Assembly: GCF_002000055.1 (NCBI RefSeq)
Contig: NZ_MVBD01000004.1
Span: forward strand, 186,001-250,000
Length of the DNA stretch: 64,000 bases
Direction of reading: 5' to 3'
Origin: Marinicella sediminis
GTDB taxonomy: Bacteria; Pseudomonadota; Gammaproteobacteria; Xanthomonadales; Marinicellaceae
Shown: piece after piece, positions 1-64,000 of the stretch
Numbering within the stretch: position 1 is the stretch's first letter
Layout: every line of letters begins with the position of its first letter
Program-made: the position numbers and the translations under genes
The notes under the pieces: model-generated
The model's input: only the letters and a program-made list of their open reading frames with translations
Database searches by the model: none
Told to the model about the DNA's origin: nothing

Positions 1-1
1 C

Positions 2-2347
2 GTCAATGACTACCTGGCAAGCCGGGACGCCAAGTGGATGGAGCCACTTTACAATTTCCTTGGTATGACCGTAGGCGTGGTCGTTCCCAACCTCACCCAT
101 GAAGCCAAGCGGGCCGCCTATGCTTGTGACATCACTTATGCCACCAACAATGAACTGGGATTCGATTTTCTGCGTGACAACATGGCTTTCAGCCTGGATG
201 CCAAAGTACAGCGCGAACCCTTTTTCGCGGTGGTCGACGAAGTGGATTCCATTCTGATTGATGAAGCCAGAACCCCACTGATTATATCCGGACAGGTTGA
301 TGAATCACCTGATGTATACAACCGGGTTAATAAAATTGTACCACTACTGGAGCGCGCCACTGAGGAGCCTGACCCGAAAGAGATCAGCAAAGCGATCCTT
401 AACAAACAATCCCTGCCCGAACCCGATGGTGATTTTTCTGTGGATGAAAAATCCAAACAGATATTCCTTACTGAACAGGGTATGCAAAACACCGAAGATC
501 TGCTCAAAAAGAATGGATTGATGAATGCCGATGATTCACTGTATGACACACAACACATCTCACTGATGCATCACGTCAATGCCGCATTGCGTGCCCATCA
601 TTTGTTTGAAAAAGACGTCGACTACATCGTCAAGCAAGGTGAAATTGTTATTGTGGATGAATTCACTGGGCGCACCATGGAAGGCAGGCGATGGTCAGAT
701 GGCCTGCATCAGGCGGTAGAAGCCAAAGAAAATGTACCTATCCAGAAAGAAAACCAAACCCTGGCATCCATCACCTTCCAGAACTATTTCCGCCTGTATC
801 CCAAATTATCAGGCATGACGGGCACGGCTGATACCGAAGCCTATGAATTTCAGACCATTTATGGCCTTGAGGTGATTGTGATCCCAACCCATAAACCGAT
901 GATTCGTGATGATCAGGGTGATTTGGTGTATTTCAATCAACAAGCCAAATTTGCAGCCATCATCGAAGACATCATTGACTGTTGCGAACGAAAACAACCG
1001 GTCCTGGTGGGTACTGCATCCATTGAAGTCTCGGAATTGTTGTCCGCTGAACTGAAGAAAAAGAAAATCAAACACAATGTACTGAATGCCAAACAGCATG
1101 AACGCGAAGCCCTGATCGTCGCAGAAGCAGGCTTGCCAGGGGCGGTGACCATTGCCACCAACATGGCCGGCCGGGGTACCGACATTGTACTGGGTGGCAA
1201 CGTTGACGTTGAGATCGCTGAGAAAGAAAACATCACAGACACCCAAAAAGAACAACTCATCGCTGACTGGAAAAAACGCCATCAGCAAGTGCTGGATAAT
1301 GGCGGATTACGCATCATCGGTACCGAGCGACATGAATCCAGAAGAATCGATAATCAATTACGGGGCCGTGCCGGTCGTCAGGGCGATCCGGGTTCATCCC
1401 GTTTCTACATTTCTCTGGAAGACAATCTGATGCGCGTCTTCGGCCAAAGCCGCATGATGGACAACATGAAACGCTTCGGTATGAAAGAAGATGAATACAT
1501 TGAGCACAAATGGATCAGCCGGATCATTGAAAATGCCCAACGTAAAGTAGAGTCTCACAACTTTGACATCCGTAAACATTTGCTGGAATACGATGATGTG
1601 GCCAATGATCAGCGAATGGTCGTTTACCAACAACGCGCTGACTTACTGGAAGCTGAAGAAATTGGTGAGTACATTGCCGATACCCGTGAAGAAGTGTTTG
1701 ATAACATCATCAGACAACACATTCCACTGGAAAGCGTTGAAGAGCAATGGCAAATCCCTCAGCTGGAACGTGTGCTGTCCCATGAATTTGGAATAGACAT
1801 CAACATCAACCGCATACTGGAACGCGATGAAGACCTTGATGACGATGGACTGACCGACAAAATCCATGACCACATTGAGCGATACTTCAAAGAAAAAGAA
1901 GCTTTGACTGGCTCCGAAGTGATGCGTCACTTTGAAAAAGCCGCCTACCTGAATACCCTTGACCAGTTGTGGAAAGAACACCTGGCACAAATGGACCACC
2001 TCAGACAAGGCGTTGGACTGCGTTCGCATGCCCAGAAACAACCGATACAGGAATACAAGCGCGAGTCCTTTGAAATGTTCAAAGACCTGCTGGATAAAAT
2101 CAAGTATGAAACCACACGCATCATCGCCAGGGTTAATCTGCGCCAGGAAGAAGATGTGGCGGCAATGGAAGCCAAAGAAGAGCAAAACGTCACCTTTCAG
2201 CACCAGTCTCCGGGCAGTTCAACCAGCAATCCACAAACTGACAAACCGGAAACTTTCGTCAGAGAAGGCGAAAAAGTGGGACGCAATGACCCTTGTCCCT
2301 GTGGTTCCGGGAAGAAGTATAAACAGTGCCACGGCAAACTGACCTGA
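2..2347 (+). CDS. secA: SecA preprotein translocase ATPase (5' end outside window)
   Basis: This is the motor ATPase that drives preproteins through SecYEG at the inner membrane. The frame is open from base 2 ([10 protein letters not shown]), so roughly the first 130 residues lie upstream of the window. Visible landmarks are [15 protein letters not shown] (Walker B/DEAD region), the preprotein cross-linking domain, SGMTGTA, the second helicase domain with [10 protein letters not shown] and [11 protein letters not shown], the helical scaffold, and a C-terminal zinc tail [14 protein letters not shown] that binds SecB and phospholipid. The C-terminal part looks full length. mutT starts inside its last codons, the order also found in E. 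coli. Identification is secure; only the N-terminus is missing. Confidence 0.98.
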
Positions 2348-2748
2348 GCCACAGCAAACACATTCAGGTGGTTGTGCTGATTCTGGAAAACCAGTCAGGC
2401 AACTACCTGATCACCCAACGCAAGAAAACCGCCCACCTGGGTGGATACTGGGAATTTCCCGGTGGAAAAGTTGAACCCGGCGAATCATTCCTCACTGCAC
2501 TGCGTCGTGAAAGCCAGGAGGAACTGGCCTATCAGCCCCATGACCCAAGTTTATTGCTGCACCTCGATCACAGCTATCCTGAACAACATGTCAGCTTATA
2601 CTTTTACCATCAACTTGACCCCTCTGCCAAAGTGATCGCCAATGAACAACAAGCCATGCGCTGGGTCAGCCTTAAAGAGTTACACAACACCCAGCTCCCA
2701 CCTGCCAATTTACCTGTTCTGGAATACCTGGCCGCATCTGAAGAATGA
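2326..2748 (+). CDS. mutT: 8-oxo-dGTP diphosphatase MutT (Nudix hydrolase)
   Basis: It hydrolyses oxidised dGTP to the monophosphate and so prevents A:T to C:G transversions. The Nudix box is intact at about residues 45-67: GGKVEPGE followed by REsqEEL, fitting G-x5-E-x7-RE-U-x-EE. At 140 residues it is slightly longer than E. coli MutT (129). The chosen start is a GTG at 2326 that overlaps the end of secA by 22 bases; a GTG at 2368 would give a shorter protein beginning at IQVVVL. The secA-mutT coupling is the usual enterobacterial arrangement. Nothing in the sequence distinguishes it from close MutT-family 8-oxo-GTPases, so the symbol rests partly on context. Confidence 0.9.
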
Positions 2749-3041
2749 AGGTGAGGCCCAATTGCACTTATTCATGACTACAGACAGCATGACCCATTAC
2801 CCGATGTGTTCCGACATGATTGAAGAACATACTGCCGATCGAAAGGCCATAGTGACTTCTTTAACAATCATCATACACCAGTAAAAACCAGCCGGATAGC
2901 CAGGGATCAAACCACCTGTTTCAGCTAATTTGACAGCTTGAAATCCAGCCCATAAACGCATGGATATTTCGGCCAAAGGGAATCCAAACCCAAGTTGTTC
3001 TTCCTTGTGCAAAATTATTTCAGATTATTTTCATATTTCTG
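2749..3041. other. Gene-poor spacer between mutT and the EAL operon
   Basis: No convincing gene is seen on the plus strand. A 71-codon minus-strand frame (2797-3012, TTG start) is open and has mixed composition (LWAGFQAVKLAE and similar), but it has no clear ribosome-binding site and I recognise no family. It may be a small unknown gene or a gene remnant. No hairpin followed by a T-run was found after mutT. Confidence 0.3.
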
Positions 3042-3071
3042 TTTACATGGGCCAATTAATCAGCCTATAAT
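3042..3071 (+). promoter_or_regulatory. Predicted sigma-70 promoter for the EAL/DUF6502/EGTGG operon
   Basis: TTTACA (3042-3047) is separated by 18 bases from a perfect TATAAT (3066-3071). Transcription would begin near 3078, about 14 bases before the ATG at 3092, so the leader would be very short. Confidence 0.6.
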
Positions 3072-3091
3072 AAACCTGTTCATTATTGACC

Positions 3092-3778
3092 ATGTTTATG
3101 AATTTAGCAGCTTTCAAAACGACCATCGACCAAAAACTGAGTTTTCAGTTTCAGGAGATCGTGAATGCTGATAAACAAACACAGAACTGGATTGAAATGC
3201 TGTACCGCCCAGTTCATATGATGGGGCACCCCGATGTTGAACATTACTTCAAAGCCCTGAACACCCAACAAAAAGTAGACCTGGACATCAAAATATTTCA
3301 GGAAATTGAGCACGTCTTACAAACCCAAAATCCCCATAAACTCAGTGTTAACCTGATGCCCATCAGCCTCTTGAGCCCGCAATTCAGGTCTCAGTTTTGG
3401 CATTTACTTGAAAATGACATCATTGACGCTTCACGGATTTGTATCGAAATTGTAGAAACCCACTCCATGCCCCCTTTGTGCTCTGGCGCCATTGATTTGC
3501 TGCAAAAATTCAGATCCCTGGGCGGCTGGATTGCACTGGATGATTTTGGCTCTGGCTTTGCCCACTGGGAATTGTTACAGATGGGGCTGATTGACGTCAT
3601 TAAAGTTGCCAATCAAAATTTGCAACACCAGGGTGTGAATCAGTTTACCTATGGGCTATCCCGCTTTGCAGAATCGATGAACATCCAATCAGTTCTGGAA
3701 GGCGTGGAAACATTTGCCGACTTTCAATGCGGCAGAGCCCAGGGTTTTCAAAACTTCCAGGGATGGCTGTTCAGGTAA
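3092..3778 (+). CDS. EAL-domain cyclic-di-GMP phosphodiesterase
   Basis: This is a stand-alone cytoplasmic EAL domain (about 229 residues) with no sensor, GGDEF or membrane segment. EAL enzymes linearise c-di-GMP. The expected active-site residues appear in order: Glu of EMLYR (about 35), Asn of SVNL (87), Glu of IVETH (122), the Asp pair of LDDFG (150-151), Lys of VIKV (171), Glu of LEGVET (203) and Gln of FQGWLF (223). The Asp of the usual KID triplet is Ala here, but that residue is not in the standard catalytic set, so activity is plausible. A frame extension to TTG 3086 exists; ATG 3092 or 3098 is preferred. It is first in an operon with the next two genes (13- and 21-base gaps), which suggests c-di-GMP-linked control of the surface protein downstream. 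Confidence 0.85.
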   Translation: MFMNLAAFKTTIDQKLSFQFQEIVNADKQTQNWIEMLYRPVHMMGHPDVEHYFKALNTQQKVDLDIKIFQEIEHVLQTQNPHKLSVNLMPISLLSPQFRSQFWHLLENDIIDASRICIEIVETHSMPPLCSGAIDLLQKFRSLGGWIALDDFGSGFAHWELLQMGLIDVIKVANQNLQHQGVNQFTYGLSRFAESMNIQSVLEGVETFADFQCGRAQGFQNFQGWLFR

Positions 3779-3791
3779 ATGAGGAATCCAT

Positions 3792-4634
3792 ATGAGCAAT
3801 GAAGTAACAAAATCTACCAGCTTGTCATTTGATGTTTACTGGCTGGGCTTTATCAAGACCTGTCTGCGACCACTGATACGCATATTGATTAAACAAAAAG
3901 TGGAATTCAATTCATTTCAAAATCTGGTGCGTGGTTTATTTGTTGAAGAGGCCGAGAAATACATTCTTGAAACCAGTGAGAACAGCCGCGGGAAAATTTC
4001 TTCCATTGCTTATCAAACAGGTCTGGACCGACGGGAAGTATCCCGCATTTTAAAAGGCCAGGCGAGTGAAATTGAATGGGTTGAACAAAATCGTTCCAGA
4101 GAGTCAAACATATTGGATCACTGGTATTCACACCCACCTTTTTGTACCACCAAAGGAAAACCTGTTCCGCTGAAAAGAAGTGGCAAGGGCCTGTCATTTG
4201 AAACATTGACCCAAAAGTTTGGTAAAAACATCAGTCATGGACCCATACTGGAAGCATTGCTGGAATCTAACTGTGTTGAAATCATGGATGGTAAAGTGCA
4301 TTTAATCAATCGATCATTCACTCCACAAAGTGCAGCCAACCCCACCAAAATTGAAGTGGCAGCCAATTCCATCAAACGACTGACCACCACCATAGCGCAT
4401 AATTTTGAACATCAAGAAGATGCCAACTTTCAACGCAATCTGTTTTCCATCAAGATCCCCAATGAAAACAAAGCACAGTTCAGGGCTGAGATTACCGAAA
4501 TGATGCGACATCACTATCACAATACATTCATTCCTGAATTTGAAGCCATCGAACGGAATTATGAGTCAATCACAGTTCCCAAAAACACCACCCGCATTGG
4601 CTTTGGCTTTTTCTATTTTGACGAACAACTATAA
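3792..4634 (+). CDS. DUF6502-like protein, probable DNA-binding regulator
   Basis: The 280-residue protein is cytoplasmic, with no signal peptide or membrane segment. Residues about 60-95 (SSIAYQTGLDRREVSRIL) have the spacing of a winged or simple helix-turn-helix, and the middle holds a second HTH-like stretch (FETLTQKFG). From memory the overall pattern fits DUF6502, a family often placed next to genes for repeat-containing exported proteins. The start is supported by an ATGAGGA ribosome-binding site ending about 6 bases before the ATG. It sits between an EAL gene and the EGTGG-repeat gene, so a role in regulating that exported protein is reasonable but inferred. Confidence 0.6.
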   Translation: MSNEVTKSTSLSFDVYWLGFIKTCLRPLIRILIKQKVEFNSFQNLVRGLFVEEAEKYILETSENSRGKISSIAYQTGLDRREVSRILKGQASEIEWVEQNRSRESNILDHWYSHPPFCTTKGKPVPLKRSGKGLSFETLTQKFGKNISHGPILEALLESNCVEIMDGKVHLINRSFTPQSAANPTKIEVAANSIKRLTTTIAHNFEHQEDANFQRNLFSIKIPNENKAQFRAEITEMMRHHYHNTFIPEFEAIERNYESITVPKNTTRIGFGFFYFDEQL

Positions 4635-4655
4635 AAACATATTTGGAGCACACGC

Positions 4656-5312
4656 ATGAATTTTGCAGAAACTGAAGGCACCGGCATCACTCAACGGGCA
4701 GAAACGGAAGGTACTGGCATCAGCAGATCATTGACACGACTGATGACAATGGGCTTCATGCTGATGCTGATGGCGCCCATGGCGATGGCAGGTGAGCTTC
4801 GCTTATTCAGTCATGACCAGGAATATGTCAAAGGTATTTACAGTGAAGGCACTCAGGCGGTTTTTGTTGAAGGCTTGATTGTTGGTAATCAACTTCAACT
4901 GATTGCTCAGAGCTCACTGATTGATTCAACGGAAGCCTCTGATGAAGGTACCGGCGGCAAAGAAGCTTCTGATGAAGGCACTGGAGGCAAGCTGGCTTCT
5001 GATGAAGGAACCGGCGGTAGTCCGGCATCTGATGAGGGTACTGGCGGACGTCCGGCATCCGACGAAGGCACTGGCGGTAGCCCGGCATCTGACGAAGGTA
5101 CCGGTGGACGTCCGGCATCTGACGAAGGTACCGGTGGTTACACATTGTTTGACCAGGGCGACAACCAAACAACGCAACTGATTCTGAACCTCGATTGTTC
5201 CAGCAATCTGGCTTCAGGCACAGTAAATGATGGACAGCAATCCATCGACATTAACACTGTACAAGTCTACCTCAATGGACAAGTGCTGAACTGTGGACAA
5301 ACACCACAATGA
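4656..5312 (+). CDS. Exported protein with seven EGTGG decapeptide repeats
   Basis: The 218-residue protein has an unusual plan. Residues 1-25 carry two copies of an ETEGTGI motif. Residues about 26-45 are a hydrophobic, Met-rich segment (FMLMLMAPMAMA) ending in an Ala-x-Ala cleavage-like site. Then come a short beta-rich module, seven tandem repeats of ASDEGTGG[K/S/R]x (residues 93-162), and a C-terminal module with two cysteines. The start is supported by TTGGAG ending about 10 bases upstream, so the signal-like helix is genuinely preceded by a repeat-bearing tail unless ATG 4743 (MTMGF) is used instead. The repeats are acidic and glycine-rich, suggesting metal (Ca2+) binding or a flexible surface stalk; that is inference. 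I do not recognise an assigned function. Confidence 0.7.
   Translation: MNFAETEGTGITQRAETEGTGISRSLTRLMTMGFMLMLMAPMAMAGELRLFSHDQEYVKGIYSEGTQAVFVEGLIVGNQLQLIAQSSLIDSTEASDEGTGGKEASDEGTGGKLASDEGTGGSPASDEGTGGRPASDEGTGGSPASDEGTGGRPASDEGTGGYTLFDQGDNQTTQLILNLDCSSNLASGTVNDGQQSIDINTVQVYLNGQVLNCGQTPQ
4932..5141 (+). repeat. Seven tandem 30-bp coding repeats (EGTGG units)
   Basis: Each 30-base unit encodes x-A-S-D-E-G-T-G-G-x. Units differ mainly at third codon positions (GGTACC, GGCACT, GGAACC) and at the variable K/S/R and E/L/P positions. The last four alternate R and S ends, which suggests duplication of a two-unit block. Confidence 0.95.
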
Positions 5313-5564
5313 AGCGGTACAACTGAATGTCAAGTTGGCTGATGTTTTTACGACACACACTACACACACTTACTAAAAACGTCGGCCACCTGACTATTGG
5401 CTTTAATGAATACGTCACAGGTCATGAACTTGTGACGGTTCAGTGAAGAGGGAGTAAATAATAACGAAACAGAGCGACGATATTTTACGTAAGCTCATTA
5501 TAAGAACATCACTTTGTGTTGGTAACTTACCTTACACACACACGCACACACTTTAGGTGAGTGA
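5313..5564. other. Intergenic region with CA-rich tracts and a 9-bp hairpin
   Basis: This spacer separates the convergent EGTGG gene and mazG. It holds two CA-dinucleotide-rich tracts (about 5350-5372 and 5531-5552) and a stem-loop at 5414-5436 (GTCACAGGT / ACTTGTGAC, one G-U pair, loop CATGA). No T-run follows the hairpin, so it is not a typical intrinsic terminator. The spacing is opposite to a CRP site. Confidence 0.5.
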
Positions 5565-6335
5565 CTAACCGTCGTGATTTTTTAGTTCGCCTTTGGCCTG
5601 ATTCCATAGTTCGTCCAGAACTTTCAGGTCAAAGGTTTTTTTTTGCGGTTCTGTTTGTTTGGCTCTTTGTTCCACCCATCTGAATCTTTTTTCAAACTTC
5701 TTATTGGCTTTTCGTAACGCCGCCGAGGGATCGACATTCAGGTGTCTGGCCAGGTTAGCACAGACGAACAAAAGATCTCCCAATTCCTCTTCGATGTGAC
5801 CTTCATCTCCTAATTCAATGGCTTCCTGTAATTCATTGGTTTCTTCATTTAACTTCTCAAAAACCGGATTGATGTCAGGCCAGTCAAATCCGGTCACTGC
5901 CGCATAACGGGTTAACTTAACCGCTTTAAGCAATTCAGGCAGGTTCCCTGCAATACCATCCAGTACACTGTCCTTGTCTTTGCTTTTTGCAGCTTCCCAG
6001 GCCTGGGTTTGTTGCTCGGCTGTCAGCTTCTTCGCATTCGGGCTGAATACATGAGGATGCCGGTTTATCATTTTGTCTGCAACAGCCTCTGCCACATCTG
6101 CAAAGTTAAAATGTCCGCCCTCATCAGCCAGCTGAGCATGAAAAACCACCTGGAACAGCAAATCGCCCAATTCTGAACGCAAGTCATGCATGTCATTGTT
6201 ATCGATGGCATCCGCGACCTCATAGGCCTCTTCTATGGTGTATGGTGCAATGGTTGAAAAGGTTTGCTTGATATCCCAGGGACAACCGGTTTCAGGATCA
6301 CGCAGCTGACGCATGACATCCAATAATTTTTTCAT
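5565..6335 (-). CDS. mazG: Nucleoside triphosphate pyrophosphohydrolase MazG
   Basis: It hydrolyses NTPs and dNTPs to monophosphates and, in E. coli, lowers ppGpp under starvation. At 256 residues it matches the two-domain enterobacterial form (263). It starts with the typical RDPETGCPWD segment. Both MazG modules show the acidic helices that bind Mg2+: EEAYEVADAI and SELGDLLFQVVFHA in the N-terminal half, EELGDLLFVCANLARH in the C-terminal half. It follows the histidine kinase gene by 5 bases and is probably the last gene of the djlA-mazG transcription unit. Confidence 0.95.
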   Translation of the reverse strand: MKKLLDVMRQLRDPETGCPWDIKQTFSTIAPYTIEEAYEVADAIDNNDMHDLRSELGDLLFQVVFHAQLADEGGHFNFADVAEAVADKMINRHPHVFSPNAKKLTAEQQTQAWEAAKSKDKDSVLDGIAGNLPELLKAVKLTRYAAVTGFDWPDINPVFEKLNEETNELQEAIELGDEGHIEEELGDLLFVCANLARHLNVDPSAALRKANKKFEKRFRWVEQRAKQTEPQKKTFDLKVLDELWNQAKGELKNHDG

Positions 6336-6340
6336 GTTAA

Positions 6341-7699
6341 TTAAGGCGGTAAAATGATTTTAAAACACGCACCCTGCAATGTAGGGTGTTGACTGATCTC
6401 GAGTTGACCCTGATAAGATTCTACGATGTCTGTCACAATTGACAGGCCGATGCCATGTCCTTTGACTTGTTCATCCCCCCTGACACCCCGTTTAAGCAGG
6501 TCATCACGCTTATCGGCTGGAATACCAGGTCCATCATCACCTATTTCTATGGTGATTCCGGTCCTTTTTCTGCCTTCCATGTAAAGGGTCTTGATCAACA
6601 CATCAATGTGTTGATCACACCATTTAAATGCATTTTCCAACAGGTTACCCAACACTTCAAACAAATCCCCTTGTTCACCATAGAATTCGGCTCCTGGAGC
6701 TATTTGTGTGGTGACCTGAATGTGGCGCTGATGATGTACTTTTTCCAGGGATTTGAGAATCTTATCCAACACATCAATGACAGGCACTCCGGTGACAAAG
6801 GTCCGATGACCTGCCACAGCTGCTCTTTTCAGTTGATAAGCCACAATTTCATTCATGTTCATTACTTGTTGTTGAATGATCTCACGATCCACTGGTGAAT
6901 TATCCAATTCGGCATGAATCACCGCCAGGGGCGTTTTCAGAGAATGGGCCAAATCTCCCAGTGTTCTGCGTTGTCTGGATAAATTACTGCGTTCATTTTC
7001 AATCAACCGATTGAGACTGGTGGTCAAGCCGCGAAGCTCTGAGGGGTAGTTCTCCGAAAAGATCAACTCATCGCCTTTTTCTAATCTCAGTAAATCAGCC
7101 ATCAATCTTTTCAGTGGCTTGGTTGACCAATACATGATGACCCATTGAATACTGACCAAAACGGCACTGATGGCAATCAACCAGGTCAGCAAGGTTTCTT
7201 CAAACTCAGCCAGTTCTCTGTAAAAGTTACCGGCGTGTTCAGTGATGGTGATGGTCAGTCTGGTTGAGCCATTGTCGCCCACAAATTCAAAACCTTGCCG
7301 CATGCGAAACAAACGTTCTCCCTGAAATTCCAGGGGAGCATCGAACAAGCGTTCATTGAGGGCAACAGGAATGACTTCAGGCAGATCCTGGCCCAGTACC
7401 GAAGGTGAGTTCCATTGTTGCTCTGCAGTGGTGATTTGGGCGTACATGCCTGAACCGGGCTGGTTCATTCGCGGGGTTGGGTAATTATCAGGAAATACCA
7501 GTTCACCCTGCTCAATACTGGTGTTTGACACAATGGCAATGACATAACTTTCCAGCCGCTCTTTGACCAAATGCAGGGTTTTTTCCTTAAAGGCCTGATC
7601 CATGACCAGCCCTATGACCGCCAATGCGACCAATAAAGCCACACTTGACGTTATCATGACCCGCTTAGTCAGTGAGACTTTTTGGGTCACGGTGGTCAT
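6341..7699 (-). CDS. PhoQ-like sensor histidine kinase
   Basis: This inner-membrane sensor kinase has transmembrane segments at about 14-34 and 170-190 flanking a roughly 130-residue periplasmic domain, then a HAMP linker and kinase core. The phosphoacceptor is His252 in LAHSLKTP, the PhoQ-type H box. The ATPase has LLENAFKW (N box), GDDGPGIP (G1) and GHGIGLSIV (G2). A TTG at 7702 lies in frame; ATG 7699 is preferred, 3 bases past the regulator's stop. The kinase most resembles the PhoQ group, but the periplasmic domain is too divergent for me to assign Mg2+ or peptide sensing. Confidence 0.88.
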   Translation of the reverse strand: MTTVTQKVSLTKRVMITSSVALLVALAVIGLVMDQAFKEKTLHLVKERLESYVIAIVSNTSIEQGELVFPDNYPTPRMNQPGSGMYAQITTAEQQWNSPSVLGQDLPEVIPVALNERLFDAPLEFQGERLFRMRQGFEFVGDNGSTRLTITITEHAGNFYRELAEFEETLLTWLIAISAVLVSIQWVIMYWSTKPLKRLMADLLRLEKGDELIFSENYPSELRGLTTSLNRLIENERSNLSRQRRTLGDLAHSLKTPLAVIHAELDNSPVDREIIQQQVMNMNEIVAYQLKRAAVAGHRTFVTGVPVIDVLDKILKSLEKVHHQRHIQVTTQIAPGAEFYGEQGDLFEVLGNLLENAFKWCDQHIDVLIKTLYMEGRKRTGITIEIGDDGPGIPADKRDDLLKRGVRGDEQVKGHGIGLSIVTDIVESYQGQLEISQHPTLQGACFKIILPP

Positions 7700-7702
7700 C
7701 AA

Positions 7703-8380
7703 TCAGTCTTTTGACTTCATGCGGTATCCTCTGCCCCGCAATGTTTCGATGTATTTGGTGTCAGGATCTATGGTGGCCAGTTTCTTTCTCAGACGACCGA
7801 CAAAAACTTCAATGACGTTACTGTCCCGATCGTAGTCCTGATGATAGATGTGTTCAGTCAGGGTGGTTTTAGAGATCACTTCATTCTGATGATGCAACAG
7901 GTATTCGAGCACTTTGTATTCATAGGATGTCAGATCAAGATCATGACCATCTAACCTGACTTCCTGGGTGCTCATGTTCATACTCAGGGCCCCACAGGCA
8001 ATTTCTGGCGTGGTGTTACCGCTGGCCCGCCTGACCAATGCATTGACCCTGGCAAGCAATTCAGGAAAATGAAATGGCTTAACCAGGTAGTCATCGGCGC
8101 CGGCATCCAAACCCATGACTTTATCCTGCCAGGACCCCCTGGCGGTCAAAACAATGATCGGAAATTCCACACCATCCTGACGCAGGGTCTGGATGACTTC
8201 CATACCAGATATTCGTGGCAAACCCAAATCGATGACAGCCACATCTGCCGGGTACTCACGCCCCTTATACAGACCATCTTCTCCATTATCGGCTGCATCA
8301 ACCACATAACCTGTTTCTTCAAACCTTTTAATCAGGGTGTTTCTGAGGTTCTCATCGTCCTCGATTAACAATACGCGCAT
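7703..8380 (-). CDS. PhoP/OmpR-family response regulator
   Basis: The protein has an N-terminal receiver domain with Asp8/Asp9, phosphoacceptor Asp51 (VIDLGLPR), Thr79 and Lys101 (KPF), joined to an OmpR-type winged helix (EVFVGRLRKKL, ETLRGRGYRM). Its length of 225 is normal. It is co-transcribed with its kinase partner (3-base gap) and with an upstream PepSY-like gene. Overall similarity is to the PhoP/QseB/PmrA branch. Target genes are unknown. Confidence 0.92.
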   Translation of the reverse strand: MRVLLIEDDENLRNTLIKRFEETGYVVDAADNGEDGLYKGREYPADVAVIDLGLPRISGMEVIQTLRQDGVEFPIIVLTARGSWQDKVMGLDAGADDYLVKPFHFPELLARVNALVRRASGNTTPEIACGALSMNMSTQEVRLDGHDLDLTSYEYKVLEYLLHHQNEVISKTTLTEHIYHQDYDRDSNVIEVFVGRLRKKLATIDPDTKYIETLRGRGYRMKSKD

Positions 8381-8383
8381 GTT

Positions 8384-8800
8384 TTATTTATCTTTTTTTG
8401 ATTTGGATTGTTTGTTTCTGCCGGCACTGCTGCTATTCGTCCGGTCAACCTGACGTGAAGCTGTACGTTGACTGCTGCGTTGATTGATTCGTCGCTCATG
8501 GGAAGAACGCGATTGACGCATGCGTTCACTGGCACTGTTGTTTTGTTGTGAATCAGGCAATAACCGCGCAGTCCTTTGACGATCATTTTTGCTGTTCTGC
8601 AGGGCATCCCGGGTGATGGTCCTGACTTTACCGGATGGTGTCAAAACTTTGATTTCATGACGTCCATTGATTGTTTTGGCAGTGAGTACCTGACCATCAG
8701 CTTTGGCCTGATTCACCGCATCATTGAGACTGACCTCGCCCTTGGCCAGTGCAGTGGTGGTCATTCCAAACATTACAATCAGGATTAAAAGTGTTCTCAT
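8384..8800 (-). CDS. Exported PepSY-like protein with basic C-terminal tail
   Basis: It begins with a signal peptide (MRTLLILIVMFGMTTTALA). Residues about 21-66 look like one PepSY-type module: a helix SLNDAVNQAKA, then the strand pattern GQVLTAK..GRHEIKVLTPSGKVRTI. Residues 70-138 form a low-complexity tail rich in Arg, Ser, Gln and Lys, likely disordered and positively charged. Small PepSY proteins often sit beside PhoPQ-like systems and are thought to act on the sensor in the periplasm. The 3-base gap to the response regulator supports that link, but it is not proven. Confidence 0.75.
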   Translation of the reverse strand: MRTLLILIVMFGMTTTALAKGEVSLNDAVNQAKADGQVLTAKTINGRHEIKVLTPSGKVRTITRDALQNSKNDRQRTARLLPDSQQNNSASERMRQSRSSHERRINQRSSQRTASRQVDRTNSSSAGRNKQSKSKKDK

Positions 8801-8809
8801 TACACCATT

Positions 8810-9493
8810 TTAGACCATTTCGCTGAATTCCTGCTGAATCATTTGCCGCATTTCTGTGATGGTATGCTGATAATCATCGGTATTGAAGATCGCTGAGCCT
8901 GCCACGAATGTATCGGCACCGGCCCTGGCAATTTCTGCGATGTTGCTGACTTTAACTCCGCCATCCACTTCCAACCTGATATCACGACCTGATTGATCAA
9001 TCAATTGTCGGACTTGTTTGATTTTCTCCAGGGTCTGAGGTATGAACTTTTGCCCCCCAAATCCTGGATTAACACTCATCAGCAATACCACATCAAGTTT
9101 ATCCATCACATGTTCAAGCCAATGCACTGGAGTCGCCGGATTCAGCACCAGTCCAGCCTGACATCCTGACTCTTTGATCAGTGCAAGCGAACGGTCAACG
9201 TGTTCAGTAGCTTCCGGGTGAAAAGTGATGATACTGGCCCCGGCTTTGACGAAATCACCTATGATCCGATCCACCGGCTTGACCATCAGATGGACGTCAA
9301 TGGGGGCAGTGATTCCATGATTCCTCAAAGCTTCCAGAACCAACGGACCAATCGTCAGATTGGGCACGTAGTGGTTATCCATCACATCAAAGTGTACCCA
9401 GTCGGCACCAGCCTTTAGAACATTGAGGGTTTCCTCACCCAGGCGGGCGAAATCAGCAGACAGAATGGATGGTGCAATGATGAACTGAGACAT
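8810..9493 (-). CDS. rpe: Ribulose-phosphate 3-epimerase
   Basis: It interconverts ribulose 5-phosphate and xylulose 5-phosphate in the pentose phosphate pathway. It is a TIM barrel with the family signatures [28 protein letters not shown] (metal His and Asp), [24 protein letters not shown] and GSAIF. The start at 9493 (MSQFIIAPS) gives 227 residues, matching E. coli Rpe (225); the frame extends to 9532 with 13 extra residues that look non-conserved. It lies between djlA and the PepSY gene. Confidence 0.95.
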
Positions 9494-9553
9494 GGGTGAA
9501 TGGGGGTTATCTAAAGCAGTAAAGTTTGTCATTGAGTGTTCAGGATGTCAACA

Positions 9554-10354
9554 TCACCAGCCTTTTAATTCCTTCACCCGCTCCCAGGCTAGCTGAACTT
9601 GTTTGGCTTTTTCTTCCGCCACTTTCATCATTTCAGGTGGCAACCCTTTGGAAACCAGCTTATCTGGGTGATGTTGACTCATGAGTCGTTTGTAAGCCCG
9701 TCTGATGGTCGTCTTATTGTCTTCCTGGGAGACCCCCAACACCTGAAAAGGGTTATAAGGAGCCTGTTGGTTCCTGGAGTGGCGTTGTTGTTGGTTTTGT
9801 TTGTTATTTGGGTTGTGTTGATATCCGCCGGTGGTTCTGGCACTGCGCATTTTCAACATGGCCTGTAACAAGGGCAATGGATAACCAATCTGCTGACAAA
9901 CTTCCGCCAGTAAATCATATTCAGGCTGAGAAATCTGACCATCGGCTTCTGCCACATCAATCAACATTTCCAAAAATATCTGCTTCAGTGACAATGAACG
10001 CCGGGCGGCCTTACCGAACTGGCTCAACGCCTGCTCAATGCGGTACCCTGACTGTTTGCCTTTATTGAAGAGATTAATCGCCTGCTGTCGCATTTCTGCG
10101 GTCAGTTGCATGTGCTGCATGATGCCTTCGGTGCGTTCAATTTCAACCGGTGAAACCCGGCCATCCACTTTGGCCAGTTTACCCATGCTCAGGAACAAGG
10201 CATTGAAAAAACGCTGTTGAGTGATGCGCTTGTTTTCACCCGGGCTGTTACCAGTGATTCGCTGTTCAATGGAATGACCCAACCAGGCGCAAACCAACAT
10301 GCCAAGCCAACCACCCAGTTTAAATCCAATGATGCTTCCTATAATTATGCCCAT
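9554..10354 (-). CDS. djlA: DjlA-type membrane co-chaperone (TerB + J domain)
   Basis: The protein is anchored by an N-terminal Gly-rich transmembrane segment (residues 1-30, GXXXG-like, as in the dimerising DjlA anchor). A TerB-like helical domain follows at about 45-160, then a Gln/Asn-rich linker (about 172-193), then a C-terminal J domain with the HPD tripeptide (HHPDKL). Such proteins stimulate DnaK and, in E. coli, affect Rcs-controlled capsule synthesis. Its 266 residues are close to E. coli DjlA (271). It is divergent from purC and is first in the minus-strand run to mazG. Confidence 0.9.
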   Translation of the reverse strand: MGIIIGSIIGFKLGGWLGMLVCAWLGHSIEQRITGNSPGENKRITQQRFFNALFLSMGKLAKVDGRVSPVEIERTEGIMQHMQLTAEMRQQAINLFNKGKQSGYRIEQALSQFGKAARRSLSLKQIFLEMLIDVAEADGQISQPEYDLLAEVCQQIGYPLPLLQAMLKMRSARTTGGYQHNPNNKQNQQQRHSRNQQAPYNPFQVLGVSQEDNKTTIRRAYKRLMSQHHPDKLVSKGLPPEMMKVAEEKAKQVQLAWERVKELKGW

Positions 10355-10417
10355 ACTAATGATTGCTTCGCTTCCTGACCATCGTTAAAATACCCGTTTT
10401 CTATATGCGGGCACCTC

Positions 10418-11281
10418 ATGCAGATTCAATTACCAAAAATTCATCAAGGCAAAGTCAGGGATGTCTACGAGGTCGATGAAAAACACTTGCTGATGGTTGC
10501 CAGCGACCGGCTCAGCGCATTCGATGTGGTGTTACCTGACAGCATTCCTGAAAAAGGCGCATTGCTGACGCAGATTTCAAATTTCTGGTTTGATATGATG
10601 GCGCCCATTATAAAGAATCACCTCACTGAAATTCCAGTGACACAAGTCATTCCTGATGCAGACCTGGATCTGCAAAGGCGTGCAGTGGTGGTCAAGAAAC
10701 TCAAAGCACTGCCTTGCGAGGCCATCGTTCGCGGCTACATCATTGGCTCTGGCTGGAAAGATTACCAGGCCACCGGTTCAGTTTGCGGCATTGCCTTGCC
10801 GCCCAACCTGAAACAAGCCGATCAACTGGAAAAACCAATCTTCACTCCTTCGTCAAAGGCAGCGGTTGGTGATCATGATGAAAACATTTCATTCAGCCAG
10901 CTGGTCGACCTCATTGGCCTCGAACGGGCTGATCAATTGCAAGCAGTTTCCATTGAGATCTACGAAAAAGCCAGCCGGCATGCCCGGGAAAATGGTATCA
11001 TCATTGCTGACACCAAGTTTGAGTTTGGTCTGGATGAAGATGACCAACTGGTGCTGATGGACGAGGTATTAACCCCCGATTCTTCCAGATTTTGGAATGC
11101 GTCCACTTATCAGACAGGCACCAGTCCGGAAAGTTATGACAAACAATTCATCCGCGACTACCTGGAAACACTGGACTGGAATAAACAACCACCGGGACCC
11201 AAGGTGCCGGCTGAGTTGATCGCCAAAACTGCGGAGAAATACCATGAAGCCTACAAACGCATCACCGGACAGACATTCTGA
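10418..11281 (+). CDS. purC: SAICAR synthetase (PurC)
   Basis: It is a purine biosynthesis enzyme that condenses CAIR with aspartate using ATP. Motifs are GKVRDVYEVDE and SDRLSAFDVVLPD at the N-terminus, EAIVRGYIIGSGWKDY, IADTKFEFG, and VLTPDSSRFW. At 287 residues it is the long form found in many proteobacteria and yeast, not the 237-residue E. coli form. It is transcribed away from djlA; a TAAAAT box lies at 10385-10390, but I could not match a clear -35. Confidence 0.96.
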   Translation: MQIQLPKIHQGKVRDVYEVDEKHLLMVASDRLSAFDVVLPDSIPEKGALLTQISNFWFDMMAPIIKNHLTEIPVTQVIPDADLDLQRRAVVVKKLKALPCEAIVRGYIIGSGWKDYQATGSVCGIALPPNLKQADQLEKPIFTPSSKAAVGDHDENISFSQLVDLIGLERADQLQAVSIEIYEKASRHARENGIIIADTKFEFGLDEDDQLVLMDEVLTPDSSRFWNASTYQTGTSPESYDKQFIRDYLETLDWNKQPPGPKVPAELIAKTAEKYHEAYKRITGQTF

Positions 11282-11285
11282 CAGC

Positions 11286-11714
11286 ATGAAGCAGTTGATG
11301 ACTGAGTACCACAAATCTCACCTCAACCGCACCAATCAGCTCATCCACTATGTCTGCGTACCTTTGATTTTCTGGTCTATTTCGGCTGCCTTGTGGACCC
11401 TGAAACTCCCACTGGTCATCAATGCTGCAATCGTCATGACCAGTTTACTGATGTTGTATTACTTACTCAAAAGCATCAAAGTGTTTGCCACCATGTTGCT
11501 GTTTACCCTTGCCTGCCTGGCCATCAATTACGGGTTGGAATCAATGGGTTTACCCTTGCTTTGGATAGCTGTTGTGGTGTTTGTTTTGGCCTGGATTGGA
11601 CAATTCATCGGCCACCACATCGAAGGCAAAAAACCATCTTTTTTCCAGGATTTGCAATTTTTGCTGATCGGACCTGCCTGGGTGGTATTTAAATTTTTTA
11701 ACATCCGTTTGTAA
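11286..11714 (+). CDS. Mpo1-like (DUF962) integral membrane protein
   Basis: It is a small multi-pass membrane protein of 143 residues. It matches the Mpo1/YGL010w-like family, whose yeast member is an Fe2+-dependent dioxygenase of 2-hydroxy fatty acids. The family His residues appear: YHKSHLNRTNQLIHY near the N-terminus, and GHHIEGKKPSF near residue 110. Four or five hydrophobic segments lie between them. The start at 11286 follows the purC stop by 4 bases; the frame also runs upstream inside purC (11244). Substrate in this organism is unknown. Confidence 0.8.
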   Translation: MKQLMTEYHKSHLNRTNQLIHYVCVPLIFWSISAALWTLKLPLVINAAIVMTSLLMLYYLLKSIKVFATMLLFTLACLAINYGLESMGLPLLWIAVVVFVLAWIGQFIGHHIEGKKPSFFQDLQFLLIGPAWVVFKFFNIRL

Positions 11715-11838
11715 GCGGCGACACCCACTGGTGTTTTGGGCTGGTTCGGCAGCCAACAAATGATGTTGAATCATGACCTGCTAACATCGTCTTTACTTTG
11801 CCTTAACAAGCCACTTATATAATGGGCTATCTCAGACT

Positions 11839-12579
11839 TTGACCGACACTTCATTGGAGCATAATCCTGCCAATACCCTCTGGCAACACCAGCCATTCCT
11901 GACTCACTGGTTAAAACATGCGGTGATACCTGTTGTCATCCTGGTGTCACTGCTTGCCTTACCTAAGCCGTGGATCGCATACCAGGAGCCACTGCTTCCT
12001 GTTTTGGAACTGACAATCACTCCACAAACCAGCAATCCGGTTCAGGACACAGAACAGCCAAAACCTAAACCTGTTGAGCCATCAATCACCCCCAAAACTG
12101 CAAGCAAACCACCTCCAACTCAATCAGTTGCACCAGCCAATCGTCAAAAGCCTCAGCCTCAGTCGCAGATCACCTCAGCATCACTGCCATCTAATCCCTC
12201 AGCTGAACGGGCCGAAGCCAAACAACCTGAAGCTGCTGAACCAAACACCCACAACAAACTCACCAGTGGCGACATCCTGCTGATGGCCAGCAAACGTACA
12301 TCAGTGGCCATATCAGCTGATTTTCAGGCCCGCAGCGGCCCTGCTAAAAATTTTTACATCCCTCAACAAGAAATTGAAAACTGGCTGAATGACATCCCTT
12401 TCCTTGATGAATCCGTTGACCAACCCACCATCCAAATGCGTTTTTACCCAGATGGCATTGAAGGGCACATTGAAAAGTTTTTTGATAAAATCACCATCAG
12501 TAAAACCTTCACCACCAAATACGGCACCAAGATTCACTGTGCATTGATCGGAGTCATCGCCGCCTGTAGTTGGAAATAA
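11839..12579 (+). CDS. TonB-like anchored protein of unknown function
   Basis: The 246-residue protein has a single N-terminal transmembrane segment (about 26-44) followed by a long Pro/Gln/Ser/Lys-rich periplasmic linker (about 65-140) and a small C-terminal folded region ending in two Cys (IHCALIG..ACSW). This layout recalls TonB or GspC-like envelope-spanning proteins, but I do not see a TonB C-terminal signature. The start is uncertain: TTG 11839 lies only about 10 bases from the likely transcription start (TATAAT at 11818-11823), and TTG 11854 or GTG 11926 are alternatives. Function unknown. Confidence 0.6.
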   Translation: MTDTSLEHNPANTLWQHQPFLTHWLKHAVIPVVILVSLLALPKPWIAYQEPLLPVLELTITPQTSNPVQDTEQPKPKPVEPSITPKTASKPPPTQSVAPANRQKPQPQSQITSASLPSNPSAERAEAKQPEAAEPNTHNKLTSGDILLMASKRTSVAISADFQARSGPAKNFYIPQQEIENWLNDIPFLDESVDQPTIQMRFYPDGIEGHIEKFFDKITISKTFTTKYGTKIHCALIGVIAACSWK

Positions 12580-12588
12580 TCAGACCAT

Positions 12589-13482
12589 TCAATAGGGACT
12601 ATGCTGGCCCTTGGGTTGATTTTTGAATCTGCGGTGCACCCACAGGTATTGATCTGGGTAACGGTTGATTTGTTGTTCAAATAATTGGTTGATTGCCTGT
12701 GCCGCAACTTGCTCATCCATCTGGCCCAGCTCGACCCATTCGGGCAACACCTCAATGTGCCATTGACCAACACTTGTTCTAAAACAAAACCAGGGAATCA
12801 CCGGCACGCCCCTGGATGCCAGTTTATGGGTACCTGTGGTGGTGGCCGCAGGGACTCCAAAAAAGTCACTGAAACGCACCTGGTAGGAAAAATTCTGGTC
12901 TGGGGCATAATACACTGGATGACCGGATTGAACTGAGGCCAACAGACTGCGGATGTTCTTTTTATCGATCAGTTTATCCACAAAAGCCAACCTGGCCTGT
13001 TCCAGATGAGCTTCCAGTAATTTGTTATTGTGTTGCCGGGCCAGCATATGTCCTACCGGCAAAGCCTGGTTGTGCAACACAGCGTTTAACCCACGGATCC
13101 CCCACTCAATGGAGGTGGTGTGACAACTGAGCAGCAAGCAGCCCCTGCCTTTGTTCAAAGTCGCTTCCAGTTGCTCCAAACCACTGATTGTGAAGCTTTT
13201 CTCCACCGCTTTATGATCTGCCCACAAGGCAGAAACCATTTCCATCACCCCAAGACCCGTGCTTTGCAGGTTGCGCTTCAACAACTGTTTCCTTTCAGTG
13301 GCACTTAGTTGTGGAAAACACAGTTTGATATTAATCCTGGCAATGCGTTTACGGCTGTTGGGCAGAACAAAAAACAACCAACCAATCAGTTTTCCGAGGC
13401 GCCACCTGAAAGCCGTCGACCGCTTGGCCAGAAAGCGCGCCAAGGCCACCTGTAAATCAGTCTTTCTTCTGCTGTAGCTCAT
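12589..13482 (-). CDS. LpxL/HtrB-family lipid A acyltransferase
   Basis: The family adds secondary acyl chains to Kdo-lipid A at the inner membrane. Evidence is the LPLAT fold, with one N-terminal hydrophobic segment (LIGWLFFVLP), RIARINIKLCFPQ, the catalytic HTTSIE (an H-x4-E box as in E. coli LpxL), YYAPDQNF and the late PVIPWFCFR strand and YLWVHRRFK. Its length of about 298 is normal. Start 13482 (MSYSRRK) is preferred because an AGG lies about 7 bases upstream; ATG 13494 also lies in frame. The gene overlaps the 3' end of the GT2 gene, consistent with translational coupling. Whether it acts as LpxL or LpxM is not decidable here. Confidence 0.88.
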   Translation of the reverse strand: MSYSRRKTDLQVALARFLAKRSTAFRWRLGKLIGWLFFVLPNSRKRIARINIKLCFPQLSATERKQLLKRNLQSTGLGVMEMVSALWADHKAVEKSFTISGLEQLEATLNKGRGCLLLSCHTTSIEWGIRGLNAVLHNQALPVGHMLARQHNNKLLEAHLEQARLAFVDKLIDKKNIRSLLASVQSGHPVYYAPDQNFSYQVRFSDFFGVPAATTTGTHKLASRGVPVIPWFCFRTSVGQWHIEVLPEWVELGQMDEQVAAQAINQLFEQQINRYPDQYLWVHRRFKNQPKGQHSPY

Positions 13483-14209
13483 ACAACCTGGCATATTTCA
13501 GATAAGCATAATAGCTGTTTAAGGTGGCATTGATCACCCCGGCCACACCATTAAAAACTTGTCTTTTGATGATGTATTGACGAAAAAAATAGAACACCGG
13601 ATAGAGAAACAGTCGAAACGGACTGCAGCGTTTTCCCCGATCAAATTTTTGCTGAGCTGCCAATGCAGAATAGCGATTGATTTTCTCCAGTTTCACCTGA
13701 ATAGAAGTTTCACCGTAATGTTTGAATGGGGCATATAGTTTGCGCACCACTCCATCAACCTGAATGGATTCATGCACCAAATCCCGGCTCATGTGGGCTT
13801 TTGTTCGGTTAAACAAGCGAATGAACTCATTTCGCTTCACCCACGGATGTGCCCAGTGCCAGAAAACCCATTCAATCCGTGGCAAATTATAGCCATCGGC
13901 TTTTGGTTCCCGGGTTTTCCATCGTTGCATTTTTTTAACTGAAGCAGGAGTCAGGCATTCATCAGCATCCAATAACATCACCCAATCATGCGTTGCCAGG
14001 TTGATGGCATCTTGTTTTTGCTCAGAAAAACCTTTGAAGGATTGTTGGTGGAATTTAACCTTGGGATGCTGTTTTACCAATGCCACGGTATCATCTTCGC
14101 TGAACGAATCCAGTACCACGATTTCTTCAGCCCATTGTAAACTTTCCAGACATTTAACAATGGTTTTCGCCGAATTAAAACACGTCACCACCGCACTGAC
14201 TTTATTCAT
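13457..14209 (-). CDS. Family 2 glycosyltransferase, WaaE/KdtX-like
   Basis: This 250-residue enzyme has the GT-A start SAVVTCFNSA, the EEIVVLDSFSEDDT segment and the metal-binding DADE (LLDADECL). Similar beta-glucosyltransferases (WaaE, LgtF) add Glc to the LPS inner core heptose. It sits between the O-antigen ligase and a lipid A acyltransferase, so an LPS-core role is likely. It overlaps the ligase stop by 8 bases. The C-terminal part carries a basic, aromatic helix (FRQYIIKRQVF), perhaps membrane-peripheral. Confidence 0.85.
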   Translation of the reverse strand: MNKVSAVVTCFNSAKTIVKCLESLQWAEEIVVLDSFSEDDTVALVKQHPKVKFHQQSFKGFSEQKQDAINLATHDWVMLLDADECLTPASVKKMQRWKTREPKADGYNLPRIEWVFWHWAHPWVKRNEFIRLFNRTKAHMSRDLVHESIQVDGVVRKLYAPFKHYGETSIQVKLEKINRYSALAAQQKFDRGKRCSPFRLFLYPVFYFFRQYIIKRQVFNGVAGVINATLNSYYAYLKYARLYELQQKKD

Positions 14210-15413
14210 TTTTTAAACCGCCGCACAGCATCATCAACATCCACCACAAACAAATTGACCAAAAAGAAGAAAACAAAGAGTACAGTGACACCACCGGCAG
14301 TAATGCCGCCATCAAAGCCACCCCAAATGGCCAGATCAAGGGGTCCCGGAACCGCTGCCGGCAGGCATTGAACAATAACCACACCATCCAGGCCATAACC
14401 AACAACCCTATGGTACCTGTTTCAGCCATGATTTCAAGCACCCAATGATGGGCATGCAAGGCTTTGCCGTGCTGAGCCACCCACACGTCATCTGCGCTCG
14501 CATGACGTTCATAGGCTTGTCTGAAAGCCCGCGGTCCAACACCGTTGAGTGGATGTTCAAGGTACATATTCACAGCTGTTTGCCAGATGGGAAGGCGATC
14601 TGCAAGGGCAAAATCAATGGCCTGCCGCTCGCCGGTCATGAGTTGCATTGAGCGTTCAATGCGTTGTTGAAAATCAGCGGAAAACTGCCACAATAACACG
14701 CCACCAATAACCAGCAACAACAAAGACTTACCCAATAGCAGCAAGCGCCTGCCCCTGACATGATGCCACCAGAATATCAACATCACAAATGCCGCCATCA
14801 ACCAGGCTGAGCGGGTACCACTGAGCACCACAATGATGAGTAACCAAATAATCACCAGCCATCTCAACCAGGCATTCCTGGGTTTTACCCATACCAAAAC
14901 CAGAGGCAAAAACAAGGCCAGTACCGGCCCCAGTTTGACATTGTGACCAAACAACCCGCTCAAACGACCCGGATAAGATGTCAGGCCCAATAGATTACGC
15001 CCCCAGATGGCCTGTACTGCGGCATCCACACACCAACACAACATCAATACAGCCATCACCTTCAGGATTTGGCGGCATAAATCGACACAACGGGGGTGAG
15101 ATAACAACACCAAACCTGCCAAATAAAACCGCACCTGTCCCAGGGTGATCAGCCAGCTTTTTTCGGGCCACAGTGAATCCAGCGATGCCACCGTGGTCAT
15201 CAACATCATACCGGCAAACACCTGGGTGAATAAGCGGATGTGCCGGGGTTTGAAAATGTCACTGCCCTGTCTGACCAATATCACCAGCCCCCAACCGGCG
15301 AGGACCAACAGCGGCAACTCAGCCAATCTGCCAAACGGCAGCAAGGCAATAATGGACACATAAAGCGTGACCAAACAACGCTCCTGCCATTGGTTTGCTG
15401 TGGCTCTATTCAC
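14202..15413 (-). CDS. O-antigen ligase (WaaL family)
   Basis: This is a polytopic inner-membrane protein with about 11-12 hydrophobic segments and a long periplasmic loop near the C-terminus carrying the Wzy_C-type pattern (HPLNGVGPRAFRQAYERH, then HAHHWVLEIMAETG). WaaL joins undecaprenyl-linked O-antigen to the lipid A core. GTG 15413 is chosen because it overlaps the stop of the upstream glycosyltransferase and leaves about 403 residues; the open frame runs to 15512 but would add 33 unconserved residues. An O-polymerase (Wzy) cannot be excluded from sequence alone. Confidence 0.82.
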   Translation of the reverse strand: MNRATANQWQERCLVTLYVSIIALLPFGRLAELPLLVLAGWGLVILVRQGSDIFKPRHIRLFTQVFAGMMLMTTVASLDSLWPEKSWLITLGQVRFYLAGLVLLSHPRCVDLCRQILKVMAVLMLCWCVDAAVQAIWGRNLLGLTSYPGRLSGLFGHNVKLGPVLALFLPLVLVWVKPRNAWLRWLVIIWLLIIVVLSGTRSAWLMAAFVMLIFWWHHVRGRRLLLLGKSLLLLVIGGVLLWQFSADFQQRIERSMQLMTGERQAIDFALADRLPIWQTAVNMYLEHPLNGVGPRAFRQAYERHASADDVWVAQHGKALHAHHWVLEIMAETGTIGLLVMAWMVWLLFNACRQRFRDPLIWPFGVALMAALLPVVSLYSLFSSFWSICLWWMLMMLCGGLKNE

Positions 15414-16536
15414 ACCTTTGTTCCAGTAACTGATGGTACAGACTGACGGTTTCTGTGAACATGCGTTGATTGGAAAATGGACTGTGTGACTTGACCTCAG
15501 AAGGCTGATCAAGCAATTGATTGATGCTGTCGGTCAGGGCACTGATGTTACCGGCCGGCACCAATCCTTCAGGGAACAACTGAGCCATCACTTCCTGCAC
15601 CCCGCCCATGGCAAAGCCAACCACCGGCACACCCATGCTGAGGGCTTCAAGTACGGTGCGACCAAAGCTTTCCGGCTTGTTATTCACCGAAACCACCAGA
15701 TCAACGCATTGATAAAGACTGGGCATATCACGTTCCACCCCCAGCCAACACACCCGCTCAGTTAACTGCAATTGTTCCAATCGCCTGATCATTTCACCGG
15801 CATAACCAGAATCTTCAGGTTCAGCAGTCAGCAACAGAACCACATCAGCTGGCGCTTGCTGCAACCACGGCAACAGGTTTTCCAGTCCTTTCAACCTGGT
15901 TAACCGGCCTGGAAGGAGAACTTTCCTGCAGGATTGAATGTGCGGATGCTTGCGCTGCCATTGCCGTAACCATTCTGCAGGGATTTTATGGTTTGGGTTA
16001 AAGGCCTCGCTGATGCCCCGATAGATGACCACCGGATCTGCTTTGAGGTGGCGCTGATAGTTTTCCTGTAAATAACTGCGGGCTGTTTCGGACACTGCGA
16101 TGACCTGATCACTGGAAGCCATGATGGCCGAATACCGGTTGACAGAGTGCAGACCATGTAAGGTGGTTATGAACAAGGGTTTATGAGTCATTTTCCTGAT
16201 CGCCAGATGACACATCCATGCCGGCACCCTGGAACGGGCATGTACCACATCGGGCTTTAACTGTTCCAGGATTTGACGCAGCTTCGCTGATTTGAAGAAC
16301 ATCATTACAGATTTGCTGGCAACATCCATTTGAATGTGTTCGATCCCAGCCAGGTTCAATTGCTCAACCATTTGACCACCAGCGGAAATGACCACCGGAC
16401 GATGTCCGTTTTGCAATAAATGGTTGGCAAATTCAATCGTGCCTCGTTCGACCCCACCCACATGTAAGCGAGGCACCACCTGAACCACAGTGAGTCCGGC
16501 AACGGGAGGCTTGCTATCAGGGTTGGCAGGATTCAT
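15406..16536 (-). CDS. Family 4 glycosyltransferase
   Basis: The 376-residue protein is a GT-B retaining glycosyltransferase. The N-terminal nucleotide-free domain carries the GGVERGT loop. The C-terminal domain has LLPGRLTRLKG and the E-x7-E motif in PESFGRTVLEALSMGVPVVG. It likely adds a sugar to the LPS core or O-antigen, given that it begins a four-gene LPS block with overlapping junctions. The exact sugar donor is not readable. Confidence 0.87.
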   Translation of the reverse strand: MNPANPDSKPPVAGLTVVQVVPRLHVGGVERGTIEFANHLLQNGHRPVVISAGGQMVEQLNLAGIEHIQMDVASKSVMMFFKSAKLRQILEQLKPDVVHARSRVPAWMCHLAIRKMTHKPLFITTLHGLHSVNRYSAIMASSDQVIAVSETARSYLQENYQRHLKADPVVIYRGISEAFNPNHKIPAEWLRQWQRKHPHIQSCRKVLLPGRLTRLKGLENLLPWLQQAPADVVLLLTAEPEDSGYAGEMIRRLEQLQLTERVCWLGVERDMPSLYQCVDLVVSVNNKPESFGRTVLEALSMGVPVVGFAMGGVQEVMAQLFPEGLVPAGNISALTDSINQLLDQPSEVKSHSPFSNQRMFTETVSLYHQLLEQRCE

Positions 16537-16586
16537 GCAACATGACCAGCGAAGACACCATGGTCATTCATCTGGCAGGTTGTGGT

Positions 16587-16772
16587 TTATGGTGTATCTA
16601 AAATGAATTTGGCACCACAGTATTCACAAACCGCTTCACCGGTTTTCTCTATGGGCAAATAAACCTTGGGGTGTGAGTTCCAGATGGCCATCTCTTTGGT
16701 TGGGCATGAGATGGGCAGGTCACTTTGTTTCACATGATACACTTTTTGTGTGTTGGCCGCTTTTTCATTCAT
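16587..16772 (-). CDS. CHCC-type zinc-finger protein
   Basis: This 61-residue protein carries Cys-x(n)-His-x(n)-Cys-x2-Cys (ISCP, SHPKVYLPI, VCEYCGAKF), the zf-CHCC pattern shared with the NDUFS6 complex I subunit. Small bacterial copies are widespread and have no assigned function. It ends 50 bases before the GT4 start on the same strand and may share its transcript. Confidence 0.85.
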   Translation of the reverse strand: MNEKAANTQKVYHVKQSDLPISCPTKEMAIWNSHPKVYLPIEKTGEAVCEYCGAKFILDTP

Positions 16773-16926
16773 GTTAAATCCTGTATGCTTAGTTCAATAA
16801 AATAGACTGACAGATCGTTCGAACCCATCTCCGGTATGGTGCAATCGCCAGCACACTGTGACCAGGCCTATGCAGACCATCATCAGGTCTCTATAATGGG
16901 GGAGATATTATAAACCGTGAAACCTG

Positions 16927-17868
16927 TTGAATAAAGTAAATCTATGCTGGGTCTTGTCTGATGGCAGAACGGGCCATGAAATTCAAAGCATGACCCTGGC
17001 TCAAGCAGTCAGTCACCAGGTGGTTTGCCATGCTTTCAAGCTCAACCAACCGTGGCTGGCCCTGACACCACGGGTATTGCCATTCTTCGAGCATGGCATT
17101 CAGTGGTCCCAACGGCCACCTGACACCAAGAGCACTCTACCTGAGCTGATCATCACCACCGGCAGAAGGGCTGCGGCTGTGGGAAAATGGATGAGTCGTC
17201 TGTTGCGCTCCAGGGGCCACCATTGCCAACACATCCAAATACTTAACCCCAAAGACAAGTCGGATCAGTATGACTTACTGCTGGTTCCTGAGCACGATGA
17301 ATACAGTGGCGACAATGTCATCTCTTTCAGAGGCAGTATACACCCTTACACACAAAGCTGGCATCAGAAAGAATCAGCTGCTGACGATCAATTCAATCGG
17401 TACCTGGCCATCTTGTTGGGTGATCCGGGTGTGACATACTGGCATACTGGATTTGCCAGCGAGATTCAACACATCAGGCACGCCTACCCCAATGCCCCCA
17501 TGTTCTTTTGTGCCTCCCCCAGACTGCCCGCTGAATACGTTGACTCAATCAAGCGACAAATGCAGAACAGTGATGCCGCCTGGTTCAGTCCGGCTGATGG
17601 TACAAACCCTTACACTGATTTACTTCGTTCCGCAAAAAAACTGTTTGTCACAACAGACAGCATCAACATGATGAATGAATGCCTGGCGTGTGCACAACCC
17701 AAGAGCTTATTAGCCGTTGGACACAGCCACTCAAAACGTCATCAAAGGTTCATCAGCCATGTTCAGCCCTTTTTCAATTCCCTGACTGATTGCTTATTTA
17801 TCCCATCACCACCCGATTCCATTGATCAGGTACTCAATCACCCAGCCTTTAAACGCATATTCAACTGA
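16927..17868 (+). CDS. ELM1-family (mitochondrial fission ELM1-like) protein
   Basis: The 313-residue soluble protein starts with LCWVLSDGRTGHE and has LIITTGRRAA, LLVPEHDE and a late VTTDSINMMNECLA segment, the pattern of the ELM1 family. It has a GT-B-like fold and often lies next to LPS core genes; its bacterial function is unproven. The start is a TTG at 16927, the only reasonable start in frame. TATAAT at 16892-16897 is a plausible -10. It ends at a bidirectional terminator. Confidence 0.8.
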   Translation: MNKVNLCWVLSDGRTGHEIQSMTLAQAVSHQVVCHAFKLNQPWLALTPRVLPFFEHGIQWSQRPPDTKSTLPELIITTGRRAAAVGKWMSRLLRSRGHHCQHIQILNPKDKSDQYDLLLVPEHDEYSGDNVISFRGSIHPYTQSWHQKESAADDQFNRYLAILLGDPGVTYWHTGFASEIQHIRHAYPNAPMFFCASPRLPAEYVDSIKRQMQNSDAAWFSPADGTNPYTDLLRSAKKLFVTTDSINMMNECLACAQPKSLLAVGHSHSKRHQRFISHVQPFFNSLTDCLFIPSPPDSIDQVLNHPAFKRIFN

Positions 17869-17899
17869 AAAAAAAAGCAGCCAAATTGACTGCTTTTTT
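17868..17899. terminator. Bidirectional intrinsic terminator
   Basis: A run of A, then GCAG, a 9-base loop, CTGC and a T-run (17871-17880 pairing with 17890-17899). It can end the ELM1 gene on the plus strand and the secreted-protein gene on the minus strand. Confidence 0.85.
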
Positions 17900-17919
17900 C
17901 ATGCATTGCTCAATGTCAG

Positions 17920-19812
17920 TTACGGCACATTACAGAAAATCAGTATGTCACTGACATCAGCACCATTGATCGTGCCTTGAAAATCAAGCGTTCTCACACC
18001 CTGACCATCATCAAACTCACAATCTCCACCGAGGGTTTCCAGGTGATACTCAAAGCCGTCCAACAATGGGTCCTGATCAAAAGTGAAGCCCTCCGGGCCA
18101 CCCTGCGCATTGCCATTAACAGGCAGATTTCTTAAGAACACCGGACTGGCTCCGGAATTATCATACAGGCGTACAAATATCGCATCCTGAGGGTTCAAAT
18201 CATTGACCATACCACTGATCAGATAAGTCGATGGCAGTAATTCAACGGTCAGTGTTTGGCCGTAGAGGAACGTATCACAACCATCACCCACTTGCGTGTC
18301 ATTGCAACCATTGCCCTGCAGTCCGCCGTTATCCATGGCTTGCAGCTCAAATGTGGCCAGGCCTGAGGCACCTGGGTTGGTCAGGATAAGTAAATCATCC
18401 AACAGCATATTGGGTGAAATATTGACAATGAATTGCTGGTCAAGGATCTGATTTGGATCACTGACGTTCAAAAATGAATAAAACATTGACTGATCATCTT
18501 CACCAGGTCCGGCCGTTGGATTCTGTAACCAATCTGAGTATTCCCAGTTGGCTCTGCCTGAATTGATTTGTGAAGCACAGCTCACGGCCTGTTCACCTTG
18601 TCTTGGCGTTGGGTTAAGGACAATGTGATCACAGGTCACTGAAAATGAGGGTGCATCATTGACCGGAGTAATGTCAACATCAGTTGACAATGGATTTGAG
18701 AATTCACCAAACTGGTCTTCGATGATGATATTGATTTGCTCAGTGTTACCTTGAGTGGTGAAAGCATCTGGTGCTGGTAACACATCAAAAGTCACTTCAT
18801 AATTATCAAATTGATTTTCAAAGACCACGATGTTGCTGATCTGTACTTTGTTATTGGCGGCAGAAATCGCCTGTTGCAGATAAGGCACATCAACCCTTGC
18901 ACCGGTCTGATCATCAATGATGAAGGTCAGGCTAAGTGGTTGGGTTTCATCTTCTGTAAAACTAACCGATGGCTGATTCAGCCAATTGATGCTTGGCGCT
19001 GAATTTTCAACAACTTGTGCCGTGTGATTCACCACATAGGTATCAATGATGTCATCGGACTCATCGATCACAAATGCCACAGCCATCAGCTGTACATTTT
19101 CACCAAAATCCGAACGGGAATCCACTGTTCTGGTCACATCAATCTGCGCGCTGGTACCTTGCGCCAGATTCATATTGGACACCACATTAGGCACATTGTC
19201 CTCATCACAAATGACCGTTGAACCATTGTGATTCACACACTCCCAGATACTGGGGGCTTCAAAAAATGCCGCATTTTGCAGCGAAATTTCAGAAGCATAC
19301 TCAATCAGCTCTACTTTGACAGGGAAATCATATTTGTTTTCATAATGGATTGAATAATCAACATCCTGACCGCGAACTATTTGGCTGGGCAGGTTGGTGT
19401 AGGATAAATCAAAACTGGTGAAATCATCACGCCAGATCACATCACCGTAGCTGATTTTTGATTCTGTCACACAAGCGCTTTTGGGGTTATTGATTTCCAC
19501 ACTGAGTAACTGCGAAAGGATGCCATATCTGACATTACTCAACAAAGGGACCTGTTTACCGCCGTTGTTGGGATTCACCACATTGGCAATGATTTCATTG
19601 GTTGGCAACGAAGACAGGGTGGTATGACACAAGATCGGCTCCTCTATCTTGAGCTCAAAAGTGTCACCTATGGTATCCAGGTTGACGTCATCTGAGAGCC
19701 CTACAGGGTCCGAATTATTCATGGATAGACTGACGGCAAACACCGGTGGCGTCAGCATTAACAAACCACTGAATAAAAGTGCTTTGCCTGCATTATGGTA
19801 AATTTGATTCAT
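17920..19812 (-). CDS. Large secreted protein with cadherin-like repeats
   Basis: The 630-residue protein has a Sec signal peptide (about 1-26, LLMLTPPVFA). The body is beta-rich and acidic. It holds CARDB/DUF11-like segments, then cadherin/VCBS-like blocks with FTEDETQPLSLTF and DITPVNDAPSF, and a C-terminal module with paired cysteines (GNGCNDTQVGDGCDTF, GGDCEF, FCNVP). Such proteins are cell-surface or released adhesion-type proteins; no enzymatic motif is visible. It stands alone, divergent from the next gene across an AT-rich 219-base spacer. Confidence 0.7.
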   Translation of the reverse strand: MNQIYHNAGKALLFSGLLMLTPPVFAVSLSMNNSDPVGLSDDVNLDTIGDTFELKIEEPILCHTTLSSLPTNEIIANVVNPNNGGKQVPLLSNVRYGILSQLLSVEINNPKSACVTESKISYGDVIWRDDFTSFDLSYTNLPSQIVRGQDVDYSIHYENKYDFPVKVELIEYASEISLQNAAFFEAPSIWECVNHNGSTVICDEDNVPNVVSNMNLAQGTSAQIDVTRTVDSRSDFGENVQLMAVAFVIDESDDIIDTYVVNHTAQVVENSAPSINWLNQPSVSFTEDETQPLSLTFIIDDQTGARVDVPYLQQAISAANNKVQISNIVVFENQFDNYEVTFDVLPAPDAFTTQGNTEQINIIIEDQFGEFSNPLSTDVDITPVNDAPSFSVTCDHIVLNPTPRQGEQAVSCASQINSGRANWEYSDWLQNPTAGPGEDDQSMFYSFLNVSDPNQILDQQFIVNISPNMLLDDLLILTNPGASGLATFELQAMDNGGLQGNGCNDTQVGDGCDTFLYGQTLTVELLPSTYLISGMVNDLNPQDAIFVRLYDNSGASPVFLRNLPVNGNAQGGPEGFTFDQDPLLDGFEYHLETLGGDCEFDDGQGVRTLDFQGTINGADVSDILIFCNVP

Positions 19813-20031
19813 TTCTGTTGTACCTAAGCTGATATTGAGTTACGTTTTTTTTGGGTTTTGGGGCTTTTGATGGAATTTTACTTGTTTTTTAATTAGTCGT
19901 GTTAAAACTTTGTTATGAGGGGTAATAATTAAATAAAAAATGCTTTTTTTTGTGACAAGAACACCAATTTTGGCTCATTTTTCAGGCAAGATTGTTGTAT
20001 ATTTGTCAGCTTTACTAATTTCGGAAAAACA

Positions 20032-20487
20032 ATGATGAAAAAGCTGTCTGTATTGATGATGTTGTTACTGGTATTTATGGTTCAGGCCAAGTCACCAAAC
20101 ATGAAAGACATGACTGATGAAGAAAAAGAAGTCACTGGTATCAACAAGCTTTCGGCCTCTGAGTTGGAAGCCCTGCAACAATGGTTCGACAATCAACAAA
20201 CCACCATTGACCGGGAAATCAGACAGCGCAACGCAGGGTTTGAAGCCAGGCGGGCTGAAGGTGATCGCAAAACCATCAGAGCCCGGCTTGAAAAAATGTA
20301 TGAGGACAAATTAGGCAACACTTTTTATGAATTAGACAACGGACAGATTTGGAAGCGGCAGTCTACAGGGTCGATCTTTTTACAATCTGACGGACCGCAG
20401 GTGATTACCATTGAACCTGCCATGTTTGGCTCATGGCAACTGAAGGGGGACGGAAACCGGAGTGTTAAAGTAAAACGCATCAAATAA
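20032..20487 (+). CDS. Exported small protein of unknown function
   Basis: It has a signal peptide (MMKKLSVLMMLLLVFMVQA). A helical part follows with INKLSASELEALQQWFD, then a charged helix with Arg/Glu, and a beta-rich C-terminal end with YELDNGQIWKR and NRSVKVKRIK. I have seen this end pattern in short periplasmic proteins of marine gammaproteobacteria, without assigned function. ATG 20032 and ATG 20035 are equivalent starts. It is followed by a sugar dehydrogenase after 12 bases. Confidence 0.65.
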   Translation: MMKKLSVLMMLLLVFMVQAKSPNMKDMTDEEKEVTGINKLSASELEALQQWFDNQQTTIDREIRQRNAGFEARRAEGDRKTIRARLEKMYEDKLGNTFYELDNGQIWKRQSTGSIFLQSDGPQVITIEPAMFGSWQLKGDGNRSVKVKRIK

Positions 20488-20499
20488 ACAGGTAACCCT

Positions 20500-21810
20500 A
20501 TGAAGGCTGTCTCAAAAATTCTGACAACAACCGTGCTGCTGATTGGCAGCTTTACGCATCATCCGGCAATGGCCGGGAACCCCTTACCACCCCTTGAAGT
20601 GGTTTATGAAACCACCCAATCAGGATTTTCTGCCGCCGTCGCAGTTCGCCATGCTGGTGATGGATCCGGCCGGCTGTTTGTGGTGGAACAAAACGGCTTC
20701 ATCAGAATCATCAAGGATGGCAGCACACTGCCTACCCCGTTTCTCAACATCAGCAGCCTGGTCAGTGGCGGTAATGAACAGGGGCTTTTGGGCCTGGCCT
20801 TTCATCCAAATTACAGCCTCAATGGACTGTTCTATGTTTACTATACGAACACCAGTGGTGATTCGATTGTGGCCAGGTACAACGTCAGTTCTGATCCAGA
20901 TGTGGCTGATCAAAACAGCGCGTCAAAAATCATCAGCGTCGATCAGGATTTCAGCAACCACAATGGTGGAGACATCCACTTTGGCCCCGCTGATGGCTTT
21001 TTATACATCGGACTGGGTGATGGCGGCAGTGGCGACGATCCATGCAACCGGGGCCAGACCATTGACCCTGACGACATCGCCAGTACCAACCCATCCAGCT
21101 GCGCAGTCGATCAGGCATTCCTCAATCAGGGAGGTAACCCGGACTCCCGTGCTTTGCTCGGCGCCATGCTCAGGATTGACATAGACAACCCTGGGGTTAA
21201 TGTTTCAGATGCTTGCGGAGAAGGTGCCAATTACGGCATCCCGGCCAGCAACCCATTCAGCGATGCAAACAATGATTGTGGTGAAATTTGGGCCTGGGGT
21301 TTACGCAACCCTTACCGCTGGAGTTTTGACCGGGACACTGGAGACTTGCTGTCCGGTGATGTTGGTCAGGGCGCCCGTGAGGAAGTCAATTACCAACCGG
21401 GCAATTCCACCGGTGGAGAAAATTATGGCTGGGTGTGCCGTGAAGGGTTCATTGCCACACCAGGAGCCGGCACCACCAATCACGATTGCCCCATCGGCAC
21501 CGCAGTGGTTGATCCGGTGATTGATTACATCAGTTCGGGGCGATGTTCTGTCATCGGCGGGTATGTTTACCGAGGCCCTGACGCCAGTTGGCAGGGCACC
21601 TATCTGTATGGTGACTTTTGTACCGGTGAAATTTTCTGGAGCGTGGACGCCGGTGGCGGCAACTGGAGTGGCTTTGAAGTACTGGATGACTTGCCCACCA
21701 ACATCACTGGATTTGGTGAAGATGAAGCCGGCAATGTCTACTATACCAGCTTCAGCTCTGTGGTTAAGATCAGCGACGACGTCATCTTGATCACTTCATT
21801 TGACGATTAA
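20500..21810 (+). CDS. PQQ-dependent sugar dehydrogenase-like beta-propeller protein
   Basis: The protein has a signal peptide (to about residue 25) and the Glucose/Sorbosone dehydrogenase fold. The motifs are RLFVVEQNGFIRI, EQGLLGLAFHP, FSNHNGGDIHFGPADGFLYIGLGDGG, WAWGLRNPYRWSFD, DVGQGAREEVNY and a GGYVYRG strand. The His of NHNGG and the RNPYR segment match the active site of soluble aldose sugar dehydrogenases. It ends with a short tail (VVKISDDVILITSFDD) resembling other secreted proteins here. It probably oxidises sugars in the periplasm; whether PQQ is bound is inferred. Confidence 0.85.
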   Translation: MKAVSKILTTTVLLIGSFTHHPAMAGNPLPPLEVVYETTQSGFSAAVAVRHAGDGSGRLFVVEQNGFIRIIKDGSTLPTPFLNISSLVSGGNEQGLLGLAFHPNYSLNGLFYVYYTNTSGDSIVARYNVSSDPDVADQNSASKIISVDQDFSNHNGGDIHFGPADGFLYIGLGDGGSGDDPCNRGQTIDPDDIASTNPSSCAVDQAFLNQGGNPDSRALLGAMLRIDIDNPGVNVSDACGEGANYGIPASNPFSDANNDCGEIWAWGLRNPYRWSFDRDTGDLLSGDVGQGAREEVNYQPGNSTGGENYGWVCREGFIATPGAGTTNHDCPIGTAVVDPVIDYISSGRCSVIGGYVYRGPDASWQGTYLYGDFCTGEIFWSVDAGGGNWSGFEVLDDLPTNITGFGEDEAGNVYYTSFSSVVKISDDVILITSFDD

Positions 21811-21837
21811 TGATAAACCATTAAACAGCTTAGCGAT

Positions 21838-21880
21838 ACCGCGGCATTCTCTGTTGAAAGCAGGTTGGCCGCGGTGTTTT
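21838..21880 (+). terminator. Probable intrinsic terminator after the sugar dehydrogenase
   Basis: ACCGCGGC (21838-21845) pairs with GCCGCGGT (21868-21875), followed by GTTTT. The 22-base loop is long, so strength is uncertain. The T-run touches the end of ychF. Confidence 0.5.
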
Positions 21881-22971
21881 CAGACGTTGAACCTGAAATG
21901 CAAAACGTCACCTTCTTTCACGATGTACTCCTTGCCTTCCAGGCGCAGTTTACCGGCTTCTTTACAACCTGACTCACCCTGATGGGCAATGAAATCATCG
22001 AATGCCATGGTTTCGGCACGAATGAAGCCTTTCTCAAAATCAGTGTGAATGACCCCTGCGGCCTGAGGCGCTGAAGCACCCTTGACCACTGTCCAGGCAC
22101 GCACTTCTTTTTCTCCGGCGGTGAAGTAAGTTTGCAGGCCCAATAATTCATAACCGGCCCTGATAACCCGGTTCAAACCGGCTTCGCTCAGGCCCATTTC
22201 TGACAAAAAATCGGCTTTATCAGCCTCATCCAATAAGGCAATTTCAGCTTCAATGGCAGCACACACAGGCACCACAAGAGCTCCTTCTTGTTCGGCAAAC
22301 CCTGTCAATTGATCCAACAGCGGGTTGTTTTCAAAGCCTTGTTCATCGACATTGGCAATGTACATCATGGGTTTGGCTGTGATGAAATTAAATTCTTTGA
22401 TGACCTGCCAGTCTTCTTTTTCCAATTCCAGGGTACGCAGGGCATTGCCATCTGACAGATGGTCCACCACTTGCTGCAAAATGGCTGCCCTTTTGACGGC
22501 CTCTTTATCACCTGAACGGGTCTTTTTCTGTGTTCTGAGTAAAGACTTTTCTGCTGACTCCAGATCAGCCAGCGCCAGTTCGGTGTTGATTGTTTCAATG
22601 TCTGACAACGGGTTGATCTGGCCGTCAACGTGAATCACGTCTTCATTTTCAAAACACCTGGCCACATGGGCAATGGCATCCGTCTCCCTGATGTGAGACA
22701 AAAACTGGTTGCCAAGCCCCTCACCTTTAGATGCCCCTGCCACCAACCCTGCAATGTCAACAAACTCCATGGTGGTGGGAATTGTTTTTTGGGGTTGTAC
22801 GATGGCGGCCAACTCCTGCAACCGCGGATCAGGCACTTCCACAATACCCACATTGGGATCGATGGTACAAAAAGGGTAGTTCTCGGCAGCAATTTCTGCT
22901 TTGGTGAGTGCATTGAATAAGGTTGATTTACCGACATTTGGTAAGCCGACAATACCACATTTAAAGCCCAT
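21880..22971 (-). CDS. ychF: Ribosome-binding ATPase YchF
   Basis: This OBG-family nucleotidase (363 residues, as in E. coli) prefers ATP and associates with ribosomes and redox control. The P-loop [15 protein letters not shown], the switch II region [17 protein letters not shown], the base-contact N(V/M)DE-like VANVDEQG and the C-terminal TGS domain ([30 protein letters not shown]) are all present. It is usually paired with pth, which is not next to it here. Confidence 0.97.
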
Positions 22972-23023
22972 GATGAGTTCTCGTAAAAAAGTGGCGGGAT
23001 TTTACCACAAGCCTGAAAAAATG

Positions 23024-23052
23024 TTTATTTGAATAAACGAAAGCCCTATAAT
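23024..23052 (+). promoter_or_regulatory. Candidate promoter upstream of the EF-hand gene
   Basis: TTTATT (23024-23029), 17-base spacer, TATAAT (23047-23052). The -10 is perfect but the -35 is weak. A small GCGC/GCGC inverted repeat (23054-23067) follows the -10. Confidence 0.4.
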
Positions 23053-23186
23053 AGCGCCTTATAGCGCATGGCACCAGATATCTGACAATCGATCATCAGG
23101 TGCTGACCTTCAACAAATACTGATCGCCCGACCATAACTTAGATTGACCAATGGGTAGCAGGTTTGCGAATAAACACAGGATCACC

Positions 23187-23426
23187 ATGACACAACTGAG
23201 CCAAGAAGAGATTGCAGAAATCAAAGATCATTTTGACTTTTTTGATAAGGACAACAGCGGACTGATCGACCTCGATGAGTTTTGCCAATTATTGAAAGTA
23301 CTGGCCCCCGAAGCCAGCGAAGACAACGCCAAACGAGGTTTTGAAACCATTGATGTCGATCACAATGAGCAGATTGATTTTGATGAATTTCTGGACTGGT
23401 GGAAAATGAACTGGACGGTATTCTGA
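23187..23426 (+). CDS. Small two-EF-hand calcium-binding protein
   Basis: The 79-residue protein carries two canonical EF-hand loops: DKDNSGLIDLDE and DVDHNEQIDFDE. Both have Asp at 1, acidic or Asn at 3 and 5, and Glu at 12. The intervening helices are regular. The start at ATG 23187 has a GGA eight bases upstream; the frame runs back to 23151 with 12 unconserved residues. No signal peptide is seen, so it is probably cytoplasmic, acting as a Ca2+ buffer or sensor. It is convergent with yggS, with a 2-base gap. Confidence 0.85.
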   Translation: MTQLSQEEIAEIKDHFDFFDKDNSGLIDLDEFCQLLKVLAPEASEDNAKRGFETIDVDHNEQIDFDEFLDWWKMNWTVF

Positions 23427-23428
23427 AC

Positions 23429-24112
23429 TCAATCCCGCCGACCCATTAAGTCGGTACCAATCCTGACCATGGTCGACCCTTCCATAATGGCAGCCTCCAG
23501 GTCACCACTCATGCCCATAGATAAAGTATCCATATCGGGATATTTTTGACGCATTGAATCAAACAATTGATGCGCCTGGTTAAAATAGGCCCGTTGTGTG
23601 GCCAACTGGTCACTGGGTGGTGGAATGCACATCAACCCCCGCAGTTTGATCCGTGACATGCCCTTCGCTGCGTCGGCCATGGATAACACATCGGCAACCT
23701 GTGCACCTGACTTACTGTCTTCATCACCGACTTTTAATTGCAGCAACACATTCAAAGGCGGTAAGTCTGCCGGCCGCTGATCATTCAACCGGCGCAGTAT
23801 TTTCATTCGGTCGACAGATTGCACCCAATCAAAATGAGCCGCCAACTGTTTGGTTTTATTGGATTGCACCGGACCAATGAAGTGCCAGACAATTTCTGCT
23901 GAGCCAAACTGAGCCATTTTAGCCAATGCTTCCTGCACATAACTTTCGCCGAAATGCCTTTGCCCCAGCCCGTACAAGGACTGCAAACGCTCAACCGGTT
24001 GTTTTTTGCTGACCGCCAGCAACCGCGGGGTGGTTGCCGCAGCGGCCTGCTGTACGGCCTGTTCAATTCGGGCAATTACGGTCTGCAACGACCCACTCAA
24101 GTCAGTCTTCAT
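23429..24112 (-). CDS. yggS: PLP homeostasis protein YggS/PLPBP
   Basis: The enzyme-fold protein binds pyridoxal phosphate without known catalysis and keeps PLP and amino acid pools balanced. Signatures are RLLAVSKKQP with the PLP Lys, HFGESYVQEA, WHFIGPVQSNKT, RGLMCIPPP, and SMGMSGDLEAAIMEGSTMVRIGT near the end. Start 24112 (MKTDLSG) gives 227 residues, near the family norm of 234; the open frame to 24166 adds 18 residues that look non-conserved. Confidence 0.93.
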   Translation of the reverse strand: MKTDLSGSLQTVIARIEQAVQQAAAATTPRLLAVSKKQPVERLQSLYGLGQRHFGESYVQEALAKMAQFGSAEIVWHFIGPVQSNKTKQLAAHFDWVQSVDRMKILRRLNDQRPADLPPLNVLLQLKVGDEDSKSGAQVADVLSMADAAKGMSRIKLRGLMCIPPPSDQLATQRAYFNQAHQLFDSMRQKYPDMDTLSMGMSGDLEAAIMEGSTMVRIGTDLMGRRD

Positions 24113-24377
24113 TTGCGGCGCTGTTATTATCAAAGTATAGTGGGGCCATTTTATCTTAATGACCACAGGACTTCATCGACTATTTGCAACCACTGAAAGC
24201 GAGTGAATCCAGCCTGTAAACAGAGCTTGTCAGCAGGGCAGAACAAGAGAAGCTGGTTTTTAACAACACATAAAGCCTATGAGCAAGGGTCAGGCCATTC
24301 ATTCACGCTTTCAGCGGTTTTACCGAAGACCCACACATCAACGGTGTACAACAGCCCAAAAAAAGTTCATTTTATCT

Positions 24378-24405
24378 TTGCAATTACTGGTAAAACCATT
24401 AAAAT
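24378..24405 (+). promoter_or_regulatory. Predicted promoter of the rpsU-yqeY-dnaG-rpoD operon
   Basis: TTGCAA (24378-24383), 16-base spacer, TAAAAT (24400-24405). The transcript would carry a leader of about 79 bases before rpsU. The rest of the 24113-24490 spacer shows no gene. Confidence 0.5.
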
Positions 24406-24490
24406 ACGCGGTCTTTTTCAGGGCAGCTTATTGGCTGTCTAAAAACACAAAACAACGCCATGTGGCGTACATATTGGAGAGCACATACTG

Positions 24491-24703
24491 ATGCCAAGTG
24501 TAAAAGTCAGAGACAACGAACCGTTTGATTTCGCATTGCGACGTTTCAAACGCGCCTGCGAAAAAGCGGGTATCTTAGCCGAATCACGTAAACGTCAATA
24601 CTACGAGAAACCAACCCAGGAAAGAAAGCGCAAGAAAGCTGCTGCGGTTAAGCGCCTGCAAAGACGCGTCGCCAAGGAAGGTATTCCAAGAAGAATGTAT
24701 TGA
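24491..24703 (+). CDS. rpsU: 30S ribosomal protein S21
   Basis: The 70-residue basic protein is typical: [20 protein letters not shown] at the start and KRLQRR...RRMY at the end. S21 helps 30S subunits engage mRNA at initiation. A TTGGAGAG ribosome-binding site precedes the ATG. As in other gammaproteobacteria it heads the macromolecular-synthesis operon. Confidence 0.98.
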
Positions 24704-24759
24704 TACATTTCTTTCTGTCGACCTGACATATTCAAAACACATTCAGCAAGGATCTTATC

Positions 24760-25203
24760 ATGACGCTCAAAGCTCAGATATTGAATGACATCAAAACTGC
24801 GATGAAGGCCAAAGACAAAGAAACCCTTGGCACCACTCGCATGCTGACGGCCGCCATTAAACAAGTGGAAGTCGATGAACGCCGTGAATTGGATGATGCC
24901 GATATACTGGCAGTGGTCAGTAAAATGATCAAGCAACGCAAAGACGCGGCTGATCAATACGCCCAGGCTGATCGTCAGGACCTGCAGGAAAAAGAACTGA
25001 CTGAAATCACTGTGCTCGAGCAATACCTGCCCGAGCAATTGTCTGCTGATGAAGTCAATGCAGTGATCGCCGCTGTGATTGCTGAAACCGGTGCAGCGGG
25101 CATGAAAGACATGGGTCAGGTGATGGCCGGTGTCAAAACCAAAGTGGCCGGACAGGCTGACATGGGTCAAGTCAGCCAATTGGTTAAGGCCGCTTTATCT
25201 TAA
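24760..25203 (+). CDS. GatB/YqeY-domain protein
   Basis: The 147-residue protein has the YqeY pattern: LKAQILNDIKTAMKAKDKETL at the start, EIAVLEQYLPEQL-like sequence (EITVLEQYLPEQLS) mid-protein, and a GKVM(A/G)GVK-type end (GQVMAGVKTKVAGQADM). The domain is shared with the tRNA-binding tail of GatB amidotransferase. Its role is unproven, but linkage between rpsU and dnaG is common. Confidence 0.93.
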   Translation: MTLKAQILNDIKTAMKAKDKETLGTTRMLTAAIKQVEVDERRELDDADILAVVSKMIKQRKDAADQYAQADRQDLQEKELTEITVLEQYLPEQLSADEVNAVIAAVIAETGAAGMKDMGQVMAGVKTKVAGQADMGQVSQLVKAALS

Positions 25204-25249
25204 CCTGCCCCTGTTGTAAACTTGTACAGTTTGAGTCTTCCGGCTGACT

Positions 25250-26944
25250 GTGGCATCCATTCCCAATGATTTCATTGACAATTTGCTGGATCGCATCGAC
25301 ATTGTTGATGTGGTTGGCGCCCGTGTGTCACTGAAAAAAGCCGGCAAAGACTATTCGGGGCTGTGCCCCTTTCATTCTGAAAACACCCCTTCATTCACCG
25401 TCAGTCAACAAAAGCAGTTCTACCATTGTTTTGGCTGTGGCAAGAATGGCAGCGCCATTGGCTTTTTGATGGAATTTGAAGGCCTTGATTTTGTGGATGC
25501 GGTGAAAGATCTGGCATCACTTGCCGGCGTGGACGTGCCACAGGTGGCCGGCTCAGCACCACAGAAGGCGAGACAAAATCTCTATGCGGTCACCGAAAAA
25601 GCCACCCGGGTTTTTCAGCACCAGCTCAAAGCCGCAGAAAACGTCATCGAATACCTCAAAAACCGCGGCATTTCCGGTGACATTTGTCAGCGTTTTCAGT
25701 TGGGATATGCGCGCAATGAGTGGGACGGCCTGATGAAACGCTTTCCACAGAATGAACACGAACTGTTGAAAAAAACCGGCCTGACCACCGCCAATGACCG
25801 GGGGCGGATTTACGACAAATTCAGAAACCGCCTGATGTTTCCCATCCACGATAAACGCGGGCGGGTCATCGCCTTTGGCGGACGGGCCATTGAGGCCGAT
25901 CAAAAACCCAAATACCTGAATTCTCCGGAAACTGACCTGTTCCATAAAAGCCACGAACTGTACGGCCTCCACCTGGCCCGCAAACACAGTCAGGATGACC
26001 ACATTCTGGTGGTGGAAGGATACATGGATGTGATCGCCTTACATCAACACGGTATCGCCAATGCGGTGGCCACCCTGGGAACCGCCACATCCAGCCACCA
26101 CATCGCTCAGTTGTTTAAAATATGGGACCGTATTGTGTTTTGTTTTGATGGTGACAATGCCGGACGCCAGGCTGCAGAAAAAGCCCTGATGACCGCACTA
26201 CCACTGTATCTGGATCACACCATCATTGAATTTCTGTTCCTGCCCAGTGGTGAGGATCCGGATACATATGTCATGAACCAGGGAGCTGAATCGTTCAAAA
26301 ACCTGGTCACTCAGGCCACACCATTGTCTGAATTCTTACTGCAAGTGATCAGCAAAGGCATCAACACCCGCAGTTTGGATGGCAAAGCTCAGTTATACGA
26401 CAAAGCCAGACCCGTGATTGACCAACTGCCCAAAGGCACCTTTAAAAGCATGATGGAACAACGCATTGCCGAACAATCGGGCGTGCCATTGAGGGGCAAA
26501 AAACCGCCGGCGGTCAGTCCACAGAAACAACAATTTCTGAATGACAACCCCAATCGAAAAATGATCAGCCTGCTGTTGAATAACCCGGCACTGTGCGAAA
26601 AAATACCAGATGACCTCAACTTACACATTTTATCGTTTAAAGGTGTTGAAATAATTGATAGAATCGTTGAAATTCACCGCGCTAACCCCCACATCAAATC
26701 AGCGGCAATGTTGGAACACTTCAGACACACTGATTACAATCAGTTTTTGGGATTTTTGATGAACATGTATGACCATCTGAATGCCGAACAGCAAAACCTG
26801 GAATTTGAAGACCTGATGAATTTCCTCAACAAGCAAATCAATCAGGTTAAAATAGCCCGTTTGCGGGAAAAACAGCTACAGGAAGGTCTCAGTAGCGAAG
26901 AAAAACAAGCACTGGTGCAATTGCTGCACCAAAGAAATGAATAG
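25250..26944 (+). CDS. dnaG: DNA primase DnaG
   Basis: It makes the RNA primers for replication. The N-terminal CHC2 zinc finger is CPFH...YHCFGCG; the RNA polymerase core has [10 protein letters not shown] and [19 protein letters not shown]; the TOPRIM domain has [12 protein letters not shown] and FCFDGDNAG; the DnaB-interacting C-terminal domain is shorter but present. Length 564 (E. coli 581). The start codon is GTG 25250, which begins right at ASIPNDFID. It is 11 bases upstream of rpoD. Confidence 0.98.
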
Positions 26945-26955
26945 AACTTGAACCT

Positions 26956-28773
26956 ATGGCAACAGAAAAACAAACATCTCAAATTAAACTCTTGATCCTG
27001 AAGGGAAAAGAGCAAGGATACCTGACCTATGCAGAAGTGAACGACCACCTGCCTGATGACATCATTGAAACAGATTCAGTGGAAGACATCATTCAGATGA
27101 TCAACGACATGGGCATCCAGGTCCTGGAAGAGGCACCAGATGAAGACAGCATCATTCTGAATGACTCAACAGCCAAAGAAGATGATGACACCGCTACAGA
27201 AGAAGCCGTTGCTGTGCTTTCCGCTGTGGATCCCAGTATCGGCCGGACCACAGATCCGGTGCGTATGTACATGCGTGAGATGGGTTCTGTAGAACTGCTA
27301 GAACGCAAAGATGAAATTGCCATTGCCCAACGCATCGAACGCTGTGATCATCTGATCATGGAGTCCTCCTTCATGTTTCCACAAACCATCAAAACCATCC
27401 TGGAGTATTTTCAGGATGTATTGAATGAAGACCTGAAGATTGAACAGTTCATCACTGATATTTATGACCCGCATACCGAAGCGGTCATACCAAAAGTCAA
27501 AAAACCCACCGATCCGGTAGACGAAGATGAAGACGAGGAAGAAGAAGTTGTTGAACAGGGACTTGACTTTGACGAAGTCACCAAACGCATCAAAGCGGTG
27601 GAAAAACTGTTTGCAAAATTCAGCGCCTCTGTTGAGAAAAATGGCCTGGGTGAAACCAATCAGAAAAACTTCATGCGCCAAATTGCTGACATTTTGGTGG
27701 AATTCAAATTCTCTCCCATCACCATGCAGGACATCATTTTTGATGTGAAGCAAGTGCAGGATTCCATTCGCAAAATAGAACGCAAAATTCTCGATATTGC
27801 GGTCAGCCAATGTAAATTGTCCCGACAAAAATTCATCCGCTCTTTCATGAACAAGGAAACTGATCTCAACTGGGTTGATGACCGCATCAAAGAAGGCGGC
27901 GATTCCGTGACCATGCTGGAAATTTACAAAGATGAAATCATTGGGCTGCAGAACAAACTGACCCGCATTGAGAAAGCATATTCGTTACTGATTCCTGAAA
28001 TCAAAGCCATCAACCGTAACATCACCGTTAATGAAGCCAAATCGAGGCGTGCCAAGAAAGAAATGATTGAGGCAAACCTCAGACTGGTTATTTCGATCGC
28101 TAAAAAATACACCAATCGGGGTCTGCAGTTCTTGGACCTCATTCAGGAAGGCAACATCGGCTTAATGAAAGCCGTAGAAAAATTTGAATACCGTCGGGGT
28201 TATAAGTTCTCAACTTATGCCACCTGGTGGATCAGACAAGCGATCACCCGCAGCATCGCAGATCAGGCCAGAACCATTCGGATTCCGGTGCACATGATCG
28301 AAACCATCAATAAGCTCAACCGGGTTTCCAGACAATTACTGCAAGAAAAAGGCCGTGAAGCTACCCCGGAAGAAATTGCCGAAATCATGGAAATGCCTGT
28401 TGGTAAAGTCAGGAAAGTCATCAAGATCGCCAAACAACCAATTTCCATGGAAACCCCGATTGGTGATGATGAAGATTCAAGCCTGGGTGATTTCATTGAA
28501 GATGGCAACATCCTGTCACCACTGGAATCAACCACTGCAAATGGTCTGACCAACACCGTTACCAACCTGCTTTCCGGGTTGACTCCCAGAGAAGCCAAGG
28601 TTTTACGTATGCGGTTTGGAATTGACATGAATACCGATCACACCCTGGAAGAGGTCGGCAAACAATTTGATGTGACGCGGGAACGAATCAGACAGATTGA
28701 AGCAAAAGCCTTGCGTAAACTGCGCCACCCAAGTCGCTCAGAACAGTTACGCAGTTTTATGGACCTGAATTGA
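26956..28773 (+). CDS. rpoD: RNA polymerase primary sigma factor (RpoD, sigma-70)
   Basis: All sigma-70 regions are present in the 605 residues: region 1.1 at the N-terminus, 1.2 with [11 protein letters not shown], the long non-conserved insertion with an acidic tract (DEDEDEEEE), region 2 ([43 protein letters not shown]), region 3 and region 4 with the HTH ([27 protein letters not shown]). It directs most housekeeping transcription, consistent with the TTGACA/TATAAT-like promoters in this window. It ends before a strong palindromic terminator. Confidence 0.99.
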
Positions 28774-28792
28774 TCAGCCAACCATATTGTGA

Positions 28793-28830
28793 GACATAAA
28801 AAAGGCCTCAATTGAGGCCTTTTTTATGTC
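28793..28830. terminator. Perfect 38-bp palindromic bidirectional terminator
   Basis: A palindrome centred on CAATTG with GGCCT arms flanked by A6 and T6 runs. It terminates rpoD on the plus strand and the parvulin gene on the minus strand. Confidence 0.93.
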
Positions 28831-28846
28831 CGAACCCGATACGCAG

Positions 28847-29650
28847 TTAGTTTTTGTCTTTGATAATCACTGCTTTGGCTTTGACCTGAGACAGTTGCTT
28901 AAAGCGTTCTACCACTTTTTGTTCCAGACTTTTTCTGATGCCAGCTTTGACGGTATCATATGCAGGCGGTTGCGCCTGTCTCTTGTCCTGCAAATACAAC
29001 ACATGTGCACCATATCGGCTGATGATCACCTGTTCATACAACTGTCCTGCTGACAAAGTTTCCAGTGGCTGATGAAAGGCTTCTGGTACCTGCTTGATGT
29101 TTACCCAACCAATGTCTCCGACATTCCTGGCCTGGCCCACCTGTTGCAAATACTGTTGCTCTGCGATCAGGTAACTGGTGCCCGCTTTGATTTCATCCAG
29201 TGCAGCAATGGCCTGCGACTCATCCTGAAACAACAGGTGACGGACATGATATTCCACACCTTTTAATTCACTGGTAACCCGATCATATTCAGCTTTGACA
29301 TCGGCATCACTCACCGGGTTATTTTTCAGGTGGTCCTGAACCATTAACTGAGCCAGGGCCTGGTCTTTGAGCAAGTCAATTGACTGTTGCTGCACCGGGG
29401 CTAACTGCAATCCAGCTTTGTTGGCCAGGTTTACCAGAGCCTGTTGTTTGATCAATGCATCAAGCGCCTCGGTCTGCTGCTCTTCGGTGGGACTTCTGAC
29501 TGCATTATTGAGCAGATAGGCCTGCACCATTTGCTCGGTGATATTGACTTCACCGACCTGAGCCAGCACAGTCGATTCGTCAGTGATTAAGTTGTTTTGC
29601 TGACAGGCTGTGGTTAACAGCACAACCATAAGTATCAATGTGTTTTTCAT
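28847..29650 (-). CDS. Parvulin-type peptidyl-prolyl isomerase lipoprotein
   Basis: The 267-residue precursor has a lipoprotein signal with lipobox LLTTAC (Cys16), so it is membrane-anchored facing the periplasm. A SurA-like helical N-domain (residues about 30-125) precedes a parvulin domain with YHVRHLLFQDES, GDIGWVN and SRYGAHVLYLQD. It most resembles PrsA/PpiD/EpsD-type foldases. It overlaps bolA by 4 bases, an arrangement seen in some gammaproteobacteria. Confidence 0.88.
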   Translation of the reverse strand: MKNTLILMVVLLTTACQQNNLITDESTVLAQVGEVNITEQMVQAYLLNNAVRSPTEEQQTEALDALIKQQALVNLANKAGLQLAPVQQQSIDLLKDQALAQLMVQDHLKNNPVSDADVKAEYDRVTSELKGVEYHVRHLLFQDESQAIAALDEIKAGTSYLIAEQQYLQQVGQARNVGDIGWVNIKQVPEAFHQPLETLSAGQLYEQVIISRYGAHVLYLQDKRQAQPPAYDTVKAGIRKSLEQKVVERFKQLSQVKAKAVIIKDKN

Positions 29651-29925
29651 AATTCCTCTTCTGTTACTGCCTCTACTTCCAGGGCATGAATGGCCCCATT
29701 TTCAAACAACGCTGTCAGGGCCTGATACACCATCCGGTGCCGTTGAATACGGGTTTTGTCTTTGAATTCACTGGCTGCGACTTTGACCGCGAAGTGGCCA
29801 CCCCCGGACTTGGCGCCGGCATGTCCCACATGCAAATGACTGTTGTCTGTGACTTCGACATGCACAGCCCCCCATTGTTGCAATATTTGTTCAATCTGAA
29901 TGACTGTTTGACGATGTTTTTCCAT
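29647..29925 (-). CDS. BolA family protein
   Basis: This 92-residue protein has the BolA fold. The sequence VTDNSHLHVGHAG..SGGGHFAVKVAASEFKDKTRIQRHRMVYQAL contains the conserved HxGH and the late RHRMVYQAL helix. BolA-family proteins bind monothiol glutaredoxins through a shared Fe-S cluster. Whether it corresponds to BolA or IbaG is not decided. It overlaps the parvulin gene by 4 bases. Confidence 0.92.
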   Translation of the reverse strand: MEKHRQTVIQIEQILQQWGAVHVEVTDNSHLHVGHAGAKSGGGHFAVKVAASEFKDKTRIQRHRMVYQALTALFENGAIHALEVEAVTEEEL

Positions 29926-30000
29926 GTTTCACACTGGCATGACAAGCCCCGCATTATAACGTACAATAGCCAACTTTGATTTAAAAAAACCCACCAGAAC

Positions 30001-30354
30001 ATGCCTCAATACACCATATATCACAACCCAAGGTGCTCCAAGTCAAGAGCCACATTGCAACTACTGAACGATCACGGTGCCGATATGCAAATCATCAAAT
30101 ACCTCGAAAACCCACCATCAGTCACCACCCTTGCTGAACTGGTACAGGCCCTTGATTTACCTTTGCGGTCAATTCTGCGCACCGGAGAAGCAGAATACCG
30201 TGAAGCTGGATTGGCTGACCTGAAACTGAGTGATTCAGAACTGCTTGAGCTGATGCACCAGCACCCCAGGGTACTCGAACGCCCGATTGTCTCCAACGGC
30301 AATCAGGCAGTTATTGGCCGCCCTCCAGAAAACGTGCTGGCCTTGCTGTCATGA
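30001..30354 (+). CDS. arsC: ArsC-type arsenate reductase (glutaredoxin-dependent)
   Basis: The 117-residue protein has the catalytic Cys12 in NPRCSKSR, the Thr-x-x-Glu-x-x-helix and the Arg set of the ArsC family (EYREAGL, RPIV..NQAVIGRPPE). It reduces arsenate to arsenite using glutathione and glutaredoxin. No arsB or arsR is nearby, so it may act alone or be a Spx/ArsC-like redox protein. It overlaps wrbA by 4 bases. Confidence 0.88.
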   Translation: MPQYTIYHNPRCSKSRATLQLLNDHGADMQIIKYLENPPSVTTLAELVQALDLPLRSILRTGEAEYREAGLADLKLSDSELLELMHQHPRVLERPIVSNGNQAVIGRPPENVLALLS

Positions 30355-30923
30355 CAAAAGTTCTGGTATTGTATTATTCAAAACGGGGCAACACCCAAAA
30401 AATGGCCCGACTGATGGCCAGAGGTGTGGGCTCAGTTGAGGGCTGTGAAGCCATGCTGAGGACAGTCGAGTCTGACCTTCCAGGTGCGGAAAAACCAACT
30501 GAAGCACTGGTCACAGAACAAGACATGAAAGACGCAGATGCACTGATTATTGGCAGTCCAAGTTACTTTGGCAACATGGCCTCCCCACTGAAGAAATTCA
30601 TTGATACCACAGGCAACCTGTGGTTTTCAGGTGACATGGAAGGTAAACCTGCCGGGGTGTTTTGCACCGCATCCTCATTACACGGCGGCCAGGAAACAAC
30701 ATTGATCAACATGATGATCCCGCTGTTGCATTTTGGGATGGTGATTGTTGGTCTGCCCTATTCAGAAAAATCCTTGTTGTATACCCAGTCAGGCGGCTCT
30801 CCATACGGTGCGACCCATTGGGCTGATTTTGAATCGAACCGAAGCTTAGACCAGAATGAAAAACAACTTTGCCTCGCCCAGGGCAAGCGCATTGCACAAA
30901 TGGCTCAGCAGTTAAAAGAATAA
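30351..30923 (+). CDS. wrbA: WrbA-type NAD(P)H:quinone oxidoreductase
   Basis: This flavodoxin-fold protein of 190 residues has the FMN phosphate loop YYSKRGNTQKMA, the isoalloxazine-contact SPSYFGNMAS, and the LHGGQETTL and GGSPYGATHWA loops of WrbA. It reduces quinones by two electrons. It overlaps arsC and runs into the CPBP gene on the opposite strand (12-base convergent overlap). Confidence 0.9.
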   Translation: MTKVLVLYYSKRGNTQKMARLMARGVGSVEGCEAMLRTVESDLPGAEKPTEALVTEQDMKDADALIIGSPSYFGNMASPLKKFIDTTGNLWFSGDMEGKPAGVFCTASSLHGGQETTLINMMIPLLHFGMVIVGLPYSEKSLLYTQSGGSPYGATHWADFESNRSLDQNEKQLCLAQGKRIAQMAQQLKE

Positions 30924-32360
30924 TCCTATGCGGGCTGAACCCAGCCAGGCTTCAGGGCTGACCTCATAGAACAACAAAGCCAAAAGCGCATGAGAAAAGG
31001 CATTCAAATATATATTTCGGTATACCAGCCAGCTCCATGACCAAATAAAGCCACCGAGCAATGTGGCCAGCATCAGGGAATGATTGGGTGCGTGAATGAT
31101 GGCAAACAAAACCGCCACCAACCAGGCTGTGGTCAGGTCAGAGGTTTTTAAATGGGTTTTCAATTCATCGCTGAATACCGGACCCAGCAGCGTTTGTTGT
31201 ATCAATGCCCATAAAAAGTAAGCTGGCAACTGTTGCACAAAAGACAGCGGCAAGGACAAGCCATAGACGACAGCCAAAAACACCAAAATTATCATCAACC
31301 AAAGGGGCCAACCGGCCTTTTCGACACGCCAGATACGTCCGGCATAAACCAGCAACAGCACCAATGACAACCCCATCACGGCCGTGCGTAAGTGGGCGGC
31401 CAATGTGAGTGTGATCACCTGGTGTAACACAAAAATCAGCACAAACACCGAACTGACCAGAACCCAGACCACCAGGGGAGCCTGTGGATTGACCTGCCAT
31501 ATCAGAAACAACATCACTAACCAACCGACAGCCAGCCACAGCATGGGAGACACCGTGTTGAACACAGAAAAAGTCATGAACTGATGACTGATTCCATTGT
31601 TGTGTTGTTCATCCAGATGATTCATTCGATTGGTCACTGCGCAACTGAGCCAGTCTTTATATGCATCCTGACAATTGATCACTTTGGGCATCAGCCATTG
31701 GCGTGGCTGGTATTGCGGTAAGGACACCCCGCGAACTTCTACCGTTGACTCTGCAGACAGGTAAAACCGCAACACCAAGCCATTGAGCCCCCCAAGACCA
31801 GTCCATTGCAACGGCTTACCAATGGCTTTACCCTGCTCATCCAGCAAAAACCATTGCCAATCGGTCAGTTGCAATGGGTTTTTCAGCTGGCTGAGATTCA
31901 TCGGTGGGGCATAATAGAATTTCCCCTGGTCCTGATTCGAAAATTCCAGCCTGACTGTCGCTTCTTTGGCGCCAGCTCCATTGAGCTGCACATCAACACT
32001 CAGCTGTTGGTATAACGTGGGATCAAAATCACGGGAATCAAACGCCAGTGACATAACAGGCTCACTGTGTAAACTGACAAAACCCGATGTCACCTGTTGC
32101 CAGTCATTGTCAATGTCACCGACCAAATCTTTGGTACCGCTCAATGGCCAGTTGAAGTGATGATTGATGCGATCCATTTGTTGTTGCACATTAAGGGTCC
32201 GCTCATTCAGTTTGCCTGCCACATACTCCTGGGAAAAGCACCACATAACAACAAACACCATGGTGGCCATCACCCAGTGGATGACTGCTTGTGAAGCGCT
32301 GCTCTCAGTTGTGTATTTACCGGCCGTCATGTCATGTTTTGTGAAAAGGTTACGAATCAT
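30912..32360 (-). CDS. CPBP-family membrane protein with a periplasmic domain
   Basis: The 482-residue protein has one N-terminal transmembrane helix, a periplasmic beta-rich domain of about 170 residues (60-235), then eight or so membrane helices ending in a CPBP (CAAX-like) domain. Motif 2 (FAIIHAPN, His423) and motif 3 (NAFSHA, His457) fit the family. Motif 1, normally EExxxR, reads QQTLLGP (Gln388-389). Canonical glutamic intramembrane proteases need that Glu, so activity is doubtful. The extra periplasmic domain resembles carbohydrate- or ligand-binding modules, but I cannot name it. Confidence 0.78.
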   Translation of the reverse strand: MIRNLFTKHDMTAGKYTTESSASQAVIHWVMATMVFVVMWCFSQEYVAGKLNERTLNVQQQMDRINHHFNWPLSGTKDLVGDIDNDWQQVTSGFVSLHSEPVMSLAFDSRDFDPTLYQQLSVDVQLNGAGAKEATVRLEFSNQDQGKFYYAPPMNLSQLKNPLQLTDWQWFLLDEQGKAIGKPLQWTGLGGLNGLVLRFYLSAESTVEVRGVSLPQYQPRQWLMPKVINCQDAYKDWLSCAVTNRMNHLDEQHNNGISHQFMTFSVFNTVSPMLWLAVGWLVMLFLIWQVNPQAPLVVWVLVSSVFVLIFVLHQVITLTLAAHLRTAVMGLSLVLLLVYAGRIWRVEKAGWPLWLMIILVFLAVVYGLSLPLSFVQQLPAYFLWALIQQTLLGPVFSDELKTHLKTSDLTTAWLVAVLFAIIHAPNHSLMLATLLGGFIWSWSWLVYRNIYLNAFSHALLALLFYEVSPEAWLGSARIGLFF

Positions 32361-32395
32361 GTGAATAACTTCATTTTAAAATTTCCGGGCTCATC

Positions 32396-34417
32396 ATGAA
32401 ATACTTAATTTTGTTAATCACTATCTGCTGGGCAATTTCATCCCAGGCATTGACGGACTGGCCTGCCGGACCGGCACCCTGCAACGGTACATTACAGGCC
32501 TGTGTGGATGGCGTCAGTGAGGGCGAAGTCATCCGGCTCAATACCAACAACCTCATTTTTGAAACCATCACGGTATTTAATCAGGTTTCTTTGGTGGCCG
32601 GTAATGGCTACCAACCCCAGTTTGGTATTGGACATGGCATTGAAATTTCAGCCGCCGCCAACACCGAACGAACCATCAGAATAGAAGGCCTTACTTTCAA
32701 CAGTGGGCGCATCTCTTATCACCACTTCTCTGGTTCAGTGGCCGATGTCAACCTGGTTATCCGGCACAACCAAATCCTTAACAACAATTTTGAAAGTGAA
32801 GCCATCAGGGTGATCAACAGCAGTAACAACCATGTAAGCCTGACCATTGACTATAATCACATCACTTATGAACGGTCCACCAGTTCCAGTGAACCCAGGG
32901 GGGCCATCAACATCAGAACAGGTTCTGCCAGCAGCACCACGTTGGGCACCACCGATGGGCGGATCTATGGCAACACCCTGTCAGCCAAAGGTGCCGCCTC
33001 CGTTGGAATCGGCATATTCAATTACACGGACACCACAGCAAACCTGAACATCGCCGGGAATGAGATCACCGGTGGCGCTGATGGCGGAATTTTGATTGAA
33101 CGCCCCACCGGTAATGGCACGAGCTCGGTGAACATCGGTAACAATGCATTTTACCAATTACCAGATCACTCACTGAACAAAGGAGTTCGCCTGAATGGAT
33201 TAAGTGGCGAAATTGATGCCGATGTGGTGAATAATTCTATGATCGGGGTATATGACGGTTTGTATGCCAGAGAATCTGCCGGCGCCACAGTCGGGGTGTA
33301 CTTTTACAACAACCTCATCACCCGCGGTGGCACTCCAGTAAACATGAATGCAGGAACCCAAATGACCAATGACCACAACCTGTTCCACGCAAACAGCTTT
33401 GTCGATCCTGATTTTGTACCCGGGCCAGCACACATCACCAGCAATCCATTGATCATGGGTTTGTACAATGGCAGACTTCGGTCCGACTCACCTGCCATTG
33501 AAACTGGCGAAGGTCTGGCCTTGTTGACTTTAGGAGGCACCCCGCTGGTGGATGCCGATGGCACCAACCGGTTTAAAAAAGGGAATGACTCACCCGGCGC
33601 TCAATTGATCGACATTGGTGCCTATGAGTTTGGCGATGTGTATTTCTCACATGAAGCCAGCAGCGGTTCCAGCCACATCAGCAACTTAGACCATCCCAAC
33701 ATCAACGGCAACAGCAGCCTCGATGACATACACATCACATCAAATTACAGCCCACCCGGCGAAACAGGGGTTTATAACAATGACCATGAAGGCATCTATT
33801 ACAGCAGCGGATTGTGGAGAATTTTCAATCAGGGAATCACTGACATCGCTGCAGGCGCTTCATTCAATGTGCATCAATTCGGCAACATCACAAACACCAT
33901 TGAACACACCGCCACTGACGCCGCTTCAAGCAGCACCCTCCTGGATCACTCAAGCCTGAACAATCAGCCAGACCGCATCGTCCAGGTCACCCAGCATTGG
34001 ACCGGCACCTACAACCCCCACCCCATAGGTGCGTTTTATTTTGGCACTCGCTGGGTGATCAATAATTTTGACCTGGTCAATATTCCGGTGGGTGCCAATT
34101 TCAACATACACAGTCAGCCGCCGAGTAAAAGTGCCTGGATTCACCGGGTCTCAGCAGCCAATAAATCAGGACACATTACCTACCTCAACAACCCATTGAT
34201 AAATGGCGTGGCTTGCGCAGAACTCCAGGTCACCCAAAGTGGGGCCGAGGGCGTATTTAACGATGCCCCCATCGGTGTGTGGTTTGCCGGCAACAGCTGG
34301 ACCATCTATAACCAGGACATTTCTGACATGCCTGAAAACAGTGCCTTCTATATCAATGTGAATCCGGCTCAGATCGCTGAGTGTACTGACCTGATATTTG
34401 CCAATGGCTTAGATTGA
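32396..34417 (+). CDS. Secreted right-handed beta-helix protein with DUF7452-like repeats
   Basis: The precursor (673 residues) has a signal peptide (to about 19). Residues about 20-400 are a parallel beta-helix with NxI and GI-rich coils and end at IDIGAYEFG, the usual end of a choice-of-anchor Q/pectate-lyase-like domain. Residues about 415-660 hold three repeats of the pattern LDHPNINGN..TSNYSPPG..GVYNNDHEGIYYSSGLWRIFNQ, which I recall as DUF7452. The last residues are CTDLIFANGLD. It is likely a surface adhesin or polysaccharide-active protein; no catalytic site is recognised. Confidence 0.75.
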   Translation: MKYLILLITICWAISSQALTDWPAGPAPCNGTLQACVDGVSEGEVIRLNTNNLIFETITVFNQVSLVAGNGYQPQFGIGHGIEISAAANTERTIRIEGLTFNSGRISYHHFSGSVADVNLVIRHNQILNNNFESEAIRVINSSNNHVSLTIDYNHITYERSTSSSEPRGAINIRTGSASSTTLGTTDGRIYGNTLSAKGAASVGIGIFNYTDTTANLNIAGNEITGGADGGILIERPTGNGTSSVNIGNNAFYQLPDHSLNKGVRLNGLSGEIDADVVNNSMIGVYDGLYARESAGATVGVYFYNNLITRGGTPVNMNAGTQMTNDHNLFHANSFVDPDFVPGPAHITSNPLIMGLYNGRLRSDSPAIETGEGLALLTLGGTPLVDADGTNRFKKGNDSPGAQLIDIGAYEFGDVYFSHEASSGSSHISNLDHPNINGNSSLDDIHITSNYSPPGETGVYNNDHEGIYYSSGLWRIFNQGITDIAAGASFNVHQFGNITNTIEHTATDAASSSTLLDHSSLNNQPDRIVQVTQHWTGTYNPHPIGAFYFGTRWVINNFDLVNIPVGANFNIHSQPPSKSAWIHRVSAANKSGHITYLNNPLINGVACAELQVTQSGAEGVFNDAPIGVWFAGNSWTIYNQDISDMPENSAFYINVNPAQIAECTDLIFANGLD

Positions 34418-34990
34418 TCAGGGTATGTTTAATCCGGCCTGTCGCAGCCATTCACACAATTGAATCAACGGCAGGCCCATCAAAGCACTGGGATCAGTGG
34501 TGTGTACTGCCTTGAACAAGGTCAGGCCTTTGCACTCCACTTTGAAGCCTCCGGCACAGTCCAAAGGCTGATCAGCGACCACATATCGCTCAACTTCTGC
34601 ATGCGTCAGTTGTCGAAAATCAACCCGGGTCTGATCCAGGTATTCGAGCCACTGATTATCTGCTGTCGCCACACACATGGCGGTATAAAAAGTCACCTTT
34701 TTGTTTGAAAACCCCAATAACATCTGACAAGCCCGTTCAACTGTGTGCGGCTTGCCAAAGATTTCTCCATCACAGGCACAAACCTGATCTGAACCTATCA
34801 CCAAAGCTTCAGGATGTTTGGTTTTGATGGCATTGGCCTTGCTGCGTGCCAGACGGGTGGCCAATTGCTCTGGACTTTCACCACACAGAACCCGTTCATC
34901 GACATCTGGCGAAATGGCCATGAATTCCAAACCCAGCTGTGTCAATTGTTGTTGCCGGTATCGAGACCCCGAAGCAAGAATCAATGTCAT
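34418..34990 (-). CDS. Maf-family nucleotide pyrophosphatase (YceF-like)
   Basis: The Maf fold is clear: LILASGSRYRQQQLTQLGL (phosphate-binding), DVDER, ARSKANAI, VIGSDQVC and the late AGGFKVECKGLTLF. Members hydrolyse modified NTPs. The pattern is closer to YceF (7-methyl-GTP) than to YhdE (dTTP/UTP), but this is tentative. ATG 34990 gives 190 residues and follows the kinase stop by 4 bases; the open frame continues inside the kinase gene to 35086. Confidence 0.88.
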   Translation of the reverse strand: MTLILASGSRYRQQQLTQLGLEFMAISPDVDERVLCGESPEQLATRLARSKANAIKTKHPEALVIGSDQVCACDGEIFGKPHTVERACQMLLGFSNKKVTFYTAMCVATADNQWLEYLDQTRVDFRQLTHAEVERYVVADQPLDCAGGFKVECKGLTLFKAVHTTDPSALMGLPLIQLCEWLRQAGLNIP

Positions 34991-34994
34991 CACT

Positions 34995-37847
34995 TCATCC
35001 TTGTGGTTTTTCCAGCGCCTGTAATTGTTCAGCAAATGAGGCCGGCAACTGTTGATTTTCAAGCAGTAATTGCTTAACCCTGTCAATCAACTGAACAGCC
35101 TGATCTGGTTGATCAACATGCTGATAAAAGGCGATCGATTTCAGCATCTGTGCGACCGTTCTGGGTGCCTCTTCACCCAATAAGTTTCTGGCTGCCTGCA
35201 AGCTTTTGTCTTTGTATAAACGGGCCTGCTCTGATTGAGCATCTTCCAGATACAGGTCTGCCAATGAATTGTATGCGGTGATCACCCGTTCATTGTCATC
35301 CTGCCAGGATTCATGGTTGATCACCCGTTCCATTAACTGGATGGCGGCAGCCAGTTCACCTTGCTTTTGATAAATCCTGGCCAGGGTGAAATGTCCTCCT
35401 ATGGTCAACGGGTGCCCTTGCCCCAGATCTGCCATGGCATTGACCAGCAAATCTTCACCCAGCAAACGGGCTTCATCAAGACGCCCCACATCACCATACA
35501 AGCGCGCCAAAATGGTTTGCGAATAGATGGTTGATCGGTGCGAAGCACCCAATTCTTCCCGCTGGGTCTCATACAATGGTTTAACTGTGCTGATGGCCTC
35601 ATCATACTGTCCGTTCATGTTCAGCAGCGCGACCAGGTTGGTTTTCACATCCCATGATTCCGGGTGGTCTGCTCCCATCGCCTGATCAAACAGGCGGGAG
35701 GCTTCCCGCATGCGCTCAAGGGCGTTTTCAAGATCGCCACGGACATAGGAAATCACAGCCATCAGATTCATTGCACGTGCCGTGGCCTGATGGGTTTCAC
35801 CGTTGACCGTCTGGGATAAGTTCAACGCCCGTTTGGCAAATTCACCCGCTTCTTCAATGGCCCCGGTGGCCCGGCTGGTGCCCGCTCTGGTGATGTAAGC
35901 CTGCACCAAAAAGGGGTGTTCTTCACCCAAAACCGTTGTGATGTTATCGATCAGCGATTCACTGTATTTGATGGCCTGGTCATAATCACCCACATCATTG
36001 AACAATTCCACCAAATCATTTTGTGCAGCCAGCACCATGGTGTTGGTGGGCCCCAATAAGGGAGTCAGGGAGGTCAGTTCCTGCTGCAACAATTCTGCGG
36101 CGCGGGGGGATTCAGACTGCAAAAACAGCACATTGGCTACCTGACGACTGGCCTGCAATTTTTGTTTGTGCAATTGCAAAGCAGCAAACTGACTGACGGC
36201 CTGCCGTGCTTCATCAAGTGCTGCAGCATAATCGCCATTGAAACTCAGCATTTTGGCATGTAACAACAACCATTCAGCCTGATGAGCTGGTTGCTCAAGC
36301 AATGGCCGAACTTCAGCCAATCGGCTCTCTGCAGCTGCAAATTCATTCTCAGTGAGCAGCACATCAATTTCACCCAAGCGGGCATTCATGGCCCGGGCAT
36401 CGAGTTTCAAAGCCGCGGCAAAAGTGTCTTTGGCCGCGGGGTACAAACCCAATTGCGACTGGGCTGTACCCAATGAAGAAAGCAATTCAACCTGGGTGGC
36501 CTGATCTGAAAAATCCTGTTGCTTAAGTTCAGCCACAGCCTGGGCCAGCAAATCCCTGGCCAGGATGCGGTCTCCCTGAGACTGATCCGGATTAACCACA
36601 CTGAACACCCCCAGCATGAAATCTTTCACCTCAAGGGCCTTCAACGCTTCACCCCTGGTTTTTTCAACCTGGTGCGCCAGCAATGTCACGCCCAACAACG
36701 ACATCACCACCAGGGTAACCAACGTCGCAAACAGGGCACTGCGTCTTTGCGCAAACTTTTTACTGCGGTACCACCATGAATCAGGACTGGCCATGACTGG
36801 TTTATTATCCATCCAGGCCTGCAGGTCCTGAACAAATGAATCCATGTTGCGGTAGCGCTTTTCGGGGTCTTGCTGCAAAGCCTGATTCAGGATGTTGCGT
36901 AAGTCCGCATCATCAATTCGTGATTTAAGCAGTTGTCTGACGTGTTCTTCATCCTCGGCGCAGGATTTCAGCAACCGGTCTGCAGGCAATGGCGATTCAC
37001 CAATCAGCAATTGCAAGGCCACCACCGCCAGTGAGAACACATCGGTGGTCACTGAAATCTGCCCGGAATTGATTTGTTCAGGCGCTGCGAATGTCGGTGT
37101 CAGAGCCATGATGGTGGTTTTTTGCGGCGCTTCAGCGCGGGTCATCAGTTTGGCAATCCCAAAATCCACCACTTTTAACTGACCTTGCTGATCGACCAGC
37201 AGATTCGACGGTTTGATATCGCGGTGCACAATCAGATTATGATGAGCAAAGGCAATCGCCTGACCGGCGGTGATGATAAATGCCAACTTCCGTCGCCTGC
37301 TCAATTGGTGTTCAGCAGCATATACATCAATGTCCCTGGCTTCTTCGATCAGGTCCATTACAATGTAAGGAGAACCTGATTCACTGGTGCCCCCGTGGTG
37401 CATATTGATGATGTTAGGGTGTGTCAGTTCCGCCAGGATGTCCTGCTCAACCGCAAACCGACTGATCAGCGCCGGCGTCATCACTGATTTTTTGAAAACC
37501 TTGATGGCCACTGGTTTCTGTCTTTCACCATCCAACCGAACCGCGCGAAATACCCTGGACATCCCCCCTTCGCCCAGGGCCACCTCAAGCCGGTAGTCCC
37601 CCAGTTGATCGTCAGCCTGGTAGTCAGCCTGATCTGAACCGGCTGTCAGCTCAGGTGTTGCCCATTGTTGCAGGTATTGACTGGACTGATTTCCTGAACT
37701 GATCAGCGCCAGCACCATGCTCTTGATGCCGTCATCCAGACCGGTCATGCCATTGAGCTTATCCAGTGCTGCGGAAACTGTCAGGTCCATCAGTTGCTGA
37801 TAAACCGCGTTGGCTTGTTTCCACTGAGTCACGTTGATGTCATTCAT
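34995..37847 (-). CDS. Membrane Ser/Thr kinase with extracytoplasmic TPR repeats
   Basis: The roughly 950-residue protein has an N-terminal helical region, a Hanks-type kinase domain with LGEGGMSRVF (about 91), VAIKVF Lys, VHRDIKPSN (about 208) and DFGIAKL (about 228), one transmembrane helix (about 375-393, LFATLVTLVVMSLLGVTLL), and a long tetratricopeptide array. It starts 2 bases after the ECF sigma stop. ECF sigmas of this kind are known to pair with such kinases; in the Vibrio EcfP/PknT pair the kinase phosphorylates the sigma. The ligand sensed by the TPRs is unknown. Confidence 0.88.
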   Translation of the reverse strand: MNDINVTQWKQANAVYQQLMDLTVSAALDKLNGMTGLDDGIKSMVLALISSGNQSSQYLQQWATPELTAGSDQADYQADDQLGDYRLEVALGEGGMSRVFRAVRLDGERQKPVAIKVFKKSVMTPALISRFAVEQDILAELTHPNIINMHHGGTSESGSPYIVMDLIEEARDIDVYAAEHQLSRRRKLAFIITAGQAIAFAHHNLIVHRDIKPSNLLVDQQGQLKVVDFGIAKLMTRAEAPQKTTIMALTPTFAAPEQINSGQISVTTDVFSLAVVALQLLIGESPLPADRLLKSCAEDEEHVRQLLKSRIDDADLRNILNQALQQDPEKRYRNMDSFVQDLQAWMDNKPVMASPDSWWYRSKKFAQRRSALFATLVTLVVMSLLGVTLLAHQVEKTRGEALKALEVKDFMLGVFSVVNPDQSQGDRILARDLLAQAVAELKQQDFSDQATQVELLSSLGTAQSQLGLYPAAKDTFAAALKLDARAMNARLGEIDVLLTENEFAAAESRLAEVRPLLEQPAHQAEWLLLHAKMLSFNGDYAAALDEARQAVSQFAALQLHKQKLQASRQVANVLFLQSESPRAAELLQQELTSLTPLLGPTNTMVLAAQNDLVELFNDVGDYDQAIKYSESLIDNITTVLGEEHPFLVQAYITRAGTSRATGAIEEAGEFAKRALNLSQTVNGETHQATARAMNLMAVISYVRGDLENALERMREASRLFDQAMGADHPESWDVKTNLVALLNMNGQYDEAISTVKPLYETQREELGASHRSTIYSQTILARLYGDVGRLDEARLLGEDLLVNAMADLGQGHPLTIGGHFTLARIYQKQGELAAAIQLMERVINHESWQDDNERVITAYNSLADLYLEDAQSEQARLYKDKSLQAARNLLGEEAPRTVAQMLKSIAFYQHVDQPDQAVQLIDRVKQLLLENQQLPASFAEQLQALEKPQG

Positions 37848-37849
37848 AA

Positions 37850-38416
37850 TTATGCTCCACTGGTTTCTTCGCTCATTGCCAGTAACAAGGCTTTGGCCTG
37901 CTTCCAAAGACGCATCACCTGACGCTCGGATTTATCCATGGCCGAGGCCATTTCGCTGAATGTGAGATTGAATATCAGTTTATGGTGCAGCACTTCAGCC
38001 AAAACCGCATCCACTTGTTCAATCTGATTCAACCATTTATCCAACTCAATCAATTTCAGTGACACATCCTCGGCACCAACCAGGTCAGTGAGCTGATGGC
38101 TGATACCCAATTCCTGGCGTTTTTGGCTGGACTTGGCCCGTAACACATCAATCAGGTACAAACGCATGCTTTTGGACAAACAATTGAGGAAATGCCGTTT
38201 GCTTTCTATGGGTATGTGCTGTGCCTGATAGAGTTTCAGGTAACACTCATTGGCCAGCACTGTGGGGGTGATGGTTTGTCCTGGGTTGAGTTGCTTGAGC
38301 TGATATCCGGCTATGGCCCTGATTTCGCCATACAAACGGGCGAACACCTCATTGAGGACTTCTTTGTCCCCCAACGTGACCTGATTGAGTAAAACCGTGA
38401 TTTCATTGATTCCCAT
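37850..38416 (-). CDS. ECF-type sigma factor paired with the Ser/Thr kinase
   Basis: The 188-residue protein has sigma region 2 (FARLYGEIRAIAGYQL, RHFLNCLSKSMRLYLIDVLRAK) and region 4 with an HTH (LTFSEMASAMDKSERQVMRLWKQAKALL). It resembles the Sig-70_X6/ECF class linked to Ser/Thr kinases rather than to membrane anti-sigma factors. No anti-sigma gene is adjacent; the kinase gene follows directly. Control by phosphorylation is inferred from those relatives. Confidence 0.87.
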   Translation of the reverse strand: MGINEITVLLNQVTLGDKEVLNEVFARLYGEIRAIAGYQLKQLNPGQTITPTVLANECYLKLYQAQHIPIESKRHFLNCLSKSMRLYLIDVLRAKSSQKRQELGISHQLTDLVGAEDVSLKLIELDKWLNQIEQVDAVLAEVLHHKLIFNLTFSEMASAMDKSERQVMRLWKQAKALLLAMSEETSGA

Positions 38417-38599
38417 GATGAGCCACCGCCAATAAATTGAAACTTCATTTTAGCAAAGCCCCCCGTAATAGGTAACATCGAAGCTTAAAATCACCACTTG
38501 TGTCACAGTTAGCCACCTGTGATCAGCAGGTATTCAGTCAGAAATGACCATTCAAAGCCTGTTGAGTGAAGTGTCACACTGGGGTTCATGAATCATGGG

Positions 38600-41035
38600 T
38601 CAGAACAAATCATCGTAATCGGCACTGTCTTCACCAGCCTGCTCCTCCGGCAACTCGCCCACTTTGAAGTACTCCTGAATGCCATTGGGTTGTCCGGGTT
38701 TCAATAATTTGCCGGTTTCGCGATCCACCCGTGCACTGACAATTCCTGCGGGAACCGGGCGTGAATATTCAGCTTCATCACTGAGCGCCACAGCCATGTA
38801 GTCAATCCAGATTGGCAATGCTGCCCGGCCACCGACTTCACCCCTACCCATGGGTTGCGGGGTGTCGAAACCCACCCAAACATTGGTGACCACATTCCGC
38901 TGATAACCGTTGAACCAGGCATCCATCTGGTCATTGGTGGTGCCGGTCTTACCGGCCAGGTCATTGCGGTTAAGCACCTGCGCTTTGGTACCGGTACCGC
39001 GTTTGATGACGTCTTGCATGAATGATTCAATGATGAATTGATTTTCAGCAGGAATCACCCTTGGTGCCGGTTTCACAGGCGCTGGTTCAGCCAATACATC
39101 AGCCGATTGCCAGGACAAATCGCCGGCCAACTGACCAACATCGGAACCTGACTCATCACCGGTGGCTGACATCACCGGATCACATTCCGGGCACACCACT
39201 TCACCCTGGTGAACATAGACCGGATCACCAGTTTGATTGGTGATGCTTTCAATCAGATAGGGTTTAACCAAATAACCACCATTGGCAAACACAGAAAATG
39301 CCTGGCTCATGTCAATGATTGGTACATTGGGACTGCCCAGCGCAATCGATAAATCAGCGGGTACGTCATCTGGATTAAAGCCAAATTTAAGGATGTGGTT
39401 GCGGCCATTGCGAATACCAATTTGGCGCAAAACCCGTATGGACACCAGGTTTCGGGAACTGACAATGCCCTCCCTCAGACGAGTGGGACCAAAGAATTTT
39501 TCGCTGTAGTTTTCCGGGCGCCAGGTGCGCTCCAACTGATCATCTTCAAATACGATTGGGGCATCATTGATGATGCTTGCGGCATTCAGTCCATGCTCCA
39601 AAGCACCTGAATAAACGATGGGTTTAAACCCTGAACCAGGTTGTCTTTTCGCTTGGGTGGCCCGGTTGAATTTGCTCAGGTAATAATCAAATCCACCAAC
39701 CAGTGCATACAAACCACCGGTGTCCGGATTCATGCTGGTTAATGCCCCTTGAACCTGAGGAATCTGGCTGAGTTCAAATTCCCCACTGTCACCACGTTTG
39801 ACCATCACCACATCGCCCACTTCCAGGATTTCGGTGAGGTCTTTGGGTTTGTCACCCACCCGGTGGTTGTCCACATACGGCACTGCCCACTGACTGGTTT
39901 CAAAACTCAGGGCGATGTCCTGACCATCCCCCAATCTGGCCAGTGATGCGGCTTCATCGACTTCAAGGATCAACGCCGCCTGCAACCCTCCGGGTTGAGG
40001 AAAACCGCTGAGTTCTTCAGTGATTTTTTCCAGATCAAAATCGCCATTGAGGTCATATTGCTGAATAGCACCCCGGTAACCGTGGCGTCGGTCATAGGCA
40101 TGTAAGCCCTTTTGCAGCGCCGCTTCCGCCGCCCTTTGTTTATCTGAGTGTACCGTGGTGACCACATCATACCCATCGGTGTAGGCATCATCCCCAAACT
40201 GCTCAATCATGCGGGTACGTACCATCTCCGCCACCCAGGGTGCATTCAATTCAACCACCGGCTGATGCACATAAGCCTGATCTTCTTCCGCCACCGCCTG
40301 ATCATGCTCCTGCTGGTTGATGAAATCCAGGTCCAACATACGGCCCAATACATAATTCCTTCTTTGTAAGGCCCGCTCCGGGTTGGTAACCGGGTTGATT
40401 CTGGATGGCGCTTTGGGTGGAGCGGCCAACATGGCAGATTCAGCCAGCGTCAGTTCATCCAGGGTTTTGCCGTAATAAACTTCTGCAGCGGCAGCCACAC
40501 CATAAGAACGGTGACCCAGGGCAATCTTGTTCAGGTACAACTCGAGAATTTCATCTTTACTGATGGTCCGTTCCAGTTTAACGGCCAAAAACAGTTCCTT
40601 GATTTTGCGGGTCCAGGTCTGATCGAGGGTCAAAAACACATTGCGGGTCAACTGCTGGGTAATGGTGGATCCACCACCCTGTTTTTCGCCGGTGGTAACT
40701 ATTTGCCAGACGGCACGCAATATACCTTTGATATCAAATCCGGGATGTGAATAGAAACTGGCATCCTCAGCGGCAATATATGCCTGCTTGACCCGCAAAG
40801 GAATGTCATCAATGGCCACCGGTATACGACGTTTGGTACCGAACACTGAAATCAACTTGCCATCAGCTGAAAAAACCCGCAAAGGTACTTGCAGACGGTA
40901 CTCTTTGATTGATTCCACAGAGGGTAGTTCTGGTTCATAATGCTTGTACAAAGCATAAATCAACACCACCCCAAGGACCGCAAAAAACAGACCCAGTTTG
41001 GTCATGAACCACATAAATTTCAGGAACTTCCTCAT
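38600..41035 (-). CDS. mrcA: Penicillin-binding protein 1A
   Basis: This bifunctional peptidoglycan synthase has a cytoplasmic tail, one transmembrane helix (about 11-30), a GT51 domain with catalytic Glu90 in AAEDASFYSHPGFD and QGGSTITQQLTRN, an OB-like insertion, and a transpeptidase domain with SGFK (in RQPGSGFKP), SRN and KTGTT. Total about 811 residues, near E. coli PBP1A (850). ATG 41035 (MRKFLKF) is preferred: a perfect -10 (TATAAT, minus strand, 41078-41083) lies downstream of the longer frame's start at 41086, so that start would not be transcribed. Confidence 0.95.
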   Translation of the reverse strand: MRKFLKFMWFMTKLGLFFAVLGVVLIYALYKHYEPELPSVESIKEYRLQVPLRVFSADGKLISVFGTKRRIPVAIDDIPLRVKQAYIAAEDASFYSHPGFDIKGILRAVWQIVTTGEKQGGGSTITQQLTRNVFLTLDQTWTRKIKELFLAVKLERTISKDEILELYLNKIALGHRSYGVAAAAEVYYGKTLDELTLAESAMLAAPPKAPSRINPVTNPERALQRRNYVLGRMLDLDFINQQEHDQAVAEEDQAYVHQPVVELNAPWVAEMVRTRMIEQFGDDAYTDGYDVVTTVHSDKQRAAEAALQKGLHAYDRRHGYRGAIQQYDLNGDFDLEKITEELSGFPQPGGLQAALILEVDEAASLARLGDGQDIALSFETSQWAVPYVDNHRVGDKPKDLTEILEVGDVVMVKRGDSGEFELSQIPQVQGALTSMNPDTGGLYALVGGFDYYLSKFNRATQAKRQPGSGFKPIVYSGALEHGLNAASIINDAPIVFEDDQLERTWRPENYSEKFFGPTRLREGIVSSRNLVSIRVLRQIGIRNGRNHILKFGFNPDDVPADLSIALGSPNVPIIDMSQAFSVFANGGYLVKPYLIESITNQTGDPVYVHQGEVVCPECDPVMSATGDESGSDVGQLAGDLSWQSADVLAEPAPVKPAPRVIPAENQFIIESFMQDVIKRGTGTKAQVLNRNDLAGKTGTTNDQMDAWFNGYQRNVVTNVWVGFDTPQPMGRGEVGGRAALPIWIDYMAVALSDEAEYSRPVPAGIVSARVDRETGKLLKPGQPNGIQEYFKVGELPEEQAGEDSADYDDLF

Positions 41036-41077
41036 GTCAAATATCCAACGCGCTTTGATTTCAATTAAAGACTGAAC

Positions 41078-41083
41078 ATTATA
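41078..41083 (-). promoter_or_regulatory. Candidate -10 box of mrcA
   Basis: A perfect TATAAT on the minus strand, about 43 bases before ATG 41035. No good -35 is at 16-18 bases, so the assignment is partial. Confidence 0.4.
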
Positions 41084-41108
41084 CAATGAAAGCAGTCAGA
41101 ACCCTCAT

Positions 41109-41137
41109 TTGACCAACAAAGTTAAAATTAATTTACT
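41109..41137 (+). promoter_or_regulatory. Candidate promoter of pdsRS
   Basis: TTGACC (41109-41114), 17-base spacer, TTTACT (41132-41137). Transcription would begin almost at the ATG 41143, so the message might be leaderless. Weak -10. Confidence 0.35.
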
Positions 41138-41142
41138 TTTAT

Positions 41143-41838
41143 ATGACACATTCGCAAAAACACATCATCATCGTTGAAGATGAGGCCGATCTGCTGGCCA
41201 ATTACCGGGCCACTCTGGAAAAACACGGCTACCGGGTAACCGGGCTTGGGTCAAGACAACAAGCCGAACAGTTTTTCTCTGCCCAAATGGCCGACCTGGT
41301 GATCCTCGACGTCGGATTGGGACATGATGCTGATGCCGGTTTTGCCCTGTGCCAACTGCTCAGAGCACGCTCAGCCACTTTGCCCATTCTGATGCTCACA
41401 GCCCGTGATGACGAAATTGATGTGGTCTCCGGATTGCGTCTTGGCGCGGATGATTACCTCAGCAAGGACATTTCCATGCCCCACCTGCTGGCCAGGGTTG
41501 CCGGGCTGTTCAGACGTCAGTCCGCGGTACAATCCAGCCCGGCAGACCAGCCCATAGAACAAGGTGATCTGAAAATTCTGGTGGATAACCTGCAATTATA
41601 CTGGCAGCAACAGTTACTGGACCTGACTGTGACTGAATTCTGGATGGTACAGGCATTGGCACGGTACCCCGGCCAGGTCAAAACCCGGGAACAGCTGATG
41701 AAAGATGCCAATGTTTATGTCGATGACAGCACCATCACCTCTCACATCAAACGCATCCGTAAAAAATTCCAAAAAATCGATCCTGAATTCGATCAGATTG
41801 ACACCGTACACGGTATGGGCTATCGCTGGAAGCCATGA
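41143..41838 (+). CDS. pdsR: PdsR-type response regulator (dedicated sortase system)
   Basis: The receiver has EDEA acidic residues, phosphoacceptor Asp56 (VILDVGLG) and Lys108. The stretch DVVSGLRLGADDYLSKD followed by ISMPHLLARV and LFRR matches, from memory, the response regulator of the proteobacterial dedicated sortase system. The OmpR-type winged helix ends in IDTVHGMGYRW. It overlaps its kinase by 4 bases. No sortase or sortase-target gene lies in this window, so naming by family does not prove the pathway. Confidence 0.8.
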   Translation: MTHSQKHIIIVEDEADLLANYRATLEKHGYRVTGLGSRQQAEQFFSAQMADLVILDVGLGHDADAGFALCQLLRARSATLPILMLTARDDEIDVVSGLRLGADDYLSKDISMPHLLARVAGLFRRQSAVQSSPADQPIEQGDLKILVDNLQLYWQQQLLDLTVTEFWMVQALARYPGQVKTREQLMKDANVYVDDSTITSHIKRIRKKFQKIDPEFDQIDTVHGMGYRWKP

Positions 41839-43661
41839 AACTGAAATGGCAAATCAGCATCATTGCCTTCCTCTCACTGAGTTTCCCCCTGGTGGTATGG
41901 CTGGCCTTTGTCGCCCTCAACCAGACCTTTCAGTCCAACATGCTGGCTGCCGCCGACAAACAAGCCCGAGTCATTGTTAACAGCGTTGAACAATTTCACC
42001 GTGACCGGCCGACAGACTTACAGGGCTGGGTGGCTGAGCCACTCACTGCTCCGGTGGTGATTGATGGGAGCAGCAATGAATGGGAAGCTTTGCCCTGGTA
42101 TCGCATCAACCACCGCATGCGCTTCAAAACCGGACAACATCAACAACAATTGCATGTGCTGATTGAGGTGCTGGACAACAGTCGGTACATCGATCTCAAT
42201 AACCCTTCTGACCGGCTGATCATTGCCCTGGGGGATGATCGCGGCATCCAGAAACACACCCTGAACAGACAAGCAGAAGGGCCGGTTTTCAATCAGTTGG
42301 CCGGCGCGGAATTCACTGCCTGGTGGCATGAGGTGGCAGTGGGATACCAGGTGGAGATGCGATTCTCAGGTCCGCCTGCAGATCGCCTGGGACTGGCCGC
42401 AGTTAATCATGCCACGGCTGATTCATCGGTCTCTTTCGGCCACCTGGTCAATGAGCAAATCCAACTGACTCCGCTGTTTCAACAACAACCCGTCTGGCAA
42501 TCGTTTTTAGGGCAGATCACCCCGGAGGATGGACAGCTGACACTGACCGATGCCCAGGGGCGGATTTTCTACCAGACCACCAACACCGTGGCCAGTCCCC
42601 CTGCATCCAGCTGGTTGACAGAAGTCATTTATGAGCTGGCTTTTGACACCGACATGGATGATGGCAGTCATTTTTTCGGACAACGGGTGTTCACCTCTTT
42701 CAGTGGTGGAACAATCGAACTGACGGTGCGGCATAACGAAGCACAAATGGCCTTAATCAATACCTTCATTCGCTCCATCACCTGGATTTTTCTGATCGCC
42801 CTGATCTTGTTACTGGGTTATTTTGTTTATGCTCTGATCCTGGCCTGGCGAATACGAAGACTCAATAAAACACTGCAGTTTGTTCTTGATGACAAAGGCA
42901 GGATTCATCAATCATTGCCGTCGGCGAAAGCCAGGGATGAAATTGGCGACCTGTCCCGGGGTATGTCAGCCATGCTGGCTCAATTGGATGAATACACCGC
43001 TTACCTGAAACAACTTGGATCACGCCTGTCGCATGAAATGAAAACCCCTATCAGCATCGTGCACACCTCTCTTGAACTGCTGCAAATGGAGCAGCCTGAC
43101 AACGAGTATGTCAACCGTGCACTGGGGGCCAATCACCGGCTGAAATTCATCCTCAATCAGCTCAGTGTCATGAGCAAAATGAAACAAACCATCGCCGACA
43201 GCGAAGTGGAACGTTTTGATCTGAACGGACTGATTCAGGAACTGGCCGCTGGTTATCAACTGAACACCAAACACCTGGAGGCACAACTGGCTGATCAGCC
43301 TGTGATGATGCAGGGTTCTGCGGAATTGATTGCTCAGTTGGTAGACAAACTGGTGCAGAATGCCATCGACTTCACCCCCCCGGACGGCTTCATCAAGCTG
43401 GCAGTTAGGATCCGTGAAGACCAGCAGACCTTCCGGTTAAGTGTCACCAACAGTGGTGCCACCATCGCTGCAGAACGCCTGCCAGTGTTGTTTGATTCCC
43501 TGACTTCATTCAGGGACCAGAAAACAGATCAGCCACACCTGGGATTGGGACTGTTTCTGGTCAAACTGATCGCCGACTTCCACCAGGCTGACATCAGTGT
43601 GCATAACACCAGTGATCCTGACGGGGTTTGTTTCATCTTGTCAGGACCACTGATTGTTTAA
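41835..43661 (+). CDS. pdsS: PdsS-type sensor histidine kinase (dedicated sortase system)
   Basis: The 608-residue kinase has transmembrane segments at about 9-29 and 315-337 and a large periplasmic domain of about 280 residues with a CBM9-like beta pattern (VVIDGSSNEWEALPW). HAMP is followed by the H box LSHEMKTP (His400), N box QNAIDF, and HLGLGLFLVK (G2). The architecture matches PdsS of the dedicated sortase system. It is convergent with the DUF6768-like gene, overlapping by 4 bases. Confidence 0.8.
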   Translation: MKLKWQISIIAFLSLSFPLVVWLAFVALNQTFQSNMLAAADKQARVIVNSVEQFHRDRPTDLQGWVAEPLTAPVVIDGSSNEWEALPWYRINHRMRFKTGQHQQQLHVLIEVLDNSRYIDLNNPSDRLIIALGDDRGIQKHTLNRQAEGPVFNQLAGAEFTAWWHEVAVGYQVEMRFSGPPADRLGLAAVNHATADSSVSFGHLVNEQIQLTPLFQQQPVWQSFLGQITPEDGQLTLTDAQGRIFYQTTNTVASPPASSWLTEVIYELAFDTDMDDGSHFFGQRVFTSFSGGTIELTVRHNEAQMALINTFIRSITWIFLIALILLLGYFVYALILAWRIRRLNKTLQFVLDDKGRIHQSLPSAKARDEIGDLSRGMSAMLAQLDEYTAYLKQLGSRLSHEMKTPISIVHTSLELLQMEQPDNEYVNRALGANHRLKFILNQLSVMSKMKQTIADSEVERFDLNGLIQELAAGYQLNTKHLEAQLADQPVMMQGSAELIAQLVDKLVQNAIDFTPPDGFIKLAVRIREDQQTFRLSVTNSGATIAAERLPVLFDSLTSFRDQKTDQPHLGLGLFLVKLIADFHQADISVHNTSDPDGVCFILSGPLIV

Positions 43662-44041
43662 TTGCGCTGATCCAGCTTTTCGGTCAGGTGAGCCACCTGT
43701 AACTCCAGCAGCTTCACTTCCCTGATCACCCTGTTACGGCCCAATTCAGACCAATACCATGACTTGGCGAACTGCGTCAGTAAAGTGAACACAATGATGA
43801 CAATGCCCCAACCCAGCAATGACTTGGGGTCCTGTTCATGATAGAAACGGTAGATGCCGTACATACTGATGCCAAAAAACAACACACTGTAAAAAATCAC
43901 CTGTGCATACACCCATTTCATGCCGGTTTTGAAGCCGGCGCGCATTTGCTTGAATGGATTGGCATCGGTTTGTCGGTTTTGTTCGACAATTTCCTGGTAC
44001 TCTTCCTGTAAAGCCTGTTTGATTTGTTGATCGATGTTCAT
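43658..44041 (-). CDS. DUF6768-like two-helix membrane protein
   Basis: The 127-residue protein has a charged N-terminal region (about 1-40), two transmembrane helices (about 42-62 and 71-93), and a C-terminal coiled coil (WYWSELGRNRVIREVKLLELQVAHL). I recall the last pattern from DUF6768, which pairs with ECF sigma genes. ATG 44041 overlaps the sigma stop (ATGA), so the two are translationally coupled. An anti-sigma-like role is plausible but untested; the frame also extends to 44065. Confidence 0.72.
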   Translation of the reverse strand: MNIDQQIKQALQEEYQEIVEQNRQTDANPFKQMRAGFKTGMKWVYAQVIFYSVLFFGISMYGIYRFYHEQDPKSLLGWGIVIIVFTLLTQFAKSWYWSELGRNRVIREVKLLELQVAHLTEKLDQRN

Positions 44042-44571
44042 GAATCTGACTCCTGGGTTAACCATGATTTAATGTGACCGCGGGCCTGAAACAATAAAGA
44101 TTTCACGGTGCCCGCGGGCGTCTCAAGGATGTGGCCAATTTCAACCACTGTGAATCCCTCAAAATAGAATAAGTGCACCACCGACGCTTCTTTGACCGAT
44201 AAACAGCTGATGGCCTGACTGAGGTCCATTGCCATTTCTGTGCGGCTGGCTGATTCACCCTGATCGATGGTCTCATCTGGCAAGGGATCAGTGGGACGCT
44301 GTTTACGCCACAAATCCTGACAGCGGGAATGAACGATGCGGTATATCCAGCCATGAAAAGCCTTCGGCTCCTTCAGCTGGTGGATCTTATTAGCGATCAC
44401 CCACAAAGCATCCTGCACACAATCATCAGCATCTGCCCGTTCGGGTAACAACCGCCTGGCATAAGCCAACAGCTTATGCCTGATCAGTTCCAGCAACTCG
44501 TTGATGACTTGTGGCTCATCTGTCTGAGCCTTGAGCACCAGCCATTCAATGTAGATGTTTTGCTTATTCAT
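44038..44571 (-). CDS. ECF-family RNA polymerase sigma factor
   Basis: The 177-residue protein has sigma region 2 (YARRLLPERADADDCVQDALWVI, FHGWIYRIVHSRCQDLWRK) and region 4 HTH (LSVKEASVVHLFYFEGFTVVEIGHILETPAGTVKSLLFQARGHIKSWL). It overlaps the DUF6768-like membrane gene, which may control its activity. It is divergent from pgsA. Confidence 0.9.
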   Translation of the reverse strand: MNKQNIYIEWLVLKAQTDEPQVINELLELIRHKLLAYARRLLPERADADDCVQDALWVIANKIHQLKEPKAFHGWIYRIVHSRCQDLWRKQRPTDPLPDETIDQGESASRTEMAMDLSQAISCLSVKEASVVHLFYFEGFTVVEIGHILETPAGTVKSLLFQARGHIKSWLTQESDS

Positions 44572-44721
44572 GGGGTTTAGACGTCTTGAAAATCACAGAT
44601 GGTTGAAAATACGTCAAAATACCTGACATCGATTTCCAGCGGCTGATCACATTATTCATAAAATGTTACAACACCAGCACGCAGGGTTGCTAAAATAAGA
44701 CAAAATTCAGCGTTGATGCAC

Positions 44722-45276
44722 ATGACCAAACATTTACCGAACATCCTGACCCTGATCCGGGTGGCCCTCATCCCTGTGATGATATTGTTCTTCTACCTGC
44801 CATTCGAATGGTCCAGATTCATGGCTTGTTGGGTGTTTGTAGCCGCCAGCATCACAGACTTTCTTGATGGCTATTTTGCCCGCAAGCACAAGACATTCTC
44901 CAAATTTGGTGCTTTTCTGGACCCGGTAGCTGACAAGCTCACCGTAACCACCGCATTGGTCATCTTGCTGCAAGACCACCCAACCATCCTGATGATGATC
45001 GCCACAGCGGTGATCATTGGCCGCGAGATCACCATATCGGCGTTGCGTGAATGGATGGCAGAATTGGGTGAACGCAGCGCGGTCAATGTAGCCATGGTGG
45101 GTAAGGTCAAAACCGTGTTCCAGATGATGGCCATTGGCTTTTTGCTGTATGAAGCTGATTTATGGTTCATCCCGGTCTATCAGATCGGATTGGTGCTGTT
45201 GTATGTGGCCGCCGGCCTCACGCTGTATTCCATGTATGTCTATCTGCGGGCCGCCTGGCCAATGATGAAGGAATAA
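44722..45276 (+). CDS. pgsA: Phosphatidylglycerophosphate synthase
   Basis: It makes phosphatidylglycerophosphate from CDP-diacylglycerol and glycerol 3-phosphate in the inner membrane. The CDP-alcohol phosphotransferase motif DFLDGYFARKHKTFSKFGAFLDPVADK (D-x2-D-G-x2-A-R-x8-G-x3-D-x3-D) is intact, with four to five transmembrane helices. At about 185 residues it matches E. coli PgsA (182). ATG 44722 resembles the E. coli start; ATG 44716 and TTG 44713 are alternatives. tRNA genes follow. Confidence 0.93.
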   Translation: MTKHLPNILTLIRVALIPVMILFFYLPFEWSRFMACWVFVAASITDFLDGYFARKHKTFSKFGAFLDPVADKLTVTTALVILLQDHPTILMMIATAVIIGREITISALREWMAELGERSAVNVAMVGKVKTVFQMMAIGFLLYEADLWFIPVYQIGLVLLYVAAGLTLYSMYVYLRAAWPMMKE

Positions 45277-45301
45277 ATTTCACTTTTTGCTTAAAAATTA
45301 T

Positions 45302-45329
45302 TTGACAACAGGCGCATTAACGATAAAAT
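45302..45329 (+). promoter_or_regulatory. Promoter of tRNA-Gly
   Basis: Perfect TTGACA (45302-45307), 16-base spacer, TAAAAT (45324-45329), 13 bases before the tRNA. Confidence 0.75.
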
Positions 45330-45342
45330 GTGCCACCTCTAA

Positions 45343-45417
45343 GCGGGAATAGCTCAGTGGTAGAGCACAACCTTGCCAAGGTTGGGGTCGCGAGTTCGAA
45401 CCTCGTTTCCCGCTCCA
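45343..45417 (+). tRNA. tRNA-Gly (GCC)
   Basis: Acceptor stem GCGGGAA/TTCCCGC, D-loop AGCTCAGTGGTAGAGC, anticodon stem-loop with GCC (ACCTTGCCAAGGT), T-arm GTTCGAACC, discriminator T and encoded CCA. A terminator follows. Confidence 0.97.
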
Positions 45418-45424
45418 GATTCTG

Positions 45425-45450
45425 AAGGGCTGATTTATCAGCCCTTTTTT
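45425..45450 (+). terminator. Intrinsic terminator after tRNA-Gly
   Basis: AAGGGCTGA, loop TTTA, TCAGCCCTT, then T-run to 45450. Confidence 0.9.
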
Positions 45451-45457
45451 GTGCAAA

Positions 45458-45485
45458 TTGATAAAGTTTGCACTTGATTTAAAAT
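45458..45485 (+). promoter_or_regulatory. Promoter of tRNA-Cys
   Basis: TTGATA (45458-45463), 16-base spacer, TAAAAT (45480-45485). Confidence 0.6.
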
Positions 45486-45518
45486 CTGTATACAGCGAAA
45501 ATGGTTCGCCTTGAAAAT

Positions 45519-45592
45519 GGCTGGATGGCAGAGTGGTGATGCAGCGGATTGCAAATCCGTGTACCCCGGTTCGATTCCGGGTTCAGCCTCCA
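45519..45592 (+). tRNA. tRNA-Cys (GCA)
   Basis: Acceptor stem GGCTGGA/TTCAGCC, anticodon loop with GCA (GGATTGCAAATCC), T-arm GGTTCGATTCC, and encoded CCA at the end. Confidence 0.96.
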
Positions 45593-45741
45593 TTTTCAAC
45601 CCTGATCACCTTCCCCACCCCAGGTTATCAGGCCTGTTGTGTTGAACAAACACAACCTGAGTTTCAGCTTATCTTGCCAGTTATGAGCTGAAAAATTTGA
45701 TGGGTGATTGATGTGATTGCCTTCATTTGCAACCTCATCAT

Positions 45742-46065
45742 AAATTGCTGACTACCAGCAGCAAAAAAGGATCTTTTGATGGCCTTATACACAGAGAGGT
45801 TATCAAACAGAAGATCATCTAAAAAGGTATTTTTTGCTAGGCTATTTCAAAGTAAGTTTAGCAACCTGAAAAAAGGATTTTTGATAGCCTCTTTCACAGT
45901 GAGGTTGTCAAAAGCAAGGAGACAACTTACGAATGCACACCTGTGCTTGAGTAAAATAAATTGCTGACTACCAACAGCAATAAAGGATCTTTTGATAGCC
46001 TTATACACAGAGAGGTTATCAAAGGCAAGGAAGGCGTCATGAGTGCACACCTGTGCTCGAATGAC
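45742..46065. repeat. Three-unit tandem array of structured 105-111-bp repeats
   Basis: Units place their TTTGAT core at 45775, 45880 and 45991. Each unit has hairpin 1 (TTGCTG/CAGCAA, as at 45961-45980) and hairpin 2 (TTTGATAGCCT/AGGTTATCAAA, 11 pairs, as at 45991-46023). Units 2 and 3 add hairpin 3 (GCACA CC TGTGC, at 45935-45946 and 46045-46056). Substitutions between copies keep pairing through G-U pairs. No ORF is convincing. The block fills most of the 521-base gap between tRNA-Cys and tRNA-Leu. Confidence 0.85.
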
Positions 46066-46113
46066 AACTGACGCAGCATTTGAGAGCCTATCGAAGTATA
46101 AGGCATCAAAAGG

Positions 46114-46200
46114 GCCCGGGTGGCGAAATTGGTAGACGCAGGGGACTTAAAATCCCCCGGTGGAAACACTGTGCCGGTTCGAGTCCGGCCCCGGGCACCA
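46114..46200 (+). tRNA. tRNA-Leu (TAA)
   Basis: Class II tRNA with a long variable arm. Acceptor stem GCCCGGG/CCCGGGC, anticodon loop CTTAAAA (anticodon TAA), T-arm GGTTCGAGTCC, discriminator A and CCA at 46198-46200. A hairpin GTTGGGCT/AGCCCAAC follows at 46239-46265 but lacks a T-run. Confidence 0.96.
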
Positions 46201-46357
46201 TTCTAAACAAACCTCATCACTCACCCCAACACCATCAAGTTGGGCTTCACCAGTTTCAGCCCAACCTACAACACTGACAGTGCACAGCTAGCTCTACCCA
46301 ACGCAAATAAAACAGATCTTTAATGCGTCCACAAATCTTCATGAGATGATCATTGTG

Positions 46358-46384
46358 TGAACATTCATGTTCATAAAATGAACA
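46358..46384 (+). promoter_or_regulatory. Operator-like inverted repeat upstream of the MipA-like gene
   Basis: TGAACAT, TC, ATGTTCA (46358-46373) is a perfect inverted repeat, followed after five bases by another TGAACA half-site (46379-46384). It lies 55-80 bases before the ATG. Confidence 0.45.
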
Positions 46385-46438
46385 GGATTTTCACTTGTTG
46401 AAGCCAATAATGATCAAAATATTTTAGGAGATTTTCTG

Positions 46439-47260
46439 ATGAACAGAATTAAACATCTATGGGCTGTGTTGTTAATCGCCTGCTTCTGTCAATGTGCATT
46501 GGCACAATCAGACAGAGACGTCTTGGTGCCTTTACCTTCACTCAATGATTTCACCGATGGTGATGGTTGGGGTTTTGGCTTGGGTTTGGGCGTTGAATAT
46601 GAAACCGCATATGAAGGCTCTGATGAATTCGAGGTCGAACCTGATCTGGCAGGTGGCATTCAGTACCGAACCGGGGACAACCTGTTTTTCTTTGCCGGCG
46701 AAGCCATTGGTTGGCGTGGCCTGAGGAATGACACCTGGTTGCTGCAGGCCACTTTGGCATTTGAAGAGGGCCGTGAAGAAAACGACTCAGACGACGGGCG
46801 CTTGGATGGCCTGGGCGACACCGATGAAAGCACGGAACTGGTGTTCGAAGTTCGCAAGTCACTGACTGATGATTGGCGCTATTGGTTTGATGGCCGGTTG
46901 TTGGCTGGCGATGAAGGCAACTTCCTGCTGCTTGGTGGTGGTATGCGATTTGGCGCTCAGAACGATGGCAGCGGCTCAGAACTCGGGATGGGCATCACCT
47001 TCCATGATGACGATTATGCCAACCGCGAATTCGGCATCACTGCCGAACAGGCATTGGCTTCTGGCCTGGCGGAGACAGAACTGGATGGTGGTTACCGGTC
47101 CATCGGCATCAACTACAACTACAGACACTATGTGAATGAACACTGGCAGATCTATGCTGAAGCGGTGTATGAGCATTACGGCAGTGACATCAAAGACAGC
47201 CCGATTGCCCGCAGTGACTATGAAGCTGAGGTGGGCATTGGCTTCATTTATGTGTTCTGA
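46439..47260 (+). CDS. MipA/OmpV-family outer membrane protein
   Basis: The 273-residue precursor has a signal peptide (to about 22), a beta-barrel with alternating pattern and a C-terminal Phe (GFIYVF) that fits BAM recognition. MipA/OmpV hallmarks are the GFGLGLGVEYETAYEGSDE opening and the GGYRSIGINYNYRHYVNEHW strand. In E. coli MipA scaffolds PBP1B and MltA. A strong AGGAG site precedes the ATG, and a palindromic operator-like sequence lies upstream. Confidence 0.88.
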   Translation: MNRIKHLWAVLLIACFCQCALAQSDRDVLVPLPSLNDFTDGDGWGFGLGLGVEYETAYEGSDEFEVEPDLAGGIQYRTGDNLFFFAGEAIGWRGLRNDTWLLQATLAFEEGREENDSDDGRLDGLGDTDESTELVFEVRKSLTDDWRYWFDGRLLAGDEGNFLLLGGGMRFGAQNDGSGSELGMGITFHDDDYANREFGITAEQALASGLAETELDGGYRSIGINYNYRHYVNEHWQIYAEAVYEHYGSDIKDSPIARSDYEAEVGIGFIYVF

Positions 47261-47289
47261 TTGAGCATTGAAACAGTGAAACTGGAAGG

Positions 47290-47322
47290 GCCCTGAAGCA
47301 TGAATTGCTCAGGGCTTTTTTT
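47290..47322 (+). terminator. Intrinsic terminator after the MipA-like gene
   Basis: GCCCTGA (47290-47296) pairs with TCAGGGC (47309-47315), with an inner GCA/TGC pair, then T7. Confidence 0.9.
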
Positions 47323-47429
47323 CATACAACACTTCGAAGATACTCAGCAGCCATGACTCTTGTCACTTCAATTCAACACAGGTATTTGCTACTGTAATTA
47401 CATGGTGATTTGAAAAGGATTGAGGTATT

Positions 47430-47780
47430 ATGACCATACAGCAAGAACTCAAAGCAGACATCAGGATCGGAAAACTGGTGGGCTTCATTGCCTGGATGGT
47501 GATGTTTGCCTTACTGCACATCAACCCATCCGGATATTCCTCAGAGATCATGCTGTGTGTGCTCGTTTTTTTCGCTTCCTTGTTGTATCAGGAAATGCTG
47601 ATCACTTGCCCACGATGCAAGGCATCGATTGTAAAGTCAGCGCGTAAGCACAAACCGGGCTGGTTGAACCTGGATCTGACATACAGAACCGTTGACGACG
47701 CCTGTCGGGAATGTGGTTGTGACTTTTTGCAAGATGCTGAAGCCTTTGAGTCAGATAAGACAAAGCACAAAAACAGTTAA
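47430..47780 (+). CDS. Small membrane protein with a zinc-ribbon-like domain
   Basis: The 116-residue protein has two hydrophobic segments (about 15-32 and 39-55) followed by a soluble domain with CPRC (about 60) and CRECGC (about 92), a two-knuckle zinc-ribbon pattern. Family not recognised. It is the first of four small plus-strand genes with gaps of 6-100 bases. Confidence 0.6.
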   Translation: MTIQQELKADIRIGKLVGFIAWMVMFALLHINPSGYSSEIMLCVLVFFASLLYQEMLITCPRCKASIVKSARKHKPGWLNLDLTYRTVDDACRECGCDFLQDAEAFESDKTKHKNS

Positions 47781-47840
47781 CTTTTGACTTCACGAACCGA
47801 GGTCATCAGATGATTCTATAACCAGGAAAAAGGAACAACG

Positions 47841-48086
47841 ATGAAAAAACAACCCAAAGAAAAGCATCAATACCATTGGTTTACCTGCTTATTTTTTGCC
47901 CTGTTTGGCTTTGTGTTTTTATGGGGTTTCATCACAGAAGGCCACCACTGGCTTATGGGTGATGGGTCTTTCTCGATGGCCTTGGTAGGCTCTGGATTTT
48001 TGTCCTATCTGCTGCTGTACACCGCATATAAAGGTCAGGCACCATCCTGGTTCAATGACAGAAATGTTTTTGGAGATGATAAGTAG
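47841..48086 (+). CDS. Small two-helix membrane protein with KGQAPSW tail
   Basis: The 81-residue protein has two transmembrane helices (about 13-31 and 45-61) and ends in AYKGQAPSWFNDRN. The tail resembles that of the gene at 48546-48767 (IKGKAPAWYQD), so the two look like diverged paralogues. Ribosome-binding site AAAAGGAA precedes the ATG. Function unknown. Confidence 0.6.
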   Translation: MKKQPKEKHQYHWFTCLFFALFGFVFLWGFITEGHHWLMGDGSFSMALVGSGFLSYLLLYTAYKGQAPSWFNDRNVFGDDK

Positions 48087-48182
48087 TCGCCAACAAATGG
48101 CCAATCTGCCTTGACCAAGGGCAGTTATTATCCAGGCTGTGTTAAGATCAAAGACATGTGATACAAATTTACTTACATCGGT

Positions 48183-48539
48183 ATGGAAACCAAACGCTTC
48201 ATCCAAACGTATAATCACCGCCACCAGATTGGCGTCATGGCCGAATTTGCGGTTGAAACCTCCATACCTGAACGCAGTTCAGATTTCCTTGCTTTCACCA
48301 GGTCAGTGTGCATGCACCTGGCCCATCAACAGCCTGGTGATGTCAGAGAATTGCTGGAGCAACACCTGATCACTGACGAAGCCTTCACTGTGTTAGATGC
48401 ATTGAATCAGCAAATCGAAACCTTGAATGAACGAATCTCCATCAACAGGTTTGTCATATGGAGTGAACATTTACCTGACAATCCTGACCTTACACCACCA
48501 GATAAGTCTCCGGCCGTGGCCATGAAGGTGGTGAAATAA
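48183..48539 (+). CDS. Short EF-Ts-domain-like protein
   Basis: The 118-residue protein looks like the N-terminal half of the EF-Ts dimerisation domain. IGVMAEFAVETSIPERSSDF (residues 16-35) lines up with the E. coli [20 protein letters not shown] region, and LNERISINRFVIW (81-93) with IGENINIRRVAAL. The helix in between (36-50) fits too. The EF-Tu-contact Asp-Phe of the TDF motif reads Ser-Ile here, and there is no N-terminal UBA-like domain. It is cytoplasmic. Nucleotide exchange seems unlikely; a binding or decoy role towards EF-Tu is only a guess. Confidence 0.6.
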   Translation: METKRFIQTYNHRHQIGVMAEFAVETSIPERSSDFLAFTRSVCMHLAHQQPGDVRELLEQHLITDEAFTVLDALNQQIETLNERISINRFVIWSEHLPDNPDLTPPDKSPAVAMKVVK

Positions 48540-48545
48540 CCACTC

Positions 48546-48767
48546 ATGAGCGCGGAAAACCTAAACAGAACCTATTCCTATCCAGCGAGATCAGTCCTGT
48601 TTCTGTTTGGGCTACTTGCTGTGTGTTTGTTTATGCTTTCTGGCTATGTGGCCATCACTGAATACAACTTTATATTGCTGCCACTCAACGGCTTCAGTGG
48701 GTATATCGGCTGGGTGTTTCTGTTCGCTGGCATCAAAGGCAAGGCTCCGGCATGGTATCAGGATTAA
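48546..48767 (+). CDS. Small two-helix membrane protein with KGKAPAW tail
   Basis: The 73-residue protein has transmembrane helices at about 15-36 and 43-61 and ends GIKGKAPAWYQD, like the 47841-48086 product. It starts 6 bases after the EF-Ts-like gene, so the two are probably co-translated. Function unknown. Confidence 0.6.
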   Translation: MSAENLNRTYSYPARSVLFLFGLLAVCLFMLSGYVAITEYNFILLPLNGFSGYIGWVFLFAGIKGKAPAWYQD

Positions 48768-48807
48768 AATAATCAAATCTTAAGGACAGCGAATAAACCC
48801 TACTGAT

Positions 48808-49794
48808 TCATCCTCGGTCACCAACCACCTTCCCCGCCCGCAACAAACGGTCATTCACGGCCTGCCAGGCATCAGTCATTGGTGGCAATTCCAGCCAGAT
48901 TTCCTCAGCCGGTCCCTGATCCAGTTGGTAGAGGGTTTGATACAAGGCTTGTGCATAACCCTCGGGATCGGCAGACAACATGATGTCTCCGGGTCGCAGT
49001 GAGTCGCTGTACTCAGGGCTGTGAACCACGCAGGCGATGCCGTCTGGCCTGAGCTGCAGGGCCTGCTCCATGTGTACACTGCTGAACAGTTGTAGCGGCT
49101 TGCCGGGTTGGTAATGTTCTTCGACGTTACCAGGCACCACCACCTGGTGTTGTTCAGGGGTGGCGACCGTTTGTTGCAGCACGTCGGCGATTTGCCGGGC
49201 AGAGATGGGACCTGGTCGCAGCACCTGCACCTGAACACCGGTCAGGTCAACAATGGTGGATTCGATACCCACCTCGCAGGGGCCGCCATCGAGCACCGCA
49301 GCGATTTTACCCTGCAGGGTTTCAAAGACCTGAATGGCGGTCGTGGGACTGAGTTTTTTATACGGGTTGGCCGAGGGTGCAGCAACACCAATACCGGCGG
49401 TGTGCAGCAAATCCAGCAACACGGGATGGGCCGGTACCCGCAGGCCAATGGTGTCCAAACCACCAGTGATCACCGGGCTGACATCGGGATGCTTGTGCAA
49501 TAACAAAGTCAATGGTCCGGGCCAAAAGGCTTGGGCCAGTTGTCTGGCGGTTTCTGGAATGTCAATGGCCCACTGTGGCAATTGATCAACAGATGGCAGG
49601 TGGACAATCAGCGGATGATCAGCCGGCCGGCCTTTGGCGACAAAAATACCATTCACAGCTTCGGGGTCAGCAGCGTTGGCAGCCAGTCCATAAACGGTTT
49701 CCGTGGGTACAGCCACCAATTCACCCTGCTGTAACAGCCGGGCAGCGGTATCGACATCGGTGGCCAGATCGCCTTGTAATTTCAGGGTGTTCAT
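48808..49794 (-). CDS. L-threonylcarbamoyl-AMP synthase, long Sua5 type
   Basis: It makes threonylcarbamoyl-AMP for the t6A37 modification of ANN-decoding tRNAs. The YrdC fold is clear: GELVAVPTETVYGLAANA, AKGRPADHPLIVHL, FWPGPLTLLLHK, GLRVPAHP, APSANPYKKLSPTTA and EVGIESTIVDLTG. At 328 residues it has the C-terminal Sua5 domain, unlike short TsaC (about 190) of many gammaproteobacteria. ATG 49794 is preferred over the adjacent GTG 49797. Confidence 0.93.
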   Translation of the reverse strand: MNTLKLQGDLATDVDTAARLLQQGELVAVPTETVYGLAANAADPEAVNGIFVAKGRPADHPLIVHLPSVDQLPQWAIDIPETARQLAQAFWPGPLTLLLHKHPDVSPVITGGLDTIGLRVPAHPVLLDLLHTAGIGVAAPSANPYKKLSPTTAIQVFETLQGKIAAVLDGGPCEVGIESTIVDLTGVQVQVLRPGPISARQIADVLQQTVATPEQHQVVVPGNVEEHYQPGKPLQLFSSVHMEQALQLRPDGIACVVHSPEYSDSLRPGDIMLSADPEGYAQALYQTLYQLDQGPAEEIWLELPPMTDAWQAVNDRLLRAGKVVGDRG

Positions 49795-50387
49795 CACAAC
49801 CGCCTACTATATCGACAATCCGCTTCACTGCAAAGGATAAATATCTTGAAGTCAGGCAGGCCAGTCCCATTTAAACTGCATGAAAAAGATATTATTTATG
49901 CAGTTATTCACCTGGGTCGTTCAAACTGAATCGATTAAGCAGGCCAGTCCCAGACCGCCGGGTTACTGGCCGATTGAATCAGCGGTCAGTTATCAGGCGG
50001 TGATGCCAGTGTTCAATCGGGAACTGGTGCCTGACGTTGAAGAGAAATCCGGACTGCAACCTGACAACCAAAGTAAAGAACTGATCATGGCCAGCCTGGC
50101 TGGAACGATCTCGATGGCTCCAGCCCTGCTCATGACATTTTACTGATAAAGACGCAGGACCACGCCGCTCAGGCCGGGACGACGGTGGTGGATAATGCAG
50201 CTTAGGGTTCCAACACTCCACAATGTTCACCCTTGCAACCTGGCCGTATAAAAGACAAATTTGCCGCTTTCCCAGGTCAGTCGTTGATCATGTGATTTGG
50301 TCTCATGAAGCCATCACCAGCAACGCAAACCTAACTTCCGGCACTCAAAAACCAGCGTCCGCTGTGCTATTTTAATTGATAAGCAAC
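49795..50387. other. Gene-poor region, about 590 bases
   Basis: One plus-strand frame (49880-50146, 88 codons) is open but has a weak ribosome-binding site, odd composition and no family I recognise; I leave it out as a gene. The 14-mer GCAGGCCAGTCCCA occurs twice (49856-49869 and 49939-49952). A GC-rich palindromic-looking stretch lies near 50150-50190. It may hold gene or repeat remnants. Confidence 0.4.
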
Positions 50388-50400
50388 ATTGGAGTGGCGT

Positions 50401-50586
50401 ATGTGGTTATTTATTAAATCCCTGTTCATGGTCAAGGATCGGCAGATTGCCAGAGAAATGGTGGCAGAGCGTAAGCTCAAGCCCACACCGGCAAAGTTTA
50501 AACTGGCCAGGTTGATGAGAAGAAGGAACCGGCGCAACCGGTTCGCAGCCCACAACACCACCCTGAACAGCAGCAAGGTGAAATGA
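50401..50586 (+). CDS. Small basic protein of unknown function
   Basis: The 61-residue protein starts with a short hydrophobic stretch (MWLFIKSLFMV) and is then strongly basic (RRRNRRNR). The start at ATG 50401 has TTGGAG at good spacing; the frame extends back to 50389. It is followed after one base by the next gene, so the two likely form an operon. Confidence 0.55.
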   Translation: MWLFIKSLFMVKDRQIAREMVAERKLKPTPAKFKLARLMRRRNRRNRFAAHNTTLNSSKVK

Positions 50587-50587
50587 C

Positions 50588-50860
50588 ATGGAACAATCAG
50601 CCAAGAACAACAAACTGAGCGCCAAAGAACGCACACAACAACTGCTCAAAGCATTGCTGTGTGCGGTCGCTGCGATCCTGGTATTGATCTATGGCATGAT
50701 TTTGGCCACCAACCTGATCACCCAACTGAATCCCCTCAACACCACCATCGTATATGTCACAGGTTCTATCTGTTATGGTTTGGTGGCGGTTGCATTCGCT
50801 CTGTTATGGCACCAGTCAAACAAATCATTGACCCGGGTGTTTTCAGGCCTGCAGGATTGA
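50588..50860 (+). CDS. Small two-helix membrane protein
   Basis: The 90-residue protein has a charged N-terminal tail and two transmembrane helices (about 22-44 and 52-74). Family not recognised. Its last 18 bases overlap the 3' end of the DNA glycosylase gene on the other strand. Confidence 0.55.
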   Translation: MEQSAKNNKLSAKERTQQLLKALLCAVAAILVLIYGMILATNLITQLNPLNTTIVYVTGSICYGLVAVAFALLWHQSNKSLTRVFSGLQD

Positions 50861-51412
50861 TTGCACCTGATCCAGCAACTGGGGTACTACATGATCACTG
50901 AACCACGGATTGCGGCGCTGCCAGAGTCGATTCCGGGGTGATGGGTGAGGCAAAGGCATGTACTCAGGCAAGTAATCCTGGCGGTTTTTGACCCGTTCGG
51001 TCAGGCTCAGGCGATCTTTGAGGTAATGTTTTTGGGCATATTGGCCCACCAACAAGGTCAACTGAATGTCTGGCATAGCCGATCGCAAAGTTTCATGCCA
51101 GGTGGGTGCACAGCGCTTCATGGGTGGTAAATCGCCGGAGCGGCCTTTACCCGGATAACAAAACCCCATCGGCATAAAAGCAAACCAGTTTGGATCATAA
51201 AAACAGGCTTTATCCACCCCCAGCCATTCCCTCAACTGGTCACCGCTGGGGTCATTCCAGGGCACACCGGTTGCATGCACTTTGCTGCCCGGGGCCTGGC
51301 CGATAATCAGGATCCTGCTGTGGGTACTGGCCTGTACCACCGGCCTGGGACCCAGCGGCAATTCGTGACGGCAAAGGGCACACCGGCTGATGTCACTGAG
51401 CAGTTGTTTCAC
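50843..51412 (-). CDS. Uracil-DNA glycosylase family protein
   Basis: The 189-residue protein matches the UDG superfamily: active-site motif IIGQAPGSKVHATGVPWND (A-P-G loop), an SGDQLREWLG helix and the late LPHPSPRNRLW that carries the catalytic-loop His-Pro-Ser. Family 4/5-like cysteines (CALCRHEL near the N-terminus) suggest partial Fe-S ligands, but four are not clear. It excises damaged bases; the exact substrate is not readable. It overlaps the next gene by 4 bases. Confidence 0.8.
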   Translation of the reverse strand: MKQLLSDISRCALCRHELPLGPRPVVQASTHSRILIIGQAPGSKVHATGVPWNDPSGDQLREWLGVDKACFYDPNWFAFMPMGFCYPGKGRSGDLPPMKRCAPTWHETLRSAMPDIQLTLLVGQYAQKHYLKDRLSLTERVKNRQDYLPEYMPLPHPSPRNRLWQRRNPWFSDHVVPQLLDQVQSILQA

Positions 51413-51642
51413 GATGATTTTTTGAGCAGGCGGCGTAATTCAGGCAACAAGCCATTGTGATCCAGTTCGAAGACCAAAGCCAGCTGGCGTCCAAGCGCAT
51501 TGTCTGGAAAACCCTGGGTATTGAACCAGCCCAGGTAGTGAGCAGGCAAATCCATCAGTTGACGGCCTTTGTATTTCCCATAAGGCATGACCTGCACCAG
51601 GGCCTTGAGGAAAGCCTGTTTGTCGCTGTCAGAGAAATTCAT
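51409..51642 (-). CDS. DUF3820-family small protein
   Basis: The 77-residue protein has the pattern MPYGKYKGRQLMDLPAHYLGWF of the DUF3820 family, once called a quorum-sensing-regulated virulence factor in Pseudomonas. Function is unknown. It overlaps the glycosylase by 4 bases and the cupin gene by 14 bases. Confidence 0.82.
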   Translation of the reverse strand: MNFSDSDKQAFLKALVQVMPYGKYKGRQLMDLPAHYLGWFNTQGFPDNALGRQLALVFELDHNGLLPELRRLLKKSS

Positions 51643-52708
51643 CTGGCTGTTTCATCATCACCAATTCAAGGCATTGGAATTCATCATCAGCCTGGCTGAA
51701 GCTGACTGATTGATTGGCTGGCAGTAAAAAGCTGTCACCAGCCGACAACGGCAAAACACGGCCATCATGTTGTTGCAACTCACAACAACCACTGATCAGG
51801 TAATACCAACGCAATGGATTCTGATGTGACCAGCTGAGTGCTGGGGTCTGAGCTGAACCAGTGCGAAAATAATTCACCGCAAACAAGCCACCACTGTCAG
51901 TCGCCACTTCGCTGGCACAGCGTTGCCACTGTGCGCCCTGCCAGTCTTCCCATTGAGCTTCACGGTGTTTATGGTGGGAAAACCGCTGACCATGGTATAA
52001 GCGGTCACGAAACAGCTGCTCATTGGGTAGCTTCATTTGGTGGTCCATACTCGTCAGGTGTTCGGCTGGCAAACCAATTTCGATGACTTCCATTGCGTCA
52101 CTGGATTCAATTACCCGATGTCTGATACCTGGCGGCTGGGTGACACAATCGCCAGCGGTTAACCTGAAAGGTTCACCCTGGTCTTCATAAACCACTGTTA
52201 CCCAACCTTTGGTACAGGCAATTAACTGAAATCCGACTTCGTGAAAATGCACCTGGTCGGCAACCAGTCCGCCATCAGGAATGCAGATATTGGAAGCAAT
52301 CATCAACCCATTGAGCCGTCCGGGAAGCAGATCCCGGTAGCGCATACCAGCACGGCCTGTGACCCAACTGGCCTCTTCACTGAGGCGATTCACGACAAAT
52401 TCCGGTTCTGACCAGCTTGATGAAAGTTGCTGCACTTTGGATTGCCGGACCACAGTCACACCGCTGGGTGAGACACAAAATTCATCTGTTTGTGGCGCGT
52501 TTTCGGGTAGCAGCAGGGTCAGGTCATTGACCGGTAATCCACGTTCCAACCTGAGCACCAAGCCCCAACCAGTGAGAATCATGTAACGCGGGTTGTCGGC
52601 CGGAAAAACCTGTTCAGTGCGAAAGCCAAGTTCCTGTAGGAAGGTGGCTTCTGTGGCCAATTCGCGACAGCTGATTTTAATGTGTGCCTGTTGTTGCCAA
52701 TCATTCAT
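51629..52708 (-). CDS. Cupin-type protein with a VOC-like N-terminal domain
   Basis: The 359-residue protein appears to hold an N-terminal glyoxalase/VOC-like part (about 1-115, ATEATFLQELGFRTEQV) and two cupin modules. The first has HFHEVGFQLIACTKGWVTV, GDCVTQPPGIRHRV. The second is degenerate (WSHQNPLRWYYLISGCCEL, LSAGDSFLLP). The first cupin keeps two to three His that could bind metal. Substrate unknown. It overlaps the EamA gene by 4 bases. Confidence 0.68.
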   Translation of the reverse strand: MNDWQQQAHIKISCRELATEATFLQELGFRTEQVFPADNPRYMILTGWGLVLRLERGLPVNDLTLLLPENAPQTDEFCVSPSGVTVVRQSKVQQLSSSWSEPEFVVNRLSEEASWVTGRAGMRYRDLLPGRLNGLMIASNICIPDGGLVADQVHFHEVGFQLIACTKGWVTVVYEDQGEPFRLTAGDCVTQPPGIRHRVIESSDAMEVIEIGLPAEHLTSMDHQMKLPNEQLFRDRLYHGQRFSHHKHREAQWEDWQGAQWQRCASEVATDSGGLFAVNYFRTGSAQTPALSWSHQNPLRWYYLISGCCELQQHDGRVLPLSAGDSFLLPANQSVSFSQADDEFQCLELVMMKQPDEFL

Positions 52709-53610
52709 GGTTGTTCATTGAGTTTGTGTTCTTTGGCCCGGCGCTTGTTCAACGCAGCTTCCCGACGGGCGATGTAGATACCTGAGGCAAATACGATGGC
52801 TGCGCCAACCACTGTCCATTGATCAGCTGTCTGATCAAAGAACACCCAGGCCATGACAATGATAAAGGGCAATCGCGCAAAGTCAAACGGCATAACGATG
52901 GAAACGTCTGATCTCTTCAGGGATGAAGTAAACATCAGGTGGGCAAAGCTGCCGAGAAAACCCATTACAATGACACCCAGCCATATCCCTGGTGAGGGCC
53001 ATTCCCAGACATAAATGGCAACGGGCAATGACATGGGAGTCATCAGCAACACCATGTACATAACAATCACATTGGCATCTTCGGTTCTCGACAAGCTTTT
53101 GATGATCAGCACCGAGGCCGCCATGAACATGGAAGAGGCAACCACCACCATTGAAGCAAACAAATCACCATCCAGACTGGGTCGGAGAATGATCAGGGTC
53201 CCAGCGAATCCAACCAGCACAGCCATCCAGCGTCGAGCGTGAACTTCTTCTTTGAGCACCACGGCGGCACCAATGGTAACGAACAATGGCACCGTGAAAC
53301 TCAAGGCCACTGCTTTGGCCAAAGGCAACACAGTGATGCCCCAGAAATAACAATACATCGCACTGATGCCTAAAATGGCCCGCACCATGAACAATTTGAG
53401 CCGCTCGGTTTTGAATGAACGGTATCCATTTCGGATCAGCCAGGGCAGCATAAACACCAATCCGAACAGGTTGCGGAAAAAAGCAATTTGAAAGGCATGC
53501 AACTCTTCAGAGGTCCAGCGAATCAGCACGTTCATGAAGCTGAAGCCCAATGCAGCCATCAGCATCAGTGCGATGGCTTTGAACATTTGGCTATTGGCTG
53601 ATTGACTCAT
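52705..53610 (-). CDS. EamA/DMT-family transporter
   Basis: The 301-residue protein has ten hydrophobic helices in two EamA halves (MLMAALGFSFMNVLIRW and the second LVFMLPW, GFLGSFAHLMFTSSLKR). Members export metabolites or amino acids. It overlaps the cupin gene by 4 bases, so a shared substrate is possible. Confidence 0.88.
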   Translation of the reverse strand: MSQSANSQMFKAIALMLMAALGFSFMNVLIRWTSEELHAFQIAFFRNLFGLVFMLPWLIRNGYRSFKTERLKLFMVRAILGISAMYCYFWGITVLPLAKAVALSFTVPLFVTIGAAVVLKEEVHARRWMAVLVGFAGTLIILRPSLDGDLFASMVVVASSMFMAASVLIIKSLSRTEDANVIVMYMVLLMTPMSLPVAIYVWEWPSPGIWLGVIVMGFLGSFAHLMFTSSLKRSDVSIVMPFDFARLPFIIVMAWVFFDQTADQWTVVGAAIVFASGIYIARREAALNKRRAKEHKLNEQP

Positions 53611-53672
53611 TGATGAGCATCCGGGAATTGCGGGACAAACAGTTTAATCAATTGAGTCGATCCTGACCACCG

Positions 53673-54146
53673 TTATTGCGGCTTTTGCGGCCTGATCATG
53701 TATATACAGTTGGCCAGCGGAATGGGTTTGGGGTAAGGCTGTTCAGTAAAACCCAGACGCCGGTACAGCCTCATCGCCGGCAGGTTATCACTGAGCACAA
53801 ACAAAGCAGCGTCGGACAACCCCAAAGTGACCTTGCCCTTGTCGATCAGGGCTTCGATCAAGTGTTCGCCCAGCCGCTGCCCCCGGAAAACAGGTGCCAC
53901 CACCAAACGGCCCAGATGAATGCGTTCAAGGCGGTTGTAAAACTGCCCGAATGCCAGCAATTCACTGCCCGAAGACAATACGAATGACTGACTTTTGTGG
54001 TGCTTGGATTCTTTTTTAAAGCGGTCCAATTCCAGTGGAAACGTCAGATCAGGCCCGCCCCATTTGAGCACTTCTCCGGCATCAGTAAACCACTTGAAAA
54101 CCTGCCTCAGATCTTCATCATTGCAAACAATTAATCGCCGCTGCAT
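53673..54146 (-). CDS. GNAT-family N-acetyltransferase
   Basis: The 157-residue protein has the acetyl-CoA loop RGQRLGEHLIEAL after LVVAPVFRG, then a LSDNLPAMRLYRRLGF segment and the final strand of the GNAT fold. Acceptor unknown. It is 4 bases from the following coiled-coil gene. Confidence 0.85.
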   Translation of the reverse strand: MQRRLIVCNDEDLRQVFKWFTDAGEVLKWGGPDLTFPLELDRFKKESKHHKSQSFVLSSGSELLAFGQFYNRLERIHLGRLVVAPVFRGQRLGEHLIEALIDKGKVTLGLSDAALFVLSDNLPAMRLYRRLGFTEQPYPKPIPLANCIYMIRPQKPQ

Positions 54147-54150
54147 GGAT

Positions 54151-54774
54151 TCAAACTGAGTCTGGAGGCAATCGTTTGAGCAAACTTTCTATGCTGTTTT
54201 GCTGGTAACTCAATTGGCTTTCAAATTGAATGTTTTGCTCTTTCAACTCGAGGTTCTCAAATTCAACCTGTCCATTTTGGAGGACCCAGTTTGCTTGGTT
54301 GGCATCCAGAAAAGTCAGGTAGTTATTCATGGTTTTAACCCTTCTCAGATGAGCTGCCAACACCTTCATTTGCGCTGATTTAAGTGCCAGGTGGTTTTTC
54401 ATCAGGCTTTCCACAACCGGTTCTAACTGCTCATCGGTCAGCTCATCAGATCTGAGGTGCGCAGTGGTTCGCTGCCGCAATTCTTTGAGAAATGTATGGT
54501 ACGTTCGGGTGGCCTGTTCATAGTCAGCCAATGCTTTTGCATGACGATCAAAAGCAGCAGCAGAATTCAGTTCAGACAGCTGAAGGATGCGCTGCTCTTC
54601 CAGGTTGTCAACCGCTTTCTGCCAACGGTCATTGTGCTCTTTGGTCAGGGCAAAAAATTGACTGGACAAGCTTGAGTACAACAGGTATTCAGATGACTCA
54701 CCGGCCTGCACCTGGTCAGGCTTAATCATCAAAACCATGATCGATAACATCACAACTACAGATACTTTATTCAT
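54151..54774 (-). CDS. Exported helical protein of unknown function
   Basis: The 207-residue protein has a signal peptide (MNKVSVVVMLSIMVLMIKPDQVQA) followed by an almost wholly helical, charged body with heptad-like regions (KAVDNLEEQRILQLSELNSAAAFDRHAKALADYEQA). ATG 54774 has a GGAG ribosome-binding site; the frame extends back to 54789. No family recognised. It is probably periplasmic. Confidence 0.62.
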   Translation of the reverse strand: MNKVSVVVMLSIMVLMIKPDQVQAGESSEYLLYSSLSSQFFALTKEHNDRWQKAVDNLEEQRILQLSELNSAAAFDRHAKALADYEQATRTYHTFLKELRQRTTAHLRSDELTDEQLEPVVESLMKNHLALKSAQMKVLAAHLRRVKTMNNYLTFLDANQANWVLQNGQVEFENLELKEQNIQFESQLSYQQNSIESLLKRLPPDSV

Positions 54775-54853
54775 ATCAACTCCGTACATGATTCAACGGT
54801 TAATTAAAGTCAGAAAAAGGCGATAGTTTAACACGGCTCTATGAACCTGGCAG

Positions 54854-55123
54854 TCATGGCCACATTTGGATGAGCAACATCGTGTGCAACATCAGCACAC
54901 AGCACCACCGGATCACCTGGTTAATCACCGGAGCTGTTGCCGCTTGACGTGCCACCGAGACACAGCAACAGCCGATAATAAGGGCAATATATGTCAAATT
55001 CAAATTGGCCAGATAGGGATTGGTGGTGCGCCAATCATCCACCCAGAGCATTACCAGCACCACCGACAGACCCACCAGATAACCCCGCCAGATCCAGATT
55101 ACCAGCCCTTCATGCTTTTTCAT
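54854..55123 (-). CDS. Small three-helix membrane protein
   Basis: The 89-residue protein has hydrophobic segments at about 8-25, 40-55 and 68-86 and three adjacent Cys (GCCCV). It overlaps the preceding EamA gene by 4 bases, so it belongs to that transcript. Function unknown. Confidence 0.6.
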   Translation of the reverse strand: MKKHEGLVIWIWRGYLVGLSVVLVMLWVDDWRTTNPYLANLNLTYIALIIGCCCVSVARQAATAPVINQVIRWCCVLMLHTMLLIQMWP

Positions 55124-56010
55124 TTGTTTTTCAGCGTGGCCAGATAGATACCCAATAACACGCAGGCCAGTCCCAGTACATCCACCAATGAGGTGGGGCG
55201 GTCAAAAAACAGCACATCCCAAACCATCGACATGGCTGGCTGTAACAACAGCAACAAGCCAACAATGGAGGCAGGCAATGAGGGCATGGTTTTGGTGATC
55301 AGCACCCAACCCACCACCTGACAAAACAACCCCAATGCAATCACCGAAATCCAGGATTGAATATCAGGAATATCAAAGGACTGGCCTTCCTGCCATACCA
55401 CCAATGCCAGAATAAAGGCACAAATCATGGATAAAACACCCAAATTGGCCATCGGTGACAAGGTGTTGGCTTGTGACTGGGCATGGCGCAATGAAAGCAT
55501 GAAACCGGTGTATGCCAGGGCCGTTGAAACCCCATAAAAGACCCCCATCCGGTAATCATTTGACAGGGTTCCCCATTGTAAGCCGACCAACAAAAACAAG
55601 CCGGTAAAGGTGAGTACCAAACCGAGGAAAAATCGCCAGCTGATGCGTTCACTGAGAAACAGGTAACCAAATAAGGTCATGAAAAACACCTGCACATTAC
55701 CCAGCACAGTGGCCAGTCCGGGACCCACAAATTCAATGGCCCGATGCCAGAACCACAGATCTGCGGCAAAAAACACTGCACCCAACAACAACCAAAGTGC
55801 ATAACGGGCATTGCGCCATAAAGGTTGTGTCCGGATCAGGCACCAAACCACCAGGATCAGGCCGCCAATGAGCATTCGATAAAAGCCGATGACCGTTGGT
55901 CCCATATTGGCCAGCTTCACCCAGACACTGGATGAACTGATTACCAGGGCGGCAAACAACATGGTCAATACGGCCCACCTGGTGACTGGTTGGGCCTGAG
56001 ACTGCATCAT
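55120..56010 (-). CDS. EamA/DMT-family transporter
   Basis: The 296-residue protein has ten hydrophobic helices; the second half carries VGLLLLLQPAMSMVWD and LGLACVLLGIYLA, typical of EamA domains. It overlaps yceH by one base and the small membrane gene by 4 bases. The substrate is unknown. Confidence 0.88.
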   Translation of the reverse strand: MMQSQAQPVTRWAVLTMLFAALVISSSSVWVKLANMGPTVIGFYRMLIGGLILVVWCLIRTQPLWRNARYALWLLLGAVFFAADLWFWHRAIEFVGPGLATVLGNVQVFFMTLFGYLFLSERISWRFFLGLVLTFTGLFLLVGLQWGTLSNDYRMGVFYGVSTALAYTGFMLSLRHAQSQANTLSPMANLGVLSMICAFILALVVWQEGQSFDIPDIQSWISVIALGLFCQVVGWVLITKTMPSLPASIVGLLLLLQPAMSMVWDVLFFDRPTSLVDVLGLACVLLGIYLATLKNK

Positions 56011-56645
56011 CAGTCGAGCAAAGTCAGCAATTGCTTCACTTGTTCCTCAAGCTGTTCCACCCGTTGTTCAAGGGCATCGATGCGATCTGCCTTGGCTGTA
56101 CTGACGGCTTTAACCTGGGTTAACACTTCCTCTGCATCCACTTCTCCACACAACAAGTGGGTGTATCGCTCTTCCCTGGAGCCTGGTGCTTTGGGTAAGC
56201 GAACCACCAAAGGTTCATCACGGTCAATCAAGGATTCCAGGACAGTGCGCACCTCATCAATACCATCAAAGTCCTCCATTCTTCCGGTTTTGGTTTTGAT
56301 GTCATTGAGGGTCACTGGCTCTCGCACCATCAAGACCGCAAGAATGGCCTGCTGCTTGCGATCGATGTGCCAATCGGTCAACACCCGGTGGGTCACGTGG
56401 TTGGCCCGGCCACCGTAATCAACACCTACCAGTTTGCGGTCTTCCAGCTGATTCACAGTGTGGCCCAGCTGGCCTTCGGTGAGGTTCATTACTGGCACAC
56501 GGTTGGTTTTCTGATTACAGGCCAGCAACAATGAATTCATGCTCAATGGATAGTTGTTGGGGGTGGTCAGTTGTTTCTCCATCAGGCAGGCCAGCACCCT
56601 GGCTTCCAATGGATCTAAAATGGCGTTTGATTGGTTTTCAGTCAT
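56010..56645 (-). CDS. yceH: YceH-family (DUF480/UPF0502) protein
   Basis: The 211-residue soluble protein matches YceH: LDPLEARVLACLMEKQLTTPNNYPLS at the start, NQKTNRVPVM, and the late QLEEQVKQL helix. It is made of two winged helices and may bind nucleic acid. Function is uncertain; E. coli yceH lies in a pyrC neighbourhood, not here. Confidence 0.92.
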   Translation of the reverse strand: MTENQSNAILDPLEARVLACLMEKQLTTPNNYPLSMNSLLLACNQKTNRVPVMNLTEGQLGHTVNQLEDRKLVGVDYGGRANHVTHRVLTDWHIDRKQQAILAVLMVREPVTLNDIKTKTGRMEDFDGIDEVRTVLESLIDRDEPLVVRLPKAPGSREERYTHLLCGEVDAEEVLTQVKAVSTAKADRIDALEQRVEQLEEQVKQLLTLLD

Positions 56646-56658
56646 GATTTATGGCGAG

Positions 56659-58977
56659 TTAATTGATGTTTCTGACCAGCCTGAAGCCAATGTGCGACCA
56701 GGCCTGGTCAAATTTTATTTGTTCGATGACGGCTTTATCTGCGCTGCCCGAAACCCAGGATAAACCCGCACTTGGGTTACTTTCACAAGGGTCGTCAGCA
56801 TTGAAGATGGCTTTGATTTTGCCCAGCTCCACACATCCGGCCAGCCATTCAGAAACATTGCCATGCAAGCCCCGCAAGCCCAGGTTATTGCGCTTGAAGG
56901 CTGAATATGGCGATACATATGAATAGCCATCATCACAGGTATACTTTAAAAAATCTTCATTGTCCTCAGGAAATTCCTGACCAGCCAGATTGGCCTGGCC
57001 ACAACGGGGCTTTTTGGTGGTGCTGAGTTTTTGCAGATGCCGCCACTCGCGTTCGCTGGGTAACCGGTAATTCAAACCAGTCTGTCGGTTATACCATTCA
57101 ATGAACAGGTTGGCATCCTGCCATGTGACACACACCACTGGCATGTCATCATGCATGGCAAACCCCGGCTTGAGGTAACTTCGCTGACTGAATATCATGT
57201 TTGAACCAACTGCCGTCTTGCATCGGGTCACCTCATGCCCGGTATCGCTGACAAAACGGTCGTACAATAAGTAGCTGACTTCCTCACGGCTTACCGCCAG
57301 GGCATAGTTGACCAAGCCCTGCTGATCAGATTGATTGGGCATCACCACCACAGCCGTCAGACCCATGGAGTCCGTCAGTAGCTGACCTGACCGGTACATC
57401 CCTTTGATCTCCTGATTCAATTCCGTAATGATCTCATGACCCGGCATCACCTCGTCAATCAGGGTGATCAGATCTGAGGCCAGTTGATGATCGGCTTTGG
57501 ATTTGGCCCATTTGACTTTCTCTGCAATGGCACCCAGCAACAAACTGCTTTCCAGTTGGGTGTTTTGTTCAAGCAGCACCATCTGATGTTCCTCAGCCAG
57601 GATGGTTCGGTGTCTGACTTCAGCCACTGATGCAGCAAAAGTCCCTGCCTGCTGCCAATCATTTTTCTGAACCGCCAGATACAACAGTTCATAGTATGCC
57701 GCCATGACTTCAGACAACATATTCCTGGCTTCCTGGTGATCTGGAATGTTGCCCAGAATCTTCAATAACTGGTCCACTGCATTGTCACTCTTGGGCGTTG
57801 TCAGCTGTTTAATCCGGATGTTTTTTCTGGCCTGGTTGAGTAACTGATTGACCTCTTCCTCACTCAACAGATTGAGCACTGCCGGCACCTTTTCAACTGC
57901 TGTTTCATCAGCATCTGAATCTGCCACAGGAGCTGCCGTTTGTGGTTCATTTGCCAATGGATCATCAACCAACAATTCATCAACCAACAACTCTTCATTC
58001 AAATCCGTTTCAACAGCGTCATCGTCGGGCTCTGCGCTGACAAATGACGGGCGCTCTTCAGCAATCGGTGAGCCGCCAATGATCAACGGCCAATACCACC
58101 AGGTGGCAACTCCTGTCAGCACCAACAATGACATCAAAAGCCAGCGGGCACTGGATGATGTGTTGGACTTCGGTACAGAATTAACATTTGCCACCGCTTG
58201 TTTCAGGGCTTCCATATCAGCATATCGGTCAGCCGGATCTTTTGCCAGACAGCGGTCAATGACCGGTTGCCAGTGACTCACTTCAGCAGGCAGCCTGGGC
58301 ACTGGTTTTTCCACATGTGCCATCATCAATGACAAGTCATCCTCTTCATTGAATACCGGTTCTCCGGTCAACATTTCAAACAGAATGGCCCCCAGGCCGT
58401 ATACATCTGACTGTGCTCCCGCATCTTTTGACTGGGCCTGTTCGGGACTGATGTAATGGATGCTGCCAATGATGCGGTTTTCCCGGGTGAACCTTCTCCG
58501 GCCGGCGCTCAATGCGATGCCAAAATCTGCAATCTGCACATGGCCGAACTGATCAAAAAGGATGTTTTCCGGTTTGATGTCACGATGGATTACCCCCTGA
58601 CTGTGGGCATAGGACAAACCATCACAAATCTCAGTCATGACCTGCTTGAGGTCCTCATCATTGTCATGCACATAAGTGGTCAGGTCACCATGTTGCAAGT
58701 ATGGCATTGAATAATAAAGCACATCATCATCGATGTGTCCCACTTCATAGATACTGACAATATTGGGATGGTAGAGGCGGGCAATGATTTCAGCCTCTTG
58801 CTCAAATCGTTTAACCACATTTTCTTCATCTGTAATGATTGGCCGCATGACCTTCAAAGCCACTTCCCTTTTCAGCGATTCCTGGTATGCCAGGTAAACC
58901 ACACTCATGCCACCCTCACCAATTTTTCTGATGATGCGGTAACCAGGTATGGATACTTTGTGGCTGATTTCTGTCAT
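56659..58977 (-). CDS. Ser/Thr protein kinase fused to a formylglycine-enzyme (SUMF1) domain
   Basis: The 772-residue protein begins with a Hanks kinase: glycine loop IGEGGMSVVYLA, Lys42 (VALKV), VIHRDIKPEN (131-133), DFG (151-153) and GSIHYISPEQ. A transmembrane helix (about 280-300) is followed by an acidic linker, a helical region and a C-terminal SUMF1/FGE-sulfatase domain (about 550-770; VSREEVSYLLYDRF, MPVVCVTWQDANLFIEWYN, YRLPSEREWRHL, GLHGNVSEWLAGC, IGFRLVRN). In such fusions the SUMF1 domain is usually a sensor or binding module, not a known enzyme. No cognate sigma or phosphatase is adjacent. Confidence 0.87.
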   Translation of the reverse strand: MTEISHKVSIPGYRIIRKIGEGGMSVVYLAYQESLKREVALKVMRPIITDEENVVKRFEQEAEIIARLYHPNIVSIYEVGHIDDDVLYYSMPYLQHGDLTTYVHDNDEDLKQVMTEICDGLSYAHSQGVIHRDIKPENILFDQFGHVQIADFGIALSAGRRRFTRENRIIGSIHYISPEQAQSKDAGAQSDVYGLGAILFEMLTGEPVFNEEDDLSLMMAHVEKPVPRLPAEVSHWQPVIDRCLAKDPADRYADMEALKQAVANVNSVPKSNTSSSARWLLMSLLVLTGVATWWYWPLIIGGSPIAEERPSFVSAEPDDDAVETDLNEELLVDELLVDDPLANEPQTAAPVADSDADETAVEKVPAVLNLLSEEEVNQLLNQARKNIRIKQLTTPKSDNAVDQLLKILGNIPDHQEARNMLSEVMAAYYELLYLAVQKNDWQQAGTFAASVAEVRHRTILAEEHQMVLLEQNTQLESSLLLGAIAEKVKWAKSKADHQLASDLITLIDEVMPGHEIITELNQEIKGMYRSGQLLTDSMGLTAVVVMPNQSDQQGLVNYALAVSREEVSYLLYDRFVSDTGHEVTRCKTAVGSNMIFSQRSYLKPGFAMHDDMPVVCVTWQDANLFIEWYNRQTGLNYRLPSEREWRHLQKLSTTKKPRCGQANLAGQEFPEDNEDFLKYTCDDGYSYVSPYSAFKRNNLGLRGLHGNVSEWLAGCVELGKIKAIFNADDPCESNPSAGLSWVSGSADKAVIEQIKFDQAWSHIGFRLVRNIN

Positions 58978-59046
58978 GGTGTGACTATTCTAACTGATGC
59001 TTTTTTAAAATGGCCCCCTAAAAAGGTGAAATAATGGCTATTTTTG

Positions 59047-59067
59047 ATCATCACTCGAAGTGATGAT
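59047..59067. promoter_or_regulatory. 9-bp perfect inverted repeat in the divergent spacer
   Basis: ATCATCACT, CGA, AGTGATGAT. It lies between the kinase-FGE gene (minus) and the zinc-ribbon gene (plus). On the minus strand the loop is TCG, so the RNA hairpin would be stable. CATAAT at 59078-59083 is a possible -10 for the plus-strand gene. Confidence 0.4.
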
Positions 59068-59103
59068 TAATTTCGGGCATAATGACAGGCGGATCATGAA
59101 GTT

Positions 59104-59289
59104 ATGAACAAAAATTCGCCACCAAATAACAACATCGTAGAGGTCACTTGTCACAAGTGTCACCTCAATGTGATTTACCTGCGGGTTGAAAATGCCGAAG
59201 CCAATGATTCTCCCTTCGAACCCAATCGCATTATCTGCACCGAATGCAATCAGGGATTGATGCAAAACATGGTTAATCCGGATTCCTGA
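59104..59289 (+). CDS. Small zinc-ribbon-like protein
   Basis: The 61-residue protein has two CxxC pairs, CHKC (about 16-19) and CTEC (about 45-48), forming a probable zinc ribbon with a short acidic loop between. Start ATG 59104 is supported by an AAGTT-like weak ribosome-binding site only. It ends 29 bases before mnmC. Family not recognised. Confidence 0.55.
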   Translation: MNKNSPPNNNIVEVTCHKCHLNVIYLRVENAEANDSPFEPNRIICTECNQGLMQNMVNPDS

Positions 59290-59318
59290 ATCCTCATGAA
59301 CAACGCCTTGACCCCGGC

Positions 59319-61241
59319 ATGCATCCACTGACCCTGGCCTACCAATCAACAGCGAAAATTGATCGCCAAAATGGCCGGCCGTACTCGGCTCAATTCGATG
59401 ACATCTATTTCAACCCGGAAGATGGTTTAGCGGAAACCCGCTACGTGTTCATTGGCGGCAACCAACTGGAATCACGTTGGCAGTCACATCCCGGTAAAAC
59501 CTTTTGTGTGGCTGAAACCGGTTTTGGCAGTGGCCTTAATTTCCTCGCCACCTGCCTGGCCTGGCAGCAAGCCCAATTCAAACCGGCCAGCTTGTGTTTT
59601 ATCAGCACAGAACTGCACCCCATGTCCACCGAAGACCTGCGTCAAACTCACCAGCTGTTCCCCGAACTTCAGGAACTGAGCCAGTTGCTGTTACAACAAT
59701 ACCCGTCGGCCCGGGCTGGTTTTCATCAATTGCAGATAACCCCGGACATCAGTTTGTTGTTACTGATCGGAGATGCCACCGCTTGCCTGCAACAACTGAA
59801 TGGCCAGGTTAACGCCTGGTTCCTCGATGGATTCTCACCTGGTAATAACCCTGATTTGTGGTCAGCCGATTTATTTGAGGTGATCGCTGGCTTATCAACG
59901 GACCAAACCACTCTGGCCACATACACCGCAGCCGGAAAGGTTCGCCGCGGTTTACAGGCCGCTGGCTTTGCAGTCACCAAAAAACCAGGTTTTGGCCAAA
60001 AGCGGGAGATGATCTGTGCCCGGTATGACGCCGCCAAACAGGTCAGGATCAGCAACAAACAACCCTGGCACCCATACCCCAAATCACCGGCCAAAGAGGC
60101 ATCTGTAACCATTTTGGGTGGTGGTATAGCCGGTCTCAACCTGGCCCGTACATTTCATCGGACTGGCCATCACACCACGATCATTGATGCTTTCAACAAA
60201 CCACTGCAGGCCGCTTCCGGTAACCCCGCAGCAATGATGATGCCGGTATTGACCGCCAGGACTTCACCAGAAGCTCTGTTTTATTTGCGTGCCTTTGAGT
60301 ATGCACGCCGGATTTATGGTGCATGTTTCATCAACTCTGGCATCACGGAATATGCCGGTAGTGACCGGGCCGGCCAACGTCGACTGGAACAACTGGCCGA
60401 ATCCGGGCTGCCAGATGAGCTGCTTCGCTGTTCCAAAAATCAACTGCATTATCCGACTGCCGGCTGGGTGGACACCAATGCCCTGCGACAGCGTTGGCTG
60501 ACCTGTGTGGATGACTGGCAATGCCATGAAATCACTGACATAGAAGGTGCCGACGGGCAGTGGTATTTACTGGCAAACGGTCGTCAGGTCCACCACTGTA
60601 CAACCCTGATCATTGCTGGCGGCATGAACAGCAGAAAACTCAGTCCACAACCATTACCACTGATGGCCCGACTGGGTCAGACCAACCACCTCATCACCCC
60701 TCAGGCCACCTCCATAGATCAGGTCTTACTCAACCAGGGTTACCTGATTCCGTTACCCGGCGAGCCAGCAGGTCACCATTATTTATTGGGTGCCACTTTT
60801 GATCACGTGGATTCTGAAAGCCAATACCATCATCAACCAGTCTGCAATAGCCACCAACAACGCAACCTGGCCCATTGGCAAGAACACCCTGAATTTGCCA
60901 AACTGGCACAAGCCAGCAGCCTGGCCGACCACACTGCCATCCGTGCCACCACACCAGATCATCTGCCAGTGTGTGGGCCCTTGATTGATCATCTGCGCTT
61001 TACCCGTGATTATGCCGACCTGCATCATGGCAGACACTGGCAGGTGTATCCTCCTGCCCAACCTTTACCGGGCCTGTATGTGCTCACTGGCCTGGGATCC
61101 AGGGGCTACACTTCAGCGCCCTTGCTGGCTGATTATCTGCATGCCATGATCAGCGGACAACCTTTGCCTCTTGAGGCTGATTTGTGTAAGATAATCCACC
61201 CCAACCGATTCAACCATCGACAACTCAAAAAACCATCATGA
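59319..61241 (+). CDS. mnmC: Bifunctional tRNA 5-methylaminomethyl-2-thiouridine biosynthesis protein MnmC
   Basis: It finishes the mnm5s2U34 modification in glutamate, lysine and related tRNAs. The N-terminal methyltransferase half (about 1-240) has FCVAETGFGSGLNFL, WFLDGFSPGNNPDLW and TYTAAGKVRRGLQAAGF. The C-terminal FAD oxidoreductase half starts at VTILGGGIAGLNLARTFHRTG and has FAD-dependent cmnm5U to nm5U activity. At 640 residues it is the fused form (E. coli 668). Confidence 0.96.
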   Translation: MHPLTLAYQSTAKIDRQNGRPYSAQFDDIYFNPEDGLAETRYVFIGGNQLESRWQSHPGKTFCVAETGFGSGLNFLATCLAWQQAQFKPASLCFISTELHPMSTEDLRQTHQLFPELQELSQLLLQQYPSARAGFHQLQITPDISLLLLIGDATACLQQLNGQVNAWFLDGFSPGNNPDLWSADLFEVIAGLSTDQTTLATYTAAGKVRRGLQAAGFAVTKKPGFGQKREMICARYDAAKQVRISNKQPWHPYPKSPAKEASVTILGGGIAGLNLARTFHRTGHHTTIIDAFNKPLQAASGNPAAMMMPVLTARTSPEALFYLRAFEYARRIYGACFINSGITEYAGSDRAGQRRLEQLAESGLPDELLRCSKNQLHYPTAGWVDTNALRQRWLTCVDDWQCHEITDIEGADGQWYLLANGRQVHHCTTLIIAGGMNSRKLSPQPLPLMARLGQTNHLITPQATSIDQVLLNQGYLIPLPGEPAGHHYLLGATFDHVDSESQYHHQPVCNSHQQRNLAHWQEHPEFAKLAQASSLADHTAIRATTPDHLPVCGPLIDHLRFTRDYADLHHGRHWQVYPPAQPLPGLYVLTGLGSRGYTSAPLLADYLHAMISGQPLPLEADLCKIIHPNRFNHRQLKKPS

Positions 61242-62005
61242 CCACATCCGCTTCCTTTAAAGACCACTTTTCAACTCAGGCAGAAGCCTACAGCATGTAT
61301 CGTCCGGAATACCCGACAGAATTGTATGAATGGCTGGCCTCATTGTGTCCGGAAACCAAACTGGTCTGGGACTGTGCCACCGGCAATGGTCAGGCTGCCG
61401 TGGCCATGACCAACCAGTTCTCATACGTCATCGGCACCGATGCCAGTGAATCACAGATTTACCGTGCCATGATTTATCCGCGGGTCGAATATGAAGTGGC
61501 GCTGGCACATGAAAGCCCACTGGCAGATCACAGCGTGGATCTCATCACTGTGGCACAGGCCCTGCATTGGTTTGATTTCGATTTGTTTTTTGCCGAAGTC
61601 AACAGGGTGGCAAAGAACAATGCAGTGCTGGCCGTGTGGTGCTATGAACTGCACCAGATCACCCCTGCAGTTGATGAGGTGGTTAAACATTATTACCAGA
61701 ACATCATTGGTGAGTACTGGCCAGCGGAACGTCGGCATATAGAACAGGCTTATGCCGACATTGACTTTCCGTTTGAACCCATCAAAGCACCCAAATGTAC
61801 CATGAGCAAACAATGGACCTTCAAACATTTGTATGGTTACCTGGGCACCTGGTCAGCCACACAAAAATACATGGCAGAACACAATGAAGATCCCCGGACT
61901 CAGATACTGGATCAGCTGCAAGCTGCCTGGGGTGAGGACGACACCCTGACAGTCAACTGGCCCATCACCATCAAAACATTCAGGATCAATCCTCATGAAG
62001 CTTGA
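61238..62005 (+). CDS. Class I SAM-dependent methyltransferase
   Basis: The 255-residue protein has motif I VWDCATGNGQAA, ending strand IGTDAS, and the post-I region AHESPLADHSVDLITVAQALHWFD. The pattern fits UbiE/Trm-type small-molecule methyltransferases (for example TehB- or Crg1-like). It overlaps mnmC by 4 bases (ATGA) and the LOG gene by 11. Substrate unknown. Confidence 0.85.
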   Translation: MTTSASFKDHFSTQAEAYSMYRPEYPTELYEWLASLCPETKLVWDCATGNGQAAVAMTNQFSYVIGTDASESQIYRAMIYPRVEYEVALAHESPLADHSVDLITVAQALHWFDFDLFFAEVNRVAKNNAVLAVWCYELHQITPAVDEVVKHYYQNIIGEYWPAERRHIEQAYADIDFPFEPIKAPKCTMSKQWTFKHLYGYLGTWSATQKYMAEHNEDPRTQILDQLQAAWGEDDTLTVNWPITIKTFRINPHEA

Positions 62006-62573
62006 TCAACTGGCCGTCTACTGCTCATCCTCTGACCAGATTAAAAAATTATTTTTTGATCATGCCGATGGCCTGGGAGCCTTAATGGCCCGACATGACT
62101 GGGGTCTGGTTTATGGAGGAGGCATGGTAGGCTTGATGGGTCAGGTGGCCAAATCAATCAAACACCACAGTGGCAGAACCATTGGCGTGGTACCCGAAGC
62201 ACTGCGCATCGATGGGGTAGTCAATACCATCGATGATGAACTCATCATCACCCCGGACATGCACACCCGCAAAGCAAAAATGATTGACCTGGCCGATGGC
62301 TTTATCGGTCTGGCAGGCGGCTTTGGTACCCTGGAAGAAATGCTGGAAGTGATGACCCTGAAACAATTGGGCTATCATGAAAAGCCAATCGTATTCCTCA
62401 ATACCGATGGTTATTATGATCGTTTGTTTGAGATGTTTGAACACATCTATGCCGAAAACTTTGCCAAAGCGGAGTACCGCCAGCTGTATCACATCAGTGA
62501 GACGCCGGAAGATGTGGTGACTTATTTGCTCAACTATCAGCCACCACAGCTACCGGATAAATGGTTTGTCTGA
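61995..62573 (+). CDS. LOG-family (TIGR00730) nucleoside-5'-monophosphate phosphoribohydrolase
   Basis: The 192-residue Rossmann protein has the family signatures YGGGMVGLMGQVA, PGG-like AGGFGTLEEM and MHTRKAKM. LOG enzymes cleave cytokinin-type or other nucleotide 5'-monophosphates. The bacterial substrate may be AMP-like nucleotides. It is the last gene of the mnmC run, convergent with tpx. Confidence 0.9.
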   Translation: MKLDQLAVYCSSSDQIKKLFFDHADGLGALMARHDWGLVYGGGMVGLMGQVAKSIKHHSGRTIGVVPEALRIDGVVNTIDDELIITPDMHTRKAKMIDLADGFIGLAGGFGTLEEMLEVMTLKQLGYHEKPIVFLNTDGYYDRLFEMFEHIYAENFAKAEYRQLYHISETPEDVVTYLLNYQPPQLPDKWFV

Positions 62574-62577
62574 CCGG

Positions 62578-63081
62578 TTAATCTGCCAATGCGGCCATGG
62601 CGGCATCATAATCCGGTTCATTAACCACATCGCTCACCAACTCACTGTAGACCACCTGATGGTTGGCGTCCAGCACCAGTGTTGCCCGGGCATACAAACC
62701 GGCCAGCGGCCCTGAGTTCATTTGCACTCCGTAGTGTTCAGCCAGGCTGCGGTGCCTGAAATCTGAACCGGTCACGGCATTGTCCACCCCTTCTGCCGCA
62801 CAAAAACGATTCAGGGCAAATGGCAGGTCCATGGAAGCATATAGCATCACCACATCATCCCGGCCTGCGGCTTTCTGACTGAAGGTTTTCAGTTGTAAAG
62901 CACACACTGCGGTGTCGATGCTGGGAAAAATATTGAACACCACCTGCTTGCCTGCCAGGTCTGACAGACTGACTTCAGACAAGTCTGCTTTGACCAGTTT
63001 GAAATCAGGGGCGGCCTGTCCAACGGTGGGGAATTGACCGGTTGTATCGATGGGGTTACCTTTGAAGTTAATCTGGGCCAT
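62578..63081 (-). CDS. tpx: Thiol peroxidase (Tpx)
   Basis: This atypical 2-Cys peroxiredoxin reduces peroxides using thioredoxin. The peroxidatic Cys is in PSIDTAVCALQLK, the resolving Cys in NRFCAAEGVDN. Start 63081 (MAQINFKGN) has AGAGGA upstream and gives 167 residues as in E. coli; the frame extends to 63147. It lies 83 bases downstream of sixA on the same strand. Confidence 0.93.
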   Translation of the reverse strand: MAQINFKGNPIDTTGQFPTVGQAAPDFKLVKADLSEVSLSDLAGKQVVFNIFPSIDTAVCALQLKTFSQKAAGRDDVVMLYASMDLPFALNRFCAAEGVDNAVTGSDFRHRSLAEHYGVQMNSGPLAGLYARATLVLDANHQVVYSELVSDVVNEPDYDAAMAALAD

Positions 63082-63163
63082 GACGTCCTCTGCAAGAAAA
63101 AACATCAGTATACTGCTGAGCTGATGCAACAACAAGCCCAATGGCATGCTGCAGACCTGCCGG

Positions 63164-63658
63164 TTACTTCAGCATCTTGGGTTTGAGAAAATGTTTCAGG
63201 GTGGCACCATTGGCAGACAGTGACGACCACTCGGGCACGGCTGCTTCCACACGGGCATAGGCACAGGTGGGCAAGTGCTCAAACGAATCATCAGTGAGGT
63301 GATCAATCACATCAGTGAAAGCCGGGTTGTGTCCTACCAGGGTGACTGCAGTCAATGAGTCATCCAATGATTCCAGAAAACTCAGAACAGCAGATGAACT
63401 GAAGGTGTAGAGTTCTGGTTCAATCACCCAGTCAATGCTGCGGCCACTGAGGGCCTCACTGATGCCAGCAATGGTTTGTTGTGCCCGGGTAGCCGCACTG
63501 CAATACACCTGTTGCCCCCGCCAACCCAAATCCCACAATGGCTCTGCCATCAAGGCACAATCCCTTCGACCCCTGCCTTTTAAAGGCCGCTTGAGGTCAC
63601 TGAGCCGGGGATCATCCCAGCTGGATTTGGCATGCCTGATGAAGTGAATGACTTTCAT
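63164..63658 (-). CDS. sixA: SixA-family phosphohistidine phosphatase
   Basis: The 164-residue histidine phosphatase has the RHAKSSWDDP catalytic opening, KGRGRRDCALMAE, and the late VGHNPAFTDV segment with the second His. E. coli SixA dephosphorylates phosphohistidine in PtsN/NPr signalling. ATG 63658 overlaps the FkbM gene stop (ATGA). The match is good although the C-terminal part is longer than E. coli SixA. Confidence 0.87.
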   Translation of the reverse strand: MKVIHFIRHAKSSWDDPRLSDLKRPLKGRGRRDCALMAEPLWDLGWRGQQVYCSAATRAQQTIAGISEALSGRSIDWVIEPELYTFSSSAVLSFLESLDDSLTAVTLVGHNPAFTDVIDHLTDDSFEHLPTCAYARVEAAVPEWSSLSANGATLKHFLKPKMLK

Positions 63659-64000
63659 TTGCCGGACGATGGATTGCGGCAAAAAATGTTGGAATGAGGC
63701 AGGGCCATTAAATCCGCAGCCGTCAGAGGCACCAGGGTTTCCTTATTCAGGATGCGATCAACCTGCTTAAAGTGAGTGAATACCCAGTCGGCAAAGACCT
63801 GTGGATCCTGAGCCCGCTGCCTGATGTGCCGGCCATTCCATTCAAAGATGACTTTAATCCCGGGGTTTTGCCGAATCAATTGCTCAGCACCTCTGAGCAC
63901 GTAGGGCTCTGCTCCTTCGGTGTCAATTTTGATGAAATCCACCCGCTGACCAGCACACAAGTGGTCGAGGGTATTGGCTTGCACCTGACAATGATTCTGT
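63655..64000 (-). CDS. FkbM-family methyltransferase (5' end outside window)
   Basis: The visible part, 115 residues, carries VDFIKIDTEGAEPYVLRGA, the FkbM signature around the cofactor-binding Asp, then VIFEWNGRHI. The frame stays open to the window end, so the start lies beyond 64000. FkbM enzymes O-methylate sugars or polyketides. It overlaps sixA by 4 bases. Confidence 0.82.
   Translation of the reverse strand, partial: QNHCQVQANTLDHLCAGQRVDFIKIDTEGAEPYVLRGAEQLIRQNPGIKVIFEWNGRHIRQRAQDPQVFADWVFTHFKQVDRILNKETLVPLTAADLMALPHSNIFCRNPSSGK

Follow-up and report, generated by a model that had tools for sequence, protein, structure and literature searches.

What could hold together, in a single operon, an EAL domain protein, a protein of the DUF6502 family and an exported protein with tandem EGTGG repeats? 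The locus lies in a stretch of 64,000 nucleotides from Marinicella sediminis, analysed as a whole and here called the window, and its features are collected in Table 1.

Table 1. Features of the EAL/DUF6502/repeat-protein locus, with positions in the window
Feature	Position	Strand	Basis and remarks
Promoter, sigma-70-type, TTTACA-18-TATAAT	3042..3071	+	11/12 consensus bases
Candidate operator, near-palindrome TAAACCTGTTCATTATTGACCATGTTTA	3071..3098	.	overlaps -10 end and expected transcription start
EAL domain protein	3092..3778	+	PF00563, E 1.8e-23
DUF6502 protein, two HTH-like units, HetR-like predicted fold	3792..4634	+	PF20112, E 3.6e-29
Exported G[TS]G-motif partner protein	4656..5312	+	sequence reading and comparison with relatives
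Two EGTGI motifs, cytoplasmic side of signal segment	4674..4721	+	residues 7-11 and 18-22
Putative hydrophobic signal segment, AMA cleavage site followed by GEL	4740..4790	+	residues 29-45, read from sequence
Seven tandem ASDEGTGGxx decapeptides, exported part	4935..5138	+	sequence reading

Organization of the operon

The three genes all lie on the + strand in the order EAL, DUF6502 and repeat protein, with intergenic gaps of 13 and 21 bases, as the initial annotation had described. The TTTACA element of the promoter is kept in nine of the 11 aligned loci of the genus (the exceptions being TTGCAT in L060 and TTGCGT in L062), and ATAAT in ten of them. Promoter-like sites of such quality number four between positions 2700 and 5700, which is not above chance (shuffle mean 5.0). 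Between the second and third genes a + strand promoter-like site was looked for and none was found, consistent with the earlier expectation that the third gene has no separate transcription start. In relatives, adjacent genes of the locus frequently share a 4-base overlap.

The exported repeat protein

The repeat protein has no match in Pfam or NCBIfam up to an E-value of 1. Both sets of motifs reported earlier, EGTGI (twice) ahead of the hydrophobic segment and seven EGTGG decapeptides following it, could be confirmed, and Tandem Repeats Finder identified 6.7 copies of 30 bases at 4938-5138. Nine repeat copies contain seven different 9-mers, and 27 third codon positions of the repeats are occupied by C (14), T (11) and A (2). 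This variation at third codon positions suggests that selection acts on the protein and not on a repeat in the DNA, and on this ground a DNA-level element was ruled out. By eye, the repeats are unlike the operator sequence.

RTX calcium-binding nonapeptides have the form GGxGxDx(hydrophobic)x. This nonapeptide was searched for in the repeat protein and is absent, and the acidic residues of EGTGG are lost in relatives, which have GGGTG, GSGSG or IRGSGVR instead; on both grounds calcium binding by the repeats, considered in the initial annotation, was ruled out. A precursor of an ester-linked peptide (graspetide) was also considered, and was dropped for want of a constant neighbour enzyme among the loci listed. 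A homology search with the repeat protein alone matched 14 of 101 relatives, and such a plain search undercounts the family.

Linkage of DUF6502 to proteins with a G[TS]G motif

Of the 369 genomes that were sampled within the class, 99 have DUF6502; it was also found on alphaproteobacterial plasmids, and in records titled Nitrospirota, Desulfobacterales and Planctomycetota (mostly MAGs). No paper naming DUF6502 was found in the literature searched, nor one on the DUF6502-DUF5666 pair, which is known as an annotation. Neighbouring genes were typed in relative loci (63, from 60 chosen regions and the window, leaning to best matches), class loci (from 80 chosen regions) and named loci (the best 80 of 381), excluding DUF6502 genes of less than 200 residues and copies of one sequence.

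With signal segments called from hydrophobicity alone, a strict G[TS]G motif is present in 138 of the 167 signal-bearing ORFs immediately downstream of DUF6502, as compared to six of 546 signal-bearing control ORFs of the same loci treated in the same way; the ORFs counted are those with a hydrophobic segment, from 182 neighbours and 1436 controls. A stricter start rule for the controls gave the same outcome (6/441). The p-value of this enrichment, about 4e-109, serves as a guide only, as near-identical loci were left unmerged. The motif partner is present in 73 of the 80 named loci and in all three of the alphaproteobacterial plasmid pairs translated. A strict automatic rule, which misses known cases, assigned a motif neighbour to 23/63 relative, 57/82 class and 66/75 named DUF6502 genes. 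Thus, the conserved linkage that had been suggested for DUF6502 and repeat genes does exist, and the association of DUF6502 with an exported partner extends far past the genus.

The shared feature of these partners is the motif, and not one domain. Motif-bearing partners have DUF5666, Calx-beta together with fn3, or no Pfam match, and some are just 83 and 93 residues long; the proteins checked for domains include ten that were chosen for being unusual partners. Partners without the motif occur as well, including three DUF5666-like proteins in the window's own family (L083, L268 and L270).

In most bacteria examined the partner is a lipoprotein whose exported part has the motif at its beginning. 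In a model of a DUF5666 lipoprotein it begins the first strand, where it might play a structural role. Partners linked to an EAL gene have the motif before the hydrophobic segment in 24 of 24 cases, 13 by script and 11 (labelled noSP by the script) as judged by eye; in three of them (L053, L059 and L062) GTD is the sole motif at this place. For L151 the script label was pre, and the judgement by eye mature. The pre-signal copies follow a consensus E-[KR]-x-GTG-I, with E at -3 in 112, K or R at -2 in 88 and I at +1 in 99 of 117 copies, which are not independent of each other. The exported copies show interchange of T and S, with 138 GTG, 29 GSG and 5 GSD among 172.

This interchange, together with the occurrence of copies both before and after the signal segment, would suit a motif that is recognized, prior to export, by an enzyme for modification (e.g. 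O-linked on Thr/Ser) or sorting whose gene lies elsewhere, with DUF6502 only setting expression. However, the pre-signal copies contain T only (109 GTG and 8 GTD of 117), and among the loci listed DUF6502 is the constant neighbour, rather than any modifying enzyme. We therefore regard a modification site as improbable.

A candidate operator at the promoter

The near-palindrome at the promoter has a degenerate core that occurs without mismatch once per genome, and solely at this operon, in 11 of 101 genomes. It was found mismatch-free in 11 of the 12 genus members with a DUF6502 orthologue, and in none of the six in which no orthologue was found. By itself the palindrome score in the window is weak (22/28): it is matched by 22 of 2000 shuffles and equalled by eight other 28-mers of the window. 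The case for an operator thus stands on conservation of the site, and not on its palindrome score. In view of this co-occurrence DUF6502 is probably an autoregulator of the operon, supported although not proven, in keeping with the local regulator of the repeat gene that had been proposed initially.

Two candidate start codons of the EAL gene (3086 and 3092) fall within the near-palindrome, and in L060 the EAL coding sequence starts past it; the true start may therefore be the ATG at 3101. Elsewhere, a palindrome lies upstream of DUF6502, at a distance of 174-212 bases, in 7/7 Thiodiazotropha-type loci searched, and in family f8 a promoter-like stretch is conserved across nine loci. No conserved upstream block was found in seven Nitrospirota-type loci, nor in five other EAL-linked loci.

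The operator evidence demands just a DNA-binding protein. DUF6502 could be an ordinary autoregulator that senses c-di-GMP, the envelope state or a small molecule, while the motif serves the exported protein in tethering or assembly, with no contact to the regulator. The motif leading into the first strand of the DUF5666 model and the DUF6502 genes lacking a motif neighbour agree with such an arrangement, which nevertheless would account neither for a motif held in common by partners of diverse domain content, nor, by any assembly role outside, for the cytoplasmic copies in trio-type loci. We consider this explanation possible, though rather unlikely.

The EAL protein

Phosphodiesterases of the EAL type share the conserved positions E, N, E, DD, K, E and Q. 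Of the 24 linked EAL proteins, 22 were aligned and inspected by eye; these positions are present wherever spanned, L061 being partial since its sequence ends at a contig edge. By homology, the EAL protein would be a c-di-GMP phosphodiesterase. An EAL gene adjoins DUF6502 in 24 of the 63 relative loci, across five families, which is not a frequency in nature as these loci were chosen and lean to best matches; it does so in 0/82 class and 0/75 named loci. The linkage of EAL expected from the initial annotation therefore holds among relatives, but not beyond: it is limited to part of the order.

Predicted structural similarity of DUF6502 to HetR

HetR controls the spacing of heterocysts in cyanobacteria and is itself switched by peptides. 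The DUF6502 protein of the window belongs to its Pfam family with 101.9 bits (gathering cut-off 27), and a Foldseek search with its structural model placed the HetR chains 3qod and 4hri at ranks 1 and 2 (E 2e-3 and 1.2e-2), with no match reaching E 0.001. VIA returned five HetR entries over 214-225 residues with Z 7.0-7.8, below 8, a level which its note calls common, and with an rmsd of 10 A; the others among the matches listed cover 43-106 residues. Most of the listed matches are HTH or winged-helix units only, transcription factors included, as would also be expected of an ordinary autoregulator. The last domain of the model comprises helices 184-206 and 224-257. Its last helix has conserved acidic residues (E251 and E258 in the window), which the alignments with HetR do not bring onto the acidic ligand residues of Anabaena HetR, E253, D270 and D278 (PMC4649674).

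At the profile level, hhalign with 218 DUF6502 sequences scored HetR at 28.1 and 27.7, against 24.1 for the best of 656 decoys (ORFs drawn from these loci, of which many are unlikely to be genuine genes, rather than a panel of HTH regulators) and 23.6 for the best of 200 shuffles. This first rank over decoys in one profile comparison is supportive, not decisive. A narrower alignment, A3, was built from 70 of the 80 named loci (alignment A4 comprises 42 of the 73 partners of named loci); with A3, hhalign gave no HetR match, and a search of PDB chain sequences gave nothing up to an E-value of 1. In hmmsearch HetR reached just 6.8 bits, tied by one shuffle. The HetR models Peptidase_S48 (PF03574) and HetR_C (PF18460) did not match DUF6502 proteins in a search whose filters drop most weak matches; over 41 genomes HetR_C had 24 weak matches, none at the place of DUF6502. 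HetR was found neither by tblastn in plasmids and phages nor in a viral contig scan. Because these other tests failed, HetR membership is not claimed; the model supports, without proving, a HetR-like fold.

The HTH-like units, the matches to transcription factors and the dedicated conserved near-palindrome upstream also argue against DUF6502 being a chaperone for lipoprotein export, or a dedicated partner that binds the lipoprotein in the cytoplasm, produced together with it and using its HTH units for protein contacts. The frequent 4-base overlap of the DUF6502 and lipoprotein genes, and the placement of the motif where the exported part begins, would suit such a role, which we consider very unlikely.

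A proposed self-controlled module

We propose, with belief and doubt in about equal measure, that the operon is a self-controlled signalling module in which DUF6502 binds its own operator and recognizes the G[TS]G motif of the partner protein as a ligand. DUF6502, with its HetR-like build, would bind the near-palindrome that overlaps the expected transcription start of its operon, and from this position would most likely repress. The motif of the protein encoded by the next gene would be recognized by the C-terminal domain of DUF6502, as is RG[ST]GR of PatS/PatX by HetR, and its binding would alter the grip on DNA. In the lipoprotein type, the regulator would have access to the motif either prior to export or after re-import of a peptide, and not otherwise. 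In the type found in the window the motif is also on the cytoplasmic side, usually in several copies, so that every molecule made would leave a ligand tail inside the cell, with a second set of motifs carried outside by the exported part. The EAL protein would bring c-di-GMP breakdown into the same operon. The initial annotation had tied c-di-GMP turnover to export of the repeat protein; the wider data suggest instead that the regulator reads a motif of the exported protein paired with it, and that c-di-GMP is a further input.

If DUF6502 reads the motif of its exported neighbour, a large group of unexplained gene pairs would gain a function at once. A farther-reaching possibility, which we put forward tentatively and think doubtful, is that bacteria other than cyanobacteria have in DUF6502 their counterpart of HetR, with exported repeats cut into intercellular G[TS]G peptides, cytoplasmic copies reporting on the producer and c-di-GMP wired in. 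This would represent a widespread Gram-negative peptide-signalling system, and the heterocyst patterning switch would join a far wider family. A HetR-like pair in other phyla would then alter the view given in PMC12756182.

Comparison with known systems

The window shares with DUF6502-DUF5666 pairs the regulator family, the gene order and a G[TS]G motif where the exported part begins. It differs in that its partner has no DUF5666 match (PF18914), that motifs both precede and follow the signal segment, and that an EAL gene lies upstream. The EAL protein has its domain and catalytic positions in common with the phosphodiesterases RimA and HmsP, which give the best NCBIfam scores, but all scores are far under the curated cut-offs (best 52.7 vs 733), and the EAL domain takes up residues 13-227 of 228, nearly the whole protein.

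The closest parallel is HetR with PatX, PatS and HetN. HetR, which has three domains (DNA-binding, flap and hood), is the top match to the DUF6502 model over nearly the whole length, though at the Z and rmsd given above, and ranks first in one profile comparison. A DNA-binding regulator, a palindromic target (here a candidate) and a G-[ST]-G core are common to both. RG[ST]GR peptides switch HetR, and one of them comes from the exported PatX. According to PMC7761841 and PMC12756182, HetR is accompanied by an exported small protein with a signal peptide and RG[ST]GR. DUF6502 partners likewise combine an export signal, as judged from hydrophobicity, with a motif in a protein accompanying the regulator gene, and their pre-signal E-[KR]-x-GTG-I is comparable with the PatS peptide ERGSGR (PMC4649674). 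In contrast, the flanking arginines are mostly missing and only G[TS]G is shared: the window protein has this core and not the full RG[ST]GR pentapeptide, the nearest among the proteins compared being IRGSGVR in L145, with 18 G[TS]G copies. DUF6502 also has no HetR Pfam match. Further differences are that the partner gene here directly follows that of the regulator, that its product frequently has the motif many times over, in trio-type loci also ahead of the signal segment, that the phyla are other ones, and that an EAL gene belongs to the operon.

Organization of the operon

The promoter and the three genes that it precedes are listed in the table. SecA and NUDIX genes are the upstream neighbours of the operon, and the gene downstream, on the opposite strand, we take to be mazG. 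The repeat protein begins with two EGTGI motifs, followed by a basic stretch and then by a hydrophobic segment that contains an AMA site; its exported part contains seven ASDEGTGG decapeptides and, close to the C-terminal end, two cysteines. It had no match up to E 1 among Pfam and NCBIfam models. A further region of the same genome (L071, C2:58000-76000) contains two more DUF6502 genes, each followed by the gene of a protein of about 500 residues with GGTG motifs; the one tested matched DUF5666.

Features of the window
Feature	Position	Strand	Remark
Operon promoter	3042-3071	+	precedes the three genes
EAL domain protein gene	end at 3778	+	first gene of the operon
DUF6502 protein gene	3792-4634	+	second gene of the operon
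Repeat protein gene	4656-5312	+	third gene of the operon
Perfect inverted repeat, 28 bases	28798-28825		with ORFs converging on it; interpreted as an ordinary bidirectional terminator

Linkage of DUF6502 to exported motif proteins

The initial annotation had made its reading depend on a conserved linkage of DUF6502 and repeat genes, and such a linkage is borne out when the Gly-[Thr/Ser]-Gly core (G[TS]G) is followed. The strict motif was found in 138 of 167 downstream neighbour ORFs (at least 100 residues, with a signal-like segment) versus 6 of 546 other signal-bearing ORFs from the same loci given the same treatment (6/441 under a stricter rule for controls), a comparison for which a p value is only a guide, as relatedness among the genomes makes their loci non-independent. 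Four of the six control matches (L147, L187, L188 and L261) resemble displaced partners; in L187 and L188 the motif protein lies at a greater distance from DUF6502, separated from it in L187 by a transposase-like ORF. The pairing is almost certainly real.

When each non-redundant DUF6502 gene is counted once under the automatic rule, a strict-motif neighbour is present for 23/63 genes from relatives, 57/82 from the class sample and 66/75 from named sequence records, all lower bounds because the rule overlooks signal segments that are obvious by eye in the genus. Some DUF6502 genes lack a motif neighbour, among them both genes in L079 and L086 and the first of those in L087 and in L089. The DUF5666-like partners in L083, L268 and L270 are without the motif. 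At L087:1593-2477 and L089:5818-6720 the neighbour of the second DUF6502 gene is an exported protein that carries LEPLxDEELNQKY; the part seen lacks G[TS]G, and the protein possibly represents a different type of partner.

A plain similarity search identified the repeat protein in 14 and DUF6502 in 51 of the 101 relatives; DUF6502 was also present in 99 of 369 genomes sampled from the class. The DNA beside DUF6502 reveals the partner to be more widespread than this search shows, since little besides the G[TS]G core is conserved. The loci read also included 80 regions from the class and, out of 381 named loci in genome_contigs, the 80 best. Rule-based counting places a motif protein downstream of DUF6502 in 73 of these 80 named loci, and the motif is also present in L206, though this locus is truncated by a contig end. 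Among alphaproteobacterial plasmids, the sample consisted of three annotated pairs (Methylocystis, Rhizobium and Pseudoroseomonas) and a fourth record without annotation at that place; in each pair DUF6502 is followed, with a 4-base overlap, by DUF5666, and GGTG or GGSG motifs follow the signal region in all three partners. Conversely, a repeat protein of family f8 of the order, used as query, gave 38 matches in 24 of the 101 relatives, 26 of which, in 20 genomes, adjoin a DUF6502 gene as counted from coordinates. The remainder comprises G007:C27, G045 and G091, around which no DUF6502 was seen, and fragments, several at contig ends. In G057, G070 and G076 the assembly breaks within the repeat gene, making copy numbers and absences there unreliable.

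Diversity of the partners

The G[TS]G motif is what the partners of DUF6502 have in common. DUF5666 was matched in partners of L172, L071 and L145, and an FGSxxVN-like lead, as in DUF5666 partners, occurs in 91 of the 138 strict partners, while those of L132 and L138 contain Calx-beta and fn3 domains. Of ten hand-picked unusual partners, eight lacked a Pfam match at E 0.01 or below, and two of these eight have just 83 and 93 residues; in all 11 unusual partners inspected, a GTG motif lies a short way past the lipobox or the signal segment. Across 42 aligned lipoprotein partners, the Cys of the lipobox and the two Gly of G[TS]G do not vary.

Other repeats were also seen. The partner at L145:4801-5898 has some 18 IRGSGVRA units in tandem at its end, the closest seen to cyanobacterial RGSGR. 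ORFs next to DUF6502 are built of GISVGD repeats at L153:6264-6857 and of SVVGDGSN repeats in L262 and L263; the parts seen contain no G[TS]G. DUF6502 proteins themselves have G[TS]GR in the C-terminal tail (last 60 residues) in 84 of 226 cases, a sequence that may compete from within the regulator with the motif of its partner.

An EAL gene directly upstream of DUF6502 was found in 24 of 63 non-redundant loci of relatives, spread over families f1, f5, f6, f7 and f9, and in none of 82 class and 75 named loci. All 24 EAL-linked partners have the motif N-terminal of the hydrophobic segment, as assigned by script in 13 and by eye in 11, and in L053, L059 and L062 as GTD only; nine further loci, all of family f8, have the same layout without an adjacent EAL gene. 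The consensus of this motif is E-[KR]-x-G-T-G-I (117 copies, many of them tandem and hence not independent). In the 22 of 24 linked EAL proteins that were aligned, the known catalytic positions are, by eye, conserved wherever the sequence covers them, so these proteins are likely to be active phosphodiesterases.

A candidate operator

In loci of the genus, a near-palindrome, TAAACCTGTTCAnnnTTGACCATGTTTA, lies downstream of the -10 box; its outer bases deviate in L062, and in L060 it is conserved although the coding start sits further downstream. Its degenerate core, searched in 101 genomes, has zero-mismatch sites in 11, one apiece and all at the DUF6502 operon. Sites with one mismatch were met at 7 other places, and a reversed control pattern matched in one genome. 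A DUF6502 orthologue is present in 12 of the genus's 18 genomes, and 11 of these 12 have the site; in the twelfth (G006) a contig end falls inside the EAL gene. The site is absent from all six genomes in which no orthologue was found, including G008, where the repeat gene is at a contig end and the operon may be cut rather than absent. This distribution is the trace that would be expected of a local autoregulator. DUF6502 is the operon's only DNA-binding candidate, and it probably autoregulates the operon; the position over the expected transcription start suggests repression.

A different palindrome, TGGGATATAATTCCCA, with close variants, was observed 174-212 bases upstream of DUF6502 in all seven loci searched (L192, L195, L198, L200, L202, L208 and L246), and resembles the HetR site consensus GGGN5CCC only loosely.

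Comparison with HetR

In filamentous cyanobacteria, HetR acts as the regulator of heterocysts. For the DUF6502 protein of the window, AlphaFold2 (71 sequences, mean pLDDT 83.5) gave a model that opens with two long helices, continues with an HTH and a second unit resembling a winged helix, and closes with another two long helices at the C-terminus. Foldseek ranked HetR structures first and second (E 2e-3 and 1.2e-2), with no match at E 0.001 or better. In the VIA top ten, five HetR entries aligned over 214-225 residues, versus 43-106 for the other rows shown, with Z below 8, which by VIA's own note can reflect a common arrangement.

Support from sequence for a kinship is mixed. The Pfam models of HetR and DUF6502 did not cross-match, hhalign of a narrow DUF6502 alignment versus HetR found nothing, and hmmsearch of DUF6502 versus HetR remained at noise level. 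With 218 diverse DUF6502 sequences, hhalign gave HetR the two highest scores among 859, 28.1 and 27.7, pairing DUF6502 columns 121-253 with HetR 140-282. The 656 decoy ORFs averaged 13.6 (sd 2.6) and reached at most 24.1, and the best of 200 shuffles scored 23.6. Because DUF6502 did not match the HetR family models when tested, it is not classed as HetR.

The G[TS]G motif had been noticed before the fold was known. In the open literature searched we found no paper on DUF6502, no description of the DUF6502-partner pair and no HetR-like protein in Proteobacteria, and the function of DUF5666 was not a topic as judged by title and start of abstract. According to passages of two papers, PatS, HetN and PatX carry RG[ST]GR, and the PatS hexapeptide joins the HetR hood domain as an added strand, leading to DNA release (PMC4649674, PMC7761841). 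Part of another describes a Sec signal peptide and peptidase cleavage for PatX, whose HRGTGR peptide binds HetR (PMC12756182), and one paper connects the balance of c-di-GMP with the development of heterocysts (PMC8682488).

The arginines of RG[ST]GR are mostly missing in DUF6502 partners, unlike PatS, HetN and PatX, and the acidic residues of HetR that hold them have no confident counterpart in DUF6502. We give even chances to a role of the G[TS]G motif as a ligand for DUF6502, and are equally divided over a HetR-like mechanism. DUF6502, HetR-like in build as modelled and usually neighboured by an exported G[TS]G protein, would form a close parallel to HetR and PatX; our proposal is that regulator and partner act together in the manner of HetR and PatX, and it does not extend to membership of the HetR family.
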